From Acidihalobacter aeolianus (GTDB taxonomy: Bacteria > Pseudomonadota > Gammaproteobacteria > DSM-5130 > Acidihalobacteraceae), in contig NZ_CP017448.1 of NCBI RefSeq assembly GCF_001753165.1, positions 124,001-188,000 of the forward strand: 64,000 nt of DNA, in the 5' to 3' direction. Under the pieces are notes generated by a model, which saw nothing but the letters and a program-made list of their open reading frames with translations, had not been told where the DNA came from and searched no databases. Below are positions 1 through 64,000 of the stretch, piece by piece. Both the position numbers and the translations under genes were made by a program. The first letter of the stretch is position 1; the number at the start of each line of letters is the position of its first letter.

Positions 1-20
1 AGCCCCGCCGGGGCGGGGCT
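1..20. terminator. Hairpin downstream of rpmA
   Basis: A GC-rich inverted repeat with 9-bp arms (AGCCCCGCC at 1-9, GGCGGGGCT at 12-20) and a 2-nt gap lies just past the rpmA stop codon. It is a likely intrinsic terminator or intercistronic hairpin at the end of the rplU-rpmA transcript. The tract that would follow it on the minus strand is outside the window, so a U-run cannot be checked. Confidence 0.5.
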
Positions 21-51
21 TTCGCCGGGGTGTCTGCCCGCGGAAGCGGGG

Positions 52-309
52 TCAGACGGGCAGTACGTTGACGTACTTGCGATTATTGGGGCCCTTCACC
101 ACGAAGCTGACCTGACCGTCGATCTTGGAGAACAACGTATGGTCACGTCCCAGGCCGACGTTGAGGCCGGGGTGAAACTGGGTGCCGCGCTGACGGACGA
201 TGATGCTGCCGGCGCTGACAACCTGGCCGCCAAAGCGCTTGACGCCCAGGCGTTTCGATTCCGAATCGCGGCCGTTACGCGTGCTGCCGCCTGCCTTTTT
301 ATGTGCCAT
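52..309 (-). CDS. rpmA: 50S ribosomal protein L27
   Basis: This is bL27, a basic protein of the large subunit near the peptidyl-transferase centre. The 85-residue length is standard. The N-terminus [20 protein letters not shown] and the later run of [18 protein letters not shown] and GRDHTLF are hallmark L27 sequence. It begins with the uncleaved MAHKKAGG form usual in proteobacteria. It lies directly downstream of rplU with a gap of about 27 bases, the usual rplU-rpmA pair, and obgE would be expected next beyond the window edge. Function is certain from family identity. Confidence 0.98.
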
Positions 310-336
310 TTCCGATTACCTCTCGCGTTTCGCCGC

Positions 337-648
337 TCAGCCCTGGATGGCGCCGATCTGAACTTCGGTGTAGTCCTGACGATGCCCCATCTGCTTGCGA
401 TGGTGCTTGCGTCGACGCATTTTCACGATTTCGATCTTTTCGCCGCGGCCGTGCTTGCGCACCGTGGCAGCGACCTTGCCGCCATCGATGTAGGGCTTGC
501 CCACGGTGACGTTCTCGCCGGCGCCGACCATCAGCACCTTGTCGAACTCAACTTCGCCGCCGACATCCACGGCCAGGCGTTCGACCTGAATCACGTCGCC
601 TTCCGCGACTCGGTATTGCTTGCCGCCCGTAGCGATCACCGCGTACAT
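337..648 (-). CDS. rplU: 50S ribosomal protein L21
   Basis: This is bL21, a 23S rRNA-binding protein of the large subunit. The start chosen is the ATG giving [14 protein letters not shown], the canonical N-terminus. A longer reading frame exists upstream, but its 43 extra residues do not resemble L21. The 103-residue length and the C-terminal [16 protein letters not shown] basic segment match the family. It is the first gene of the rplU-rpmA operon and is divergent from ispB, the classic gammaproteobacterial arrangement. The 197-bp divergent region (649-845) should hold both promoters. Confidence 0.98.
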
Positions 649-845
649 GATGGAATCTCCGCAACTGCTGCCAAAAAAGAGGCGGGATTCTAGCTCGCCA
701 CGCACATCAGGGTCAATGCCCGCAAGCGTGACCGACTCCGCGGTACGCTTGACACCCTGGCCACCCCTCCCTAGCATGCGCGGACCGCGCCAATATTAAA
801 CTTCGACTTATTTCCATAACACGAGCAAGGCCGTACTTTAAATCT

Positions 846-1814
846 ATGGAGCTGAGCGCAATTCGTTTGCTGGTCGAGGCCGAGATGCGGGCCGTGGACG
901 AGCACATCATTCGCCATCTGCGCTCCGATGTGATCCTGATCAACCAGTTGGGCAGCTACATCGTCGATAGCGGCGGTAAGCGCCTGCGCCCCCTGTTGGC
1001 TCTGCTCAGTGCCAAGGCCTGCGGCTACGCCGATACGGGGCATATCGGCCTGGCAGCCATCATCGAGTTGATCCACACGGCCACGCTGCTGCACGACGAC
1101 GTCGTCGACGATTCGCAGCTGCGCCGCAACCGCGAAACCGCCAATGCCATCTGGGGCAACGAGGCCGCCGTGCTGGTCGGCGATTTTCTCTATACTCGTG
1201 CCTTCCAGATGATGGTCGACCTCGGCAGCATGCGAATTCTGGATATTCTCGCCCAGGCAACCAACACCATTGCCGAAGGCGAAGTGCTGCAATTGCTCAA
1301 CTGCAACGACCCGGACACCACCGAGGCGAGCTACATGGAGGTCATCCACTCCAAGACCGCCAAGCTGTTCGAGGCTGCGACGCAGATCGGCGCGGTTCTG
1401 GCCGGGCGCCCCGAGGCCGAGGAACAGGCACTGGCTGCCTACGGGATGCACGCGGGCACCGCATTCCAGCTCATCGACGACGTCCTAGACTATCGCGCCT
1501 CGGCCGAGCAGATGGGCAAGAACGTGGGCGACGATCTGGCCGAGGGCAAGCCGACCCTGCCACTGATCTACGCGATGCGCAGCGGCAACGAAGCGCAGCG
1601 TGATGTCATCCGCAAGGCGATCGAACAGGGCGGTCTGAATCGGCTGGACGAGGTGCTTGATGCCATTGAATCGACCGGCTCTATTGCGTACACTGAGTCG
1701 GTTGCGCGGCGCGAAGCGCAGCTTGCCGCCTCACAGCTCGATGTCCTGCCGGATTCCCCGTACAAGGAAGCGCTGGTCTCGCTGACACGCGTGGCCGTGG
1801 AGCGGCAATCCTGA
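846..1814 (+). CDS. ispB: Octaprenyl diphosphate synthase
   Basis: This is a trans-prenyltransferase that extends farnesyl diphosphate with isopentenyl diphosphate to make the ubiquinone side chain. It has 322 residues, the usual length. The first Asp-rich motif DDVVDDSQLRRN (FARM, about residue 84) and the second DDVLDY (SARM, about 211) are both intact, as is the GGKRLRPLL substrate-binding segment near residue 41. It is divergent from rplU, as in E. coli. The chain-length assignment (C40) is inferred from family and gene context; other lengths are possible. Confidence 0.95.
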   Translation: MELSAIRLLVEAEMRAVDEHIIRHLRSDVILINQLGSYIVDSGGKRLRPLLALLSAKACGYADTGHIGLAAIIELIHTATLLHDDVVDDSQLRRNRETANAIWGNEAAVLVGDFLYTRAFQMMVDLGSMRILDILAQATNTIAEGEVLQLLNCNDPDTTEASYMEVIHSKTAKLFEAATQIGAVLAGRPEAEEQALAAYGMHAGTAFQLIDDVLDYRASAEQMGKNVGDDLAEGKPTLPLIYAMRSGNEAQRDVIRKAIEQGGLNRLDEVLDAIESTGSIAYTESVARREAQLAASQLDVLPDSPYKEALVSLTRVAVERQS

Positions 1815-1838
1815 GCGTCGGGCGGTAAAATTTAGATT

Positions 1839-1915
1839 CGGAGTGTAGCTCAGCTTGGTAGAGCACTGCCTTCGGGAGGCAGGGGTCGAAGGTTCGAATC
1901 CTTTCACTCCGACCA
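1839..1915 (+). tRNA. tRNA-Pro (anticodon CGG)
   Basis: A 77-nt cloverleaf is readable. The acceptor stem pairs CGGAGTG with CACTCCG, and a discriminator A and CCA are encoded at the 3' end. The D-arm is GCTC...GAGC, the anticodon stem CTGCC/GGCAG closes a TTCGGGA loop (anticodon CGG, decoding CCG), and the T-loop is TTCGAAT. It starts 24 bp after the ispB stop codon and ends 12 bp before a strong terminator, so it may be its own short transcription unit or the tail of the ispB transcript. Confidence 0.97.
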
Positions 1916-1927
1916 AATCAGCAGTAA

Positions 1928-1962
1928 CGAAGAAGCCCCGGCCCTGTGCCGGGGCTTCTTCG
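1928..1962. terminator. Strong bidirectional terminator after tRNA-Pro
   Basis: A perfect 15-bp inverted repeat (CGAAGAAGCCCCGGC at 1928-1942, complement at 1948-1962) closes a 5-nt CCTGT loop. The stem has a GC-rich core with TTCTTCG on the 3' side. It separates the plus-strand tRNA from the convergent minus-strand GGDEF/EAL gene ending at 1973 and probably serves both. Confidence 0.85.
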
Positions 1963-1972
1963 TTTACGGCGT

Positions 1973-4900
1973 TCAGGCCTGCGTGCAGCGGCGTGCCTGG
2001 TGGTGCAGCTCGCCAAGGAGATCCTGTAGCTCGTCGATCCGGTCTGTACCCAGGCCGGCAGGGTCGTGCTGCCAGGTTTGCAGGGATTCGGCGGCATGGG
2101 CTAGCAATCGTTCCAGGGCGGCGCGAATGTCGTCATAGGCCGCCAGATTCATGCCGCTGGGCATTTGCCGGCCAAGCCAGCGGATGAGGGGGAGCTTGCC
2201 GGGGTTTAGCAGATGCAGCAGTACGGGCGGCGCTGGTTGCAGTTCGAGTGCCAGCTCGAAGAGATGCACGACCGCGGCGACCTGGGCCACCATCACCTGC
2301 AGCCCAAGCAGGTCATCGAAGGCGGGGCTCGCGGCGATATCGGTGCCGGGTTCGTGGGCGGCCGTCCATGCATCGAATTCGTCGATGGGCAGGGCCGGGC
2401 TGAAGTAGTAGCCCTGTCCGTAGCGGATGCCGAGATCGAGCAGCATATCTCTTTCGGCGCGGTTTTCGATGCCCTCGGCGACCAGATGCAGGTCATCGAG
2501 CATGGCCAGCACGCTCATCGACGCGGCAATCCCGAGGTTATGGGGGTTTTCCAGGATGCCGCGCACGAACCTGACATCGAGCTTGATGCCCGCAATGGGC
2601 AGGGCCTGCAGCCATTCCAGGGTGGCGTAGGCAGTGCCGAAATCGTCGAGATGCGCGCGCACGCCGCGTCGGGCTGCCCATTCGAGATGCCGGCCTACAC
2701 GCTCTGGGTTGCCCAGGGCTTCGCGTTCGGTGATTTCGATGCCCAGATGTCCGGCGGCCCGCGGGTAACGCGCGATGACTTCGTCTATGTCTTCGGTGAA
2801 ATGGCCGCCAGCAAGGTGCTTGAGTCCGATATTCACGTTGAGATCGTAATTCAGCCCCTGCCGTGACCACGTGTCGAGTTGGTCGGCCGCGCGCAGCAGG
2901 ATGTTGAGGCCGAGAGCCCGACTGAGTTCGGTATCGGATTCAACCTCGCCGATGAACTGGTCGGGAGGCAGTACCCGGTCGCCGTCCTGCCAGCGCACCA
3001 GGACCTCGGCGCCGAGTACGCGGTCATTCAGCAGGTCGATTTGCGGCTGGTAGTAGAGCACGATCTGGCCCGCATGCAGGGCATTGGTGAAGTTGTTGCG
3101 TACGTGATTACGCGCATGGATTTCGGCTTCCAGCCCGGTATCGAAGAAGGCATAACCGTGTCCACCCCGGCTTTTGACGCGGTAGAGGGCGTAGTCGGCG
3201 CGTTTGAGCAGATCCTCCGTGGTGAGCTCGGACGAGGCAGTGGAGACTCCGATGCTGGCACCGATGCCCTGCTGACTGCCGTCGGGGAGTTCGACCGGCT
3301 GCTTCACTGCGTTGAGCATGCGGTCGAGTATCCCGCGCAGCATGTGCACGTCCTGAACGCCCGGCAGCAGCAAGCCGAATTCGTCTCCTCCCAAACGTGC
3401 GAGCGTGTCTCCTGCGCGCAGGATGGGGCGCAGTCTTTGAGCGATGACCGTGAGCAGATGGTCTCCGGCACCATGTCCAAAATGATCATTGACGCTTTTA
3501 AAATCGTCCAGATCTAGCAGTGCGACGGCATGCAGATCGGGCTGGCGCGTGACCTCGTGGAGCATCTGGTGCAGACGATCCTGAAAAACGGAGCGGTTGT
3601 GCAACCCCGTCATCGGATCGTGCAGGGCGAGATATTCTAGGTTTCGCCCGCGGTCGTAATCGTCGAGACCGAAGGTGATGTTGTGGGCAAGGCGCTGCAT
3701 CAGGTCGACCAGGGGCGCGCTGAATAGATCGGGTTGTCGTGAGCTGACGCTGACCACGCCGACAATTTCGCCGCCGCGCTTGAATGGAAAGGCAGCAACG
3801 GCACGCAGTTCGCTACGCGAGTGAATGGAACGCCAATGCGAAAAGTGTTCGTCGTGCGTAAGGTCCTTGACCACCTGCATGCGCCCGGTACGGATGGCTC
3901 GCCCGGCTGGTCCGTGGCCGCTGGGCTGGCCTGCCGCTGCAGACAAGTCGAGGGCATAGGGATCGAATTCGAGGTCCGGCGCTGTGGCGCAGGCAACCAC
4001 ACGGATACGCAGATCGGGTTGCAGCAGGCCAACCCAGATTGCATCCATGCTGGCATGATCGAGGATCAAGGTGCAGAGCCCCTCGAACAGAGTGTCCGGA
4101 TCCGGCCGGCGCGTGATGAGTCGGTTGATCTCCGAGACGGCGGCATAAAAGTCGCGGGTCAGACGCAATTCGCGTTCGCGTTCGAGTGCTACGAACCCGA
4201 GGTTGATCGTGTCGACGATTTCCTGGTAACAGATAAGAGTTTCCGAACCGAAGCCACTGGATTTGGGGGCAAACAGGATCAGGGCCGCGGTACGTCGTCC
4301 ACCGTGGCCCAAGGGCAGGGCCAGCATGGAGCGGACTCCGGTGCGTTCGGCCCAGAGGCATTCATCCGGCGTTGCCTCGTCGGCACTCAGTTCCTCGATG
4401 CCGCATATCCTGCCGCTTGCAAGGCTTTCTGCCACGGTGCGTGCGATGGCGGCTTCGTTGTCCGTGATAGGGGGAGGTTCGGCGTCGCCAGGCTCTGACG
4501 TTAACCCCATTAATATCGGCGGGGCGTCAGTCTGTCCGGGTAGCGCTACCCAGGCACGCAGTTCAGGGAGGTTCTGCATCAGTGCAACGCACGCGTGCCG
4601 GTAGAGGGTATCCGGCTCGGGTTGCTCGGCGAAAACCCGCAATATGGCCGAACGCGCAGTCAACAGCCGCTGCTGGTCGGTGACCATGCGATTCAGGCGT
4701 TGCAGTTCGGTGATGTCGGTTTCGATGACGCCCATCAACCGTGGATGGGATGAATTATCGGTGCGCGCGTATTCCAGAGAGACGAAGCGTACGCGTGTAT
4801 GCAGGACTTGGCCGTCCTGGCGGTAGCTCAGCAAGGTCAAGACGCAGGCTGTGCCGTCGCGAATCGCCTCACGACCACGGTCAAGCGACTCGACGTGGTC

Positions 4901-5116
4901 TGTGTCGTCCTCAGGGCCGGAGTGCAGATGCGTCCAACTGTTCCCGCGCAACTTGTCCTGGGGGTAGCCGTAGAGGCGGCTCAAGGCGGGATTGCAGGCG
5001 ATGATCGGCTGAAGTGGGTCGGTGGCGTCGACCAGGAAGGCGGCCTCGTCGCTATGCGCGGTCAGCGCGGCCTGCATATCCATCGCACTTGACACCTGAT
5101 CCCGCATGTCATCCAT
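1973..5116 (-). CDS. PAS-GAF-GAF-GGDEF-EAL cyclic-di-GMP signalling protein
   Basis: This is a large soluble c-di-GMP turnover protein of about 1047 residues with no clear membrane segments. Order of domains: PAS (about 20-135, ending in a DITELQRLNRMV linker), GAF (about 160-310), a second GAF (about 325-480), GGDEF (about 495-655, active-site GGDEF intact near 575), EAL (about 675-930, AEVLVRW in place of EAL but with the catalytic Glu, then DDFG, then EGIE), and about 110 residues of helical C-terminus I do not recognise. The reading frame also opens at a TTG at 5137. I prefer the ATG at 5116, since neither has a good ribosome-binding site. It could be bifunctional; which activity dominates cannot be told. 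Confidence 0.9.
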   Translation of the reverse strand: MDDMRDQVSSAMDMQAALTAHSDEAAFLVDATDPLQPIIACNPALSRLYGYPQDKLRGNSWTHLHSGPEDDTDHVESLDRGREAIRDGTACVLTLLSYRQDGQVLHTRVRFVSLEYARTDNSSHPRLMGVIETDITELQRLNRMVTDQQRLLTARSAILRVFAEQPEPDTLYRHACVALMQNLPELRAWVALPGQTDAPPILMGLTSEPGDAEPPPITDNEAAIARTVAESLASGRICGIEELSADEATPDECLWAERTGVRSMLALPLGHGGRRTAALILFAPKSSGFGSETLICYQEIVDTINLGFVALERERELRLTRDFYAAVSEINRLITRRPDPDTLFEGLCTLILDHASMDAIWVGLLQPDLRIRVVACATAPDLEFDPYALDLSAAAGQPSGHGPAGRAIRTGRMQVVKDLTHDEHFSHWRSIHSRSELRAVAAFPFKRGGEIVGVVSVSSRQPDLFSAPLVDLMQRLAHNITFGLDDYDRGRNLEYLALHDPMTGLHNRSVFQDRLHQMLHEVTRQPDLHAVALLDLDDFKSVNDHFGHGAGDHLLTVIAQRLRPILRAGDTLARLGGDEFGLLLPGVQDVHMLRGILDRMLNAVKQPVELPDGSQQGIGASIGVSTASSELTTEDLLKRADYALYRVKSRGGHGYAFFDTGLEAEIHARNHVRNNFTNALHAGQIVLYYQPQIDLLNDRVLGAEVLVRWQDGDRVLPPDQFIGEVESDTELSRALGLNILLRAADQLDTWSRQGLNYDLNVNIGLKHLAGGHFTEDIDEVIARYPRAAGHLGIEITEREALGNPERVGRHLEWAARRGVRAHLDDFGTAYATLEWLQALPIAGIKLDVRFVRGILENPHNLGIAASMSVLAMLDDLHLVAEGIENRAERDMLLDLGIRYGQGYYFSPALPIDEFDAWTAAHEPGTDIAASPAFDDLLGLQVMVAQVAAVVHLFELALELQPAPPVLLHLLNPGKLPLIRWLGRQMPSGMNLAAYDDIRAALERLLAHAAESLQTWQHDPAGLGTDRIDELQDLLGELHHQARRCTQA

Positions 5117-5467
5117 CGTTGGGGAGGAAGGCTGCAACGCTGTGAGCAGCGCGGTGGATGCGTGCTGTCGCTATCACCAGTTCTGGGAATTTGATTCGCA
5201 TTCCTTATTAATTGTTGACTGGTTTAGTAAGTATTGGTCCTGACAATTTATATAGCATATGCAGGATAAATATCTTGCCCTTCGGATATTTCGCTTTCCC
5301 ATCGGCCGAGCGGCCTTGCACCCATCGCGTTCAAGCGCTAGTTTTGCACCGCGCTGCGATATTCGCAGTTTGTCTCTCCAGATCCATTCACGATTTACCT
5401 CGCTACTTATCTGCTCAGCGTTCGCCGTGACCGTTGGTTCAACGCATTTCGTTATTCAGGAGGTGCC
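5117..5467. other. AT-rich divergent intergenic region
   Basis: About 350 bases between the divergent GGDEF/EAL gene and the aldo/keto reductase. The stretch 5190-5275 is markedly AT-rich compared with its neighbours and must hold promoters for both. It contains TTGACT at 5215 and several TATA-like hexamers, but none at a convincing 17-bp spacing. A clear ribosome-binding site (CAGGAGGTG) sits just before the ATG at 5468. No RNA gene or convincing small ORF is seen. Confidence 0.4.
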
Positions 5468-6493
5468 ATGAATTACCGTCAATTGGGACGTACCGGCCTC
5501 AAGGTTTCGGAGTTGTGCCTGGGGGCCATGACCTTCGGCTCCAATTTCCTGTCGATCGCCGTCGTCGGCCAGAACGATGCCGACGCGCTGGTCTCGCGCG
5601 CCATCGAATCGGGCGTCAATTTCTTCGACACGGCGGATGTGTATTCCTACGGCGAATCGGAAGAAATTCTCGGCAAGGCGCTCAAGCAGGCCCCGCTCAC
5701 GCGCGATCAGGCCGTCATCGCGACCAAGGTACGCAGCCCGATGAGCCGCGCCGCCAGCGAGGGCAGCGGCGATCCGAACAACGTGGGCCTGTCGCGCAAG
5801 CACATCATGACCGCCTGCGAGGCCAGCCTGCGCCGCTTGGGTACCGATTACATCGATCTGTATCAGGTGCACGGCTGGGATATCCGCACGCCGCTGGAGG
5901 AAGCCCTGCGCACGCTGGATGACCTCGTGCGCCAGGGCAAGGTGCGCTACATCGGCGCCTCCAACTGGTCCGTGCGCCATCTGGCGCAGGCGGTCACCCT
6001 GGCCGACGCCAAGGGTTGGGAGCGCTTCGCCTCGCTGCAGGCCTATTACGCGCTGGCCGGGCGCGATCTCGAACACGAACTGCAGCCCTACTGCGTCGAG
6101 GCCGGCCTCGGCATCATGCCCTGGTCGCCCCTGGCGGGCGGCTACCTCACCGGCAAGTTCCGTCGCGATCACAGCGGGCCGGAAGGCGCGCGCCGCAGCG
6201 GTTTCGATTTTCCGCCGGTGGATGCACGGGTCTACGACGCCATCGACGCGCTGGAGGCGGTTGCCGGCGAAACCGGGGCCAGCGTTCCGCAGGTGGCGCT
6301 GGCCTGGCTGCTCACGCGACCCGGGGTCAGCTCGGTCATCATCGGTGCGAAAAACATGGCTCAGCTCGAGGACAATCTCGGCGCGCCGGCCGTGTCGCTG
6401 ACCGAAGAACAGATCGCTCGACTATCGGCGACGACCGCGCCGCTGGCGCAGTATCCGGCGTGGATGATCGAGCGCCAGAACAGCGGGCGCTGA
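5468..6493 (+). CDS. Aldo/keto reductase
   Basis: This is an NADPH-dependent oxidoreductase of the AKR superfamily with a (beta/alpha)8 barrel. The N-terminus MNYRQLGRTGLKVSELCLGAMTF, the catalytic Asp and Tyr in FFDTADVYSYGESE (about residue 54), GTDYIDLYQVHGWD (about 127) with the active-site His, and the C-terminal IIGAKNMAQLEDN NADPH-binding loop are all present. Its 341 residues fit the AKR11/YajO-like group. It stands alone, with a strong Shine-Dalgarno sequence and a hairpin downstream. The substrate is not predictable from sequence. Confidence 0.93.
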   Translation: MNYRQLGRTGLKVSELCLGAMTFGSNFLSIAVVGQNDADALVSRAIESGVNFFDTADVYSYGESEEILGKALKQAPLTRDQAVIATKVRSPMSRAASEGSGDPNNVGLSRKHIMTACEASLRRLGTDYIDLYQVHGWDIRTPLEEALRTLDDLVRQGKVRYIGASNWSVRHLAQAVTLADAKGWERFASLQAYYALAGRDLEHELQPYCVEAGLGIMPWSPLAGGYLTGKFRRDHSGPEGARRSGFDFPPVDARVYDAIDALEAVAGETGASVPQVALAWLLTRPGVSSVIIGAKNMAQLEDNLGAPAVSLTEEQIARLSATTAPLAQYPAWMIERQNSGR

Positions 6494-6555
6494 ATTTTCT
6501 CGGCAACATCTTGCGATAAGAAATACAAATTAATTAATATTGGTCAGCGTCGCGC

Positions 6556-6585
6556 AGGCAATCCGTCGAGAGCGGCGGATTGCCT
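6556..6585 (+). terminator. Hairpin after aldo/keto reductase
   Basis: A perfect 10-bp inverted repeat (AGGCAATCCG at 6556-6565, CGGATTGCCT at 6576-6585) has a 10-nt loop and only a weak T-rich tail (GAATTTG). It lies 60 bp past the reductase stop codon and is a likely terminator. Confidence 0.5.
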
Positions 6586-6730
6586 GAATTTGCGCCATCC
6601 GTGCTTCGAATTGCAGCAGAAAATCCCGCGTATTATTTAAATACCCATTGAATTTATGCGGCCAAATCGTCTGGCGCGCAAATTGCTCCCTTCCCGATGT
6701 GTTTGTGCAAGTCGGACCGAGGTGAGAAAT

Positions 6731-7378
6731 ATGAATTCATGGGACGGTGCATCCAAGATCTACCATTGGCTGCTCTCGTTTGCGATCAGCTTCGAGCTGT
6801 TCAGCAGCACGCTGATGTCGGACGTATCCACAAATTCCGCATTTCCCGCGCCCTCCTCCGTCGGCGTATTCGATGCCCACCAGATCGGCGGCATCCTGTG
6901 TGCGGTCGTGCTCGGTGCATACCTGCATCGAGTGCGGCGCGATACCAGAGTGCGTGAGCGGCTGTTCCCCTGGCTGCATCGCGGGGGCATGGCTCCCGTC
7001 TGGTCGGAAACCCGGGCGTTGCTGCGCGGTCGGCTGCCGCCAGCCGGTGCGGCGGCGGGACTGCCTGGGTTCGTGCACGGTCTCGGGGTGTTGATCATGA
7101 TCGGCATGGCCCTGACCGGCGTGCTCAACATCCTGCTGCGGCCTGGAGTGACCATTCCGTTCAGCTTCGGCTTTGCGCCGACCTTCTTCATCTATTCGGT
7201 CGAGTCGGTGGTGCACAACGCCATCTCGGTGATGGCCTGGGCGTATTGGATCGGCCACGTCGCCTTCGCGGTGATTCATGAGGCCGCCGGTCAGGGTGTG
7301 ATTCGCGGCATGTTCCTGCCGGCGGAAACGCCCCGCGCGGAAGCCGGCGATACCAGCCTGCGGGAGCCCATGCAATGA
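6731..7378 (+). CDS. Cytochrome b561-like membrane protein
   Basis: This is a four-helix membrane protein of about 215 residues resembling the cytochrome b561/Ni-hydrogenase b-type family. Hydrophobic segments lie near 10-30, 50-70, 115-140 and 165-190. His residues at helix positions (KIYHWLLSF, FDAHQIGG, FVHGLGVL, SVVHNAISV) could bind haem, by analogy with family members. The start was moved to the ATG at 6731, which has a GAGGTGAG ribosome-binding site; the longer frame from 6656 adds a Cys/Arg-rich stretch unlike a membrane N-terminus. It overlaps the next membrane gene by 4 bp (ATGA), so the two are probably one complex. The electron partner is unknown. Confidence 0.65.
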   Translation: MNSWDGASKIYHWLLSFAISFELFSSTLMSDVSTNSAFPAPSSVGVFDAHQIGGILCAVVLGAYLHRVRRDTRVRERLFPWLHRGGMAPVWSETRALLRGRLPPAGAAAGLPGFVHGLGVLIMIGMALTGVLNILLRPGVTIPFSFGFAPTFFIYSVESVVHNAISVMAWAYWIGHVAFAVIHEAAGQGVIRGMFLPAETPRAEAGDTSLREPMQ

Positions 7379-7908
7379 GCGGGGCAAGCGTATCCGCACC
7401 GCTGCCGGCGCAGCTGCCTCAGGCCCTTACGCGGCTGTGCATCGCCATGCTGTTTGCGCTGCTGACGGTGGATGTGGTGGCAACCCTGGCGATGCACTGG
7501 ATGCTGCACTGGCCCCTGCATAGTTTGGCGGACTGGCCACAGGCGCTGGCCGGCGTCTATGTGGCGGCGGAATTTCCTTGGTACGTGATCCAGCACGGCG
7601 TCACCTCCGTCTTCGGCCTGACCGCATTCGAGGATCGCCTGATCGAGCCCTACCAGGGTTCCATGCCGATCGAGATGCTGGCCATCGCAATACCCGTCGC
7701 CTGGGTCATCCTGAGCTATCTCGGGGTGCTCTGGCTCGCCGCACGCGGTCGACGTCTGGCCGACGTTTCCGGTGCCCCGCCGTACACCCTGCGCGGGCTT
7801 GCCGTGGGCATGGGCTTCGCGCTGCTGTACGTCGTCGCGATCCTACTGACCGTGCACATCGCCGTGGACGGCTTCGCGGTGCTCGATTTCAAGCTGCTCG
7901 CGCGCTGA
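7375..7908 (+). CDS. Hypothetical four-helix membrane protein, partner of the b561-like protein
   Basis: This 177-residue integral membrane protein has hydrophobic helices near residues 20-42, 55-72, 95-125 and 140-165. I do not recognise a family. It starts inside the stop codon of the b561-like gene (ATGA overlap), which implies translational coupling and probably a two-subunit membrane complex. Several His residues (MHWMLHWPLHS, IQHG, VHIAVDG) lie in or near the helices and could be haem or metal ligands, but that is only a possibility. Confidence 0.6.
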   Translation: MSGASVSAPLPAQLPQALTRLCIAMLFALLTVDVVATLAMHWMLHWPLHSLADWPQALAGVYVAAEFPWYVIQHGVTSVFGLTAFEDRLIEPYQGSMPIEMLAIAIPVAWVILSYLGVLWLAARGRRLADVSGAPPYTLRGLAVGMGFALLYVVAILLTVHIAVDGFAVLDFKLLAR

Positions 7909-7967
7909 AGACAGGGCGCATCCCGCCGGGGTTAGAATCGGGGCGTCATCGAATCCGCGAGAGGCCC

Positions 7968-8354
7968 ATGTCGACCACCGATACCCTGGAAACGCTGCGC
8001 GAGGCCCTGGAGCGCTTCGCGCAGGAGCGCGAATGGGAACGCTTCCACTCGCCGAAGAACCTCGCCATGGCCCTGTCGGTGGAAGCGGCCGAACTGCTCG
8101 AATGCTTCCAGTGGCTGACACCCGAGGAAAGCGCCGCGCCGGATGCCAAGCGGCGACGCGAAATCGAGCACGAGATGGCCGACGTGCTGCTCTACCTGAT
8201 CCGCCTCGCCGACCGCCTGGACGTCGACCTGCGCGCCGCCGCGCTGCGCAAGCTCGAACTCAACCGCGCCAAGTATCCCGTCGAGCGCGTGCGCGGACAG
8301 TCGCGCAAATACGACGAATACGACGAATACGTGCCGCCGGAGGACGGCGACTGA
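7968..8354 (+). CDS. MazG-like nucleotide pyrophosphohydrolase
   Basis: This 128-residue all-alpha NTP pyrophosphohydrolase is of the small RS21-C6/MazG-related (dCTPase-like) group. The metal-binding signature EAAELLECFQW (about residues 39-49) followed by EHEMADVLLYLIRLAD (about 67-82) is the expected EExxE-12-28-ExxD arrangement. The family hydrolyses noncanonical or excess dNTPs. The ATG at 7968 follows GAGAGG and gives a family-like N-terminus, whereas the longer upstream frame is a shadow of the membrane protein. The acidic/Tyr C-terminal tail (KYDEYDEYV) is typical. Confidence 0.88.
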   Translation: MSTTDTLETLREALERFAQEREWERFHSPKNLAMALSVEAAELLECFQWLTPEESAAPDAKRRREIEHEMADVLLYLIRLADRLDVDLRAAALRKLELNRAKYPVERVRGQSRKYDEYDEYVPPEDGD

Positions 8355-8357
8355 GGC

Positions 8358-9819
8358 TCAGCCCAGGCGAAGGGCGGCCAGCGCCGCGGTGAGCAGGGCC
8401 AGCGGCAGCGCGCCGTAAGGCCAGGCGCGGGCGTAGACGCGCCCCATGCCGCCGGCCAGCCCGGCGAGCGCGACGGCCATTTCGATGCGGATCGGCGAGA
8501 GTGCGGTCAGCGCGCTGCCGGCCACGTTCTGTACCGCGGCAAGCCAGGGCAGCAGCGATGTGTGTGTGCCCGCCATCGCCGCCTGCAAGGGCATCATCAA
8601 GGCATTGGAGGCCGTGTTGCTTGCCGTTAGCAGTCCGGCAAGGCCACCGAGCAGCGGCGAGGCATAAAGCGCTAAAGAGCCGGCCGCGGCTTGCCAGCCG
8701 GCAGCGAGCCGGGTGGGGATGCCGGCGTCGCTCATCAGCTGTGCCATCACCACGAACAGCACGGTGGTACGCACCGCCGGCCAGCCCATGCGCGCGCCTT
8801 GCCGCAGCAGCGCCCCCCAGGCAAGCGTGCCGGCCGGCCGCGTGAGGCCGTATGCGAGAGCCGCCGCGCAAAGCCAGAATGGCACTTCGTAGAACGGCGG
8901 AAAGGCGGGCCAGCCCGCAGCCGGCTGCCAGACCCACAGATGCTCCAGCATGCGTCGCAGCGGCGGCAGCGCGTGGGTGAACAGCAGCAGCATCACGAGC
9001 AGGAGATAGGACGCCGCCGCGCGCGGCGCCGAGCCACTCGGCCGTCGTGGGCCGATGGTCGCGCCAGTGGCGTGCGATGAGCAGGACGCCGGTCGCAAAC
9101 AGTCCGGCGACGGGTACCGCGATCACGGCATTGCCGAGGATCAGCAATCCCGCGAGGAGACCAGCCCAGCAGAGATCGTCCAGTCGCTGGCGCGGGTTCG
9201 GACGCAGACCCTCGGCGGCGGCCAGATGCCAGAACAGGGCGAGATAGCCGGCGAGCAGCAACGCTGTCAGGGCGGCGCTGGCCATGCCAAGCGCGCGCAG
9301 ATCGATGCCGGCCAGGGCCGCGCCGACGGTGGTGCCAACCGCCATGCCGCCCCAGGGCACCAGCATCTGGCTGTACAGCGCGAGCACGGCAGCCGTAGTT
9401 GGCGCAATGCCCAGGCGCAACATCAGCGGCAAGGTCACGACCAGCCCGATCCCGAACCCGGTGGCCGCTTCGAAAAACGGGCCGAGCAGGAAACACAGTG
9501 CGAACAGCATCCGGTAGCGCGCCGTGGGTGACAAGCTTCCCGGCGTTGGGTCCGCGGGCTCTGATCGAGCGCGCGCGTGCTCGACGACCTGATGGAACAG
9601 CAAGCCTGCGAGGATCACCGAGATGGCCAGCCAGCTCACCCACAGTCCATGCAGGACGGAAACGCCGATCCCGGTGAACGCGGCGTGGACGTCCGGCGCC
9701 CCCTGCAGTGCAGCCGGCAGACTGAGGACGGCGCCGGCGAGCGCCGCGGCCCAGATCCCAGCACGGCGGCTGGCGAGCACCGCCAGCAATCCTGCGAAGG
9801 GCAGCAGGTCGAGAATCAC
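8358..9819 (-). pseudogene. LctP-type lactate/glycolate permease, frameshifted
   Basis: The two halves of an L-lactate permease family transporter are in different frames. The N-terminal half reads VILDLLPFAGLLAVL onward and has the family hallmark FFEAATGFGIGLVVTLPLMLRLGI. The C-terminal half starts at AASYLLLVMLLLFTH and runs to the stop at 8358. The frames cross near 9010-9035 in a CG-repeat tract, consistent with one extra base. Joined, it would be about 486 residues with many membrane helices, a little short for the family. The GTG start at 9819 overlaps the aminotransferase stop by 4 bp. This could be a true pseudogene or a sequencing error in a GC-rich run. The family exports or imports 2-hydroxy acids by H+ symport. 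Confidence 0.75.
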
Positions 9820-10709
9820 GCCGCGCCCGGTGCCGCTCCGCATTCGCGTGCGATCAGGGCGAGGTAGGCGTCCTGGATCGCGCGCGTGACCGGGCCGGGG
9901 CAGGACGGCAACGCGCGGCCGTCGATCTCGCGCACCGGCAGCAGTTCGGCGGCGGTGCCGGTGAGGAAGCACTCCTCGGCCGTGTGCAGTTCGTAGGGCG
10001 CGAGCGAGGCCTCGCGCGCCGGCCGGCCGAGCGCGGCGGCCAGTTCCAGCACGACCGCCCGGGTGACGCCCTCCAGCGCGCCGTCGATACCGGGTGGGGT
10101 GAGCAGTTCGCCGCCGCGCACCACGAACACGTTGTCGCCACTGCCTTCGGTCACCCGGCCCTGGGCGTTGAGCAGCAGCGCCTCGTCGGCGCCGGCACGG
10201 CTCGCCTCCATCCGCGCGAGGATGTGGTTGAGGTAGTTGAGGCTCTTGATGCGCGGATCGAGGCCGTCCGCCGGCAGGCGCCGGGTGGCCGCGATGGCCA
10301 CGCGCAGGCCGCGGGTGCGGCTGGATTCGGCGGCGAGCACGATGCGGTCGGCGACGACGAACACGCTGGGCCGAGCGCAGCTGCGCGGATCGATGCCGAG
10401 GGTGCCGATGCCGCGCGTCGCCACGAGACGCAGATAGCCGTCATCGAGCGGGCAGGCGGCGATGGTCTCGTGCACCGCCGCCGTCAGCGCCTCGGCGTCG
10501 TAGGGCAGTTCCAGGGCGATGGCGCGTACCGAACGCAGCAGTCGGTCGAGGTGCGCCTGCAGGCGGAACGGACGGCGGGCGTAGAAGCGGATGCCCTCGA
10601 ACACGCCGTCGCCATAGAGCAGGCCGTGGTCGTAGACCGAGATCTGCGGCGCGGCGGGATCGACCAGGCGGCCGTTGAACCAGCAGCGCGCAACGCTTTG
10701 CTCAGGCAT
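9816..10709 (-). CDS. Class IV aminotransferase (branched-chain aminotransferase-like)
   Basis: This 297-residue PLP-dependent fold-type IV enzyme is close to IlvE/D-amino-acid aminotransferases. VYDHGLLYGDGVFEGIRFY is the usual N-terminal signature. The Schiff-base Lys is in the RIKSLNYLNHIL segment (near residue 157), the glutamate region GRVTEGSGDNVFVV follows, and ECFLTGTAAELLPV is the C-terminal signature. It most likely transaminates branched-chain keto acids, but D-alanine transaminase and aminodeoxychorismate lyase share these motifs. It sits between a PhzF-like gene (8-bp overlap upstream) and the permease (4-bp overlap downstream), so the three are one translationally coupled operon. 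Confidence 0.88.
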   Translation of the reverse strand: MPEQSVARCWFNGRLVDPAAPQISVYDHGLLYGDGVFEGIRFYARRPFRLQAHLDRLLRSVRAIALELPYDAEALTAAVHETIAACPLDDGYLRLVATRGIGTLGIDPRSCARPSVFVVADRIVLAAESSRTRGLRVAIAATRRLPADGLDPRIKSLNYLNHILARMEASRAGADEALLLNAQGRVTEGSGDNVFVVRGGELLTPPGIDGALEGVTRAVVLELAAALGRPAREASLAPYELHTAEECFLTGTAAELLPVREIDGRALPSCPGPVTRAIQDAYLALIARECGAAPGAA

Positions 10710-11499
10710 GCAGCACCCCCGTGAACACCGTCACCGCGCGCCCGCCGATGCGCACGCGGTCACCGTCCAGTGCCAGCGAAAGCCGGCCGCCGCGTGCCGA
10801 GACCTGGTAGGCGTTCAACCGGTCGCGGTCGAGTTCGGCGGCCCAGTAGGGGGCGAGCGTGCAGTGCGCCGAGCCGGTGACCGGGTCTTCGTCGATCCCG
10901 ACCTGCGGGCCGAAGAAGCGCGAGACGAAGTCGCGGTCGGGCTTGTCGCCCGCCGCGGTCACGATGATGCCGCGTGCCTTGATCCGGCGCAGCGCGGCGA
11001 AGTCCGGGGTCAGCCCGCGCACGCTCGCGGCGTCGGCGAGGCGCACCACGAGGTCGACCCGTCCCTGCAGCACCGCGACCGGCTCGGCGCCCAGTGCCGC
11101 CGCGAGTCCGGCGGGGGCTGTGCAGGGCGCCGGGGGATCGGCCGGAAAGTCCATTTCGTAACCCTCGTCGCGGCAGCCGACGGTCAGCAGGCCGCTGCGC
11201 GTGTGGAAGCGCGCCGGCGTAGCCGCGGCCAGCGTTTCCGTCTCGAACAGCACATGCGCGCTCGCCAGGGTGGCGTGCCCGCACAGATCCACCTCCACCG
11301 CGGGCGTGAACCAGCGCAGGTCGAAACCGTCCTCGGCGGGGCTGACGAAGGCGGTTTCCGAGAGGTTCATTTCGGCGGCGACCTGCTGCATCCAGGCGGG
11401 CTCGGCGGGCGCGTCGAGCAGGCACACGGCGGCTGGATTGCCGGAGAACGGGCGGTCGGCGAAGGCATCGACCTGGAACAGTCGGAGGTCACGGCGCAT
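10702..11499 (-). CDS. PhzF family isomerase/epimerase-like protein
   Basis: This is a 265-residue member of the PhzF/YddE family of diaminopimelate-epimerase-fold proteins. The N-terminus LFQVDAFADRPFSGNPAAVCLLD, the catalytic Glu in NLSETAFV (about residue 47), VDLCGHATLASAH and DPVTGSAHCTLAPYW are diagnostic. The ATG at 11499 matches the family N-terminus; a GTG at 11529 would add ten residues. It is the first gene of an operon with the aminotransferase and LctP permease, divergent from a MocR regulator that is the obvious candidate controller. The substrate is unknown for most of this family. Confidence 0.9.
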   Translation of the reverse strand: MRRDLRLFQVDAFADRPFSGNPAAVCLLDAPAEPAWMQQVAAEMNLSETAFVSPAEDGFDLRWFTPAVEVDLCGHATLASAHVLFETETLAAATPARFHTRSGLLTVGCRDEGYEMDFPADPPAPCTAPAGLAAALGAEPVAVLQGRVDLVVRLADAASVRGLTPDFAALRRIKARGIIVTAAGDKPDRDFVSRFFGPQVGIDEDPVTGSAHCTLAPYWAAELDRDRLNAYQVSARGGRLSLALDGDRVRIGGRAVTVFTGVLHA

Positions 11500-11528
11500 G
11501 GCTGGGTCCTGGCGGGTTTGTGTCGTCA

Positions 11529-11653
11529 CACTGTAGCGGCCATACTTGCGATGGTACAGATTCAGAAACTTTTAAAATGAACCGATACAGTTTCAATGCC
11601 CCGCCAACTGTACCCCTTGCGGGGGCGGCGTTCTGTACCGCCCCGGAGGCCGC
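11529..11653. promoter_or_regulatory. Divergent promoter region with four TACAG/CTGTA half-sites
   Basis: The region between the PhzF operon and the MocR gene carries GGTACAG (11553-11559), CGATACAG (11583-11590), and the reverse-oriented CTGTACC (11608-11614) and CTGTACC (11633-11639). A weaker CTGTAGC lies at 11531. The two forward and two reverse copies flank the centre symmetrically, with start-to-start spacings of 30-31 and 25 bp. A TAAAAT -10-like element is at 11573. MocR/PdxR proteins bind such repeated half-sites in their divergent promoters, so this is probably the operator. The role is inferred from arrangement only. Confidence 0.6.
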
Positions 11654-13090
11654 ATGAGCGCGAGCGTGCCGGGCGTGCTCTACCAGCGGGTCGCCGCACA
11701 GATCGCCGAACGCATCGAGCGGATGCAGTACGCGCCCGGCGAGCGCCTGCCGGGCGTGCGCAAGCTGAGCCGGCAGTTCGGCGTCAGCGTGGGCACGGTG
11801 GTGCAGGCGCAGCAGCTGCTGGAGGACCAGGGGCGCATCGAGGCGCGGCCGCGCGCGGGCCATTTCGTGCGCGCCCGCACCGCCCTGCCGTCGCCGCCCT
11901 CGCCGTCGCTCCCGCAGTCGCGGCCGACCCTGGTCAGCGGGCAGGCCATGGCGCTGCGCCTGGTGCAGGCGACGCACGAACCGGGCGTCGTGTCCTTCGG
12001 CGCCGCGGTGCCCGCCGAAGGCTTCCTGCCGGTGCAGGCCGAACGCGCCGCGCTGCGCCGTACGATGACGCACTACGCCGAACGCGCGACGGCCTATGCC
12101 TTCCCGCCGGGCGTGCCCGAACTGCGCGTGCAGATCGCCCGGCGCATGGCCGAGGCCGGCTGCGCAGTCGATCCCGACGAGGTGATCGTCACCAGCGGCT
12201 GCCAGGAGGCGCTGACCCTGGCGCTGCGCGCGACCACCGCGCCCGGCGACGTGGTCGCGATCGAGTCGCCGACCTTCTACGGCCTGCTGCAGGTCATCGA
12301 ATCGCTCGGCCTCAAGGCGCTGGAGGTGCCCACAGATCCCGAACGCGGCATATCGCTGGAGGCGCTGCAGGTGGTGCTCGAACGCTGGCCGGTCAAGGCC
12401 TGCGTGCTGGTGGCCAACCACAGCAACCCGCTCGGCTACTGCATGCCGGTCGAACGCAAGCACGCGCTGCTCGAACTGCTCGGCGCGCACGACGTGCCGC
12501 TGATCGAGGACGATATCTGGGGCGATCTCGGCTTCGGCCACGAGCGTCCGCCGGCGGTGCTCGCGGGCGACCGCGACGGTCGCGTGCTGTACTGCTCGTC
12601 CTTCTCCAAGACCCTGTCGCCCGGTCTGCGCGTGGGCTGGATCGTGCCCGGTCGCTACCGCGAGCCGGTCAGCTACTACAAGTACGTCAGCAACCTCGCC
12701 ACCGCCACGCTGCCGCAGCTCGCGGTCGCCGAGCTGCTCGCGCAGGGCGGCTACGAGCGCCATCTGCGCCGGGTGCGCGGCGAATACGCGACCCACGTCG
12801 CGCGTCTCAGCGACGCGGTGGCCGAATACTTTCCGCCGGGCACGCGCATGACGCGACCGCAGGGCGGCTGCGTGCTGTGGGTCGAGCTGCCGCACGCCAT
12901 CGACAGCCTCGCGCTGCACGAGCGCGCGCGGGCACGCAGAATCAGCATCGCGCCCGGACCGATGTTCTCGGCCACCGGGCGCTACCGCTCCTTCATTCGT
13001 CTCAACGCCGCGCTGCCCTGGGGCCGCGCCGTCGAGCAGGCGGTGTTCATTCTCGGCGACCTCGCGCGCCAGCTTGCCGAGGAGGCGTGA
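11654..13090 (+). CDS. MocR/PdxR-type regulator (GntR HTH fused to class I aminotransferase)
   Basis: This 478-residue transcription factor has an N-terminal GntR winged helix (about residues 8-75: VAAQIAERIERMQYAPGERLPGVRKLSRQFGVS) and a C-terminal fold-type I aminotransferase domain (about 105-470). The PLP Lys is in SSFSKTLSPGLRVGW near residue 318, with VIVTSGCQEAL and VANHSNPLGYCM as cofactor-site segments. MocR proteins use PLP or its adducts as a sensor and usually regulate the divergent operon. Here that is phzF-aminotransferase-permease. The effector (for example an amino acid-PLP aldimine) is not deducible. Confidence 0.92.
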   Translation: MSASVPGVLYQRVAAQIAERIERMQYAPGERLPGVRKLSRQFGVSVGTVVQAQQLLEDQGRIEARPRAGHFVRARTALPSPPSPSLPQSRPTLVSGQAMALRLVQATHEPGVVSFGAAVPAEGFLPVQAERAALRRTMTHYAERATAYAFPPGVPELRVQIARRMAEAGCAVDPDEVIVTSGCQEALTLALRATTAPGDVVAIESPTFYGLLQVIESLGLKALEVPTDPERGISLEALQVVLERWPVKACVLVANHSNPLGYCMPVERKHALLELLGAHDVPLIEDDIWGDLGFGHERPPAVLAGDRDGRVLYCSSFSKTLSPGLRVGWIVPGRYREPVSYYKYVSNLATATLPQLAVAELLAQGGYERHLRRVRGEYATHVARLSDAVAEYFPPGTRMTRPQGGCVLWVELPHAIDSLALHERARARRISIAPGPMFSATGRYRSFIRLNAALPWGRAVEQAVFILGDLARQLAEEA

Positions 13091-13179
13091 GGGAACCCGT
13101 CCGCCGCTTGCTTGACCAACTAGACACCAACCCACGCTGCGGACCGCGCCCGGTCTGCACAAACCGAAGAGAGGCCGCC

Positions 13180-13467
13180 ATGGCATCGACCGAGGAATCC
13201 CTGCAGGACAGCCGCGACGTCACCCTGACGCTCGGACGCGAACAGCTCGTCATCCATCAGCGCTACGAAACCGCCAGCATTTTCAACGACTTCCTGATCG
13301 CCATCTGGTTTCTGGTCGGCAGCGTTTTTTTCCTCTACCCCTCGCTGACCCACATCGGCACCTGGCTGTTCATCCTCGGCAGCGCGCAGTTCCTCGCGCG
13401 GCCGATGATCCGTCTGGCGCACCACGTCTATCTGCGCCGGGTGCCACACGGCGGCTGGGACATGTAG
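13180..13467 (+). CDS. YrhK-like small membrane protein
   Basis: This 95-residue protein has two predicted membrane helices (about 36-55 and 60-75). It resembles YrhK-domain proteins in the IHQRYETASIFNDFLIAIWF and LFILGSAQFLARPMIRLAH segments. The start at the ATG after an AAGAGAGG ribosome-binding site gives a plausible acidic N-terminus, whereas the in-frame upstream sequence shadows the MocR gene. The biochemical role of the family is unknown. It sits alone between the MocR gene and the leuA leader and is followed by a GC-rich hairpin. Confidence 0.75.
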   Translation: MASTEESLQDSRDVTLTLGREQLVIHQRYETASIFNDFLIAIWFLVGSVFFLYPSLTHIGTWLFILGSAQFLARPMIRLAHHVYLRRVPHGGWDM

Positions 13468-13475
13468 GCCTTCGG

Positions 13476-13499
13476 CCCCGGCGGCCTGTGCCGCCGGGG
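13476..13499. terminator. GC-rich hairpin after yrhK-like gene
   Basis: A perfect 10-bp stem (CCCCGGCGGC at 13476-13485, GCCGCCGGGG at 13490-13499) closes a CTGT tetraloop. It lies 8 bp past the stop codon and has no T-run. It ends exactly at the -35 hexamer of the leuA promoter, insulating the two units. Confidence 0.55.
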
Positions 13500-13528
13500 T
13501 TGCCATCGGCCCGGTCAGCGGTTATAAA
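13500..13528 (+). promoter_or_regulatory. Sigma-70-type promoter of leuA
   Basis: TTGCCA (13500-13505) and TATAAA (13523-13528) are separated by exactly 17 bp, close to the housekeeping consensus. The predicted transcription start, about 7 nt past the -10, falls at 13534-13537. That is at or within a base or two of an ATG that opens a 14-codon ORF. Confidence 0.65.
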
Positions 13529-13535
13529 TCGGGCC

Positions 13536-13580
13536 ATGAACACCCGCATTCACACGTTCGACGCACTGCGACTGCGCTAG
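13536..13580 (+). CDS. Candidate leuA leader peptide 1 (14 aa, possibly leaderless)
   Basis: The tiny ORF MNTRIHTFDALRLR starts at the predicted transcription start, so it would be translated without a 5' UTR. It ends ALRLR-stop, and its stop codon touches a hairpin (13580-13604) followed by a T-run. This is the layout of an attenuator, but with only two Leu codons. A second ORF downstream has the same LRLR ending. Coding status is inferred from position and ending only. Confidence 0.4.
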   Translation: MNTRIHTFDALRLR

Positions 13581-13616
13581 CCGGCCTCCCCAGGGAGCGT
13601 CGGCCCACCGCGTTTT
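13580..13616 (+). terminator. Candidate attenuator hairpin in leuA leader
   Basis: GCCGGC-CTCC (13580-13589) pairs with GGAG-(bulged C)-GTCGGC (13594-13604) around a CCAG loop. The 10 base pairs include one G-T pair. A TTTT run follows at 13613-13616, eight bases beyond the stem. It could act as an attenuator controlled by translation of the upstream ORF. No alternative antiterminator fold was worked out. Confidence 0.35.
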
Positions 13617-13642
13617 AGCCGTCGAACACACAGAATGCGTCC

Positions 13643-13765
13643 ATGAAATCCATCCCCTCCAAATTGTTTGCCCACGCCGACCTGCGCACCGCGCAGTCGC
13701 GTTCGCGCGTGGGCGCGGCGAGCCCCGAGCTTGCCCTGCGTCTAGCCCTTCTGCGACTGAGATAG
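13643..13765 (+). CDS. Candidate leuA leader peptide 2 (40 aa, Leu-rich C-terminus)
   Basis: This 40-codon ORF ends in [11 protein letters not shown]-stop, with five Leu codons in its last eleven (CTT/CTG/CTA mixed). It lies 82 bp upstream of leuA. Clustered Leu codons just before a leader stop codon are what leucine attenuation needs, and gammaproteobacterial leu operons are known to use it. The ribosome-binding site is poor. The ending matches the first small ORF, which suggests a repeated design or an ancient duplication. Confidence 0.5.
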
Positions 13766-13847
13766 GGTCGGCGGCCTGGCGCGTGCGCGCATGGCCACCG
13801 GCCCCAGCCCTGGTTCACCCCCTCAATCTCAGTTTCAGGAGTACGCC

Positions 13848-15545
13848 ATGAATTTCGATCCCCAGGGCAAATACCGCCCCTTCGAGCCCGTCTACCTGCC
13901 GGACCGACAGTGGCCCACGCGCGTCTGCCGCGAGGCGCCGGTGTGGTGCAGCGTCGACCTGCGCGACGGCAACCAGGCGCTCATCGAGCCGATGAACCAC
14001 GACCGCAAGGCGCGCATGTTCGCGCTGCTGGTGCGCCGCGGCTTCAAGGAGATCGAGGTCGGCTTCCCGGCCGCCTCGCAGACCGACTTCGACTTCGTCC
14101 GCTGGCTGATCGAGAGCGACCGGATCCCCGAGGACGTCACCATCCAGGTGCTCACGCAGGCGCGCGACGCGCTCATCGAGCGCACCTTCGAGGCCCTGCG
14201 CGGCGCGCGCCGGGCCATCGTGCACCTCTACAACTCCACCTCGCCGGTGCAGCGCCGCGTGGTCTTCGGCCTCGACCGCGCCGGCGTGATCGACATCGCG
14301 GTGCGCGGGGCCGAACGGGTGCGGGTCTGCGCCGAGGCCCAGCCGGAGACCGACTGGGTGTTCCAGTATTCGCCGGAAAGCTTCACCGCGACCGAACTGG
14401 ATTTCGCGGTGGAAATCTGCGACGCGGTCAACGCCGTGTGGCGACCCACGCCCGCGCGCAAGACCATCATCAACCTGCCCGCGACCGTGGAGGTGTCCAC
14501 GCCCAACGGCTTCGCCGACCAGGTGGAGTGGTTCGGCCGCCACGTGCGCGACCGCGACGCCATCGTGCTCAGCGTGCACCCGCACAACGACCGCGGCTGC
14601 GGCGTGGCCGCCGCCGAACTGGCGATGCTCGCCGGCGCCGAGCGCGTCGAGGGGACCCTGTTCGGCAACGGCGAGCGCACCGGCAACGTCGACGTCGTCA
14701 CCCTGGCGCTCAACCTCTACACCCAGGGCGTCGACCCGCGTCTCGACATGGGCGAGATCAACGAACTGGTGCGCGTGGCCGAATACTGCAACCAGCTTCC
14801 GGTGCACCCGCGCCACCCCTATGCCGGCGAACTGGTGTTCACCGCCTTCTCCGGCTCGCACCAGGACGCCATCCGCAAGGGCTTCGCGGCGCAGCGCGCT
14901 GATGCGGCCTGGGAGGTGCCCTATCTGCCCATCGACCCGGCCGACCTCGGGCGCAGCTACGAGGCGGTGATCCGGGTCAACAGCCAGTCCGGCAAGGGCG
15001 GCGTGGCCTACCTGCTGGAGCAGGACTACGGCATCAGCCTGCCGCGCCGGCTGCAGATCGAGTTCGCCCGGGTGGTGCAGCGCGAGGCCGACGCGAGCGG
15101 CGCCGAACTGGGCTCGGCCGACCTGTGGCGCCTGTTCCAGGCCGAATACCTCGCCGGCGGCACGATCGAATTGCGCGGCTACCGCGAACAGCGGGATGAT
15201 CGCGGAGCGGTCAGGCTTTCCGCCACCCTGTCCGTGGACGGACGCGAGCGCCTGCTCACCGGCCACGGCAAGGGCTCGGTCGACGCCTACGTGCACGTGC
15301 TCGAACAGGCGACCGGCGCCGCCATCCGGCTGGTCGACTACCGCGAGCACGGCGCCGGCCCTGGCGCTGACGCCCGTGCCGTCGCCTACGTCGAGATCGC
15401 GGCGGCGGACGGCACGGTGTTCGGCGTGGGGCTGCACGACGATGTGCTCAGCGCCTCGATCGACGCCGTGACCTCGGCGGTCAACCGCGCGCTGGCGGCC
15501 GGCAGTCTGGCGACGGACGCGGACGCGCGCGACGCCGCACCTTAG
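13848..15545 (+). CDS. leuA: 2-isopropylmalate synthase (type 2)
   Basis: This enzyme condenses acetyl-CoA with 2-ketoisovalerate, the first step of leucine biosynthesis. It has 565 residues, in the range of the longer LeuA2 type. [13 protein letters not shown] near residue 33 gives the catalytic Arg and metal Asp. [12 protein letters not shown] near 243 supplies the metal-binding His pair, and [12 protein letters not shown] follows. The C-terminal region (about 430-560) is the regulatory domain that binds leucine in this family. The ATG at 13848 follows CAGGAG. It sits behind a strong promoter and two candidate Leu-rich leader peptides, so attenuation plus feedback inhibition is likely. Confidence 0.96.
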
Positions 15546-15556
15546 AAAACGCAGAC

Positions 15557-15583
15557 GGCGCGCCGGCCATGAGCCGGTGCGCC
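15557..15583 (+). terminator. Intercistronic hairpin between leuA and PaiB-like gene
   Basis: An 11-bp stem (GGCGCGCCGGC at 15557-15567, GCCGGTGCGCC at 15573-15583, one G-T pair) closes a CATGA loop. It has no T-run and lies just before the ribosome-binding site of the next gene. It may be a partial terminator or an mRNA-stabilising hairpin. Confidence 0.4.
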
Positions 15584-15598
15584 GACAGGAGAAGCGCC

Positions 15599-16237
15599 AT
15601 GTACCTGCCTGCCGCCTTCCGCGAGGAAGACCCCCAGCGCATCGATGCCCTGCTGCGCGCCCATCCGCTGGCCCTGCTCGTTAGCGGGAGCGGCGCGGAC
15701 GGGCCGCACGTCAGCCACGTGCCCCTGCTGCGCGAGGATATGGGCGGCCCCGGGGACCGGCTGATCGGCCATTTCGCGCGGGCCAATCCTCATGCGACGG
15801 CCTTCGATGACGGCGACGCGGTGCTGGCCGTGTTCCGCGGACCGGATGCCTACGTCTCGCCGCTCTGGTACGCGTCGCCCGGCGTGCCGACCTGGAACTT
15901 CGCGGCGGTGCACGTGCACGGCCGCATCCGTCGGGTCACCGACCGCGAGGCGCTAAGCGCGCTGATCGGCCGCCTGGCAGCGGCCTTCGAGGCGGATGTC
16001 GGCGAAGACTGGCGCTGGGGCGGCAGCGGCGATCCACAGGCCGGAAAGCTCGACTACATCGTCGGCTTCGAAATCGCCATCGAGCGCGTCGAGGCCAAGT
16101 TCAAGCTGAGCCAGAACCGGTCCGCGGAGGACCGACATAAGCTCGCCGAACGGCTGGCGGCCTCCCCGCGCGAGGCGGACCGGACTGTGGCGGCGATGAT
16201 GACGGAAAACGAACGGACGCAAACGCAAAAGGAGTGA
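15599..16237 (+). CDS. PaiB-like FMN-binding protein
   Basis: This 212-residue protein is of the PaiB/FMN-binding split-barrel family. MYLPAAFREEDPQRIDALLRAHPLALLVS is the typical N-terminus. HFARANPHA, VLAVFRGPDAYVSPLWY and VPTWNFAAVHVHGRI (about residues 98-112) are family blocks. The C-terminal KFKLSQNRSAEDRHKLAERL is also characteristic. Members bind FMN and have been called negative regulators in Bacillus; most are uncharacterised. The ATG follows AGGAGAAG. An acetyltransferase gene begins 4 bp downstream, matching the PaiA-PaiB association. Confidence 0.9.
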   Translation: MYLPAAFREEDPQRIDALLRAHPLALLVSGSGADGPHVSHVPLLREDMGGPGDRLIGHFARANPHATAFDDGDAVLAVFRGPDAYVSPLWYASPGVPTWNFAAVHVHGRIRRVTDREALSALIGRLAAAFEADVGEDWRWGGSGDPQAGKLDYIVGFEIAIERVEAKFKLSQNRSAEDRHKLAERLAASPREADRTVAAMMTENERTQTQKE

Positions 16238-16241
16238 AGCG

Positions 16242-16711
16242 GTGTCGACGGAAGGCGGTGTGGTGACGGGAGACGATCTGACGGCTGCGGACAGCGCAAC
16301 GGCGTGGCGCACGGTCGAGCGGCTCAATGACGCGCAGATCGACCAACTGGTGGACCTCTACCGGGGCGAATCCTGGTGCGCAAACCGCCGACTCGAGGAT
16401 GTCGAACGCATGCTCGCGCACACCGACGTGATCGTTGCCCTCGTCGAAGGCCCGGACGACGCCCTCGTCGGCTTCGCCCGCGTGCTCACCGATTTCGTCT
16501 ACCGCGCCACGCTCTACGACGTCATCGTCCGAGCCGACCGGCGCGGCAGCGGTCTCGGCGCCGAGCTGCTGGATCGCGTGGTCAACACCCCCTCGCCTGC
16601 GAGGTGGATTACATCGACCTGTTCTGCGGCCCGAGAATGATCCCGTTTTATCGCCGGTGGGGGTTAGTGAGACATGGGGCGTGTTTGATGATGCGGAGAG
16701 AGGGAGGGTGA
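16242..16711 (+). pseudogene. GNAT acetyltransferase, frameshifted near its 3' end
   Basis: This GNAT-family N-acetyltransferase starts at a GTG behind an AGGAG site, 4 bp after the PaiB-like gene. The frame is good through VGFARVLTDFVYRATLYDVIV and the acetyl-CoA loop RADRRGSGLGAELLDRVVN (about residues 97-115). It then shifts near 16586-16593 (AACACCCCCTC). The natural continuation LACEVDYIDLFCGPRMIPFYRRWG is in another frame and runs to a stop at 16711. A single lost base, for example in an AACCACCCC original, explains it. This is either a recent pseudogene or a homopolymer sequencing error. Confidence 0.75.
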
Positions 16712-17340
16712 TGTGGGGGGGGTGGTAGAGGGATTGGTCGGCTATCGACCCCTCCAGTCGATCACGTGTCGGGATGCGTAGAAGGCTCCAATTCCACAGC
16801 GGGCGTTCAATACCTGAGTTCAGGTGTGTGTTGAGACGACGACCATTTTCACTCCCAGTTCACTGCTTCATTTAGCCCTGCATCGAAAACGGCTTCAAAG
16901 AACGAGACAAGCGCGTAGGCAGACTTCTCAACGAAGTAGTAGTCAAACTTGAAATCCATTCTTCGCTAAATTTCAATCAGCTCCGGAGCGATTGCCGCAA
17001 GTCCACCAAGGCGTGTTTACATTTGGCCAAGGCGCAGCATTCGAGCAAAGCCACAAATGGGTCACAACGCGAGCCGGCAACGGTAAAACTCGAATGTAAC
17101 TTTACTCCGCTCCAGGGGGTCGAGAGAAAGGGTCTCGACGGCTATGTAACATTAACCAAGAAGTCGAGACTTGCTTTCAGGTGCGTGCCATGGCCACGGC
17201 CATGTTGTCCAGCATGACCACGAGACATGGCATTTGCGTGCGCCGATCGTGCTGTTCGCTATGCCTTAGCGATCGGGCTTCCCGGGTCAAAGCCGATGGA
17301 ATAGCGCTCACGGTGAGTAATCGACACTGCGGGAAAAGAA
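16712..17340. other. 629-bp intergenic region before the microcin locus
   Basis: This is the left edge of the accessory region, lower in GC than the housekeeping genes. It holds a 14-bp inverted repeat ACCTGA-GT-TCAGGT (16812-16825) and a minus-strand 36-codon ORF (listed separately). Reading frames in 17000-17217 have no recognisable content. The promoter of the microcin export genes should lie in its last 200 bases, but I could not assign one with confidence. Confidence 0.4.
16849..16959 (-). pseudogene. Small orphan ORF, probable gene remnant
   Basis: This 36-codon minus-strand ORF has protein-like composition (KFDYYFVEKSAYALVSFFEA segment, aromatic-rich) in a region of otherwise broken frames. 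Codon 1 is an ATG, but an in-frame stop lies three codons upstream and there is no good ribosome-binding site. It may be a fragment of a decayed gene. No family is recognised. Confidence 0.2.
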
Positions 17341-18671
17341 GTGCCGACTGACGCCCCCAATAAGCTTTTCCGCACCGAAGCATTGGTGCGGCACGAGCGG
17401 AGCTGGCTGGGTCGGGTGCGCGTACAGTCCCCCGTAAGCCACTCCGTCTATGCCGCTTTGGCGCTGGCGCTGACGCTGGCGGTCGCGGCTCTTCTGATCT
17501 TTGGACGTTACACCCGGCACCTCAGCGTGAGCGGTATGCTGGTGCCCAGCCAGGGTCTACTCGATGTATCGGTGCCGCTTTCAGGCACGGTGGAGAAGGT
17601 CATGGTGCGCTCGGGCGAGACCGTGCCATACGGTGCGCCTCTGATGGAGGTTGCGGTGCATCTGGACAGCCCCGCCGTGGGACAGATCGGCACCGTGATC
17701 GCGCAGGCGCTGGGCGAAGAAAAGAATCTCCTGCTGGATAATCTGCAGACGCAGAGATCCGTGTTCGATATCCAGCGCCGCATGCTGACCGGCAAGCTGA
17801 AGGATTTGCAGGTACAGCGTGCTCAGGTGGACGCCGAGATCGGCGTGCAGCGCGAAGACGTCGCCACCACCGAGAAAATCCTGAAAGAGTTCCTCAGCGT
17901 CAAGCAGCGCGGCCTGGTCTCCGATCCGGAGTTGGAGCAACAACAGCTCACCGTCTACTCCGCCAAGAACCGGCTGCAGGAGCTGCGCGGACAGCACACC
18001 GCCTTGACTCAGCAGATCGATGCCGCTCGGCATCAACTGGCGGAACTGCCGCTGAACGCACGCAATCAGGAGAACGCCATCCGCGACAAGCTGGAAACGC
18101 TGCGCCAGAGCCTCGCCAAGACGGCCGAAGGCCGTAGCTTACTGTTGCGTGCGTCATCGGCGGGCGTCGTTTCAGCGCTTACGGTCAACCCGGGCCAAGC
18201 GGTTTCTGCAGGGGCTTCGGTGCTGTCCATAACGCCCGGCCACGACCCACTAGAGGCGCAGTTGCTGGTGCCGAGCCGCGCGGTTGGATTCCTGCACACG
18301 GGATCGACGGTTTTGCTGCATTACGCGGCATTTCCATACCGCGAGTTCGGTGCATTTCGAGGCACGGTGCGCAGCATCTCACCCAGCGCCCTGACGCCGG
18401 CGGAAATCACGACACTAACCGCTGGCGGACGCAGTAATGTGCCGCTTTATCGGGTGATGGTGTCGCTACACGACACGGCGGTAACGGTCGGTGGGCGGCC
18501 CGCACCGCTGCGCGCAGGCATGCAGTTGCAGGCGGAAGTCACGCTGAACCGGTTGCGGCTGATCCAGTGGGTGTTCGAACCGCTTTACGGACTGGGACAT
18601 GGCTTTCTTTCCGGCAAGCCTGCATCCGCACCCGCTGCTAAGCCGGCCAACGCGGCACACGAGGGAGCCTC

Positions 18672-18675
<4 letters not shown>
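17341..18675 (+). CDS. HlyD/CvaA-like membrane fusion protein for microcin export
   Basis: This 444-residue periplasmic adaptor of a type I secretion system links the inner-membrane ABC exporter to a TolC channel. A cytoplasmic N-terminus of about 35 residues is followed by one membrane helix (about 35-55, YAALALALTLAVAALLIF). Then come a biotinyl-lipoyl half-motif (VPLSGTVEKVMVRSGETV), a long coiled coil (about 115-270), the second lipoyl half (SSAGVVSALTVNPGQAVSAG) and a beta-barrel. The GTG at 17341 is the only start after an in-frame stop at 17314. The next gene overlaps it by 4 bp, so fusion protein and ABC transporter are coupled as in colicin V/microcin clusters. Confidence 0.92.
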
Positions 18676-20837
<2,162 letters not shown>

Positions 20838-21130
20838 GTTGGGAAGTAAAAGGTGGGGAGACGTCCAGTCAGAACGGATCTGTATCCCCTAAAGTTAGCA
20901 AGCTCTTACTGGCGCATGCCCATCCCACGACAAAACGGTTAATGCGCATATCAAATTTGTAATTTTAATTACTTATACATGAAACCAATTGCATGGATTA
21001 GGCCCAATCAGTACTGATAACTAGTTCGTCAGCCAATAGATAGCGAATCTCGGCATTGAAAGTTCTTGCATTAAGCGAGAAGCTCGCGGGAAGCGTTCCC
21101 GTGATTGTGAGACCAGCGAGGGATGGAATC

Positions 21131-21307
21131 ATGCGTGAATTGACTTTGGATGAAATCGAAGAAGTATCTGGTGGGCTGAGTTTGAAAGGAGGTGTGGAAC
21201 TCATAGGCGCTGTTGGCGGCGTCGCAGCGGTAATCGGCGCTCCTGCCGCCGCAGGATTTGCTGCTGGGATCGTTCTCGCGTACGCGATTGCCGAGGCTGA
21301 AGGGTAA
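21131..21307 (+). CDS. Class II microcin precursor 1 (GG leader)
   Basis: This 58-residue precursor has leader MRELTLDEIEEVSGG, a classic double-glycine leader close to colicin V-type leaders, with cleavage expected after Gly15. The 43-residue mature peptide is rich in Gly, Ala and Val (runs such as GAVGGVAAVIGAPAAAGFAAG), without Cys, and likely inserts in membranes. The ATG at 21131 is preceded by GAGGGATGG. The frame is open further upstream from a TTG, but that extension lies in the spacer also found at the second copy and would bury the leader. It is 10 bp upstream of a small membrane protein, its likely immunity partner. Confidence 0.85.
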   Translation: MRELTLDEIEEVSGGLSLKGGVELIGAVGGVAAVIGAPAAAGFAAGIVLAYAIAEAEG

Positions 21308-21317
21308 AGCTTAAGTC

Positions 21318-21689
21318 ATGAAACCTGATAGAGGCGGGCTCGGTTTCTTACTATTCTTAGCTCTGTTAATTGTCGGTATAACCGAGCTCGCCTTTTACGC
21401 ATATCACAGCATTGAAGGTGTTCCAGAAAATTCGAATCAGATAGTCGGCATTGTCGTTACTGTGGCATTCGTGTTCGTCTACGCTTCCGTTTTTTGGGCC
21501 TACTTCAGGGGAGCTAGAAAAGGAGCAATAAGGCTAGGTATCGCAACCACCCTCTACAATTTGGTTATGTGTTTATCAATTATCAAGGAAATTCCACTGT
21601 GGCTACAAGTAGTAGCTCTTGTGATTTTCTTGGCGGCCATATCTCCTCTCTGGAAAAAGGGGATTTTAGGCTTTCATGAACATAAATAA
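21318..21689 (+). CDS. Candidate microcin 1 immunity protein (four-helix membrane protein)
   Basis: This 123-residue protein is almost wholly hydrophobic, with four helices (about 8-28, 42-64, 70-92, 96-113) and a short basic C-terminus. It has no recognised family. Small polytopic membrane proteins directly downstream of a class II microcin are typically self-immunity proteins that shield the producer's inner membrane. The 10-bp spacing implies co-expression with the toxin. It is AT-richer than the exporter genes. Assignment is by context only. Confidence 0.6.
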   Translation: MKPDRGGLGFLLFLALLIVGITELAFYAYHSIEGVPENSNQIVGIVVTVAFVFVYASVFWAYFRGARKGAIRLGIATTLYNLVMCLSIIKEIPLWLQVVALVIFLAAISPLWKKGILGFHEHK

Positions 21690-22081
21690 TTTAAGATAAG
21701 CAACTTCTCATCAATGTTCTTATGCATATTTTTCTGGCTAATAATCTCTGCGTAAGTTCCGTTTAAATTAAGGATAGCTCCACTTCAGATCCAGGACTTC
21801 CCTGCAATTCCATTTTTTTTCATTTGCAGCGATTAACTGTGTGTCATGATGCGCTTTAGCCTTTTTATTTGGGGCTTCACCGGATTGAGTGGGTAACTCA
21901 CTATATACTGCTTCAAAAATTCGCCTCGCGCGAATTATTCGAAAACCTGTCTCTAGGCTGCATTGACAGTTCTGGTATGGCGCTGCTGAGCGCTATCGCG
22001 ATTTTTTATAAGAAACATGTAAATGCCCAAGGCGATTGTTGATGCGGGCCTTGAGGTTTGGTTTTGGGGAAGTCCCTAACA
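21690..22081. other. 392-bp AT-rich spacer before the tolC-like gene
   Basis: It holds a hairpin with 7-bp arms, AATTCGC...GCGAATT (21918-21936), and two very short ORFs. One is 16 codons (MMRFSLFIWGFTGLSG, from about 21847); the other is 21 codons starting near 21976. Neither has a GG leader or ribosome-binding site good enough to call. A separate promoter for the tolC-like gene is probable. The low GC content contrasts with the gene that follows. Confidence 0.35.
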
Positions 22082-23521
22082 ATGATCGATAAGAAGTGTG
22101 CGTTTTTATTGTTTATTTGTCTGGCGCTTATATTAGATGGAGTCAGCATCGCTCAGGCAAACTCAGGGGGGGGTTCTGCCTACGGCTATAGTGCTGATCC
22201 CTGGGATACACAGGCTCTGGTGCCCGAACAAGGTCGTTACAACGCCAACCGTACGAACCTACCAGTAGCGCCGTCAGCTACTCCCCCCATTCCTGGAATG
22301 ATCGCCCGGCTGCGCTCGTTGCCAGCCTTAACAGCCTGGGCGTTGCAGCACAACCCACAGACGGCCGCGGCCTGGGCATCGCTGCGCGCAGCCGCAGCCG
22401 CTCTGGGTGTCGCCAAGGGGGCGTGGTTGCCCACGTCTAGCGTGATAGTCAACGACCAGCGCAGCGGTACCACCTACGACATCGGCATCAGTCCGCCGCC
22501 CGTCAACGGCGTCTACAACAGCCTGACGCTGAGCGAGACGCTGTTTCATTTCGGCTACCGCCGGGCGACGGTGGATCAGGCGCGTGCCAATGTCCTGGCG
22601 AGCCGCTTCGATGCCAATGCCGCCTTGCAGTCCATCGCCTTGAACGTCGCCGTCGACTATTACGATATGGCTCAGGCCCGTGAAGAGGTCCACATTTACC
22701 GTCAGGGCGTCGCCGAGGCACACGAAATTTACGCGGACGCGGAGGCGCAATACCGCGTGCATCTGAAATCCGCAACCGATGTCTATCAGGCACAGATGGA
22801 ACTGGCACAAGCGCAGGAGCAGCTGCATTCCGCTCAGGGCCAAGCGGCCGCGCAGCGCGGCATACTTGCAGAGGCGGCTGGTCTGCCGGTAACGACGCCC
22901 CTGTCCGTCTACCCCTTACCCGTGCCACGCGATACCGTTCCGGCATCCATTCACGCGTTGTTGCGCACCACCCTGCGCAAAAACCCGACCCTGCTGGCGG
23001 AGCAAGCCCGCGTACGTGCAGCTAGCGCCGCAGTGCGCCAGGCCGCAAGTGCGGACAGCCCCAGCCTGTCGCTAAACGCCGGTCTGGGGAAAAATGTACT
23101 GAGCAATCAGCCGGACGAAAGCAGCTTCAGCATCGGACTCAAGCTCAACATCCCGCTAGATCTCAGTTATTCGGCCGCCTATCAGATGCAACAGAACCGT
23201 GCGCTAATGCAAGAAGCGCAGGCACAGGTGCGCGTAACCGCAAACGCCGTTCAACTGTCCGTCTGGGAGAACTACGCGCGCTGGCGCGGCGCCGTGCGCG
23301 CCTATAAGGCCGCGCGTCAGCAGGTTGCCAGCGCACGCAAGGCCGTGGACGGCATTCGGACCGAATACCGTATCGGACTGGCGAGCATGCTCGATTTGGT
23401 AACGGCGGAACAGAACCTCATCTCGGCGCGTATCGTACTGGTCGAGGTCATGAACGAGGTTGCCGTCGATCGGGCGCAGCTGTACCGCAATGTCGGATTC
23501 AATCCTATACCCAGCCGTTGA
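22082..23521 (+). CDS. TolC-like outer membrane efflux protein of the microcin exporter
   Basis: This 479-residue outer membrane channel of the TolC/OEP family completes the type I machine with the fusion protein and ABC exporter. A signal peptide (hydrophobic FLLFICLALIL, AQA cleavage site near residue 26) is followed by a Gly-run encoded by a G8 tract. Two OEP repeats follow (about 75-265 and 290-475), with YRIGLASMLDLVTAEQNL near the end as the family hallmark. The ATG at 22082 gives the best signal peptide. Its first 110 codons are repeated, broken, at 26437-26768. Most microcin clusters use a housekeeping TolC, so a dedicated one is notable. Confidence 0.9.
   Translation: MIDKKCAFLLFICLALILDGVSIAQANSGGGSAYGYSADPWDTQALVPEQGRYNANRTNLPVAPSATPPIPGMIARLRSLPALTAWALQHNPQTAAAWASLRAAAAALGVAKGAWLPTSSVIVNDQRSGTTYDIGISPPPVNGVYNSLTLSETLFHFGYRRATVDQARANVLASRFDANAALQSIALNVAVDYYDMAQAREEVHIYRQGVAEAHEIYADAEAQYRVHLKSATDVYQAQMELAQAQEQLHSAQGQAAAQRGILAEAAGLPVTTPLSVYPLPVPRDTVPASIHALLRTTLRKNPTLLAEQARVRAASAAVRQAASADSPSLSLNAGLGKNVLSNQPDESSFSIGLKLNIPLDLSYSAAYQMQQNRALMQEAQAQVRVTANAVQLSVWENYARWRGAVRAYKAARQQVASARKAVDGIRTEYRIGLASMLDLVTAEQNLISARIVLVEVMNEVAVDRAQLYRNVGFNPIPSR
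22167..22174 (+). repeat. G8 homopolymer tract in the tolC-like coding sequence
   Basis: Eight consecutive G residues encode Gly just after the signal peptide cleavage site (codons 29-31). A one-base slip would abolish the outer membrane channel. The copy at 26532 has nine Gs and is out of frame. Confidence 0.6.
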
Positions 23522-23764
23522 ATTAAATATCGATAAAGCACAACCTCAAAGCGTTCAAGTTGGCGTGATTTTACTGTAATAGTTAAACGCATGAACCTCG
23601 AGGTTAAAATTCAACCAAAAATCATGAGCCAATATGCTCGGTAGCTCACTAAGAATAACAAGTTTGAGCGCAAGGCAACGCTGAACGTTTGGCACAACAT
23701 GGCCGCCCACGTTGTCAATAAATCCAGCCTTTGATCTCCCTGATATGGAGAGATCATGGCTGAT

Positions 23765-23782
23765 CTATTTTGGCCAAAATAG
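23765..23782. repeat. Perfect 18-bp palindrome
   Basis: CTATTTTGGCCAAAATAG is a perfect palindrome without spacer, in an AT-rich stretch downstream of the tolC-like gene. It could be a binding site for a dimeric regulator. No gene near it suggests which. Confidence 0.6.
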
Positions 23783-24237
23783 CCTTAATCATATTACATA
23801 TTCCAGTAGTTTATTAATTCGTGCCGTTGATGTGATTTGTAGTTCTCGTATATTCATTCCTGATGACTCTGATCCTGATTTCGGGCGTGAATCAGTTTTT
23901 CTGCTTTTCGATTGACATAGCGACGTGCCCGGCCCGATTTGTTCGACGCATCTTTGCGCCTCACCCCTCCGGGGCTTACGCGATTGTTGTTCACGACGAT
24001 TTTTTCTTTATTCGCGTAAAGAAATGGACGAAAGAAACGCGCCCGAAACGTCTTGTCCCTTCGGGCAGACCTCGCCCGCACGCGTCGCCGAGGGGCACAG
24101 CAGGCATTAGCCGTCCGGGCGAAGCTGCTCGGGCGGCGTCCTGCCGCCCGACCCCACGTCGGCGCGCACGGACGTGGCAAGGCGTAACGGGAAATAAAAA
24201 GCATAGGCGTAGCCGTTCGCGTCAGCCCCGTAGGGGT

Positions 24238-24289
24238 AAGGCGCAGGGATACGCCGTACAAAGTCACTTGCACGCCCGCACCGAAACTA
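24238..24289 (+). repeat. Element X, copy 1 (52 bp)
   Basis: This 52-bp element has conserved ends (GCAGGGATACGCCG and CCGCACCGAAACTA). It recurs at the same length at 26879-26930, with a diverged centre. In this copy it lies left of element Y. Confidence 0.6.
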
Positions 24290-24331
24290 GTCAAGAACGC
24301 CATTGCTCAAGGCGTGTGAAATAGACCCGCT

Positions 24332-24376
24332 GCTTCCTACTAACTGCGCGGGAAGCGCTTACGGCGTGTGAAACTA
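24332..24376 (+). repeat. Element Y, copy 1 (45-bp hairpin-bearing direct repeat)
   Basis: This 45-bp element starts with a stem-loop (GCTTCCT/GGGAAGC around an 11-nt loop) followed by GCGCTTACGGCGTGTGAAAC. A copy with three mismatches lies at 26757-26801 in the same orientation. The change T to C in the stem turns a G-T pair into G-C, so pairing is kept. The two copies bracket the second microcin unit. Confidence 0.75.
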
Positions 24377-24393
24377 TCGAGCTATTACCGCTC

Positions 24394-24870
24394 CCCCTGG
24401 TCAGCTCCGTCATGCAGGCCGATACACTGTTTGCAGGCGCGCTTGCCGACAACATCGCTTTGGCCAATCCAGAGGCGAGCCTCGACGACATCGTCGCCGC
24501 CAGTCGTGCGGCCGCCGTGCACGACGAGATCGCCGCACTGCCCATGGGCTATCAGAGCTTGGTTGGCGATATGGGCTCCGTGCTCTCGGGCGGGCAGCAG
24601 CAGCGCGTGCTGTTGGCGCGTGCGCTCCTGGCAAAGCCCCGCGTATTGGTGCTCGACGAGGCGACCAGTCATCTCGACAGCCTGCGCGAGCGCCAAGTGA
24701 ACGACAACCTTCGTGCGCTGGGTATAACCCGCGTGGTGATCGCACACCGCTGGGAAAGCATCGTGCAGTGCGACCGCATCATGCGTCTGAGTGGCGGGCG
24801 CCTGGAAGAGGTTTCACGCCAAGTGCTCGAAGGGAGTCTGCTGCGTCAGTCCGATGCGGAGCCTGTCTGA
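24394..24870 (+). pseudogene. Truncated second copy of the C39 ABC exporter (3' end only)
   Basis: This matches the last 158 or so codons of the exporter at 18672-20837. It retains the signature LSGGQQQR, Walker B and H-loop but lacks the peptidase, membrane domain and Walker A, so it cannot work as an exporter. The frame is open and ends in the same QSDAEPV/QPDAELV-type tail. A few mostly silent differences show the copies have diverged slightly. It is best read as homology flanking the second toxin, not as a gene. Confidence 0.9.
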
Positions 24871-25193
24871 GTTGGGAAGTAAAAGGTGGGGAGGCGTCCA
24901 GTCAGAACGGATCTGTATCCCCTAAAGTTAGCAAGCTCTTACTGGCGCATGCCCATCCCACGACAAAACGGTTAATGCGCATATCAAATTTGTAATTTTA
25001 ATTACTTATACATGAAACAAATTGCATGGATTAGGATCAATCAGTACTAATAACTAGTTCGTCAGCCAATAAATAGCGAATCTCGGCATTGAAAGTTCTT
25101 GCATTAAGCGAGAAGCTCGCGGGAAGCGTTCCCGTGATTGTGAGACCAGCGAGGGATGGAATCATGCGTGAATTGACTTTGGGCGAAATGCAG
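24394..25193 (+). repeat. Direct repeat, copy 2 (ABC 3' end to microcin leader)
   Basis: This is the second copy of the 0.8-kb repeat at 20361-21160, at a constant 4033-bp offset. It brings a complete copy of the spacer upstream of the microcin, and so any promoter or ribosome-binding site in it, to the second toxin gene. Confidence 0.92.
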
Positions 25194-25388
25194 TTCGTAA
25201 GCGGTGGGAGCAGCAATACAAGAAATCAGAACGGTGTTAACTTGGGTGACGTAGCTTTAGGCGCGGGATATTTCGCCCTTGGTGCAGTCGAGTCCTATAT
25301 GGCCGTGGATACCTTCGGTTTGACACTACCTGGTGCGGGCGCAGCTTTCGCCCACAGCTATGCGGCATTCCAAGCCGCTGATCTTTAA
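25164..25388 (+). CDS. Class II microcin precursor 2 (GG leader)
   Basis: This 74-residue precursor has leader MRELTLGEMQFVSGG, sharing MRELTL-E---VSGG with microcin 1, and cleavage is expected after Gly15. The 59-residue mature part is unrelated to microcin 1. It starts SSNTRNQNGVNLGD, polar and Asn-rich, then becomes Gly/Ala-rich and aromatic (GAGYFALGAVESYM, GAGAAFAHSYAAF). It has no Cys. The ribosome-binding site and ATG context are those of microcin 1, carried by the repeat. It should be processed by the same C39 exporter, because the leader is conserved. A strong hairpin follows at once. Confidence 0.85.
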   Translation: MRELTLGEMQFVSGGSSNTRNQNGVNLGDVALGAGYFALGAVESYMAVDTFGLTLPGAGAAFAHSYAAFQAADL

Positions 25389-25389
25389 A

Positions 25390-25422
25390 AGCCCCCCCCC
25401 CCCCCAGCCTAAAGCTGGGGGG
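25390..25422 (+). terminator. C14/G9 terminator hairpin after microcin 2
   Basis: AGC and a run of 14 C (25392-25405) followed by AGC can pair with GCT and a run of 9 G (25414-25422) plus CT, around a CTAAA loop. GATTTATT follows. It begins right at the microcin 2 stop codon and lies between toxin and candidate immunity gene. The homopolymer runs are unusually long and prone to slippage or assembly error. Confidence 0.75.
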
Positions 25423-25629
25423 GGGCTGATTTATTCGATTCAGCTAAATGCGTCCCAATGATAACCATCATGCTGCATTATTGGAACGTAGTTTCCAGAT
25501 TTGATCAGCGATTCAATTGTCTATTTTAGTCTTCATGACTGAGGGTCTATGTTAGTCACGTTTTTCAAGGTAATTCTATTGGAATTTTTTAATTATATGA
25601 CTATAACAAACTTATTTATGAGGTGATTC

Positions 25630-26043
25630 TTGGAAAAGGGCGTTCAGTTTTTTTGCCTGATATTGGTCGTGTTTATAACACTATTGTTTTCTGGCTATGT
25701 GACATTTTTTCAGGGAGATGGGCCAGGAAAAACCGCGTGGTTAGCTGCTGTATTTTTCTATCTGTGGACTATCGTTAACTTATTCGGTGTTAGATACAAT
25801 AGCGAAGAGAAAAGAGGTTTTGTGTATCTCATTTATGGTTTGTCGGTATTTAATTTATATATTTATATATGGCCGGCCTTTGGCGTCAATATAGGGATAT
25901 GGAATTTGGCGGTGGTGCCCCCGTTCTATGGTTTTATAGTATTTGTATTTTATAAGTTCTTTAAAAGAAAATGGGATGAATTGGCAGCATCATTGAATTA
26001 TGTGTACTGGTGGTTAAAAAATTTAATTAGAAAAATGTCTTGA
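25630..26043 (+). CDS. Candidate microcin 2 immunity protein (four-helix membrane protein)
   Basis: This 137-residue, very hydrophobic protein has helices about 5-26, 35-52, 65-85 and 92-113 and a basic, Trp/Tyr-rich tail (FKRKWDEL, YVYWWLKNLIRKM). The start is a TTG preceded by a strong AGGTGA site six bases away; no ATG fits. It is not similar to the first immunity candidate, as expected if each protects against its own toxin. A 241-bp gap and a strong terminator separate it from microcin 2, so it may have its own promoter in the AT-rich stretch 25430-25620. Its GC content is among the lowest in the window. Confidence 0.6.
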   Translation: MEKGVQFFCLILVVFITLLFSGYVTFFQGDGPGKTAWLAAVFFYLWTIVNLFGVRYNSEEKRGFVYLIYGLSVFNLYIYIWPAFGVNIGIWNLAVVPPFYGFIVFVFYKFFKRKWDELAASLNYVYWWLKNLIRKMS

Positions 26044-26436
26044 ATTGTGATATTTGGATATAGCTATTTTTATTGATATTAGAGATAAAAAATAGGCCCC
26101 ATGGAGTTGATTTAAGGATCGAGTTCATAAAGATAAGAGCGCTGACTATGTTTGCGTTTCCAGTTTCTTTCTATTTTTTGCATGATATATAAGGGTGTGA
26201 TTTTGTTGGTCGCGTTTTATATTTCGAGATTATAGTAACCGGAATTCAAGCGTGGCTTGGAAGATTTTTAAAAATTCTTGGTTTTGATTTAATTTATTTC
26301 ACCGCTGTTTATTGTTTGCATGCTGTCTCCCCGCTGCGCCCAAGACAACCGTCGCTAGCCGGCGCGCGGTAATGTCTGGTTTTTTGCCTTACCCATGTAG
26401 CAATGACCAATGCCCGGGAAAGGGTTGTCTTGAATA
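26044..26436. other. 393-bp AT-rich spacer before the broken tolC copy
   Basis: It is strongly AT-rich up to about 26310, then more mixed. Unlike the flanks, it does not align with the spacer before the intact tolC-like gene. No RNA gene, GG-leader ORF or clear repeat was found. Confidence 0.4.
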
Positions 26437-26756
26437 ATGCGCCCAATGATGTTCGGTAAGATGCGCACTTTTCCATCATTCGTATTCCTGGCACTTATCT
26501 TGAGTGGTATCAGCATCGCTCAGGCAGATTCAGGGGGGGGGCCTACGGCTATAGTGCCGATCCATGGGATACGCAGGCTCTGGTGCCCGAACAAGGTCGT
26601 TACAACGCCAACCGTGCTGACCTATCAGTGGCGCCGTCAGCTACTCCCCCAATTCCAGGAATGATCGCCCGGCCGCGCTCGTTGCCGGCCTTAACAGCCT
26701 GGGCATTGCAGCACAAGCCACAGACAGCCGCGGCCTGGGCATCACTGCGCGCCGAC
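26437..26756 (+). pseudogene. Broken 5' fragment of the tolC-like gene, copy 2
   Basis: A second copy of the first 110 or so codons of the tolC-like gene at 22082. It carries the signal peptide (LALILSGISIAQA) and then a run of nine G, after which the frame is lost. The expected downstream sequence (EQGRYNANR, SATPPIPGMIAR, ALTAWALQH) continues in another frame. It stops abruptly where element Y begins at 26757. The 5' 40 bases differ from copy 1, so similarity starts inside the signal peptide. Confidence 0.88.
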
Positions 26757-26801
26757 GCTTCCCACTAACTGCGCGGGAAGCGCTTAAGGCGTGTGAAACC
26801 A
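26757..26801 (+). repeat. Element Y, copy 2 (45-bp hairpin-bearing direct repeat)
   Basis: This is the second copy of the element at 24332-24376 (42 of 45 identical), with a perfect 7-bp stem GCTTCCC/GGGAAGC. It begins exactly where similarity to the tolC-like gene ends, marking the right edge of the second microcin unit. Confidence 0.75.
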
Positions 26802-26878
26802 TTCCGCCAACTCCGCTTTTGTTTGATTCGGCAGCGAATGAACACCAGCAACGAGTATTGCGTAAATTGCTCAAGGGC

Positions 26879-26930
26879 GAGGTGCAGGGATGCGCCGAGT
26901 AATGATATTCGCCTGTCCGCACCGAAACTA
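26879..26930 (+). repeat. Element X, copy 2 (52 bp)
   Basis: Same length and conserved ends as 24238-24289. It lies to the right of element Y here, so the flanks read X-Y on the left and Y-X on the right, all in direct orientation. Confidence 0.6.
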
Positions 26931-27045
26931 CACAAACTTTCGACCTAATGGACCGCGACAATGAATAATTGCTGCGTCTACTTTTACGATAAACGTCTGC
27001 AAAGCACATTGAAAGATTCTGGATGCACGAACCGGGGCGTCATCG

Positions 27046-28311
27046 ATGACCAGAAAAGAGACGACGCCGCTTTCGCGGCATGTGGATGGGATTTACCGCA
27101 CTGAATCTCGTCGTGTGTTCGCTACCCTGGTTCGTTTGCTCGACGGCGATTTCGATCTCGCCGAAGAGGCCCTGCACGATGCTTTTCGGGCCGCGCTGGA
27201 GCAATGGCCGCGCGAGGGCTTGCCGGATAGTCCGCGCGCATGGCTCGTGTCCGTCGGTCGCTTCAAGGCCATCGACCGCAGACGACGCGCCGCGCGTTTT
27301 GCAGCGTTGGATGAGATGCCGGAGCCTGGCTGCGACGATGCCGATGATCCTGCAGTGCTGGCCGACGACGACATCGGCGACGATCGCCTCCGCCTGATCT
27401 TCACCTGCTGCCACCCGGCGCTGTCGCCCGAGGCCCAGGTGGCGTTGACCCTGCGTGAGGTCTGCGGGTTGACGACGGAGGAGATCGCCCGTGCCTTCCT
27501 GAGCGCTCCGGCGACGGTCGCGCAGCGTATCGTGCGCGCCAAGACGAAGATTCGCAATGCAGGCATACCTTACGAAGTGCCTTCGCAGGTAAATCTGCCG
27601 GAACGGCTCGATAGCGTGCTGCGCGTGATCTATCTGGTGTTCAACGAGGGCTACGCGGCCTCCGGCGGCAATGCGCTGACCCGGCACGAGTTGTCGGACG
27701 AAGCGATCCGTCTGGCGCGGCTGCTGGCAAGTCTGCTGCCGGAAGCCGAAATCCTGGGTCTTCTGGCCTTGATGCTGCTGCACGAATCCCGCCGCTCGGC
27801 GCGCACCACGCCAGACGGCGACCTGATCCTGCTGGAGGACCAGGACCGGTCGCGCTGGGACGCGGCATTGATCGCGGAGGGGCAGGCGCTGGTCGACGCC
27901 GTCTGGTCAACGCGGCGTGTCGGCCCGTATTCGCTACAGGCCGCCATCGCGGCGGTGCACGGCGGTGCTTCGGAAGCGGCGGCGACCGATTGGGCTCGCA
28001 TCGTGAGTCTCTACGACCTGCTTGAACGTCTGGAACCGTCGCCCGTGGTGGCGCTCAATCGCGCGGTCGCCGTGGCGATGCACGATGGCCCCGCAGCGGG
28101 GCTTGCCTTGATCGACGCCCTGCTGCAGCGCGGCGAGTTGACGGACTACCACCTGACGCATGCGGCGCGGGCCGATCTCAATCGTCGCCTGGGGCAAGTC
28201 GAACAGGCCTGTGCGGCCTACGAACAGGCACTCGCGCTCGCGAAACAGGCTCCGGAACGCCTTTTTCTCGAACGGCGGTTGGCGGAGCTGCACGCCGCCG
28301 CATCGGACTGA
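27046..28311 (+). CDS. ECF42-type RNA polymerase sigma factor with C-terminal TPR-like domain
   Basis: This 421-residue extracytoplasmic-function sigma factor has region 2 at about residues 15-80 (DFDLAEEALHDAFRAALEQWP), region 4 at about 125-175 (LREVCGLTTEEIARAFLSAPATVAQRIVRAK), and a long helical C-terminal extension (about 185-415). NLPERLDSVLRVIYLVFNEGYAASGG is the marker of this large-ECF group. Such factors (group ECF42) are typically encoded next to DGPF/YCII proteins and lack an anti-sigma factor; the C-terminal domain is needed for activity in studied members. Four such partner genes follow here. The triggering signal is unknown. Confidence 0.92.
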   Translation: MTRKETTPLSRHVDGIYRTESRRVFATLVRLLDGDFDLAEEALHDAFRAALEQWPREGLPDSPRAWLVSVGRFKAIDRRRRAARFAALDEMPEPGCDDADDPAVLADDDIGDDRLRLIFTCCHPALSPEAQVALTLREVCGLTTEEIARAFLSAPATVAQRIVRAKTKIRNAGIPYEVPSQVNLPERLDSVLRVIYLVFNEGYAASGGNALTRHELSDEAIRLARLLASLLPEAEILGLLALMLLHESRRSARTTPDGDLILLEDQDRSRWDAALIAEGQALVDAVWSTRRVGPYSLQAAIAAVHGGASEAAATDWARIVSLYDLLERLEPSPVVALNRAVAVAMHDGPAAGLALIDALLQRGELTDYHLTHAARADLNRRLGQVEQACAAYEQALALAKQAPERLFLERRLAELHAAASD

Positions 28312-28427
28312 GTGGCGGCCGGTTCTTCACGGTCCCTGCGCCTCGCAAAATTTTTTTCGTGCGGTTGTCGATTCGGACGGCGCCCGTTCGACTACAAGTT
28401 GTACACGCCCTCTCCGGAGACCCCTTC

Positions 28428-28919
28428 ATGCCGCACATCACGCCATGCCTATGGTTCGACGACCAGGCCGAGGAGGCCGCACAGTTCTACGTTTCGATCT
28501 TCGAAGATGCCCGAATCGGTGCCGTCAGCCATTACGCCGAAGCCGGGCAGGACATACACGGCAAGCCTCCGGGTTCGGTCATGACGGTGTCCTTCGAACT
28601 GGCCGGACAGCCGTTTCTCGCCCTCAACGGCGGCCCGGCGTTTCGCTTCAATCAGGCCGTCTCGTTCCAGGTCGTCTGCGAATCGCAGCAGGAGATCGAT
28701 ACCTACTGGGAAAAACTCTCGGCCGGTGGCGACGACGCGGCGCAGCAGTGCGGCTGGCTCAAGGATCGCTTCGGCCTGTCCTGGCAGGTTGTGCCGGCCG
28801 AATTGAGCGATTTGCTCGGCGGCCCCGAGCCGGCGCGTGCGCAGCGCGTCATGGCGGCGCTGTTGCTGATGAAGAAGCTCGATCTCGACGCCCTGCGGCA
28901 AGCCCACGCGGGCGGATAG
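28428..28919 (+). CDS. VOC-family protein (PhnB/3-demethylubiquinone methyltransferase-like)
   Basis: This 163-residue protein starts MPHITPCLWFDDQAEEAAQFYVSIF, the typical PhnB-like glyoxalase-fold start. GSVMTVSFELAGQPFLALNGG and CGWLKDRFGLSWQVVP are family blocks. VOC proteins form beta-alpha-beta-beta-beta folds that bind metals or small molecules. It follows the sigma factor by 116 bp and is probably a target or partner of it. The ATG at 28428 was chosen for the family N-terminus; a longer frame from 28359 lacks similarity. The substrate is unknown. Confidence 0.88.
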   Translation: MPHITPCLWFDDQAEEAAQFYVSIFEDARIGAVSHYAEAGQDIHGKPPGSVMTVSFELAGQPFLALNGGPAFRFNQAVSFQVVCESQQEIDTYWEKLSAGGDDAAQQCGWLKDRFGLSWQVVPAELSDLLGGPEPARAQRVMAALLLMKKLDLDALRQAHAGG

Positions 28920-28964
28920 CGGGCGCCGCCACGCAACCACACCGATAAACAGAGGAGAACGACC

Positions 28965-29387
28965 ATGCGCTTCATGATCATCGTCAAAGCCACGCAGGAT
29001 TCCGAGGACGGCGCCATGCCGAGCGAGGCGCTCATCGCCAAAATGACGGCCTACCACGAGGAACTGGCTCAGGCCGGGGTGCTGGTCGATGCATCCGGTC
29101 TGCAGCCGAGCAGCCGGGGTTGGCGCATCCGCTATGAGGGGGAAAAGCGCAGCTTCGTCGACGGCCCCTTCACCGAAACCAAGGAGTTGATCGCCGGTTA
29201 TACGCTCATCGAGGTGGCCTCCCGCGAGGAGGCCGTGACCTGGACCCGGCGCTTCCCCAACCCGGCGATCGACGGCGGCGAGGGCGAGATCGAGGTGCGG
29301 CCGGTGTTCGATCTGGACGACTTCGAGCCCAGCGAGTCGGTCGAGCGGTTCCGCAGCCTGGCGGAAGAATTCAGGGCAAGCCGCTAA
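28965..29387 (+). CDS. DGPF/YCII-family protein
   Basis: This 140-residue protein of the YCII-related superfamily has the signature DGPFTETKELIAGYTLIE near residue 65. The N-terminus MRFMIIVKATQDSEDGAMPS is that of the ECF42-linked DGPF group. The family has a ferredoxin-like dimer fold; its exact role with the sigma factor is unresolved. A strong AGAGGAGA site precedes the ATG. It is 45 bp after the VOC gene, in the same apparent operon. Confidence 0.92.
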   Translation: MRFMIIVKATQDSEDGAMPSEALIAKMTAYHEELAQAGVLVDASGLQPSSRGWRIRYEGEKRSFVDGPFTETKELIAGYTLIEVASREEAVTWTRRFPNPAIDGGEGEIEVRPVFDLDDFEPSESVERFRSLAEEFRASR

Positions 29388-29427
29388 ACGCGGGCTGCCG
29401 CCACCAGACGTAGGAGGAGAAAGCAAC

Positions 29428-29910
29428 ATGCAAGCTGCTCAGATCAATCCCATCCCGAACGGTATGCACACGGTTACGCCACACCTGGTATGCGCCGGCG
29501 CGGCGGATGCCATCGCATTCTACGTACGCGCGTTCGACGCCAAGGAAATGGGCCGGTTGGCGGGCCCGCAAGGCAAGCTCATGCACGCCTACCTGAAAAT
29601 CGGCGACTCGGCCGTGTTCCTGGTCGACGAATTTCCGGAATGGGGCTCGCTCGGCCCCAAGGCGCTCAAGGGCACGCCGGTGACGATCCACCTCTACGTG
29701 GCGGACGTCGATGCGTTCGTCGCACGTGCCGTCGACGCCGGCGCCAAGCTCGCCATGCCTGTGGAGGACATGTTCTGGGGCGATCGCTACGGTGTGCTGG
29801 AGGATCCCTTCGGACACAGATGGTCGGTCGCCAGTCACGTGCGCGACGTGAGCCCGGAGGAGATCGAGCAGGCGATGCGGGACATGGCCGCCCGGACGCC
29901 GACGCCCTGA
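29428..29910 (+). CDS. VOC-family glyoxalase-like protein
   Basis: This 160-residue VOC protein starts with a short tail and then HTVTPHLVCAGAADAIAFYVRAFDAKE. VTIHLYVADVDAFVARAVDAGA and EDMFWGDRYGVLEDPFGHRWSVASH are hallmark blocks of the PhnB-like group often found beside ECF42 sigma factors. The ribosome-binding site is AGGAGGAG. It sits between two DGPF genes, giving the order sigma, VOC, DGPF, VOC, DGPF. It could bind a small ligand or act as a lyase; nothing here decides which. Confidence 0.9.
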   Translation: MQAAQINPIPNGMHTVTPHLVCAGAADAIAFYVRAFDAKEMGRLAGPQGKLMHAYLKIGDSAVFLVDEFPEWGSLGPKALKGTPVTIHLYVADVDAFVARAVDAGAKLAMPVEDMFWGDRYGVLEDPFGHRWSVASHVRDVSPEEIEQAMRDMAARTPTP

Positions 29911-29933
29911 GCCGCGACGCGGAGGACTGCGCG

Positions 29934-30296
29934 ATGAAATACCTGTGTCTGGTCTACCTGGACGAGGCCCGCCTGGCGGAACTGCCGGACGAGGACTGCG
30001 TCGCCTACGATGCGTTGATCCGGGAAGGCGGCTACTGCATCGCCTCGGAAGCGCTCGAACCCGTGCAAACCGCCACCAGCGTGCGTGTACGCGACGGCAA
30101 ACTGTCCGTCACCGATGGTCCGTTCGCCGAGACCAAGGAGCAGCTCGCGGGGTTTTACATGATCGAGGCGCGTGATCTCAACGAGGCCATCCGCATTGCC
30201 GCCGGAATACCGCCCGCCAGAGTGGGCACGATCGAGGTGCGCCCCATTCGGCCCATCCGCGAGACGGTCGGCCAGCGATTTTCCGGCAGCGCATGA
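29934..30296 (+). CDS. DGPF/YCII-family protein
   Basis: This 120-residue protein is the second DGPF protein of the cluster, starting MKYLCLVYLDEARLAELPDE, with signature TDGPFAETKEQLAGFYMIE near residue 60 and GTIEVRPIRP near the end. The short version of the family begins with the typical MKYLCLVY. The start was set at the ATG 24 bp after the VOC stop codon, behind GCGGAGGA; the longer overlapping frame is a shadow. It closes the ECF42 operon. A hairpin downstream (30485-30509) may terminate the unit. Confidence 0.92.
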   Translation: MKYLCLVYLDEARLAELPDEDCVAYDALIREGGYCIASEALEPVQTATSVRVRDGKLSVTDGPFAETKEQLAGFYMIEARDLNEAIRIAAGIPPARVGTIEVRPIRPIRETVGQRFSGSA

Positions 30297-30484
30297 TTGA
30301 CGCAGACGGGCCCGAGTGGATGTCGATCGCGGAGGAAAAGCGGGTAGTTCGCGATTCGTACCGCATTGCGCACTGAGCGCTTGGAAGCGGTCATCCGCTT
30401 GCGGTCGTCGTTCGAGCCGGCTGCGAATTTCGCCGTAATCTCCAGCGGCCCCGATCAGCGAGGCGATGCCACACCGCAAACAAA

Positions 30485-30509
30485 AACGCCGGGCGCGAGG
30501 CCCGGCGTT
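30485..30509. terminator. Terminator of fbp (minus strand), possibly bidirectional
   Basis: A 10-bp stem (AACGCCGGGC at 30485-30494, GCCCGGCGTT at 30500-30509) closes a 5-nt loop. Read on the minus strand it is followed by TTTTTG, a proper intrinsic terminator 38 bp past the fbp stop codon. Confidence 0.8.
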
Positions 30510-30547
30510 CGATGTTGCGTTGCCGGCAGTCGCCGGCCGGCGAAGGC

Positions 30548-31564
30548 TCAGCCTTCGCTGTGATATCCGACCACGCGCTCGACTTCGTTCTTGGAGCCGA
30601 GGATGACCGGCACGCGCTGGTGCAGGTCGTTGGGCTGGAGGTCGAGGATGCGCACGCGGCCGGTGGAGCTCATGCCGCCGGCCTGCTCAACGATGAAGCT
30701 CATCGGGTTGGCTTCGTACATCAGGCGCAGCTTGCCGCCCTGGCCCTTGGACTTGAGCTTTTCGTCGATGGGGTACATGAAGATGCCGCCGCGGGTGAGG
30801 ATGCGGTGCACTTCGGCGACCATGGAGGCGACCCAGCGCATGTTGAAGTCGCGGCCGCGGGGGCCGGTCTTGCCCTGCACGCATTCGTCGATGTAGCGGC
30901 GGACCGGCGGCTCCCAGTGGCGGTAGTTCGACATGTTGATGGCGAACTCGCCGGTGTCGGCCGGGATGGTCATGTTGCGGTGGGTGAGGATGAACTCGCC
31001 GATGTCCTTGTCCAGGGTGAAGCCGTTCACGCCCTGGCCGGTGGTCAGCACCATCATGGTGGACGGCCCGTAGAGCGCGTAGCCGGCGCAGACCTGGGTG
31101 GTGCCCGGCTGCAGGAAGTCGGCGGCGGTGGGCTTGTCCACGCCCTCGGGTGCGCGCAGGATCGAGAAGATGGTGCCGACGGAGACGTTCACGTCCATGT
31201 TGGAGGAGCCGTCCAGCGGATCGAACACCAGCAGGTACTTGCCGCGCGGGTAGCCTTCCGGGATCGGGTAGATGTCGTCCATCTCTTCGGAGCCCATGGC
31301 GGCGAGGTGGCCGGCCCACTCGTTGGACTTGAGCATCACGTCGTTGGAGATGATGTCCATCTTCTTCTGCGTTTCGCCCTGCACGTTCTCCGACTCGGCG
31401 CTGCCGAGCACGCCGATCAGCTCGCCCTTGTCGACGCCGTTGGAGATGACCTTGCAGGCGGTTACGATATCGTTGAGCAGTCCGGTGAAGTTGCCGGTCG
31501 CGGCGTTGGACTTGCGCTGCTCCTCGATGATGAATTGGGTGATGGTGGTGAGGTTCTGTAACAT
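30548..31564 (-). CDS. fbp: Fructose-1,6-bisphosphatase class 1
   Basis: This enzyme hydrolyses fructose 1,6-bisphosphate to fructose 6-phosphate in gluconeogenesis and, in autotrophs, the Calvin cycle. It has 338 residues, normal for the class. [21 protein letters not shown] near residue 116 is the metal/phosphate-binding signature, and [33 protein letters not shown] is the conserved C-terminal block. The ATG at 31564 fits the family N-terminus; the reading frame runs further upstream without similarity. It is divergent from a PPi-type phosphofructokinase catalysing the opposite step, with 137 bp between. Confidence 0.97.
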
Positions 31565-31701
31565 GAAGGTTGCCCCGTCGGATGGAAATCTGGCCCCACG
31601 GCCAGTGGGGCAAACGCCAGAATGATAACAGAAATGCCCGCCGGACCCCTCCGCCGGGTAGACGTTGGGCGGGGCGCGGCGTTTAATGCGCCCGGAGCGA
31701 G

Positions 31702-32982
31702 ATGCCACGACAGGGAGTGCCGTTGACCGCAAATCTGCTGTACGCGCAATCGGGCGGGATGACCGCGGTGATCAATGCGTCCGCCAGCGGTGTGATCGAG
31801 GCGGCGCGGGCCCGTCCCGACTGCTTCGGCAAGGTGTTCGCGGCCCGCGACGGCATCGTCGGCGCGCTGACCGAGCAGCTATACGATCTGGACACGGAGA
31901 GCGCGGAGGTCATCGCCGCGCTGCGCCACCTGCCCGGCGGCGCCTTCGGTTCGTGCCGCTACGATCTGCAGGACATCGCCACCCACCGCCATCAGTACGA
32001 GCGCCTGATCGAGGTCTTCGCGGCGCACGACATCGGTTACTTCCTCTACAACGGCGGCGGCGGTTCGATGCTCACTGCTGAGCGCCTGTTGCGCGTGGGC
32101 GAGGATCTCGGCTATCCGCTCAAGGTCATGGGCGTTCCCAAGACCATCGACAACGATCTGGCCGACTCCGACACCAGCCCCGGCTTTGGCTCGGCGGCGA
32201 AGTACGTGGCGGTGTCGGCGCGCGAGGCGGCGCACGACGTGGCCTCGATGGCCGGCAGCTCGACCAAGGTGTTCGTGCTGGAGGTAATGGGGCGGCATGC
32301 CGGCTGGCTGGCGGCTGCCGGCGGCCTGGCCGAGCGCACGCCGGGCGAGCTGCCGCTGCTGCTGCTGTTCGCCGAACGCGCCTTCGACGAGGCGACCTTC
32401 CTGGCCGCGGTGCGCGCCCGCGTCGAGTCGCGCGGCTATTGCGTCATCGTCGCCAGCGAGGGGCTCAAGGACGCCGCGGGGCAGTTCCTGTCGATCGGCG
32501 CGGACAGCCCGGTATACGACTGGATCCAGCTCGGCGGGGTCGCCGCGGGGCTGGCCGACCGGGTCAAGCGCGCGCTGGGCTACCGCACGCACTGGGCGGT
32601 GGCCGACTACCTGCAGCGCTCGGCGCGGCACATCGCCTCGCGTACCGACCTGGAACAGGCCTATGCCTGCGGCCGCGCGGCCGTGGAGCTGCTCGCCGGG
32701 GACGTGCACGGGCGCATGGTCACGCTGCGCCGCCTGAGCGACGCGCCCTATCGCTGGGAGACGGATTCGGTGCCGCTGGCCACGGTCGCGAACGTCGAAT
32801 GCACGGTCCCCGACGCCTTCATCGACGCGGAAGGCTTCGGCCTCACCGAGGCCGCCCACCGCCACCTGCGCCCGCTGATCGAGGGCGAGGACTACCCGCC
32901 GTTTCGCGACGGCATCCCCGACTATCCCGTGCTGCGCCTCGAACTCGCGCCGCGGCGCCTGCCGGACTTCACGCTGGACTGA
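31702..32982 (+). CDS. 6-phosphofructokinase, probably PPi-dependent
   Basis: This 426-residue PFK phosphorylates fructose 6-phosphate. [10 protein letters not shown] near residue 145 has Lys where ATP-PFKs have Gly, a marker of pyrophosphate use. The nucleotide-loop motif reads NGGGGSM rather than GGDGS (ATP) or GGDDS (classic PPi), so the donor call is likely, not certain. [15 protein letters not shown] is the sugar-phosphate-site motif. The ATG at 31702 has GGAG upstream; a TTG at 31723 with AGGGAG would give the more usual start [11 protein letters not shown]. PPi-PFKs are reversible and common in methanotrophs and sulfur oxidisers. Confidence 0.88.
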
Positions 32983-33000
32983 ACGCCCAAGGAACACGAC

Positions 33001-33873
33001 ATGCAACTCGCCCTGCTCGGCACCGGACTGATGGGCGCGCCGCTGGCGCGCCGGCTCGCACAATGCGGCCACAGTGTGCGCGTGTGGAACCGTACGCACG
33101 CGCGCGCCGCGGAGATCGCCGGCGGCGGGATCGAGGCGTGCACTGACCCGCCCGAGGCGCTCGCCGGGGCGGAGGCGGCGCTGACGACGCTGAGCGACGC
33201 CGGCGCGATCGACGCGGTGCTCGCCGTTCCCGGCGTGCTGCCTGCGCTGGCCGGTAAGGTGCTGGTGCAGATGGGCACCATCGCGCCGCAGGAAAGCCGC
33301 GCGCTCGCGGCGCGGCTGGCGGACGCCGGCGTCGGCTATCTGGAGGCGCCGGTGCTCGGCAGCCGCCCCGAGGCGGTCAAGGGCACGCTGCTGGTGATGG
33401 CGGGCGGCGACGAGGCGAGCTTCGCGCGCTGCCTGCCCTGGCTGCGCGACTGCGGTCCCGAGCCGGTGCTGGTCGGCCCGGTGGGCCAGGCGGCGGCGCT
33501 CAAGCTGGCGCTGAACCAGCTCATCGCCGCGCTGACCAGCGGTTTCGCGCTGAGCCTCGGGTTGGTGCGCCGCGAGGGCGTGCCGGTGGAGACCTTCATG
33601 GGCATCCTGCGCGACAGCGCGCTGTATGCGCCGACCTTCGACAAGAAGCTCGACCGCATGCTGTCCGGCGACTACGCCGGGCCGAACTTTCCGCTCAAGC
33701 ACCTGCTCAAGGACGTGCGCCTGTGCCGCGAGGCGGCCGAGGCCGACGGCCTGGATACCGGCGTGCTGGCGGCCATCGCCCAACTGCTCGAGGCCGGCGT
33801 CGCGCAGGGTCGCGCCGAGGCCGACTATTCGGCGCTGGCGGCGACGGTGGACCCGCCTGCGGACCGCGCCTAG
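33001..33873 (+). CDS. NAD(P)-dependent beta-hydroxyacid dehydrogenase family protein
   Basis: This 290-residue member of the 3-hydroxyisobutyrate dehydrogenase / tartronate semialdehyde reductase / GLYR family has Rossmann motif LLGTGLMGAPLARRLA (residues 4-19) and VRVWNRT after beta-2, where Arg suggests NADP. YLEAPVLGSRPEAVKGTLLVMAGG is the substrate-binding block. GQAAALKLALNQL near residue 165 contains the catalytic Lys. It starts 18 bp after the PFK, so it is probably cotranscribed. The natural substrate may be glyoxylate or succinic semialdehyde, but this cannot be fixed from sequence. Confidence 0.9.
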   Translation: MQLALLGTGLMGAPLARRLAQCGHSVRVWNRTHARAAEIAGGGIEACTDPPEALAGAEAALTTLSDAGAIDAVLAVPGVLPALAGKVLVQMGTIAPQESRALAARLADAGVGYLEAPVLGSRPEAVKGTLLVMAGGDEASFARCLPWLRDCGPEPVLVGPVGQAAALKLALNQLIAALTSGFALSLGLVRREGVPVETFMGILRDSALYAPTFDKKLDRMLSGDYAGPNFPLKHLLKDVRLCREAAEADGLDTGVLAAIAQLLEAGVAQGRAEADYSALAATVDPPADRA

Positions 33874-34331
33874 GCGCCCGCCAGGGCGAGGTGGTAGACG
33901 TAGAACTGCGTGTCGCGCTGCCAGCCGAGGGACGCGTAAAGCGTCTGCGCCGCCGTGTTGTCCAGCGCTGTCGAAAGGGTCAGGCGCGCTGCGCCCAGCC
34001 TGCGCGCATAGGCCTCGGCGGCCCTGAGCAGACCGGAGGCCACGCCGCGTCGACGGCGATCCGGTGCGACGAAGAGGTCGTTGAGCAGGAAGGTGCGCGC
34101 CAGCCCGACGGATGAAAACCCCGGATAGATCTGAGCGAAGCCCGCAGGCTCGCCGTCGACCTCGGCCAGGAAGACGGTCGATTCGCCATGCTCGAAACGC
34201 GCCAGCAGAAAGGCGCGTGCCGCTTCGAGGTCGCCCGGGCGGCCGTAGAACTGCCGGTAGGCGTCGAACAGCGGAGCGAGGGCGTCGAGGTTCTCAAGGG
34301 TGGCCTGTCTGAGCCGGGTCGTGCCTGCCAT
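33870..34331 (-). CDS. GNAT acetyltransferase
   Basis: This 153-residue N-acetyltransferase has RLRQATLENLDALAPLFDAYRQFYGRPGD (N-terminal part), FLLNDLFVAPDRRRRGVASGLLRAAEAYAR (acetyl-CoA loop with R/Q-x-x-G-x-G/A variant RRRGVA) and LYASLGWQRDTQFYVYHLAL (C-terminal block). The ATG at 34331 follows GGGAGA; the frame is open further upstream into the AT-rich promoter of the neighbouring operon but is not protein-like there. Its stop overlaps the dehydrogenase stop, tail to tail. The substrate is unknown. Confidence 0.88.
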   Translation of the reverse strand: MAGTTRLRQATLENLDALAPLFDAYRQFYGRPGDLEAARAFLLARFEHGESTVFLAEVDGEPAGFAQIYPGFSSVGLARTFLLNDLFVAPDRRRRGVASGLLRAAEAYARRLGAARLTLSTALDNTAAQTLYASLGWQRDTQFYVYHLALAGA

Positions 34332-34406
34332 GCCTGATTCTCCCACCTGCGCTTGCCTGAAACCCATCATACCCGGGCCCCGTCCGGCTTGTCGGCCTTG
34401 GTGGAT

Positions 34407-34426
34407 TTTGTCGCGTTTGCGACAAA
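34407..34426 (+). promoter_or_regulatory. NifA-type upstream activator site (TGT-N10-ACA)
   Basis: TTTGTCGC-GTTT-GCGACAAA is a perfect inverted repeat with 8-bp arms, containing TGT-N10-ACA (34409-34424), the NifA enhancer consensus. Its centre lies about 100 bp upstream of the transcription start expected from the -24/-12 promoter at 34492, the normal distance for NifA. An AT-rich bendable stretch (34440-34490) lies between. Confidence 0.7.
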
Positions 34427-34491
34427 GGTCTGGGCGGGGTTTATAAGATAAATAAATAATAAAAACAATAACCTGTAATTTTTTTGCAGGC

Positions 34492-34507
34492 TGGTACGAA
34501 GGTTGCT
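34492..34507 (+). promoter_or_regulatory. Sigma-54 (-24/-12) promoter of the rhodanese-nif11 operon
   Basis: TGGTACGAAGGTTGCT matches the consensus TGGCACG-N4-TTGCW at all positions but one (T for C), with GG and GC at the required spacing. The start would be near 34518, 28 bp before the rhodanese ATG. Together with the TGT-N10-ACA site this predicts NifA/RpoN control. Confidence 0.75.
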
Positions 34508-34545
34508 CTGAGCCCTCTGTGAACACTTAAAGCGAGGACTCACGC

Positions 34546-34884
34546 ATGAGCTACCATGACATCGATGCGGCAGAGGTACACGATCTGCTGCGCAGGGACG
34601 ATCTCGTCGTGATCGACGTGCGCGACGTCCACGCCCAGAGCCGCGGTCAGCTGCCCAACGCCATGCCGCCCAGCGACGAGGTCATCAACGCGCTGATCCG
34701 ACGCCGGCATCAGCCCCTCGCGGTGCTGGTCTACTGCTACCACGGCCACAGCAGCCGCGACCTTTGTTCTTTCCTCACTCGCATCGGACTGCAGCAGGTC
34801 TACAACCTCACCGGCGGTTGGGCCGCCTGGGAGCGGCATCAGTCCATCTACGCCACAGAACCCGCCGAGGCACTGCCGGCGTAA
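34546..34884 (+). CDS. Rhodanese-domain sulfurtransferase (GlpE-like)
   Basis: This 112-residue single-domain rhodanese has the active-site loop VYCYHGHSSRDL near residues 63-74, with the persulfide Cys at the expected place. DLVVIDVRDVHAQSRGQLPNAMP is the N-terminal hallmark, with IGLQQVYNLTGGWAAWER at the end. The family moves sulfane sulfur between donors and acceptors. As the first gene of an operon with glutaredoxin, BolA, NafY and Nif11 behind a sigma-54 promoter, it probably supplies sulfur for Fe-S or nitrogenase cofactor assembly; that role is inference. Confidence 0.92.
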   Translation: MSYHDIDAAEVHDLLRRDDLVVIDVRDVHAQSRGQLPNAMPPSDEVINALIRRRHQPLAVLVYCYHGHSSRDLCSFLTRIGLQQVYNLTGGWAAWERHQSIYATEPAEALPA

Positions 34885-34933
34885 TCAGAACGCCGAGCGA
34901 CCGCTCAATACCACCCTTGCCGAGACATCGCCC

Positions 34934-35248
34934 ATGAAAACGACCGACGTGATTCGCCAGCAGCTTCAGGAACACCCCGTAATCCTCTACATGAAGGGCA
35001 CGCCCGAGGCGCCGCGCTGCGGTTTTTCCGCCAAGGCGGCCGCCGTGATGCAGTCCACCGGGGTCGATTTCGCCTACGTCGACGTGCTGTCCTCGCCGCT
35101 GATCATGCAGGCTCTGCCCGAGGTTTCGGATTTCCCGACCTTCCCGCAGCTCTTCATCAAGGGCGAGATCATCGGCGGCAGCGACATCATGGAGGCGATG
35201 CTGGCCAGCGGCGAGCTCGTGCCCATGCTGAACGAAGCCGCTTCCTGA
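34934..35248 (+). CDS. grxD: Monothiol glutaredoxin (CGFS type)
   Basis: This 104-residue Grx4/GrxD-type protein has active-site CGFS in APRCGFSAKA near residue 30. VILYMKGTPEAP is the N-terminal block, then SDFPTFPQLFIKGEIIGGSDI and MLASGELVPML. CGFS glutaredoxins bind a glutathione-ligated 2Fe-2S cluster as homodimers or as heterodimers with BolA proteins. A bolA-family gene starts 9 bp downstream, matching that partnership. Within this operon it may be a nitrogen-fixation-specific copy; whether the genome has another grxD is unknown. Confidence 0.95.
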   Translation: MKTTDVIRQQLQEHPVILYMKGTPEAPRCGFSAKAAAVMQSTGVDFAYVDVLSSPLIMQALPEVSDFPTFPQLFIKGEIIGGSDIMEAMLASGELVPMLNEAAS

Positions 35249-35257
35249 GGCCCGGCC

Positions 35258-35524
35258 ATGCTGCATAGCGAGATCGTCGAGCGCGTGCGCGCGCTCTACC
35301 CGGACGCCGCGATCGAGGTCGCGGGCGAGGATTGCAGCTTCGAGATGCTGGTCGTCAGCGAGGCCTTTGCCGGCACCCGCCTGCTCGCGCGGCAGAAGTC
35401 GATCCTGGCCCTGTTCAAGGACGACATCCAGTCCGGCGCCCTGCATGCCCTGTCGGTGACGGCGCGCACGCCGGCCGAGCAGTCCGCCGCATCCGGCGCC
35501 GGTCTGGTCCGGCTCACTTCCTGA
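35258..35524 (+). CDS. BolA-family protein
   Basis: This 88-residue protein of the BolA/IbaG fold has ALYPDAAIEVAGEDCSFEMLVVSEAFAGTRLLARQKSILALFKDDIQSGALHALSVTARTPAEQ spread over its length. The FKDDI-SG-LHALSV block with the conserved His near residue 67 is diagnostic. BolA proteins pair with CGFS glutaredoxins to hold and pass Fe-S clusters. It is tightly spaced with the glutaredoxin upstream (9 bp) and nafY downstream (10 bp). It resembles the shorter IbaG type more than BolA proper. Confidence 0.92.
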   Translation: MLHSEIVERVRALYPDAAIEVAGEDCSFEMLVVSEAFAGTRLLARQKSILALFKDDIQSGALHALSVTARTPAEQSAASGAGLVRLTS

Positions 35525-35534
35525 GGAATTAGCG

Positions 35535-36284
35535 ATGAGCGTTGCCAATATCGACCGCGAAACCGCGCTGCGCATTGCGCTGGCGGCGCGCAGTCTGCCG
35601 GATACCGACCTGTCCACGCTGATCGACGTGCTCAACGAGCGTCTGGGTACGCCGCTCGATCTGGAGAAGCTTTCGCGCATCACCGTCACCGACCTCAAGG
35701 CCGGCATCGGCAGTCTGGACGGCGAAGAGGACAGCGAAAACACCGGCGGCATGGACCGCAGCGGTCTGGAGCCGATCAAGCTCGCCGTACGCATCCTATG
35801 GGGCGAGACCAGCGAGGACGACAACCTGCCGAAGCCGGTGCCCTATGCCGACGGCGACATGCCGGGCTCGATCCGCGTGGCCATCGCCTCCAACAGCGGC
35901 GCCAACCTGGACGGGCATTTCTGTTCCTGCCTGCGCTTCCTGGTCTATCAGCTGTCGAGCGACGAGATGCGCCTGATCGACATCCGCCCCACGCTGGAGG
36001 CCGATTACTCGGACGACAAGAACCTGTTCCGCGTCAACCTGATCCGCGACTGCCAGGTGCTCTACATCGTGTCCGTCGGCGGGCCCGCGGCGGCGAAGAT
36101 CGTGCGCGCGGACATCCATCCCATGAAGAAGATCGAGGGCGGTCTGGCCGAGGACGTGCTCGCCGATCTGCAGCAGGTGATCAAGAACTCACCGCCGCCC
36201 TGGCTCGCCAAGATACTCGGCATTTCGCGCGAAAAGCGGTTCCGTTACTACACGGGCGCCGAGGAAGCCGAAGCTCAGGACTGA
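35535..36284 (+). CDS. nafY: NafY-like dinitrogenase iron-molybdenum cofactor binding protein
   Basis: This 249-residue protein has two domains. The N-terminal helical domain (about 5-75, DRETALRIALAARSLPDTDLSTLIDVLNERLG) resembles the NafY core-binding domain. The C-terminal NifX/NifB-like domain (about 110-225) contains IRVAIASNSGANLDGHFCSCLRFLVYQLS and VNLIRDCQVLYIVSVGGPAAAKIVRADIHPMK. NafY binds apo-dinitrogenase and FeMo-co during nitrogenase maturation. Its presence implies a nif system elsewhere in the genome. The His in DGHFCSC is placed where NafY/NifX proteins bind the cofactor. Gene name is given for family; exact orthology is not proven. Confidence 0.88.
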   Translation: MSVANIDRETALRIALAARSLPDTDLSTLIDVLNERLGTPLDLEKLSRITVTDLKAGIGSLDGEEDSENTGGMDRSGLEPIKLAVRILWGETSEDDNLPKPVPYADGDMPGSIRVAIASNSGANLDGHFCSCLRFLVYQLSSDEMRLIDIRPTLEADYSDDKNLFRVNLIRDCQVLYIVSVGGPAAAKIVRADIHPMKKIEGGLAEDVLADLQQVIKNSPPPWLAKILGISREKRFRYYTGAEEAEAQD

Positions 36285-36320
36285 TTATAAAGATCCATCC
36301 ACACCCGCAAGAGGAAAACC

Positions 36321-36539
36321 ATGTCGATTCAGGCTATCGCCGCCTTTTCCGCCAAGGCCCGTACGGACGCCGATCTCGGTGCCCAGCTCAAGGCCTGCCA
36401 GAAGCTCAAGGAGATGTTCGCGCTCGCCCGCGAGCACGGTTTCGAGTTCGACGAGGACACGCTGTATCCGCCGAACGAGCCGCAGTTCACGGCCGATCAG
36501 CTCTCCGAGCGTCTGGCCAAGGCCCTGCTGCGCGCCTGA
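36321..36539 (+). CDS. Nif11-domain protein
   Basis: This 72-residue protein has the Nif11 domain: MSIQAIAAFSAKARTDADLGAQLKAC followed by EMFALAREHGFEFDEDTLY. Nif11 proteins are small proteins of unknown function found in nitrogen-fixation clusters. A related group serves as leaders of ribosomal natural products, but no GG motif or core peptide follows here, so the nif type fits. The ribosome-binding site is AAGAGGAAA. It closes the operon and a hairpin follows at 36551. Confidence 0.9.
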   Translation: MSIQAIAAFSAKARTDADLGAQLKACQKLKEMFALAREHGFEFDEDTLYPPNEPQFTADQLSERLAKALLRA

Positions 36540-36550
36540 GGCGCGGGCCC

Positions 36551-36577
36551 GCGCTGCGGCAGTCTCCGCCGCAGCGC
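36551..36577. terminator. Hairpin between nif11 and hemH (convergent)
   Basis: A perfect 10-bp stem (GCGCTGCGGC at 36551-36560, GCCGCAGCGC at 36568-36577) with a 7-nt loop sits between the convergent nif11-type gene and hemH. There is no T-run on either strand. It is a likely shared termination or blocking hairpin. Confidence 0.5.
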
Positions 36578-36591
36578 CCATCCGATGTCTG

Positions 36592-37701
36592 TCAGCTTTC
36601 TGCGCCCAGCGCCAGCGCGCGTTGGCGCGCAGCTTCCTCGTGCGCCGAAACCTGCTGCCCGTTCCAGTCCGGATCGGTCTCCGGCCAGCCGGCCGCATGG
36701 CGCAGCGCCAGGGCGGTCAGCGCATCCAGGTGTTCCGGCTGCTCGTTGAGCGCGGGTATGTAGGCATAGTGCTGCCCGCCCGCGGCGACGAACAGCTCGC
36801 GGTTCTGCATCGCGATCTCCTCCAGCGTCTCCAGACAGTCCGCGGCGAAACCGGGGCAGAACACGTCCACGCTGCGCCGTCCCTCGCCGGGCCAGCCCTT
36901 GAGCAGGCCGTCGACATAGGGTTTGAGCCATTCCTCGCGGCCGAAGCGCGACTGGAAGCCGAGCGTCCAGGCTTCGTCGTCGAGTTCCAGGGCCTCGGCG
37001 AGCAGGCGTGCGGTCATCTGGCAGTGGCAGTGATACGGGTCGCCGGCGATCAGGTAGCGTCTGGGCACGCCGTGAAAGGAAAACAGCAGGTGTTCGCCGC
37101 GCCCGTGCTCGGCCCAGTGTGCGCGGATGCGCGCGGCCATGGCGGCGATGTAGGCGGGGTCGTCGTGGTAGTGATTGACGAAGCGTAGCTCCGGCACCCA
37201 GCGCCAGCGGCGCAGTACCTCGGCGACGGCGTCGAAGGTCGAGCCGGTGGTCGAGCCCGAGTATTGCGGGTAGAGCGGCAGCACCAGCAGGCGCTCGGCG
37301 CCGGCCTCGCGCAGCTCGCGCAGCCCGGCCTCGATCGACGGCGTGCCGTAGCGCATCGCCAGGGCGACCGTCACCGGTCCCGTGCAGGTGGCCGCGAGCC
37401 GCTGTTGCAAGCCGGCGGCCTGGGCGCGGCTATGCACCAGCAGGGGCGAGCCCTCGGCGGTCCACACCTTGGCGTAGGCGTGCGCCGAGCGCTTGGGACG
37501 GATGTTGAGGATCACCCCGTTGAGGATCAGCCACCAGGGCAGGCGCGGGAATTCAACTACGCGCGGGTCCCACAGGAATTCGCGCAGGTAACGGCGCAGG
37601 GCGGGCGGCGTCGGCGCGTCGGGCGTGCCGAGATTGGTCAGCAGTACCCCGAGGCGGGCCGGGCGGCCGTGTTCGTAATGGCTTTCGCTTTCGTAACGCA
37701 T
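36592..37701 (-). CDS. hemH: Ferrochelatase
   Basis: This enzyme inserts Fe2+ into protoporphyrin IX, the last step of haem synthesis. It has 369 residues. The N-terminal GVLLTNLGTPDAPTPPALRRYLREFL, the LFSFHGVPRRYLIAGDPYHCHCQMTARLLAE block with the metal-binding His near residue 206, TLGFQSRFGREEWLKPYVDGLL and VDVFCPGFAADCLETLEEI are all classic. The ATG at 37701 fits the family start; the longer frame adds 19 residues. It is downstream of the HNH gene on the same strand, with a 75-bp gap. Confidence 0.96.
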   Translation of the reverse strand: MRYESESHYEHGRPARLGVLLTNLGTPDAPTPPALRRYLREFLWDPRVVEFPRLPWWLILNGVILNIRPKRSAHAYAKVWTAEGSPLLVHSRAQAAGLQQRLAATCTGPVTVALAMRYGTPSIEAGLRELREAGAERLLVLPLYPQYSGSTTGSTFDAVAEVLRRWRWVPELRFVNHYHDDPAYIAAMAARIRAHWAEHGRGEHLLFSFHGVPRRYLIAGDPYHCHCQMTARLLAEALELDDEAWTLGFQSRFGREEWLKPYVDGLLKGWPGEGRRSVDVFCPGFAADCLETLEEIAMQNRELFVAAGGQHYAYIPALNEQPEHLDALTALALRHAAGWPETDPDWNGQQVSAHEEAARQRALALGAES

Positions 37702-37776
37702 GGCGGTGATCCGCAGGGACGAACGCCGCATTGTGGTGCATCGCGGCGGCTTTTCCAAGCCCGCCGGCGGCGACGC

Positions 37777-38382
37777 TCAGCTCAGGCGCTGGTGCAGCGG
37801 GCTGCTGCGCGGGAAGTGCGCGCGCAGGAAGGCCATCTGGTCGGCCAGTACGCGCTTGCCCTGCAGGTAGACGTATTCGGCGTGCGTCGGGATGAAGGGC
37901 ACGGCGAGCAGCTGCATCCCGGCCTCTTCGGGCGTGCGCGCCGCCTTGTGGTGGTTGCAGCGCTTGCACGCGGCGACCACGTTGTTCCAGTGGTCGGCGC
38001 CGCCCTGGCTGAGCGGACGGACGTGATCGCGCGACAGGTCGCGTGCGGAGAAGCGGTTGCCGCAGTACAGACAGAGAAAACCGTCGCGTCGGAACAGGGC
38101 ATTGTTGTTGAGCGGCGGGGTGTAGCGCTGGCCGGGGCGTCGGCCAGCGCCGACGGTGGCGACGATGGAATGCACCGCCACCTCGCTGCGCCGTCCGGTG
38201 AGGCTGTTGACGCCTCCGTGCAGGGTGTAGAGCAGGCTGCCGCAGGTGTAAGCAACCTGGCCGGCGTGGTACAGGCGTACCGCGTCCTGATAGTCGATCC
38301 ACTCGAGCGGCATACCCGCCGCATCGGTGCGAAGTACCCTCTGGTCCAGATCCATGCCCACCACGGTCTCCTTGAATTCCAT
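37777..38382 (-). CDS. HNH endonuclease-domain protein
   Basis: This 201-residue protein has an HNH domain at about residues 95-150: FRRDGFLCLYCGNRFSARDLSRDHVRPLSQGG, then NNVVAACKRCNHHKAARTPEEAG. CxxC pairs (LYCG, CKRC) bind a structural zinc, and the His/Asn/His catalytic set is present. Free-standing HNH proteins of this form are widespread housekeeping-like genes in proteobacteria, without phage or restriction neighbours here. The N-terminal 90 residues are not recognised. The exact DNA role is unknown. It is divergent from pntA. Confidence 0.85.
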   Translation of the reverse strand: MEFKETVVGMDLDQRVLRTDAAGMPLEWIDYQDAVRLYHAGQVAYTCGSLLYTLHGGVNSLTGRRSEVAVHSIVATVGAGRRPGQRYTPPLNNNALFRRDGFLCLYCGNRFSARDLSRDHVRPLSQGGADHWNNVVAACKRCNHHKAARTPEEAGMQLLAVPFIPTHAEYVYLQGKRVLADQMAFLRAHFPRSSPLHQRLS

Positions 38383-38517
38383 GTAGGCGGTGCGCGCATT
38401 AAGACACGGTCCGCGGCGACATGCAAATGCCGCACCTCGATGCCTACGGGCCGCGGTTATCGGCTACCATCCAGGTAGTAGCGATGGGGCCTGCGCCCCG
38501 GCCACGAGGGATGCGCG

Positions 38518-39657
38518 ATGCCGATCAAGCTGGCCGTACCCAGGGAAAGCGCCGCCGGAGAGCGCCGCGTGGCGCTCGATCCGGCCACCGCTAAGCGCCT
38601 GTGCGAACTCGGCGCCGAGGTGTTGGTGCAGCGCGCCGCCGGCGCCCGCGCGCATTTCACCGATGCGGCCTACCGCGAGGCCGGTGCGCGGATCGTCCCG
38701 TCCGCAGCCGCGCTGCTCAGGCAGGCCGACGCGCTGCTCAAGGTGCAGGCGCCGAGCGTCAAGGAGGCCGAAGGCCTGCGCGAGGGTGCGCTGGTAGTGG
38801 CCACGGTGATGGCGCAGCGCAACGTCGAGGCGGTGGCGCGGATGCGCGACCGCGGCATCACCTGTTTCGCGATGGAACTGATTCCGCGCATCTCGCGCGC
38901 GCAGTCGATGGACGTGCTGTCCTCGCAGGCGGCCGTGGCCGGCTACAAGGCCGCGATCATGGGCGCCGATCTCTCCTGCCGTTTCTTCCCCATGCTGACC
39001 ACCGCCGCAGGCACCATCCGTCCGGCGAGCGTGCTGGTGATCGGCGCCGGCGTGGCCGGCCTGCAGGCCATCGCCACCGCACGGCGGCTGGGCGCCGTGG
39101 TGCTGGGCTACGACGTGCGTTCGGCCACTCGCGAGCAGGTCGAGTCCCTCGGCGCCCGTTTCGTGCAGCTGTCGGTCACCGCCGAGGGCGAGGGCGGCTA
39201 CGCGCGCGAACTGACGGATGAGGAAAAGGCGCAGCAGGCGGACGAGCTGGCCGCGCACATCGCTCGTACGGACGTGCTCATCACCACCGCGGCGGTGCCG
39301 GGACTGCCCGCGCCGAAGATCGTCAGCCCGGCGATGGTCGAGGGCATGAAACCGGGCGCGGTGATCGTCGATCTGGCCGCCGACGGTGGCGGCAACTGTG
39401 CGCTGACCGAGCCCGGCAGGACGGTGACGTACGGCGCCGTCACCATCCACGGCCCGCTGAACGTGCCCAGCCAGGTGCCGCTGCGCGCCAGCGAGATGTA
39501 CGCGCGGAACCTGTTCAACTTCCTGCAGCCGATGCTGACCGGCGACGCGCTCAGGCCCGATTTCGAGGACGCGGTGATCGCCGGCAGCCTGCTCACGCGG
39601 GACGGGGCGATCGTGCACGAACCCAGCCGCGCGCTGGTGGAGGGAGCATCGCCATGA
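38518..39657 (+). CDS. pntAA: NAD(P) transhydrogenase subunit alpha part 1
   Basis: This is the NAD(H)-binding soluble domain I of the proton-translocating transhydrogenase, 379 residues. IKLAVPRESAAGERRVALDP is the N-terminal signature, then FAMELIPRISRAQSMDVLSSQAAVAGYKA, the GAGVAGLQAIATARRLGAVV Rossmann motif near residue 178, and VITTAAVPG-like ITTAAVPGLPAPKIV. In this split form the membrane part is on the next gene, as in Rhodospirillum. The stop overlaps pntAB by 4 bp. The enzyme makes NADPH from NADH using the proton gradient. Confidence 0.96.
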   Translation: MPIKLAVPRESAAGERRVALDPATAKRLCELGAEVLVQRAAGARAHFTDAAYREAGARIVPSAAALLRQADALLKVQAPSVKEAEGLREGALVVATVMAQRNVEAVARMRDRGITCFAMELIPRISRAQSMDVLSSQAAVAGYKAAIMGADLSCRFFPMLTTAAGTIRPASVLVIGAGVAGLQAIATARRLGAVVLGYDVRSATREQVESLGARFVQLSVTAEGEGGYARELTDEEKAQQADELAAHIARTDVLITTAAVPGLPAPKIVSPAMVEGMKPGAVIVDLAADGGGNCALTEPGRTVTYGAVTIHGPLNVPSQVPLRASEMYARNLFNFLQPMLTGDALRPDFEDAVIAGSLLTRDGAIVHEPSRALVEGASP

Positions 39658-39950
39658 TCGAGGGATTCGTCGCGCTGTATATCTTCATGCTGGCTGCAAT
39701 CGCCGGCTACGAGGTGATCTCCAAGGTCCCGGTGATCCTGCACACGCCGCTGATGTCGGGCTCGAATTTCGTCCACGGTATCGTCCTGGTCGGCGCCATG
39801 GTCGCCCTGGGGCAGGCGCAGACGGGTCTGGAGCAGCTCGTCGGCTTCGTCGGCGTGGTGCTGGCCGCAGGCAACGTGGTCGGGGGCTTCGTGGTCACCG
39901 AACGCATGCTCGACATGTTCAAGGCGAGCGGCCGCGGAGACCGGCGATGA
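39654..39950 (+). CDS. pntAB: NAD(P) transhydrogenase subunit alpha part 2
   Basis: This 98-residue membrane subunit has three hydrophobic helices (about 5-22, 37-54, 62-86). YIFMLAAIAGYEVISKVPVILHTPLMSGSNFVHGIVLVGAM is the conserved block; GGFVVTERMLDMF ends it. It forms part of the proton channel of the transhydrogenase with PntB. It overlaps both neighbours by 4 bp (ATGA), so the three subunits are translationally coupled. Confidence 0.96.
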   Translation: MIEGFVALYIFMLAAIAGYEVISKVPVILHTPLMSGSNFVHGIVLVGAMVALGQAQTGLEQLVGFVGVVLAAGNVVGGFVVTERMLDMFKASGRGDRR

Positions 39951-41332
39951 ACTTCGTGATCCAGGTTGCGTACTTCGCCGCGGCCCTCCTGTTCATTCTC
40001 GGCCTCAGGCAGATGAGCTCGCCGGCCACCGCGCGGCGCGGCATCCTGTGGGCCGGCGTCGGCATGCTGGCGGCGGTGCTGGTCACCTTCTTCGCGCCGG
40101 ACGTCCGCGGGGTGGGCAATTACCTGCTGATGTTCCTCGGCATCGGCCTCGGCGGCGGGCTGGCCTGGTGGTTCGGCCGGCGGGTGGCGATGACCGACAT
40201 GCCGCAGATGATCGCGCTGTACAACGGCATGGGCGGCGGCGCCGCAGCCGCGATCGCGGCGGTCGAGCTGGTGCGCGGCGCGCCGATGTCGTCAGCCACC
40301 CAGGTGCTGGCGGCCGTGGGCGCGCTGATCGGCGCGGTGGCCTTTGCCGGTTCGCTGGTCGCCTTCGCCAAGCTGCAGCGCCTGCTGAAGAGCTCGCTCC
40401 GCTTCCCCCGCCAGCGCGAGACCAATCTCGCCGTGCTGGCCTTTGCCGCGTTGCTCGGCCTGCTCGTCGCCTTTACCTCGGGCGGACATTCCGGCGGCAT
40501 GCTGTTCCTGTTCTTAGCCGCGGCTTTCGTCTTCGGCGTGCTGATGGCATTGCCGATCGGTGGGGCCGACATGCCGGTAGTGATCTCGCTGTTCAATGCG
40601 CTGACCGGTCTTGCCGTGGGCCTTGAAGGGTTCGTGCTGGGCAACCCCGCGATGATGATCGCGGGCATCGTGGTCGGCGCGGCCGGCACGCTCCTGACCC
40701 AGCTGATGGCCAAGGCGATGAACCGTCCGCTGGGCAACGTGCTGTTTGCCCAGTTCGGCGGCGACGACGCCACTGTCGCCGCGGAAGGCGGTCCGGGTGG
40801 GCACCTCAAGCCGATCGAGGGTAGCGATGCCGGCGTCCTGCTGGCGTATGCGAACAAGCTGATCGTGGTCCCGGGCTACGGCATGGCCGTGGCCCAGGCC
40901 CAGCACAAGCTATGGGAGCTGTGCGAACTGCTGATCGAGCGCGGGGTGACGGTCAAGTTCGCAATCCATCCGGTAGCCGGGCGCATGCCGGGACACATGA
41001 ACGTGCTGCTCGCCGAGGCGGGGGTGCCCTATGACCTGATCCATGATCTGGACGAGATCAACGGCGAGTTCGCGACCGCGGACGCCGCCCTCGTGATCGG
41101 CGCGAACGACGTGGTCAACCCAGCCGCGCGCAGCAATCCGGACAGCCCGATCTACGGCATGCCGATCCTCAATGTGGACAAGGCGAAGCACGTCATCGTG
41201 ATCAAGCGCGGTCAGGGCACCGGCTTTTCGGGGGTGGAGAATGCCCTCTTCGCCGCGGACAATACACGCATGTTTTACGGCGACGGGCAGAAGGCGATGG
41301 CCGAGCTCATCCAGTCCGTCAAAATGCTGTAA
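39947..41332 (+). CDS. pntB: NAD(P) transhydrogenase subunit beta
   Basis: This 461-residue subunit has about eight membrane helices in the first 265 residues, followed by the NADP(H)-binding domain III. VVPGYGMAVAQAQHKLWELCELLIERGVTVKFAIHPVAGRMPGHMNVLLAEAGV is the NADP-site block, and NADVVNPAA-like GANDVVNPAARSNPDSPIYGMPILNVDKAKHVIVIKRG follows; both are diagnostic. It completes the pntAA-pntAB-pntB operon. No terminator hairpin with a T-run was seen in the 390-bp AT-rich region downstream. Confidence 0.97.
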   Translation: MNFVIQVAYFAAALLFILGLRQMSSPATARRGILWAGVGMLAAVLVTFFAPDVRGVGNYLLMFLGIGLGGGLAWWFGRRVAMTDMPQMIALYNGMGGGAAAAIAAVELVRGAPMSSATQVLAAVGALIGAVAFAGSLVAFAKLQRLLKSSLRFPRQRETNLAVLAFAALLGLLVAFTSGGHSGGMLFLFLAAAFVFGVLMALPIGGADMPVVISLFNALTGLAVGLEGFVLGNPAMMIAGIVVGAAGTLLTQLMAKAMNRPLGNVLFAQFGGDDATVAAEGGPGGHLKPIEGSDAGVLLAYANKLIVVPGYGMAVAQAQHKLWELCELLIERGVTVKFAIHPVAGRMPGHMNVLLAEAGVPYDLIHDLDEINGEFATADAALVIGANDVVNPAARSNPDSPIYGMPILNVDKAKHVIVIKRGQGTGFSGVENALFAADNTRMFYGDGQKAMAELIQSVKML

Positions 41333-41722
41333 CAGTTCGCCGCTCGTCGGGGCTACGCCGCATGACGCAGAACGCACCCGGCCGATTTTCCAAGCGAATC
41401 ATTCAGCTAAAACACATCCAGAACCTTCCTTGGGAAGGTATTTTATGCACATATGCCTGAGTGCCAGAATTGGTCATATAAATCGGAGAGGCAAATCCAT
41501 AAGAACACGCGAATGGATTCTAAGATTTTGTTTTTAAAATAAAAATTTTCTTGTTCAAGAATTGAACAGATTAATGAAAGTGTAGCAATGACGCGGGACG
41601 GCCGCTTATTTCATCCGATAATCCACAAAGTTATCCACAGGAATTGTGGATATCGTCAAATTGTTCGTGGGAACTGTAACTTAGGTGTCAATGTGATAAA
41701 GCACTTTAAAATGGCGGTCTAA
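41333..41722. other. 390-bp AT-rich region between pntB and priA
   Basis: After pntB the GC content falls sharply (41400-41590). It contains AAAATAAAAATTTTC-type stretches around 41535, a TTCAAGAATTGAA inverted repeat (41554-41566), and then a DnaA-box cluster (listed separately) about 70-100 bp upstream of the priA GTG. An ORF in 41241-41537 reads out of pntB in the wrong frame and is not real. A promoter for priA should lie at 41660-41715. Confidence 0.5.
41619..41653. promoter_or_regulatory. DnaA-box cluster upstream of priA
   Basis: A perfect DnaA box TTATCCACA (41631-41639) is flanked by TAATCCACA (41619-41627, one mismatch) and the reverse-oriented TGTGGATAT (41645-41653, one mismatch). 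The last two form an inverted repeat TATCCACA-GGAAT-TGTGGATA. An AT-rich stretch lies just upstream. It may tie priA expression to DnaA, or be a DnaA-titration site. Confidence 0.65.
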
Positions 41723-43942
41723 GTGACAAGTCCCTCACCTCGCATCATCCGGGTTGCCGTTCCCCTGCCTTTGCGCGAAGCCCTGGATTATTTGCCGCCC
41801 TCGGGCAAAGCTGCGTCCGCGGTTTCGCCGGGTGTCCGTGTCCTCGTCCGCGTCGGCCAACGCCGTCTGGTCGGGCTCGTCGTCGAATCGGGCGTGTCGT
41901 CCGTCATCGCGCCAGGGCGACTGCGCCCGGTGCAGTCCCTGCTGGACGAGGCGCCGCTGGTCGATGCCCAGACCCTGGGCCTCATTCGCTTCGCGGCCGA
42001 TTACTACCATCATCCCATCGGCGAGGTGGTGATGAACGCCCTGCCCGGCCTGCTGCGCGAGGGCGCGCCGGTCGACGCCGCCGGCGAGACCGCGTGGCGC
42101 GCGGCACCGGGGGCCGATCCCGCCGCGCCGGGTCTGGCGCGGGCGATGCGTCAGCGCGAACTGCTCGGTTATCTGCTCGAACTTGGCGCGGATCGGGCGC
42201 ACGCGGCCGAGGCGCTCGCCGCCTTTCCCGGCGACTGGCGTCCGCTGATGCGCGCACTGGAGGAAAAGGGGCTGGTCGTGCGCGAGCAGCGTCCCTGCCT
42301 CGCGCCCTCCCCCGGCGGCGGCGAGCGTCATGTGCTCAATCCGGCGCAGGTCGAGGCCGTCGACGGCATCTGGCCGCAAGGGCCGGCGCCCGGCTTCGGC
42401 GTACATCTGCTCGAGGGCGTGACCGGCAGCGGCAAGACCGAGGTCTACCTGAGCCTGATCGAGCGCGCGCTCGCCGCCGGGCGGCAGGCCCTGGTGCTGG
42501 TGCCGGAGATTGGCCTCACCCCGCAGCTCCTGGCCCGTTTCCGCAGTCGCTTCGCGGTGCCCATCGCCGCACTCCACTCCGGGCTGGGCGACGGCGAGCG
42601 CCGCTGCGCCTGGCTGACGGCCGCGCGCGGCGCGGCGCCCATCGTGATCGGCACCCGTTCGGCGGTGTTCACGCCGTTGCCGCATCTCGGGCTCGTGGTC
42701 GTCGACGAGGAGCACGACGCTTCGTTCAAGCAGCAGGAGAACTTGCGCTACCACGCACGCGACCTGGCCATCTGGCGAGCGCGGCAGCAGGGCGCGCGGG
42801 TGGTACTGGGCAGCGCCACGCCGGCGCTGGAGACCCTGCACCATGCCCGCGAGGGACGCTATGCGCACCACCACATGCTGGCGCGCGCGGGCGCCGCGAG
42901 GCCGCCTACGCTGCGTCTGCTGGACGTGCGTCACAAGCGTCTGGATTCGGGGCTCTCCGCACAGCTACTGGCGGCGGTGGGCGAGCGGCTGGCGGCCGGC
43001 GGGCAGGTGCTGCTGTTCCTCAACCGTCGCGGTTTCGCGCCGGTGCTCATCTGCCAGGGCTGCGGCTGGGTGGCGCGCTGTCCGCGCTGCGACACGCCGA
43101 TGACCTACCACGCACAGGCGCGGCGCCTGCGCTGCCATCATTGCGACCGCGAGACTCGGTTGCCCGAGGCCTGTCCCGAGTGCGGTCAGGTTGATCCGAT
43201 GCCGCTGGGGCAGGGCACCGAACGTCTGGAAACGGTGCTGGCCGCCCGTTTCCCGGACGCCGGCGTGCTGCGTATCGACCGCGACACCACCCGCCGCCGC
43301 GGCGCGCTGGCGGAACGCCTGGAGGCGGTGCACAGCGGCGAGTACCCGCTGCTCGTCGGCACCCAGATGCTGACCAAGGGACACCACTTCCCCAGCGTCA
43401 CCCTGGTCGGCGTGATCGACGCGGATCAGGGGCTCTACAGCGTCGACTACCGTGCGCACGAGCGGCTGGCGCAGCTGTTGGTGCAGGTGGCCGGCCGCGC
43501 CGGGCGTGCGGAACAGCCGGGCGAGGTGCTGATCCAGACCGGGCAGCCGGAGCACCCGTTGCTGATCACCTTGCTGCGCGACGGCTATCCGGCCGCGGCC
43601 GACGCGATCCTGGCCGAGCGCAGGGCGGCCGGCATGCCGCCGTTCGCCCATCTCGCCCTGCTGCGTGCCGAGGCGCCCGGCGAGGCCGCGCCGATGGCCT
43701 TTCTCGCCGCCGCCGCTGCGGCGCTGCGTCCGCGCGCCGCGCGCACGGTCGATCTGCTCGGGCCGGTGCCGGCGCCGATGCCGCGCCGTGCCGGGCGCCA
43801 TCGAGCGCAGTTGCTGCTGCGCGCGCGCAGTCGTGCGCCGCTGCATCGATTGCTGAGCGAGGGGCTGCCGCTGCTCGACGCGCTGCCCGAGGCGCGCCGC
43901 GTGCGCTGGTCGTTGGACGTCGACCCGGTCGATCTCTACTGA
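41723..43942 (+). CDS. priA: Primosomal protein N' (replication restart helicase)
   Basis: This 739-residue 3'-5' helicase reloads the replisome at stalled forks. The N-terminal DNA-binding domain has [16 protein letters not shown]. Walker [13 protein letters not shown] lies near residue 232, the DEEH box [14 protein letters not shown] near 325, and the SAT motif [12 protein letters not shown] follows. A paired zinc-binding region (about 444-486: [23 protein letters not shown]) and motif V/VI ([42 protein letters not shown]) are intact. It starts at a GTG. Upstream is a DnaA-box cluster. Confidence 0.96.
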
Positions 43943-43979
43943 CGCCCCTTCCTTCTCGCGCAGGAGGGAAACACGTAGA

Positions 43980-45776
<1,797 letters not shown>

Positions 45777-45782
45777 ACCGGC

Positions 45783-46421
45783 ATGGCGCAACACGACTAC
45801 AAGTCGTCAAGCAGTCGTAAAGGGCGCGGCAAGGGCGGCAAGCGCGGAGCACCCGGCTGGGCCTGGTTGGCGGTCGGGCTCGCCATTGGCCTGTTCGCCG
45901 GTTTCCTGCTCTATCTGAGCAAGCGGCCCGCGCCGCCGCACCACTCGCTGTTCAGCCTGCCGCCGGCCCCGGCCAGCCACGAGAAAAAACCGGCCGCCAA
46001 ACCGTCGCCCGCGCTCGGTGCCTCGACCACCGCTCCCGCGCAACCGAAGTTCGATTTCTACACCCTGCTGCCCAAGCTCAAGGTCGAGGTGCCCAAGCCA
46101 CCCGCCTCGCTGAACCAGGGCCAGGGCGCGACTTCCGCCAACCCGGCTCCCGTGGCCCCGAGCGCACCGGAAAAGGTGACGGCGCCCGGCCGCTATCTGC
46201 TGCAGGTCGCTTCCTTCGGCACCGCGGGGCAGGCCAACGTCCTCAAGGCCAAGCTGGCCTTCCAGGGCATCGTGGCCACGGTCAGCCCGGCCAAGGTCAA
46301 GGACTACACCTGGTACCGGGTGCAGATCGGCCCCTTCAGCGACATCGCGAAGGTCAACGCGATGCTGGATCAGTTGTCCAAGCAGCACTACAAGCCGCTG
46401 ATCATCAAGATGAACGGCTGA
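45783..46421 (+). CDS. SPOR-domain protein (FtsN-like)
   Basis: This 212-residue protein has a basic cytoplasmic tail (about 1-24), one membrane helix (about 25-44, WAWLAVGLAIGLFAGFLLYL), a Pro/Ala-rich linker, and a C-terminal SPOR domain (about 135-210, YLLQVASFGTAGQANVLKAKLAFQGI ... YTWYRVQIGPFSDIAKVNAML). SPOR domains bind denuded septal peptidoglycan. Position after argS (6-bp gap) is typical for FtsN-like proteins in this class. It lacks the longer periplasmic domain of E. coli FtsN, so function in division is likely but not proven. Confidence 0.9.
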   Translation: MAQHDYKSSSSRKGRGKGGKRGAPGWAWLAVGLAIGLFAGFLLYLSKRPAPPHHSLFSLPPAPASHEKKPAAKPSPALGASTTAPAQPKFDFYTLLPKLKVEVPKPPASLNQGQGATSANPAPVAPSAPEKVTAPGRYLLQVASFGTAGQANVLKAKLAFQGIVATVSPAKVKDYTWYRVQIGPFSDIAKVNAMLDQLSKQHYKPLIIKMNG

Positions 46422-46456
46422 ACGCCGGCCCGCCGGCCACCTACGGGAGCGCCGCA

Positions 46457-47512
46457 ATGACGGAAGTGCCTGAACCTGTCGTCGACCTGCGCAGCGACAC
46501 GCTGACGCGTCCGACGGACGGCATGCGCGAGGCCATGGCGCGCGCCGAGGTCGGCGACGACGTCTATGGCGAGGACCCCACGGTCAACGCCCTGGAAGCG
46601 CTCGCCGCCGAGCGTCTGGGCAAGGCCTCCGCGCTGTTCGTGCCCAGCGGGACCATGGGCAACCTGATCTCGGTACTGGCCCACTGCGGCCGTGGCGACG
46701 AAATGATTCTCGGCGCCGACGCGCACATCTTCTATTACGAGCAGGGCGGTGCCGCCGGTTTCGGCGGGGTGCATCCGCGCACCCTGGCCAATCGCGCAGA
46801 CGGCACGCTCGATCTGGCCGAGGTCGAGGCCGCCATCCGCGTGGACAACGACCATTATCCGGTCAGCCGTCTGATCGCGCTTGAGAACACACATAACCGC
46901 TGCGGCGGCCGCGTGCTGGGCGTGGACTACATGGACGCGGCGGCGGAGCTCGCCCACTCGCGCGGTCTGCGTCTGCACGTGGACGGTGCGCGCATCTGGA
47001 ATGCCGCGGTGGCGCTGGGCGTCAGCCCCGCCCGGCTGCTGGCAGGCGCCGACAGCGTGTCGGCGTGTCTGAGCAAGGGCCTGTCCGCGCCGGTGGGCTC
47101 GGTGGTTGCCGGCGACCGCGATTTTGTCCGCCGCGCACGGCGTCTGCGCAAGGCGCTCGGCGGCGGCATGCGTCAGGCCGGCGTGATCGCCGCCGCCGGC
47201 ATCGTGGCGCTGGAGGAGATGGTCGACCGCCTCGCCGAGGACCACACCAACGCCCGCCGTCTGGCCGAGGGGCTGGCGGCGCTGGACGGCGTGTATCTGT
47301 CCCCGACCGCGGTCGAGACCAATCTCGTCTATTTCGACCTTGCCGAGGTCGACGCGCCGACGCTGTGCGACGCACTGGCGGCACGCGGGATACTGATGAG
47401 CCCCACCGGCACCACTGGCATCCGTGCGGTCACCCATCGCCATGTGAGCGCCGCCGACGTGGAGCGCACCCTGGCGGCCGTCGCCGAGACGCTGCGCGCG
47501 GCCGCCGCGTGA
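46457..47512 (+). CDS. ltaE: Low-specificity L-threonine aldolase
   Basis: This 351-residue fold-type I PLP enzyme cleaves L-threonine and allo-threonine to glycine and acetaldehyde. VDLRSDTLTRPTDGMREAMARAEVGDDVYGEDPTVN is the hallmark N-terminus, ALFVPSGTMGNLISVLAH and LHVDGARIWNAAVALG the cofactor-binding blocks, and SVSACLSKGLSAPVGSV near residue 204 contains the PLP Lys. The next gene starts inside its stop codon (GTGA), suggesting coupling to an acetyltransferase. Class-level function is secure; the stereospecificity is not. Confidence 0.95.
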   Translation: MTEVPEPVVDLRSDTLTRPTDGMREAMARAEVGDDVYGEDPTVNALEALAAERLGKASALFVPSGTMGNLISVLAHCGRGDEMILGADAHIFYYEQGGAAGFGGVHPRTLANRADGTLDLAEVEAAIRVDNDHYPVSRLIALENTHNRCGGRVLGVDYMDAAAELAHSRGLRLHVDGARIWNAAVALGVSPARLLAGADSVSACLSKGLSAPVGSVVAGDRDFVRRARRLRKALGGGMRQAGVIAAAGIVALEEMVDRLAEDHTNARRLAEGLAALDGVYLSPTAVETNLVYFDLAEVDAPTLCDALAARGILMSPTGTTGIRAVTHRHVSAADVERTLAAVAETLRAAAA

Positions 47513-47988
47513 GCGCCGCCTTCGCCGTCGCGCCCGCAAGGCCGGCCGACGTGGCCGGGATCGCGGCGCTCGTCGGCGCGCTGCTGGACGAAATCATGCG
47601 CGCGACCGGCACGGCGGCGTTCGACTTCGATCTCACCGCGACGCAGGCGCGCCTCGCCGATTTTCTGGCTAGTGGCCGCTACTTCGCGTTCGCGGCGCGC
47701 GACGAGACCGGCGCTCTGGCGGGCTTCGTCACGCTCTATGAGGGCTGCGCGCTTTATGCCGGCGGCGTCTTCGGCACCCTGGCCGAGCTGTACGTCAGAC
47801 CCGAGTGCCGCAGCCGCGGCCTGGGCCGCCGCCTGCTGGCCGAGGCCCGCACGCTCGGCGCGGCGCGCGGCTGGACCCGCCTGGAGGTGACCACGCCGCC
47901 GCTTCCCGAGTTCGCGGCGACGCTGGCCTTCTACGAACGCGAGGGTTTCGCCGTCACTGGCGGGCGCAAGCTCAAGACGGCATTGTGA
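47509..47988 (+). CDS. GNAT acetyltransferase
   Basis: This 159-residue GNAT protein is of the type FAVAPARPADVAGIAALVGALLDEIM, with FGTLAELYVRPECRSRGLGRRLLAEARTLGAARGWTRLEVTTPP (acetyl-CoA loop RSRGLG near residue 103) and FYEREGFAVTGGRKLKTAL at the end. It starts at a GTG overlapping the ltaE stop by 4 bp. The long upstream frame is a shadow of ltaE. Substrate unknown; the coupling to ltaE hints at amino acid metabolism but no more. Confidence 0.9.
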   Translation: MSAAFAVAPARPADVAGIAALVGALLDEIMRATGTAAFDFDLTATQARLADFLASGRYFAFAARDETGALAGFVTLYEGCALYAGGVFGTLAELYVRPECRSRGLGRRLLAEARTLGAARGWTRLEVTTPPLPEFAATLAFYEREGFAVTGGRKLKTAL

Positions 47989-48016
47989 TCGGCCGCTAAC
48001 GGTTAGGGAGGCGAGC

Positions 48017-48382
48017 ATGGCGGTGGAAAAGGTCAATCTGTCCGAAAAGCTGGGACGCATCACGGAATACTGGAGCCCGCGCATCGCGGCCACGCTCAAC
48101 GGTCAGCACGTCAAGCTGGTCAAGCTGCTGGGCGAGTTCGTGTGGCACCACCACGACGACGAGGACGAACTGTTCCTGGTCGTTCGCGGCCGGCTCGTCA
48201 TGCGCCTGCGCGACCGCGAGATCGAGGTGAACGAGGGTGAGTTCGTGGTCGTGCCGTGCGGCGTGGAGCACCAGCCGTACGCCGCCGAGGAGGTCGAGGT
48301 GCTGCTGTTCGAGCCGGCCGACACGCTCAATACCGGCAACGTGCGCAGCGCGCACACCGTCGACGCGCCGGCCTCCATCTGA
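48017..48382 (+). CDS. Cupin-domain protein
   Basis: This 121-residue single-domain cupin has motif 1 GEFVWHHHDDEDELFLVVRGRL (about residues 38-60), with a His-rich metal site, and motif 2 GEFVVVPCGVEHQPYA (about 74-90). Small cupins of this form bind a divalent metal and can be dioxygenases, isomerases or sensors; none of these can be chosen here. The start at the ATG behind AGGGAGG is clear. It lies between the acetyltransferase and tag, 28 bp on either side, so they may share a transcript. Confidence 0.9.
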   Translation: MAVEKVNLSEKLGRITEYWSPRIAATLNGQHVKLVKLLGEFVWHHHDDEDELFLVVRGRLVMRLRDREIEVNEGEFVVVPCGVEHQPYAAEEVEVLLFEPADTLNTGNVRSAHTVDAPASI

Positions 48383-48410
48383 TGCCCGCCAGCCACCAGG
48401 AGGCAGCGCC

Positions 48411-49025
48411 ATGAGCGAGACGATCCCGGGCCCGGACGGCCGCCCGCGCTGCCGCTGGTGCCAGGCAGCGCCCGAGTTCTTCGACTACCACGACCGCGAA
48501 TGGGGCTTCCCGGTCGGAGACGACCGCCGCCTGTTCGAGAAGATCTGCCTCGAGGGATTTCAGTCCGGCCTGAGCTGGCGGACCATCCTCGCCAAGCGCG
48601 AGAATTTCCGCGCCGCCTTCCACGGCTTCGACTTCGAGCGGGTCGCGCGTTTCACCTCGCGCGATGTCGAGCGCCTGCTCGGGGACGCCGGCATCATCCG
48701 CCACCGCGGCAAGATCGAGGCGACGATCAACAACGCCCGGCGTGCCTGCGAGATGGTCGAACGCGAGGGTTCGCTGGCCGCCTTCTTCTGGCGCTACGAA
48801 CCCGATCCGGCGACCCTGCCGGAGCCGCAGTCGATGACCACCTCGCCGGAATCCGTGGCGCTGTCCAAGGCGTTGAAGAAGCTCGGCTGGAAGTTCGTCG
48901 GCCCGACCACGATGTTCGCCTTCATGCAGGCCATGGGCCTGCTCAACGACCACGCGCACGGCTGCGCGATCCGCAATGAGGTCGAGCGTGCACGGGCCGG
49001 ATTCGGACGCCCATTGATATGCTGA
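48411..49025 (+). CDS. tag: DNA-3-methyladenine glycosylase I
   Basis: This 204-residue base-excision repair enzyme removes 3-methyladenine from DNA. RCRWC, then YHDREWGFPVGDDRRLFEKICLEGFQSGLSWRTILAKRENFRAAFHGFD, is the unmistakable N-terminal half. The zinc ligands (Cys and His near the N-terminus, and His and Cys in HAHGCAIR near the C-terminus) are all present. The ATG at 48411 follows CCAGGAGG; the longer frame overlaps the cupin gene. Length is slightly above the E. coli enzyme. Confidence 0.95.
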   Translation: MSETIPGPDGRPRCRWCQAAPEFFDYHDREWGFPVGDDRRLFEKICLEGFQSGLSWRTILAKRENFRAAFHGFDFERVARFTSRDVERLLGDAGIIRHRGKIEATINNARRACEMVEREGSLAAFFWRYEPDPATLPEPQSMTTSPESVALSKALKKLGWKFVGPTTMFAFMQAMGLLNDHAHGCAIRNEVERARAGFGRPLIC

Positions 49026-49321
49026 ACAGGCTACCCGTCGGCCCGGATCGAACCTTCCTGCGGCAGACCGGTCGCCGCGCTTGAGGGCGGACACGGATGT
49101 CGATCCGCACGACAAAGCGATGGCAGTCCTGGATCTTGGCAGCGGCATGTCGCACCCAAGGTAGGAATCGGCGGCACCGATGAGCTATGTTTTTCCCTAG
49201 GCAGCGTATTCCCGACACTCGACGCATACGCTTCAACAGAGGGATAGCCGGATGCCGAAGGTCTTACCCCGATGTTTCGATACGGGATAGTCCGACGGCG
49301 AGGGATGTTTCGTGACTATGG

Positions 49322-50266
49322 ATGGATAGCCCTGTGGAAAAACAGCTCATGCACCGTCTCTCGGACGTGCTCGGCGAATCTTTCAAGGTACTCGTTCAGG
49401 CGCCGCATTTCGATACCCGCATCGATGCCGACATCTTCGGCTATGTTCCCGGCAAGTATGTCGTGCTGCATTCGCAGCGCGGTCGTGGTGGTAAGGGACT
49501 CGGTGCGCTGGGACCCAAGCTCGGTGACAGTCTGATTGTCCGGTTCCTGGTCGAGGGCATCGCCTATGGATTCACCAGCCCGGTGGTTCATGTGCAGTAC
49601 CGCCCGGACCTGCTGGTATTCCTGCAGTGTCCCGACCTCATCAACAAGGTGAGTGTTCGACAGGAACTTCGCCTGCCATGCCGTCTTCCTTGTTCGCTCA
49701 AGGACATTTCCGGCCATACCATGCCGGCATTGCTGATCGACATTTCCTCCGGCGGCTGCCAGATCGCCAGTCGCGAACTCCGGGAGGACGACCGCGAGGT
49801 CGGGGTTGCGATCAAGCTGCAGCTCACGCTGCCGCAGGATGCCGGTGGCGAGCACGAGATCGCCGGCAAGGTGGTGCGGCTGCGCCTGCAGAACGAGGCG
49901 GTGATTGCCGGCATCGGCTTCGACGATCACCAGCACGAGCTGATGGACAAGCTGCGCGACTTCCTGTGCATCGATGCGCCTGAACCTCAAGCCGAACCAG
50001 ATGAGTCCTTGGAAGGTGCGGAGACATTGCCTCAGGAGGGCGAGGCCAGAAAGAACCGGGAAGCTGGTGCGCCACAGGCGGCGGAGACCGGGGGCGAGGC
50101 CGAAGCGGCCCAGACGGCGGAGGATTCGGATGACGCCGCTCGGGAAGGCGAAACCGAGGCGTCCGCGGACGGCGAGGTGCAGCAGCAGACCACAAGCCCC
50201 GAGGCACAGGCCGAGCCCGTTCCCGCGAAAACCGGCGAGAGCAACGCGTCCTCGACCGCCAGCTAG
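49322..50266 (+). CDS. PilZ-domain flagellar brake-like (YcgR-type) protein
   Basis: This 314-residue protein has an N-terminal YcgR-like (PilZN) domain (about 1-108), followed by a PilZ domain (about 110-220) with the c-di-GMP motifs RQELRLPCR (RxxxR) and DISSGGCQI (D/NxSxxG). A long acidic, Ala/Glu-rich disordered tail (about 222-314) follows. YcgR proteins bind c-di-GMP and slow the flagellar motor. No flagellar gene is near, so the target is unknown. The tail is unusual for the family. The 296 bases upstream (49026-49321) hold no gene I can support. Confidence 0.85.
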   Translation: MDSPVEKQLMHRLSDVLGESFKVLVQAPHFDTRIDADIFGYVPGKYVVLHSQRGRGGKGLGALGPKLGDSLIVRFLVEGIAYGFTSPVVHVQYRPDLLVFLQCPDLINKVSVRQELRLPCRLPCSLKDISGHTMPALLIDISSGGCQIASRELREDDREVGVAIKLQLTLPQDAGGEHEIAGKVVRLRLQNEAVIAGIGFDDHQHELMDKLRDFLCIDAPEPQAEPDESLEGAETLPQEGEARKNREAGAPQAAETGGEAEAAQTAEDSDDAAREGETEASADGEVQQQTTSPEAQAEPVPAKTGESNASSTAS

Positions 50267-50420
50267 TCGCGTTCAGTTTCGTTCCCGGGGGCGTTTCAGC
50301 GTCCCATCGCATCGTGTGAATGGGCTCTGGCGCCCGGCACGCCAGCGGCTTGCCGTATCCGCTCCGGCACACGGGGTCTCGGTAGTTTTCCTGCAACGAA
50401 GCGTCATTGCCCATGCCGGC

Positions 50421-50451
50421 GCGCAACGGAATTTGTTGCGCGGTGCGCAAC
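50421..50451. promoter_or_regulatory. HigA-type operator, three GCGCAAC half-sites
   Basis: GCGCAAC (50421-50427), GTTGCGC (50435-50441) and GCGCAAC (50445-50451) form two overlapping inverted repeats with 7- and 3-bp spacers, 17 bp before the higB start. The antitoxin should bind here to repress its own operon. Confidence 0.7.
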
Positions 50452-50467
50452 ATGCTAACTTCGCCAG

Positions 50468-50746
50468 ATGATCAAATCGTTCCGCCACAAGGGGCTGAAA
50501 AGGTTTTACGAGGCCGGTCAGGCTTCCGGCATTCAGCCGCAGCATGCGAGGCGTTTGAGGATGCAGCTGCTGGCCCTGGATACCGCGCAGGTCATCGACG
50601 ATATGGATGTTCCGGGCTTCAAGCTCCATTCGCTGAAAGGTTCGGATAAGAACCGCTGGGCGATATGGATCAACGGAAACTGGCGCATCACCTTTGAATT
50701 TCACGAAGACCACGCCTACATACTGAATTACGAGGACTACCGCTGA
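50468..50746 (+). CDS. higB: HigB-type toxin (RelE superfamily)
   Basis: This 92-residue ribosome-dependent mRNA interferase of the HigB family has MIKSFRHKGLKRFYEAGQ at the start, PGFKLHSLKGSDKNRWAIWINGNWRITFEF in the centre and YILNYEDYR at the end, all diagnostic. It precedes the antitoxin, the order typical of higBA and reversed relative to most toxin-antitoxin pairs. The stop codon overlaps the antitoxin ATG by one base. It is expected to cleave translated mRNA under stress when free of HigA. Confidence 0.95.
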   Translation: MIKSFRHKGLKRFYEAGQASGIQPQHARRLRMQLLALDTAQVIDDMDVPGFKLHSLKGSDKNRWAIWINGNWRITFEFHEDHAYILNYEDYR

Positions 50747-51048
50747 TGGCCATGCATAATCCTCCCCACCCCGGGGAATTCATACGCGAGATCTACCTGG
50801 AGCCCTTTGCGATCACGGGGCGCCAGCTTTCCGCCAAGCTGGGCGTATCGCCGTCCACGCTCAATCGCGTGTTGAACGGCAGCAGCGGGATCAGCTCGGA
50901 AATGGCGTTGCGCCTGTCCATCGCGCTAGGGCGTACGCCCGAGAGCTGGTTGGCCATGCAGGACACTTTCGATCTGTGGCAGTCTCGTCAGACGGTCAAT
51001 CTGGATGGGGTGGAACGAATGGATTTCGATGCCGCGCGATCGGGATGA
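50746..51048 (+). CDS. higA: HigA-type antitoxin (XRE HTH)
   Basis: This 100-residue antitoxin is of the VapI/HigA family. PPHPGEFIREIYLEPFAITGRQLSAKLGVSPSTLNRVLNGSSGISSEMALRLSIALGRTPESWLAMQDTFDL spans the helix-turn-helix in pieces, with the PHPGE start and SPESWL-like end as hallmarks. It neutralises HigB and represses the operon through the repeats at 50421-50451. It overlaps higB by one base. Confidence 0.96.
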   Translation: MAMHNPPHPGEFIREIYLEPFAITGRQLSAKLGVSPSTLNRVLNGSSGISSEMALRLSIALGRTPESWLAMQDTFDLWQSRQTVNLDGVERMDFDAARSG

Positions 51049-51122
51049 TCGCTTGCCCCAGAGTGCGAGTAGGCCCTAGGTGTTAATTTTTTCTGTAGAA
51101 AGCCCAACGATCGAATAACCCC

Positions 51123-54100
51123 GTGCAGGATTCCGAACGTCTTCGACAGCTTGAGGCTCGCCTCGACGAGGTGGCCGCGCGCGAGCGCGCCGAGTTCGCC
51201 AGGCGCCTGGCCGGGCTCGCGCGGCGCGCGCGCGGCGGCCAGCCGGTCGACCGCGGGCTGGCGAAGCTCGAACCCGAGATCGAGGCGGCGCGCGAACGGC
51301 TCGCGGCGCGGCGGGCCGCACTGCCGGTGCCGACCTATCCCGACGAGCTGCCGGTGGTCGCGCGGCGCGAGGACATCGCCCGCGCCATCGCCGAGCATCA
51401 GGTGGTCATCGTCTGCGGCGATACCGGCTCGGGCAAGACCACCCAGCTGCCGAAGATCTGCCTGGAGCTGGGACGCGGCGCAGCCGGCCTGATCGGTCAT
51501 ACTCAGCCGCGGCGCATCGCCGCGCGCAGCGTGGCCGGGCGCATCGCGGAGGAGCTCAAGACCGAGGTCGGGCGCGGCGTCGGCTTCAAGGTGCGCTTCT
51601 CGGATCACATCGGCCCCGAGACCTACCTCAAGCTGATGACCGACGGCATCCTGCTCGCGGAGATGCAGCAGGACCGCCTGCTCACCCAGTACGACACGCT
51701 GATCATCGACGAGGCCCACGAGCGCAGCCTCAACATCGACTTCCTGCTCGGCTACCTCAAGCGCGTGCTGCCGCAGCGCCCCGACCTCAAGCTGATCGTC
51801 ACCTCGGCCACCATCGATCCCGAGCGCTTCTCGCGCCATTTCAACGACGCGCCTATCCTCATGGTCGAGGGCCGCACCTATCCCGTTGAGGTGCGCTATC
51901 GCCCGCTGGTGACCCTGGAGGATGACGAGGAGGATCGCGACCCGACGCAGGGCATCGTCGAGGCCTGCGCCGAGCTGGCGCGCGAGGGGCTGGGCGACGT
52001 GCTGGTGTTCCTGCCCGGCGAGCGCGAGATCCGCGAGGCCGCCGAGGCGCTGCGCAAGCACCATCCGCCGCACACCGAGATCCTGCCGCTGTACGCGCGG
52101 CTTTCCGCCGCCGAGCAGCATCGCGTGTTCGAGGCGCACGGCGGGCGGCGCATCGTGCTCGCCACCAACGTTGCCGAAACCTCGCTCACCGTGCCCGGCA
52201 TCCGCTACGTGGTCGACGCCGGCACCGCGCGCATCTCGCGCTATTCCTGGCGCGCCAAGCTGCAGCGCCTGCCCATCGAGCCCGTCTCGCAGGCCTCGGC
52301 CGACCAGCGCAAGGGCCGCTGCGGGCGCGTCGGGCCGGGCGTGTGCATCCGCCTCTACAGCGAGGAGGATTTCGCCTCGCGCCCGGCGTTCACCGACCCC
52401 GAGATCCAGCGCACCAACCTCGCCGCCGTGGTGCTGCAGATGGCCGCGCTCGGCCTCGGTGAGGTCGCCGACTTCCCGTTCATCGACCCGCCCGACCCGC
52501 GCCTGGTCAGGGACGGCTACCTGCTGCTCGAGGAGCTGCATGCGGTGGACGCCCAGCAGCGCCTCACCGACGTCGGTCGGCGCCTCGCGCGGCTGCCGGT
52601 GGACCCGCGCCTCGGCCGCATGCTGCTCGCCGCCGAGCGCGAGGGCGCGCTGCGCGAGGTGCTGGTGATCGTCGCCGCGCTCGCCGTGCAGGACCCGCGC
52701 GAACGCCCGGCAGATCGCCAGCAGGCCGCCGACGAGGCGCACAAGCGCTTCCGCGACGAGCGTTCCGACTTCCTTGCCTACCTCAGGCTCTGGGAGCACT
52801 ACCACGAGCAGGCCAGCCACCACTCCAAGTCGCAGCTGCGCAAGCTGTGCCAGCGCGAGTTCCTGTCGTGGATGCGCCTGCGCGAATGGATCGAGACCTG
52901 GCGCCAGCTGCACGGCCAGCTCACCGAGATGGGCTTTCGCGAGAACCAACAGCCGGCCGAGTACGACGCCATCCACCGCGCCCTGCTCGCCGGCCTGCTC
53001 GCGCACGTCGGCTTCAAGTCCGAGGACGACCGCGACAAGCACGCCTATCTCGGCACGCGCAATCGCAAGTTCCACATCTTCCCCGGCTCCGGGCTGCACA
53101 AGCGCGGGCCCAAGTGGCTGATGGCCGCGGAGATCGCGGAGACCGCGCGCACCTACGCGCGCACCGTCGCCAGCATCAAGCCGGAGTGGATCGAGCAGCT
53201 CGGCGCGCATCTCATCAAGCACCACATCTTCGAGCCGCACTGGGAGCAGCGCCCCGCACGCGTCGGCGCCTTCGACCGGCTCACGCTCTACGGCCTCGTC
53301 GTCCAGCCGCGCAAGCGCGTGGACTATGCGCGCACCCACCCCGCCGAGGCGCGCGAGCTGTTCATCCGCCATGCCCTGGTCTACGGCGAATTCCGCAGCC
53401 GCGGTGGCTTTCTCGCGCACAACCGCGCGCTGATCGAGGAAGTCGAAGAGCTGGAGGCCAAGGCCCGCCGGCCGGACATCCTGGTCGACGAGTACGTGCT
53501 GTTCGAGTTCTACGACCGCCTCGTGCCGGCCGAGATCAACAACGGCAAGGCCTTCGAGCGCTGGCGCGAACAGGCCGAGCGCGACAACGCCAGGTTGCTG
53601 TACCTCACGCGCGAGGCGCTGATGCAGCACGGCGCCGACGACATTACCGCCGAGCGCTTCCCGGATCGCCTCGCCGCCGGACCCGGCCTCGCGCTGCCGC
53701 TGCGCTATCGCCTGGAACCGGGCGGCGAGGACGACGGCGTGACCCTCACCGTGCCGCTCGCCGCGCTGCGTCAGATCGACGCGGCGCGCTGCGAATGGCT
53801 GGTGCCCGGTCTGCTGGAGGACAAGCTCGCGGCGCTGATCCGCGGCCTGCCCAAGGCGCTGCGCAAGCACTTCGTGCCCGCGCCGGACTTCGCCCGCGCC
53901 TGCGCGCAATCGCTCGCGTTCGGCGAGGGTGGGCTGACCGGCGCGCTGGCGCACCAGCTCCAGCGCATGACCGGCGTCGAGGTGTCGCCGGAAGCCTGGG
54001 ACACGGCCGCGCTGCCGGACCACCTGCGCATGCGCTTCGAGGTGATCGACGGCAAGGGCAAACTGCTCGCCGCCGGGCGCGACCTGTCCGCGCTGGCCGA

Positions 54101-55013
54101 CACGCTGGAAGGCCGCGTGCAGCAGACCTTCGAGGCGATGCCCACGCAGAGCCTGGAGTGCGACGACGTCACCGCCTGGAATTTCGGCGACCTGCCCGAG
54201 AGCGTCGACATCGAGCAGCACGGCCTCGCGCTCAAGGGCTACCCGGCGCTGGTGCGCGAGGGCGAACGGGTCGCGCTACGCATACTGGACAGCGCGGCGA
54301 GCGCCGAGCGCGCACATCGCGAGGGCCTGCTCGGCCTGCTGCGGCTCGTGTTGCGCGAGCCGGTCAAATACCTGCACAAGCAGCTCCCGCACGCGCAGAC
54401 GATGTGCCTGCACTTCGCCGCCGTCGGGCGCTGCGAAGCGCTCAAGGACGACTTCATCGACGCCGTGCTGGAAGACCTGTTTCTCGCCGAGCCGCTGCCG
54501 CGCAGCGAGGCCGAGTTCGCCGCGCGCGTCGAGGCCGGGCGTAGCGAGATCGTCACCGTCGCCACGCGGCTCGCCGAGCGCATGAGCGATGCGCTCGCCG
54601 CCTTCCACCGCATCCGCCAGAGCCTCAAGGGCAACGTCCCGCTGAGCTGGATCGAGGCCGCCGCCGACGTCAACGACCAGCTCGCGCACATGATCTACAC
54701 TGGTTTCATCCGCGCCACGCCACGCGAATACCGCCCGCACCTGCCGCGCTACCTCAAGGCCGTCGAACGCCGCCTGGAACGCCTGCAGCAGCAGCCCGAC
54801 AAGGACCGCCGCCTGCGCGTCGAAATCGAACCCCTCTGGGCGCGCTGCAAGCAGCGCTGGGGCGACGGCAAAAACGTCAGCGAAGCCCTGCGCGATTTCC
54901 GCTGGCAGATCGAGGAACTGCGCGTATCGCTGTTCGCCCAGGAACTCGGCACGCCGCGGCCGGTATCGGTGGCGCGGTTGGAGAAGCGGTGGAAGGAGAT
55001 GAGGAGCGGGTGA
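51123..55013 (+). CDS. hrpA: ATP-dependent RNA helicase HrpA
   Basis: This large DEAH-box RNA helicase has 1296 residues. Walker A GDTGSGKTTQLPK lies near residue 99, IGHTQPRRIAARSVAGRIAEE follows, the DEAH motif IIDEAHERSLN is near 196, SAT near 229, and the motif V/VI region (ATNVAETSLTVPGIRYVVD, SQASADQRKGRCGRVGPG) near 350-400. The HA2/OB domains and the long C-terminal DUF3418 region (from about 700) complete the E. coli-type architecture. HrpA rescues stalled ribosomes or handles structured mRNA. It starts at a GTG; no good alternative exists. Confidence 0.96.
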   Translation: MQDSERLRQLEARLDEVAARERAEFARRLAGLARRARGGQPVDRGLAKLEPEIEAARERLAARRAALPVPTYPDELPVVARREDIARAIAEHQVVIVCGDTGSGKTTQLPKICLELGRGAAGLIGHTQPRRIAARSVAGRIAEELKTEVGRGVGFKVRFSDHIGPETYLKLMTDGILLAEMQQDRLLTQYDTLIIDEAHERSLNIDFLLGYLKRVLPQRPDLKLIVTSATIDPERFSRHFNDAPILMVEGRTYPVEVRYRPLVTLEDDEEDRDPTQGIVEACAELAREGLGDVLVFLPGEREIREAAEALRKHHPPHTEILPLYARLSAAEQHRVFEAHGGRRIVLATNVAETSLTVPGIRYVVDAGTARISRYSWRAKLQRLPIEPVSQASADQRKGRCGRVGPGVCIRLYSEEDFASRPAFTDPEIQRTNLAAVVLQMAALGLGEVADFPFIDPPDPRLVRDGYLLLEELHAVDAQQRLTDVGRRLARLPVDPRLGRMLLAAEREGALREVLVIVAALAVQDPRERPADRQQAADEAHKRFRDERSDFLAYLRLWEHYHEQASHHSKSQLRKLCQREFLSWMRLREWIETWRQLHGQLTEMGFRENQQPAEYDAIHRALLAGLLAHVGFKSEDDRDKHAYLGTRNRKFHIFPGSGLHKRGPKWLMAAEIAETARTYARTVASIKPEWIEQLGAHLIKHHIFEPHWEQRPARVGAFDRLTLYGLVVQPRKRVDYARTHPAEARELFIRHALVYGEFRSRGGFLAHNRALIEEVEELEAKARRPDILVDEYVLFEFYDRLVPAEINNGKAFERWREQAERDNARLLYLTREALMQHGADDITAERFPDRLAAGPGLALPLRYRLEPGGEDDGVTLTVPLAALRQIDAARCEWLVPGLLEDKLAALIRGLPKALRKHFVPAPDFARACAQSLAFGEGGLTGALAHQLQRMTGVEVSPEAWDTAALPDHLRMRFEVIDGKGKLLAAGRDLSALADTLEGRVQQTFEAMPTQSLECDDVTAWNFGDLPESVDIEQHGLALKGYPALVREGERVALRILDSAASAERAHREGLLGLLRLVLREPVKYLHKQLPHAQTMCLHFAAVGRCEALKDDFIDAVLEDLFLAEPLPRSEAEFAARVEAGRSEIVTVATRLAERMSDALAAFHRIRQSLKGNVPLSWIEAAADVNDQLAHMIYTGFIRATPREYRPHLPRYLKAVERRLERLQQQPDKDRRLRVEIEPLWARCKQRWGDGKNVSEALRDFRWQIEELRVSLFAQELGTPRPVSVARLEKRWKEMRSG

Positions 55014-55586
55014 TCGCCCGTTATTTTTATGCTTGATTGCAAGGCCCCGTGTGCTCCGCGTGCGCCTGATGCAGCCCCTGGGCTATATCCCATCGACAGA
55101 AGCTGAGGCCCACTACTATCAGAAACACGACAGCCAAGCCAAACAAACGGGCGGCCTGACTTAAACCAACCAGCCTCCGCGATACCCGGGGCAGTGTTGC
55201 ACTTCATTCTTGAGCGGGCCGTGGGCTTCAAGGGTTTGGCAAAAGGCAAGATCAGACCCAGAGTTGCTCATAGAGTTTGTTGCTGAGAATGGTTCGGCGG
55301 CATATTCGGATTTGGTTGCCTTTTCCAGCAGCCCGCCTAGCTCACCAGTAATATTCTGGATAGCTTCTTTCAGAAGCTATATTCCTGAATCCGTATTTTC
55401 GCATGCAGCCTTCAACATGGTTCGTTAACATTTCGTATCGCCACATGAATAAGCTGCAACGGTTGTGTTTTTTGAATAAAAACTGACATCATTATTGTTG
55501 GCAGACGGAAATGATGTCGATTCAACGTATTCTGCGCACACTGATCCTGTAACTACGCCCGTTTGGCCACGCTTATCGGCCTTTCT
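55014..55586. other. 573-bp non-coding region, left part of a low-GC island
   Basis: GC content drops right after hrpA. GCTTGATTGCAAG (55031-55043) recurs in inverse orientation at 58265-58277, bracketing the island. A 72-codon frame at 55210-55428 has no ATG or similarity and is not called. The left end of the IS1380-type element probably lies near 55546, where CCTGTAACTACGC resembles the right-end sequence. Confidence 0.45.
55031..55043 (+). repeat. 13-bp inverted repeat, left copy, at island edge
   Basis: GCTTGATTGCAAG, the exact complement of 58265-58277. It lies 18 bp past the hrpA stop codon. Confidence 0.6.
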
Positions 55587-57033
55587 TTATCCGTAGGCCA
55601 GTTTCTGATACACCGTTTCAAAGGCCTGAAGTGCACGGCAACCTTTGCCAAAGCCTATCTTGATGTAGCGCGATGTTCGGATGATGCGTGCGGCAACATA
55701 CATCAGCTCTTGCATCACTGTCTTGATCCGTCGCCTTTTCGCTTTGTTGCGTTTCGGAGACGTTGGACCCAACAAGCCGTTTTGCCCAATCCAGCGCAGG
55801 ATATTGTAGGCCAGCACACTGGCTCCCAATACCAACGCATTGGTGGCGAATTTCCCGGAGGGCAAGCGTTCGATATCCATGTCAGTTTTAAATTCGCTGT
55901 GGAACTGTTCCGATGTACCATGATCCGCATAAAGCTGAATGATATCGCCTTCACTGATGTCCAGGCTTGTCCACCATCCTTCAAGATCAATCTCGGGAAC
56001 CAGCAATATCTGCCCCTGTTTATCAAGGGTTCTTTCAGTGAGACGAATGACCTGCCGTACCGAATACTCATCACCTTGCCATTGCCGCGAAACCTGCAGA
56101 CTGAAAGTGGCTATCCGCTTGCCTTCCCGTGGCTCTTCCCATCGTCCTTTTTGTTCCGCAAGCCCAAGCCAATAGGCTTTATCCTGTTTGCGGGGATTCC
56201 ATTTGATGAGGAAATCAACAGGGGACTGGGTTTTATGGTCTTCGCTGTGCTCGAGGATGACGTCGATGTTCTCGATGGAATCGTTGCCACCATCGAGCCT
56301 GAGCAAAAGGGGCTGCGTTGTGATTTCCCGGGCCTGTCGCAAGGTCTTTGCCAGCAAGGCCGGTGTGTCTTTCTGGCAATGCTGCTTGCCTTCACGAAAG
56401 TCAAAGCCGATACAATAGCCTTCCTGGCCGAGGTATACCGCCATGGGGGCAAACCCGTCATGTCCCTTATAGGTTCTCGATACGCCTTCTTTGTGGCTGC
56501 CCGAATTATCCATCGGGGTCACATCGGCATCGATCGGAATATGTCCGGTGGGCAAGGGCCGTAGCGTAGGTTGGATATTGCTCAGAAAATCCCGGCTGGC
56601 TCTCTCGACGATGGGCAAAAAGTGTTCCGCATGTTTATCCATGCGTTGGCGCAGTGTCGCTTCGCAAGGGATGTCATTGATATCCATCGCGCTCATGAAA
56701 TAGAATTCACTCTCAATGGTATTGATGGCCTCAAAATCGCTTTTTCCGATACTCAGTAATGCCAGGTAGCTCTTGATGACATCAGAATGCTTGATGCCAT
56801 GGCGTAACGGGATGCTTGCATCCAGCTGGCTACTCAGCTTCGTGTGGCGTTTTATGGCCTGACCGATCAGTGCCAGGCCACTGTGGCTGATGATATCTGC
56901 ATCTGATTGTTCAATTTTTAAGCGCTTCATTTTTTCACTGACTGAGTGACCTTTTCGAGAGCATCTATTTTAGCAATATAGCCTATAAATTACGGTATTT
57001 ATCACATCATAATGGCCTGCTAAGTTACGGATT
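55546..57033 (-). mobile_element. IS1380-family insertion sequence (ends approximate)
   Basis: An element of about 1.5 kb around one transposase. Candidate ends share CCTGTAACTACGC (left, from about 55546) and CCGTAACTTAGC with GGCC a little further in (right, read inward from about 57030). The match is imperfect and no target duplication is visible, so the boundaries are uncertain. The right end falls in the last codons of the HPP gene. Confidence 0.6.
55587..56930 (-). CDS. IS1380-family transposase
   Basis: This 447-residue DDE transposase has first Asp in PIDADVTPMDNSGSHKEG (about residue 134), second in LLLRLDGGNDS (about 211), and Glu in YADHGTSEQFHSEFKTDMDIERLPSGKF (about 340), the IS1380 catalytic layout. 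AYWLGLAEQKG and the C-terminal LVLGASVLAYNILRWIGQ also fit. It is full length with an intact frame, so the element may be active. Its GC content is well below that of the surrounding chromosome. Confidence 0.93.
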   Translation of the reverse strand: MKRLKIEQSDADIISHSGLALIGQAIKRHTKLSSQLDASIPLRHGIKHSDVIKSYLALLSIGKSDFEAINTIESEFYFMSAMDINDIPCEATLRQRMDKHAEHFLPIVERASRDFLSNIQPTLRPLPTGHIPIDADVTPMDNSGSHKEGVSRTYKGHDGFAPMAVYLGQEGYCIGFDFREGKQHCQKDTPALLAKTLRQAREITTQPLLLRLDGGNDSIENIDVILEHSEDHKTQSPVDFLIKWNPRKQDKAYWLGLAEQKGRWEEPREGKRIATFSLQVSRQWQGDEYSVRQVIRLTERTLDKQGQILLVPEIDLEGWWTSLDISEGDIIQLYADHGTSEQFHSEFKTDMDIERLPSGKFATNALVLGASVLAYNILRWIGQNGLLGPTSPKRNKAKRRRIKTVMQELMYVAARIIRTSRYIKIGFGKGCRALQAFETVYQKLAYG

Positions 57034-57564
57034 CAGGATATTGTTAACCACCAACCCGATCAGCAAAAGAATCATCGGCGCAAGCAATGCCGGGAAGAGC
57101 ACAAAAAAATAACCCATGGCATGAATTTTGGGAGAGCCGATGACGGCTACTAGCGCCGTAGCTCCGCCGGGTGGATGCAGCGTGCGGGTAAGGTGCATAA
57201 CGGTAATGGCCAACCCAACCGCCAAGGCAGCAGCCAAGACGGGCCAACGGCTGAAGACGAGGTAACACGAAACACCCACCAGTGCGGATAACAGATTACC
57301 GCCGATCAGATTACGCGGCTGCGCGAGCGGGCTACGGGGCGCCGCGAAAACCAGTACTGAAGATGCGCCGAGTGAGCCGATCACCAGGATTCGGTCCGTT
57401 CCGTCAAACCATATACTACACAGACCCACTGCCCCGATGCCCAAGACGGAGCCAATAAAAGACCAGAAGAGTTCGCTGGCATTGACGCGTGGTGGTAACT
57501 GGTGACCGCGCCCCCGCCACTTGGCCCAGTAGCGCTGACGCTGTAGTGCCCCAGAGCGGGCCAT
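57025..57564 (-). CDS. HPP-family membrane protein, C-terminus probably altered by IS insertion
   Basis: This 179-residue protein has four hydrophobic helices, with SFIGSVLGIGAVGLCSIW, VIGSLGASSVLVFAAPRSPLAQPRNLIGGN and LTRTLHPPGGATALVAVIG; the last contains the HPP motif. HPP proteins are putative anion (nitrite-related) transporters in cyanobacteria and plastids. The start is the ATG overlapping the stop of the CBS gene by one base. It ends VVNNILNP just inside the likely IS boundary, where family members usually have a short basic/aromatic tail, so the last residues may be lost. Confidence 0.85.
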   Translation of the reverse strand: MARSGALQRQRYWAKWRGRGHQLPPRVNASELFWSFIGSVLGIGAVGLCSIWFDGTDRILVIGSLGASSVLVFAAPRSPLAQPRNLIGGNLLSALVGVSCYLVFSRWPVLAAALAVGLAITVMHLTRTLHPPGGATALVAVIGSPKIHAMGYFFVLFPALLAPMILLLIGLVVNNILNP

Positions 57565-58181
57565 CACAGCACATCCTGGAGGTGAAATCGCTGCAGAAAG
57601 TCTCTCCGTAGGACAACGCCCATGAGACACTGGTTCTCGTCAACAACGGCCAATCGCTGTTCGTCGCGTTCGTGAAAGCCCTTTGCAACCGCCAGCAAGT
57701 CATCTTCCACCCGCAATATCGGTGGAGGGACTGTCATGACAGCAGCGACTTGGGTACGCTCGCAATAGTGCAGGAATTGCTCGTCATGCGCCTGGAGTTC
57801 AAAGACCATGGCAAAAAAAGTGTCTGCGCCGTAGGGTCTGAGAAAATTAGGTTCACTGATGGTCCCAATGACACGCGCAGCATCATCCACAACCGGAAGA
57901 GTGTGTGCGTGTTGCTTCGCCATCTGTTCTGCGGCCGCGGTCAGGCTCAGTTCCGGGCGTAGCGCGGACAGATCTTTCTTTAACAGGGCGCGCACGGACA
58001 AATCGGCAAATAGTCGATCGAAAACATGCGCGTGAGCCAACTGGTAGATTTCACGAAAATCGTCGGGTGTAATATCGAAATATCCGGACATCTCCCGCAT
58101 GGCGGCAAGTATGTCCTCGTCCGGTAGTGAAAAGGCAGTTGACGAACCGGATAGCGTTAAGGTCGTGTCTTTTTCATTCAT
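57564..58181 (-). CDS. CBS-domain protein
   Basis: This 205-residue protein has two CBS repeats (about 80-135 and 150-203: DLSALRPELSLTAAAEQMAKQHAHTLPVVDD and AAVMTVPPPILRVEDDLLAVAKGFHERDEQRLAVVDENQCLMGVVLRRDFL). An N-terminal helical stretch of about 75 residues contains ITPDDFREIYQLAHAHVF. CBS pairs usually bind adenine nucleotides and regulate a partner. Many HPP proteins carry CBS domains fused to them; here the two are separate genes overlapping by one base, so this is probably the regulatory subunit. The ATG at 58181 was chosen; the frame opens earlier. Confidence 0.87.
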   Translation of the reverse strand: MNEKDTTLTLSGSSTAFSLPDEDILAAMREMSGYFDITPDDFREIYQLAHAHVFDRLFADLSVRALLKKDLSALRPELSLTAAAEQMAKQHAHTLPVVDDAARVIGTISEPNFLRPYGADTFFAMVFELQAHDEQFLHYCERTQVAAVMTVPPPILRVEDDLLAVAKGFHERDEQRLAVVDENQCLMGVVLRRDFLQRFHLQDVL

Positions 58182-58264
58182 AAGATAAATAACGCGATGT
58201 GACCTAAACCGATAAAATACATTTTTGATTGACTTCAACTCAATAGGGAGTTTCAGGGTCAGGT

Positions 58265-58277
58265 CTTGCAATCAAGC
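58265..58277 (+). repeat. 13-bp inverted repeat, right copy, in GGGTCAGGTCTTGCAATC sequence
   Basis: CTTGCAATCAAGC, the exact complement of 55031-55043. It sits in a longer run (GGGTCAGGTCTTGCAATC) of a type I recall as a dispersed extragenic sequence near IS200-like/RAYT genes in gammaproteobacteria. It marks the right side of the island. Confidence 0.6.
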
Positions 58278-58367
58278 AGAACTGAAGATGAATGCTTGGT
58301 TTCAACGAAATACACTATATTTTTACGCCAGAATCGTGCTGCCGGACGTTTCGAACCGGGAGAAGCC

Positions 58368-58628
58368 ATGAGCCTCGTCGTCGAACGCCTCTACCGCTAT
58401 CCCGCCAAGGGGCTCAGTCCCGAGGCGCTCGCCGCCGTGCCCCTCGAAGCCGGCCGCTGCCTGCCGCATGATCGCCGTTTCGCGCTTGCGCGCAGCGATT
58501 CGGCTTTCGACCCGATACATCCGGTTCATCTGCCCAAGACCCATTTCTTCATGCTCATGCGTGACGAGTGCCCGACCGAGCTGGAAATCCGTTTCGATGC
58601 CGGCCGCGGCGAGGCCGTCGATTTCTGA
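58368..58628 (+). pseudogene. Truncated MOSC N-terminal domain protein
   Basis: This 86-codon frame starts MSLVVERLYRYPAKGLSPEALAAVPLEAGRCLPHDRRFALAR, the typical start of MOSC-domain (molybdenum cofactor sulfurase-like) proteins of about 240-280 residues. It contains only the beta-barrel N-terminal part and stops after about 86 residues. No remaining MOSC domain is found downstream in any frame before the DUF1127 gene. It is a fragment left at the edge of the island, probably by deletion. A normal ribosome-binding site (GGGAGAAG) is retained. Confidence 0.8.
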
Positions 58629-58651
58629 ATATGCGAAAAATAACGGATAAC

Positions 58652-58900
58652 TCATCGAAGGCCAGCACGGCGTTCTTGCCGCCAGCGTGTCAAGCTGGTG
58701 AGCGCGTCCACGCTCCAGGGCAACGCAATGGCGTCGAGCAGGTCCTGCCGGTGATAGCCAAGATCGTCCAACTGATGGTCGTCGTAAGCCAGTAGCCTTT
58801 CCAGCATTTGGCGCTGCTGCCGGGTTTCCAGCCAGTGTGTTATCCGATGGTGCAGTACAGTGCTCCATCGGTGACGGTGTAAAGGGCCGCGCTGCTTCAT
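58652..58900 (-). CDS. DUF1127 (YjiS-like) small protein
   Basis: This 82-residue protein has a C-terminal DUF1127 motif: WLETRQQRQMLERLLAYDDHQLDDLGYHRQDL (about residues 24-55). Members are small basic proteins, some of which bind RNA or other regulators and affect phosphate and C/N metabolism. It is divergent from a LysR regulator with a perfect palindrome between them, which suggests the LysR protein controls it. The tail after residue 55 is longer than usual. Confidence 0.85.
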   Translation of the reverse strand: MKQRGPLHRHRWSTVLHHRITHWLETRQQRQMLERLLAYDDHQLDDLGYHRQDLLDAIALPWSVDALTSLTRWRQERRAGLR

Positions 58901-59031
58901 GGCAATACTCCCTGCGGTACCCGCCCGATTACGGGCAGGGTTACGGATGTCTGGGTCGATGAAGGTCGCGAACCTTGAGGTGGAGGATGGCGGGTGTTTT
59001 GTGTTAATTCAAACGAAAAGATATACACTTA

Positions 59032-59052
59032 GCTTTCAGTAAAACTGAAAGC
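59032..59052. promoter_or_regulatory. Perfect palindrome at the LysR/DUF1127 divergent promoter
   Basis: GCTTTCAGT-AAA-ACTGAAAGC has 9-bp arms with a 3-nt centre. It ends 7 bp before the LysR ATG. LysR-type proteins usually bind T-N11-A dyads, and this site contains T-N11-A spacings (for example T59036 to A59048). It probably mediates autorepression. Confidence 0.65.
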
Positions 59053-59059
59053 ATCCGCG

Positions 59060-59977
59060 ATGGCGTTACCTCTTAAACCCGACAGCGACCGGATCGAAGA
59101 ACGCAGCGCAATGCCGTTGCTCGATACCGATGTGCTGCAATCGTTTGTGACGATCGCCGAAACAGGGAGTTTTACGCGTGCCGCAAGACAGGTGTTTCGC
59201 ACACCTTCGGCCTTGAGCATGCAGATCAAGCGGCTGGAGGAAACGCTGGGGAAGTCTCTGTTTGTGCGTGAGGCACGCCGAGTCAGTTTAACGCCCGAGG
59301 GCGAATTGCTGCTGGGATACGGCAGACGATTGCTACGACTCAACGAGGAGGCGGTTTCCCAGTTTCTCGCGCCCACGCTCGAAGGTCGCGTGCGTTTCGG
59401 TACCCCCGACGATGTGGGTACGCGAATCCTGCCCGGTGTGCTGGCGCAGTTTGCGCGTAGCCATCCGGCCGTTGAGGTCGACGTGACCATGGGTGCCAGT
59501 CTCGAACTGTTGTCTCAGCTGGATAAGGGCGAACTCGACTTGATTCTGGTGACCGCCGACGGTAACGGTGAGCTGTCAGGCCGGGGAGAGGTGGTGCACA
59601 GCGAGCCCCTGGTCTGGGCCAGTCGCGAGGGCGGTGTCGCCTCACAGCGGACGCCGATTCCTCTTGCACTCGCCAATCATGGCTGTGTCTGGCGCAAGGC
59701 GGCTTTGTCCGCGCTGGACCGGGCGGGTCTGCTTTACCGGATCGCATATACCAGCGAACACTGTGCCGGCCAGGAAGCCGCCATGTTGGCGGATCTCGCC
59801 GTGGCGCCCTTCCCCGCAAGTCTCGTGCGTGCGCCATTGAAGCGTGTCGGTCACGAGGCTGGGCTGCCGCCGCTGAGCGAATACCAGATACGGCTGATAC
59901 CGCGTGCAGGTTGCGGTCAGGCAAGCGAGGCGCTGGCGGGGCACATCACCCATCAATTTCAGGCGTTGCGTCGCTGA
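59060..59977 (+). CDS. LysR-family transcriptional regulator
   Basis: This 305-residue protein has a winged helix (about residues 22-82: LLDTDVLQSFVTIAETGSFTRAARQVFRTPSALSMQIKRLEETLGKSLFVREARRVSLTPEG in pieces) and a C-terminal effector-binding domain (about 105-300). The ATG at 59060 lies 7 bp after a palindrome and lacks a good ribosome-binding site. An in-frame ATG at 59111 (MPLLDTDVLQSF) would give the usual N-terminus and may be the real start. It is divergent from the DUF1127 gene, a recurring pairing. The effector is unknown. Confidence 0.92.
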   Translation: MALPLKPDSDRIEERSAMPLLDTDVLQSFVTIAETGSFTRAARQVFRTPSALSMQIKRLEETLGKSLFVREARRVSLTPEGELLLGYGRRLLRLNEEAVSQFLAPTLEGRVRFGTPDDVGTRILPGVLAQFARSHPAVEVDVTMGASLELLSQLDKGELDLILVTADGNGELSGRGEVVHSEPLVWASREGGVASQRTPIPLALANHGCVWRKAALSALDRAGLLYRIAYTSEHCAGQEAAMLADLAVAPFPASLVRAPLKRVGHEAGLPPLSEYQIRLIPRAGCGQASEALAGHITHQFQALRR

Positions 59978-60196
59978 GGTATGCCCGTCGTTCGGCTGGG
60001 GGTGTGCACTGAGCCCCAAACCGGTGGCAACTGCCCATTCGCGCGTCGGCCACATCGGTGCGGTACCTTACAAACGGTGCGTTCCGATGGCTATGGAACC
60101 CCCGAGAGAGACACCCGGTCGTAATTAGGCATTGTGACGTAACTCGGGACGAAGCCCGGGAAGCGTCCACCCCGAACCACGCAATCAGGAGTAGAT

Positions 60197-61072
60197 ATGA
60201 CCGATCCTGCCGGCTATACCCCTCCGAAGGTCTGGACCTGGGAACGCGAGAACGGCGGTCAATTCGCCAGAATCAACCGGCCGATCGCCGGGGCGACGCA
60301 CGAGAAGGTTCTGCCGGTCGGCAAGCATCCGCTGCAGCTTTATTCGCTGGGCACGCCCAATGGCATCAAGGTCACCATCATGCTGGAGGAGCTGCTGGCG
60401 CTCGGGCATGCGGGGGCGGAGTACGATGCCTGGCTGATCAACATCCTCGAAGGCGAGCAGTTTTCCAGCGGCTTCGTCGAGGTGAATCCCAACTCGAAGA
60501 TTCCGGCGATGCTGGATCGCAGCACGGAGCCGCCGACGCGCGTGTTCGAGTCGGGCTCGATCCTGCTGTATCTGGCGGAGAAATTCGGCGCCTTTCTGCC
60601 GACCGAACATCACAAGCGTACCGAGGCGCTGAACTGGCTATTCTGGCACATGGGCGCCACGGCCGACCTGGGCGGCGGTTTCGGCCACTTCTACGCCTAT
60701 GCGCCGGAGAAGTGGCAGTACCCCATCGACCGCTACGCGATGGAGGTCAAGCGTCAGCTCGACGTGCTCGACCGCAACCTGGCCGAGCGCGAATTCATTG
60801 CCGGCGACGAGTACACCATCGCCGACATGGGCATCTACCCGTGGTACGGCGAGCTGGCGCTGGGCCAGCTGTACGACGCGGGGGAATTTCTCTCGGTGCA
60901 CGAATATCGCAACGTGGTGCGCTGGGCGGAGTCGATCCATGCACGCGAGGCGGTGCGCCGCGGGCGCATGGTCAACCGCATGCGCGGCGAACCCTCGGAA
61001 CAACTCCGCGAGCGCCACGACGCCAGCGATTTCGAGCTGCGGACCGAGGACAAGCTGCAGGGCGGTGAGTGA
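60197..61072 (+). CDS. yghU: YghU-type glutathione S-transferase / disulfide reductase
   Basis: This 291-residue GST of the YghU/YfcG (Nu) class has an N-terminal extension (YTPPKVWTWERENGGQFARINRPIAGATHEKVLPVG) unique to YghU. It is followed by the thioredoxin fold (LQLYSLGTPNGIKVTIMLEELLALG, near residues 46-70, with the Thr-Pro-Asn active-site region), FVEVNPNSKIPAM and FESGSILLYLAEKFG. The helical C-terminal domain ends around residue 270. Family members reduce organic hydroperoxides and disulfides using two bound glutathiones. The ribosome-binding site is AGGAG. Confidence 0.94.
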   Translation: MTDPAGYTPPKVWTWERENGGQFARINRPIAGATHEKVLPVGKHPLQLYSLGTPNGIKVTIMLEELLALGHAGAEYDAWLINILEGEQFSSGFVEVNPNSKIPAMLDRSTEPPTRVFESGSILLYLAEKFGAFLPTEHHKRTEALNWLFWHMGATADLGGGFGHFYAYAPEKWQYPIDRYAMEVKRQLDVLDRNLAEREFIAGDEYTIADMGIYPWYGELALGQLYDAGEFLSVHEYRNVVRWAESIHAREAVRRGRMVNRMRGEPSEQLRERHDASDFELRTEDKLQGGE

Positions 61073-61095
61073 GCGGCCGCGCTTGGAAGCGATGG

Positions 61096-64000
61096 CTACA
61101 GTGAGTTAGCCAGGAATCTATCCAGCGCTTCCGGGCCCAGTGGCCGACTGAAAAGGTATCCCTGGAATTCGTCGCAGCCGACCTGTCTGAGCATTTCTTG
61201 TTGCGATTCGGTTTCGACACCCTCTGCGACGACGCTGAGGTTCAGCGCCTTGGCGAGGCCGACGATGCATTTGATGATCACCAGGGCGTCATGGGTGTGG
61301 CCGAGCTCGCGCACAAAGGTCTGGTCGATCTTGAGCGCATCGACGGGGAATTGGCGTAGGTAGTTCAGGGACGAATAGCCGGTGCCGAAATCATCGATCG
61401 AAAGCTGCATACCCAGATTCTTGAGCGCCCCAAGCTGTGCCAGTGTGGCATTGCCGTTTTCCACAAGCCCGGATTCCGTGAGCTCGATTTCAATCCACTC
61501 CGGGCGTGCGCCGGTTTCCTGAAGCAAACGGCGCATGCGTTCCGCATAATCGATGGAGCGTAATTCGCAGCTTGAGGCGTTGATCGAGATGACGAAGTTG
61601 TCGCTCACGCGTTCTCGCATGGCGAGCCGATGCTGCATCGCGGTGCGTGTCACCCACTCCCCAACGGGGACGATCAGGCCGGTTTCTTCGAGCACGTCGA
61701 TAAATTCACTGGGCGGCACGCGACCGTGTTCCGGACGGTCCCAGCGCAGCAAGGCCTCGGCGCTGGTCACTTCACCCGTTTCGACATCCACGCGAGGTTG
61801 GTATTCGAGAAAGAATTCCTCGCGCTCGATGGCCATACGCAAGGCCGCTTCCAGGGAGAATCGGGCCTGGGCAGCGGTATCTTCGCCGACGGAATAAACC
61901 GCGGTGCGCCGCGCCGGCGCAGACTGGGTCTGCATGTGTGCCGCAAACAAGGCATGCTGGATGAGGTCCTCGACCTTGCGGGAGTGGTCAGGGTAAAGCG
62001 CGATGCCGATCCGTACGTCCAGTTCGGTAAATTCGTTTTCCAGAGGGACCGGTCTGGCCAGATTGTTGCGTATCGTTTGTGCGAGTTCGTGGAGCTCGCC
62101 GGGTGAATTTGCGATCCCGATGATGATGGCGAAATCGTTGTTGCCGATCCGTGCAATATGGTCTGCGAGTCCATCCGTCGGAATGCCAGCCATGCTGAGC
62201 GAGGCAAGGCGTGCGGATACCTCTATGAGTATCTTGTCTCCCGCGGCACGGCCTCTGCGGTCGCTGATCGACGGATAGTTGGCGATGCTGATGGCCACAA
62301 TGGCGCCCTGTTTTCCCAGATCCTCACTGCGCCGAAGTTCCTGACGTGCCCGATCCTCGAACAGGGTGCGGTTAGGGAGCCGGGTCAGTGTGTCCCAGTT
62401 CGCCAGGAAACTGATCTGCTGGTCCTTTTCGATGTTTTCGAGGACCAGCGAGCAGTCGGCTGCCAGTTCGTCGAGCAGGGTCAGCTCCTGGTCGTCAAAG
62501 TAGTCGTGTTCGTGGGCGTACAAGGCAATCGCGCCGATACATGAGCCACGCACCTTGAGCGGAAAGGCAGCGGCCGAATGGATGTCGGCTGCAAGCAGGC
62601 CTTCGCGCCAGGGCTGCAGGCGTGGATCGTGATCGACGTCGTTGGACACCTGATGTTCGCCGGTGCGGATGGCATTGCCGACAAGTCCTCGGCCCTCGGT
62701 GTCGTCGGGATCGAAGCTGACCCGGATCGAACGCACGAATGCTTCGGCCTCACCTTCATGCGCCTTGAGTCGGACGACATTGCTGGACGGCTCGATCATG
62801 CCGACCCATGCGAAGCGCAGCTGTCCCTGCTCAATCACGATACGGCAGGCTTCATGTAGCAGATCTTCACGGTCGCGGATGCGGATGATGGCGCCGTTGA
62901 TGGCGCTGAGTAAGCGGTAGATGCGGTTGAGCCTGGCGATGCGTTGCTGCTGTCTTGCTTGGTCGTGCGTGCGTTTCTCCAGCGCAGTGGCCATGCCGTC
63001 GAAGGTCTGGCCGAGGAATGCGATTTCGCTGGGACCACGCCTGATTCCGCTCCGCACGCTGTAATCGCCGGAGGCAATCCGTGAGGCGCTGTTCGCCAAT
63101 CGTCGAACGGGGCGCAGGATGAGCAGATCGCCGCCATACCACGCAAGCAGCAGGGTTATGAGCGCAAAAATGACCAGTGCGGCGATGTTCCAGTAAAGAG
63201 CGTGTTGCAGGGTGAGCATCTGAGTTGCCATCGGGATAGCGACGATGACGTGCAGTCCGTGTTCATCAACGCGCGTGTCCAAAGGACTCGACGTGACCGC
63301 CCAGTCATGTCCCCTGAGGTGGGTGCGGCCTACCCATGAAGTGGTTTGGAGATGTGTGCGGATGTGCCTAAGCAGCGTCTGCTCCGCATCCGCGGCATCC
63401 TGGGTTTGCGGGTAACTGGCGAGAATGTGCCCGGCTGCATTGACCAGGGTAAGGAATGCGCCATGGGGCAGGTGATCATGCGCTGCGTCGGCTACGAACT
63501 AGGCTGTGGGCATGACGGCGAACAGTATGTGAGACACAGAACCGCTCGCCCCCATGACGGGATAGGTTTCGATCAGAGAAGGTCTGCCCCGCGAAGATCG
63601 GGCGGCACGGTCATTTAGCGTGAATTGCCAGTCTGCACTTACGAGTCTTGCCAGCGGCGTTTCGGCCGCGCCGACCGTGCGCCGGTGCACGGGTAGGGCG
63701 CTGCATAGCAACCTGCCGTTGGGATTGGTGATACCGATATTGGCGAGGCGAGGTTCCTGATCCACAAAGTGACGCAGGTAGCGATCGCAGTGATGCGGCG
63801 AACTGGGCAGTTGGCGTAATCCGGCTAACAGGATCAGGGCCGTGCGCGCCTCTTCGATGGTCTTGAGTTGATTGAGGGCCTCGGTCTGACTGAGTGTGAG
63901 CGCATAGCGTTCGGCTTCGTTACGTACCGCGCTGCGCTCGATCCGGGTGCTGACGAGCATCAGCCCGAAGGCAGGTAGTAGGGCGAGACCCATGAGGGTC
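61096..64000 (-). pseudogene. Membrane sensor with HAMP-GAF-GGDEF-EAL, interrupted by an in-frame TAG; 5' end outside window
   Basis: One long frame runs from beyond the window edge to 61096, broken only by a TAG at 63499-63501. Sequence on both sides is coherent: an N-terminal helix (ALLPAFGLMLVS), a double-Cache-like periplasmic sensor (about 63940-63240), a second helix (ALYWNIAALVIFALITLLLAW), HAMP, GAF (about 62930-62410), a degenerate GGDEF (GNNDF) and an intact EAL domain (SAEALLRW, DDFGTGYSS, EGVE). It is probably a phosphodiesterase. The TAG may be a real nonsense mutation (CAG to TAG fits), a sequencing error, or suppressed. The part after the stop could be re-initiated at 63282. 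Confidence 0.8.

Follow-up and report, generated by a model that had tools for sequence, protein, structure and literature searches.

Five consecutive plus-strand genes, encoding a rhodanese, a monothiol glutaredoxin, a BolA-family protein, a NafY-type protein and a small Nif11-domain protein, form an operon in the window, i.e. the whole 64-kb stretch of DNA analyzed here, for which control by NifA and sigma-54 is well supported by the anatomy of the promoter region. Equally well supported is a tie of this operon to nitrogen fixation, as judged from the promoter anatomy together with a gene order that recurs in nif-bearing genomes. We consider it fairly probable, on the basis of sequence, that within this NifA/sigma-54 operon the glutaredoxin–BolA pair supplies [2Fe-2S] clusters to nitrogenase assembly and that the NafY-type protein holds the cofactor or apo-NifDK; the operon may constitute a second supply route for nitrogenase metal clusters. 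The features are as follows:

34409–34424, plus strand: upstream activator sequence of the NifA type, TGTCGCGTTTGCGACA, with perfectly matched arms (TGTCGC-N4-GCGACA)
34492–34507, plus strand: sigma-54 (-24/-12) promoter, TGGTACGAAGGTTGCT, GG-N10-GC element, score 21/21
34546–34884, plus strand: single-domain rhodanese with an active-site-like CYHGHSS and no ankyrin part (Pfam PF00581, 47.8 bits; alignment)
34934–35248, plus strand: Grx4-type monothiol glutaredoxin, CGFS (NCBIfam TIGR00365, 126 bits, cut-off 117.1)
35258–35524, plus strand: BolA-family protein carrying a loop Cys (GEDC) and a C-terminal His (LHALS) (Pfam PF01722, 45 bits; alignment)
35535–36284, plus strand: NafY-type protein, DIMCO_N and Nitro_FeMo-Co domains, FeMo-co ligand His in GHFCSC (Pfam, 102.2 and 54.3 bits; phmmer to 1p90 and 2kic; tree)
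36321–36539, plus strand: small Nif11-domain protein of 72 aa (Pfam PF07862, 53.6 bits; TIGR03798, 42.4 bits)

The order of the five genes, as proposed in an earlier note on this DNA, was confirmed by Pfam, all five scoring above the curated cut-offs (Rhodanese, Glutaredoxin, BolA, DIMCO_N plus Nitro_FeMo-Co, and Nif11), with intergenic gaps of 49, 9, 10 and 36 bp in gene order. The same note had described a perfect TGT-N10-ACA palindrome about 100 bp upstream of a near-consensus -24/-12 promoter, with the first gene 28 bp after the predicted start. Both elements were found, and with transcription predicted to begin near 34518 and the first ATG at 34546, the leader is indeed 28 bp; the distance of about 100 bp holds when measured from the palindrome centre to the start (∼101 bp) but not to the promoter element itself, from which the palindrome is separated by 67 bp. 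NifA upstream activator sequences of the TGT-N10-ACA type usually lie roughly 80–150 bp upstream of the start. Neither pattern is in excess over chance in the window when taken alone, as TGT-N10-ACA was seen 5 times versus 6.07 expected, and the sigma-54 pattern with up to two mismatches 11 times versus 13.3 expected; the palindrome by itself, occurring at chance level, was therefore rejected as evidence. The combination is beyond chance, since the sigma-54 site is the only one in the window scoring at least 20 on a home-made score with a maximum of 21, and the exact 16-mer of the palindrome is present in only two copies genome-wide, here and upstream of nifE. Similar sites were found elsewhere in the genome before nifH, nifE, iscA-nif/nifUS, nifV and nifB, as well as before a flavodoxin gene and before a ferredoxin gene, where the score is only 18. 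A simple consensus scan of the plus strand between 34300 and 36700 offered no sigma-70 promoter for the operon, and positions 34000–37000 gave no match to a structured RNA at gathering thresholds. Judged from this anatomy, NifA would bind the palindrome and, together with sigma-54, would initiate transcription some 28 bp ahead of the rhodanese gene.

The genome itself carries what such control would require. The earlier note had proposed looking for nifHDK, nifA and rpoN, the lack of nif genes or of RpoN being what would speak against it, and all are present: nifH, nifD, nifK, nifB, nifU, nifS, nifA, nifE and nifN score above the NCBIfam cut-offs (nifA: TIGR01817, 666.6 bits, cut-off 528.85), and rpoN is found in one copy (TIGR02395, 500.4 bits, cut-off 277.35). 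The host is an acid-loving, metal-oxidising bacterium, and in this strain the operon lies apart from nifHDK and far from nifA.

The earlier note had also proposed looking for the same operon in other diazotrophs. The rhodanese–glutaredoxin–BolA order was found in eight genomes, all of them carrying nif genes and seven of them with NafY next in line. nifD was identified in six of the eight, including BWSM_30; in the remaining two, where it was not found, nifE scores above cut-off (bin10089) or relatives of nifU, nifS, nifV, nifZ and nifM lie on the operon contig (G244, which also yielded no NafY match). In one congener (G001) the same five genes, preceded by an identical palindrome, stand directly upstream of nifHDK with nifH first, and the identical 16-mer occurs there both before the operon and before nifE; in another congener (G002) no nifD was found. 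By Fisher test, the rhodanese–glutaredoxin–BolA order is present in 5/32 nifD-positive versus 1/337 other genomes (p = 2e-5, G244 being counted as negative), and given the other nif genes on the G244 operon contig this exception may reflect a draft gap or a loss.

The residues of the encoded proteins are in line with cluster carriage. In the alignment, CGFS is present in 9/9 nif-type glutaredoxin rows, and the Cys and the His of BolA are each present in 9/9 nif-type rows, the BolA alignment including the two other BolAs of the genome, both of which are missing the loop Cys of the operon BolA. Besides these two BolAs, the genome encodes one other CGFS glutaredoxin, 52% identical to that of the operon. 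We infer that a [2Fe-2S] cluster would bridge the glutaredoxin and the Cys/His-bearing BolA, together a paralog, dedicated to nif, of the housekeeping pair, and that the two would hand this cluster to the assembly line, most plausibly to the permanent [2Fe-2S] site of NifU or to IscA-nif, while the NafY-type protein, judged by its family, would escort FeMo-co or prop up apo-NifDK. The rhodanese probably deals with sulfane sulfur in cluster supply; its catalytic Cys (CYHG in the window operon) is lost in one of the eight rhodaneses (G160), which counts against an essential sulfurtransfer step. Of the nif-specific Fe-S delivery module predicted earlier, the NifA/sigma-54 control and the nif link are well supported by promoter and recurring order, whereas delivery is a proposal.

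An alternative, which we regard as unlikely, is that the pair donates no cluster and instead senses iron or redox state, adjusting nitrogenase assembly or NifA/NifL activity in the manner of yeast Grx3/4–Fra2; iron-sensing roles are described for yeast BolA–glutaredoxin pairs in the available account (PMC6205161). A NifA relative is located within 10 kb of the operon in 3/8 genomes (G049, G160 and G187). However, the window operon is remote from nifA, and the neighbours elsewhere also comprise assembly and structural genes, namely nifH in G001, nifB in G160 and nifU/nifS/iscA-nif in G244.

To place the operon among NafY loci in general, relatives of NafY were collected by an alignment query of the genome contigs, which returned 317 relatives, of which the best 80 loci were kept; a single-protein query of the same contigs returned no relatives. 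A rhodanese gene stands beside NafY in 66 of these best 80 loci, making it the most widely kept NafY neighbour. Together with hosts that include an iron/sulfur oxidiser and methanotrophs, this would suit a role of the rhodanese, glutaredoxin and BolA in shielding nitrogenase and its assembly proteins from oxygen, sulfide or cyanide stress, with NafY co-regulated for timing only. We likewise hold this to be improbable, as the operon contains no other stress gene and the invariant cluster-ligand residues in glutaredoxin and BolA fit cluster carriage better. In 62 of the same best 80 loci the rhodanese occurs without glutaredoxin or BolA, indicating that NafY does not need these two in cis, and adjoining glutaredoxin and BolA ORFs without rhodanese were seen in G215 and G315, two genomes that yielded no nifD. 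The 62 loci could be taken to mean that housekeeping-type genes came to lie here by chance under a promoter serving mainly nafY. This is very unlikely in view of the same order in eight genomes, while the host has other glutaredoxin and BolA copies, and of a search of 369 genomes with a nif-type BolA profile, whose six best matches all fall within the rhodanese–glutaredoxin–BolA order. When the region immediately upstream of the first gene was scanned, a sigma-54/palindrome pair was present at 12/80 loci versus 38/620 control gene starts. Split by class, it precedes 4/4 loci with glutaredoxin and BolA, 1/62 with rhodanese alone and 7/14 with neither, so the promoter argument is valid for the glutaredoxin–BolA operons and not for rhodanese–NafY loci. 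In G160, the stretch immediately upstream of the rhodanese gene yielded no such pair, which counts against our main reading.

Human BOLA2 carries the Cys of the Cys-plus-His kind of BolA. As far as the available description goes, the human GLRX3–BOLA2 [2Fe-2S] chaperone (PMC6205161) likewise combines a CGFS glutaredoxin with a BolA, whereas the window pair is bacterial and nif-linked, with a single-domain glutaredoxin. The linkage of rhodanese and Grx5 to nif is already published for the minor nif cluster of Azotobacter vinelandii (rnf, nifLAB, fdxN, nifOQ, rhdN, grx5nif; PMC9866876), which shares with our operon a nif-linked rhodanese followed by a Grx5-type glutaredoxin. In G160, nifA-nifB-fdxN and two more genes are followed by rhodanese, glutaredoxin, BolA and NafY in a row. 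Compared by description, BolA and NafY are not named in the available account of that cluster; unlike it, the window operon stands apart from nifA-nifB, has a rhodanese without ankyrin repeats and ends in Nif11. In the literature searched, we found no linkage of BolA and NafY to a nif rhodanese–glutaredoxin pair. In a 2026 study, NifU was shown to receive [2Fe-2S] from GrxD in Azotobacter, and additional pathways were inferred by the authors (PMC13382767). A CGFS glutaredoxin serving nitrogenase assembly, as proposed here, would be common to both, but GrxD is loaded by housekeeping IscU, and the study does not describe its gene as part of a nif cluster, while the window glutaredoxin is a second, apparently NifA-controlled one paired with its own BolA. 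It is tempting, although only tentatively, to suggest that the additional donor still missing for the permanent [2Fe-2S] cluster of NifU (or for IscA-nif) is the nif-dedicated heterodimer, sparing housekeeping GrxD, and that cluster supply is coupled to cofactor insertion through the linked NafY clade. An apparently NifA-controlled glutaredoxin with its own BolA beside NafY is a concrete, testable candidate for an additional NifU-loading pathway, and the operon would offer a compact helper set for nitrogenase engineering.

The earlier note had called both NafY and Nif11 nitrogenase-linked; for Nif11 a nitrogenase role is putative. The NafY-type protein reaches 101.4 bits with the NCBIfam nifX model, below the cut-off of 112, and resembles Azotobacter vinelandii NafY (1p90, 2kic) in both domains and in the FeMo-co ligand His. 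The ligand motif reported in the literature for NafY is His-Phe-Gly; the window protein keeps His and Phe and has Cys in place of Gly (HFC), whereas the other six operon copies with NafY have HFG. In the tree it belongs to a set of 13 rows (98/97), apart from nifHDKT-linked paralogs, and the Azotobacter NafY core falls outside this clade with weak placement, so that strict orthology of the two proteins receives no support.

That the last gene encodes a RiPP precursor, and thus belongs to a peptide natural product and not to nitrogen fixation, is scarcely credible: the protein passes the TIGR03798 leader model (42.4 bits versus a cut-off of 32.3), but sequence inspection revealed neither a Gly-Gly cleavage motif nor any Cys after residue 26, i.e. 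no modifiable core, and the N11P assignment was rejected. The placement of its gene, behind nafY here and immediately before nifH in the congener, also counts against a RiPP precursor, and Nif11 would be an accessory of the operon.

The five open reading frames that the earlier note had named are all present, and their products match the Pfam families Rhodanese, Glutaredoxin, BolA, DIMCO_N plus Nitro_FeMo-Co, and Nif11, all above the cut-offs. The genes are separated by gaps of 49, 9, 10 and 36 bp, which is consistent with a single transcript, and are flanked by GNAT acetyltransferase and ferrochelatase genes (Pfam), both on the opposite strand.

The operon and its upstream elements (window coordinates)
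34409-34424, palindrome TGTCGC-N4-GCGACA
34492-34507, sigma-54 element TGGTACGAAGGTTGCT
34546-36539 (+), rhodanese, CGFS glutaredoxin (Grx), BolA, NafY-type and Nif11 genes

The palindrome is centred at approximately -101 relative to the predicted start, and the leader measures 28 bp. By itself, a TGT-N10-ACA palindrome is no more frequent in the window than chance predicts (5 observed vs 6.07 expected), and the same applies to a loose sigma-54 pattern (11 vs 13.3). Using a score of maximum 21 built on the sigma-54 consensus, no element of the window other than that of the operon reaches at least 20.

The source genome comprises two contigs with a total of 3,526,118 bases, and the window covers bases 124001-188000 of contig 1 (C1). 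Of the genes that the earlier note proposed to look for, nifH, nifD, nifK and nifA score above the NCBIfam cut-offs and rpoN is present in one copy. The same holds for nifB, nifU, nifS, nifE and nifN, and a nifX-like gene falls slightly under its cut-off (98.7 vs 112); nifT, nifV, iscA-nif and the ferredoxins were named by eye. The operon lies ~760 kb from nifHDK.

Main nif loci of the source genome
919-925 kb, nifHDKT and a second NafY-type gene
934-937 kb, nifENX
2.73 Mb, nifA-nifB

Within this genome, the 16-mer of the palindrome is encountered in two places only, at the operon and upstream of nifE. When the genome was searched for TTGC-type sigma-54 sites preceded by a palindrome at 60-90 bp, 20 places were returned, compared to 6 in the reversed control. 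Those scoring at least 20 are located at the operon, in front of a flavodoxin gene, at a second site past the flavodoxin, on either side of the iscA-nif/nifUS start, and in front of nifV. Two places score 19, one preceding nifB and the other at C1:427 kb, where no nif gene was recognised. At nifH and nifE, the palindromes are 100 and 147 bp off, beyond the gap of the scan. The two pairs of the flavodoxin region (C1:1454137-1455125) lie less than 1 kb apart, and the first precedes the flavodoxin gene (nifF-like; Pfam flavodoxin).

The rhodanese-Grx-BolA order was recovered in eight genomes, the source genome included, all of which carry nif genes (8/8), with nifD in 6/8 and NafY next in 7/8. 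In the class set, nifD is found in 32 of 369 genomes (E 1e-60), the NafY query matches 34 (E 0.001, NifX- and NifB-type matches included), and a profile of the nif-type BolA matches 115 (E 1e-15). Among the best 30 BolA-profile loci, which were inspected, the six best follow rhodanese and Grx (G000, the source genome; G001, a congener; G049, G160, G187 and G244); NafY is next in five of these and nifD is present in all except G244. No nifD match was obtained in G244, but on the contig of its operon there are relatives of iscA-nif, nifU, nifS, nifV, cysE, nifW, nifZ and nifM (tblastn) as well as its own sigma-54/palindrome sites. The remaining two are Gammaproteobacteria MAGs from the named collection, BWSM_30 and bin10089, both with rhodanese-Grx-BolA-NafY; BWSM_30 has nifD (88% identity), and in bin10089 the nifD query retrieved nothing but a NifE, which passes its NCBIfam cut-off. 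Contigs L099 and L100, by their matching lengths, belong to G187 and G049 and were counted once.

A sigma-54/palindrome pair stands immediately 5' of the rhodanese gene in 7/8 genomes; in G160, the closest pair located lies ahead of nifB, further 5' in the row of genes that includes the rhodanese. G001 has all five genes, the identical palindrome and a sigma-54 site, and nifH follows ~355 bp past the operon end (nif11 end at 312585, nifH called from 312941). Neither a NafY-type nor a nifD match was found in the second congener, G002 (99% complete). Nif11 behind NafY was seen only in G000 and G001 among the eight. Adjoining Grx and BolA reading frames without rhodanese occur in G166 and G140, where nifD is present, and in G215 and G315, where none was found; the latter two pairs count against strict nif specificity. 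In G160 and G244, a nitroreductase-family protein (PF00881) immediately precedes the rhodanese (L082:5819-7492, 557 aa, and L216:7286-8740, 484 aa).

Among the best 80 of 317 NafY loci in the named collection (at least one MAG being present twice), 66 have a same-strand rhodanese within 1.7 kb upstream and 4 of these 66 also have Grx and BolA, indicating that the widest association is that of rhodanese with a NafY clade. In 4 of the 14 loci without rhodanese, the available upstream sequence was shorter than 1.7 kb. Judged by record titles, hosts of the 80 include 54 methanotrophs (names in Methyl-) and 5 Marinobacterium. Grx-BolA is present in one part of this rhodanese-linked NafY clade. In G160, G187 and G244 (L082, L077, L216), the rhodanese is longer and carries ankyrin repeats after the rhodanese domain (Pfam), a part missing from the rhodaneses of the window and G001 in the alignment. 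In Methylobacter tundripaludum (L127) and Marinobacterium litorale (L103), rhodanese and nafY are separated by an independent ankyrin reading frame (Pfam), and a similar frame, judged by eye, is present in L111.

In a tree of 26 chosen rows, the rhodanese-linked NafY proteins and two others form one set of 13 (98/97), separate from those linked to nifHDKT; this set does not include the Azotobacter core domain (1p90), which is weakly placed (80/86). The window protein (35535-36284) keeps the FeMo-co ligand His of the His-Phe-Gly motif given in the literature, but reads HFC, which we take as a strain-level change, since HFG is present in the congener and in the five remaining operon copies that have NafY. 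The second own NafY-type protein (C1:923931-924617) has HFA, so that both own copies depart from His-Phe-Gly, the form present in both congener copies.

The nif-type alignment comprises nine rows, eight from the operon genomes and one from G166 with its Grx-BolA pair; CGFS in the Grx, the Cys of the GEDC-type BolA loop and the His of BolA LHALS are each conserved in 9/9. The source genome encodes three BolA-family proteins, and the two others have the His and lack the Cys; two Grx4-type proteins score above the cut-off and one more match stays under it. The window Grx shares 52% identity with the second CGFS Grx, and the window BolA shares 39% with the single further BolA that it retrieved; by sequence comparison, both are separate paralogs of the other copies.

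Beyond the promoter, gene order, nif setting and conserved ligand residues, which are demonstrated at sequence level, we propose that NifA would activate the operon, Grx and BolA would supply nif assembly with [2Fe-2S], NafY would escort cofactor and the rhodanese would handle sulfur. In other systems, CGFS Grx and BolA pair through a bridging [2Fe-2S] cluster (PMC6205161; PMC13382767), Azotobacter GrxD loads the permanent [2Fe-2S] site of NifU, the authors inferring additional pathways (PMC13382767), and Nif11 proteins are described as without known function (PMC2887384). A rhodanese-Grx5 pair linked to nif is already known from the Azotobacter minor nif cluster (PMC9866876); a full-text search, whose coverage mostly excludes subscription papers, returned no earlier description of the BolA/NafY combination or of the whole operon.

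The rhodanese step is the weakest of the proposal, given that the catalytic Cys is missing from one copy. This nif-linked rhodanese of G160 (L082:7545-8291, alignment) is possibly a binding module only. Downstream in the window, split NAD(P) transhydrogenase genes (Pfam AlaDh_PNT and PNTB) are located at 38518-41332 (+).
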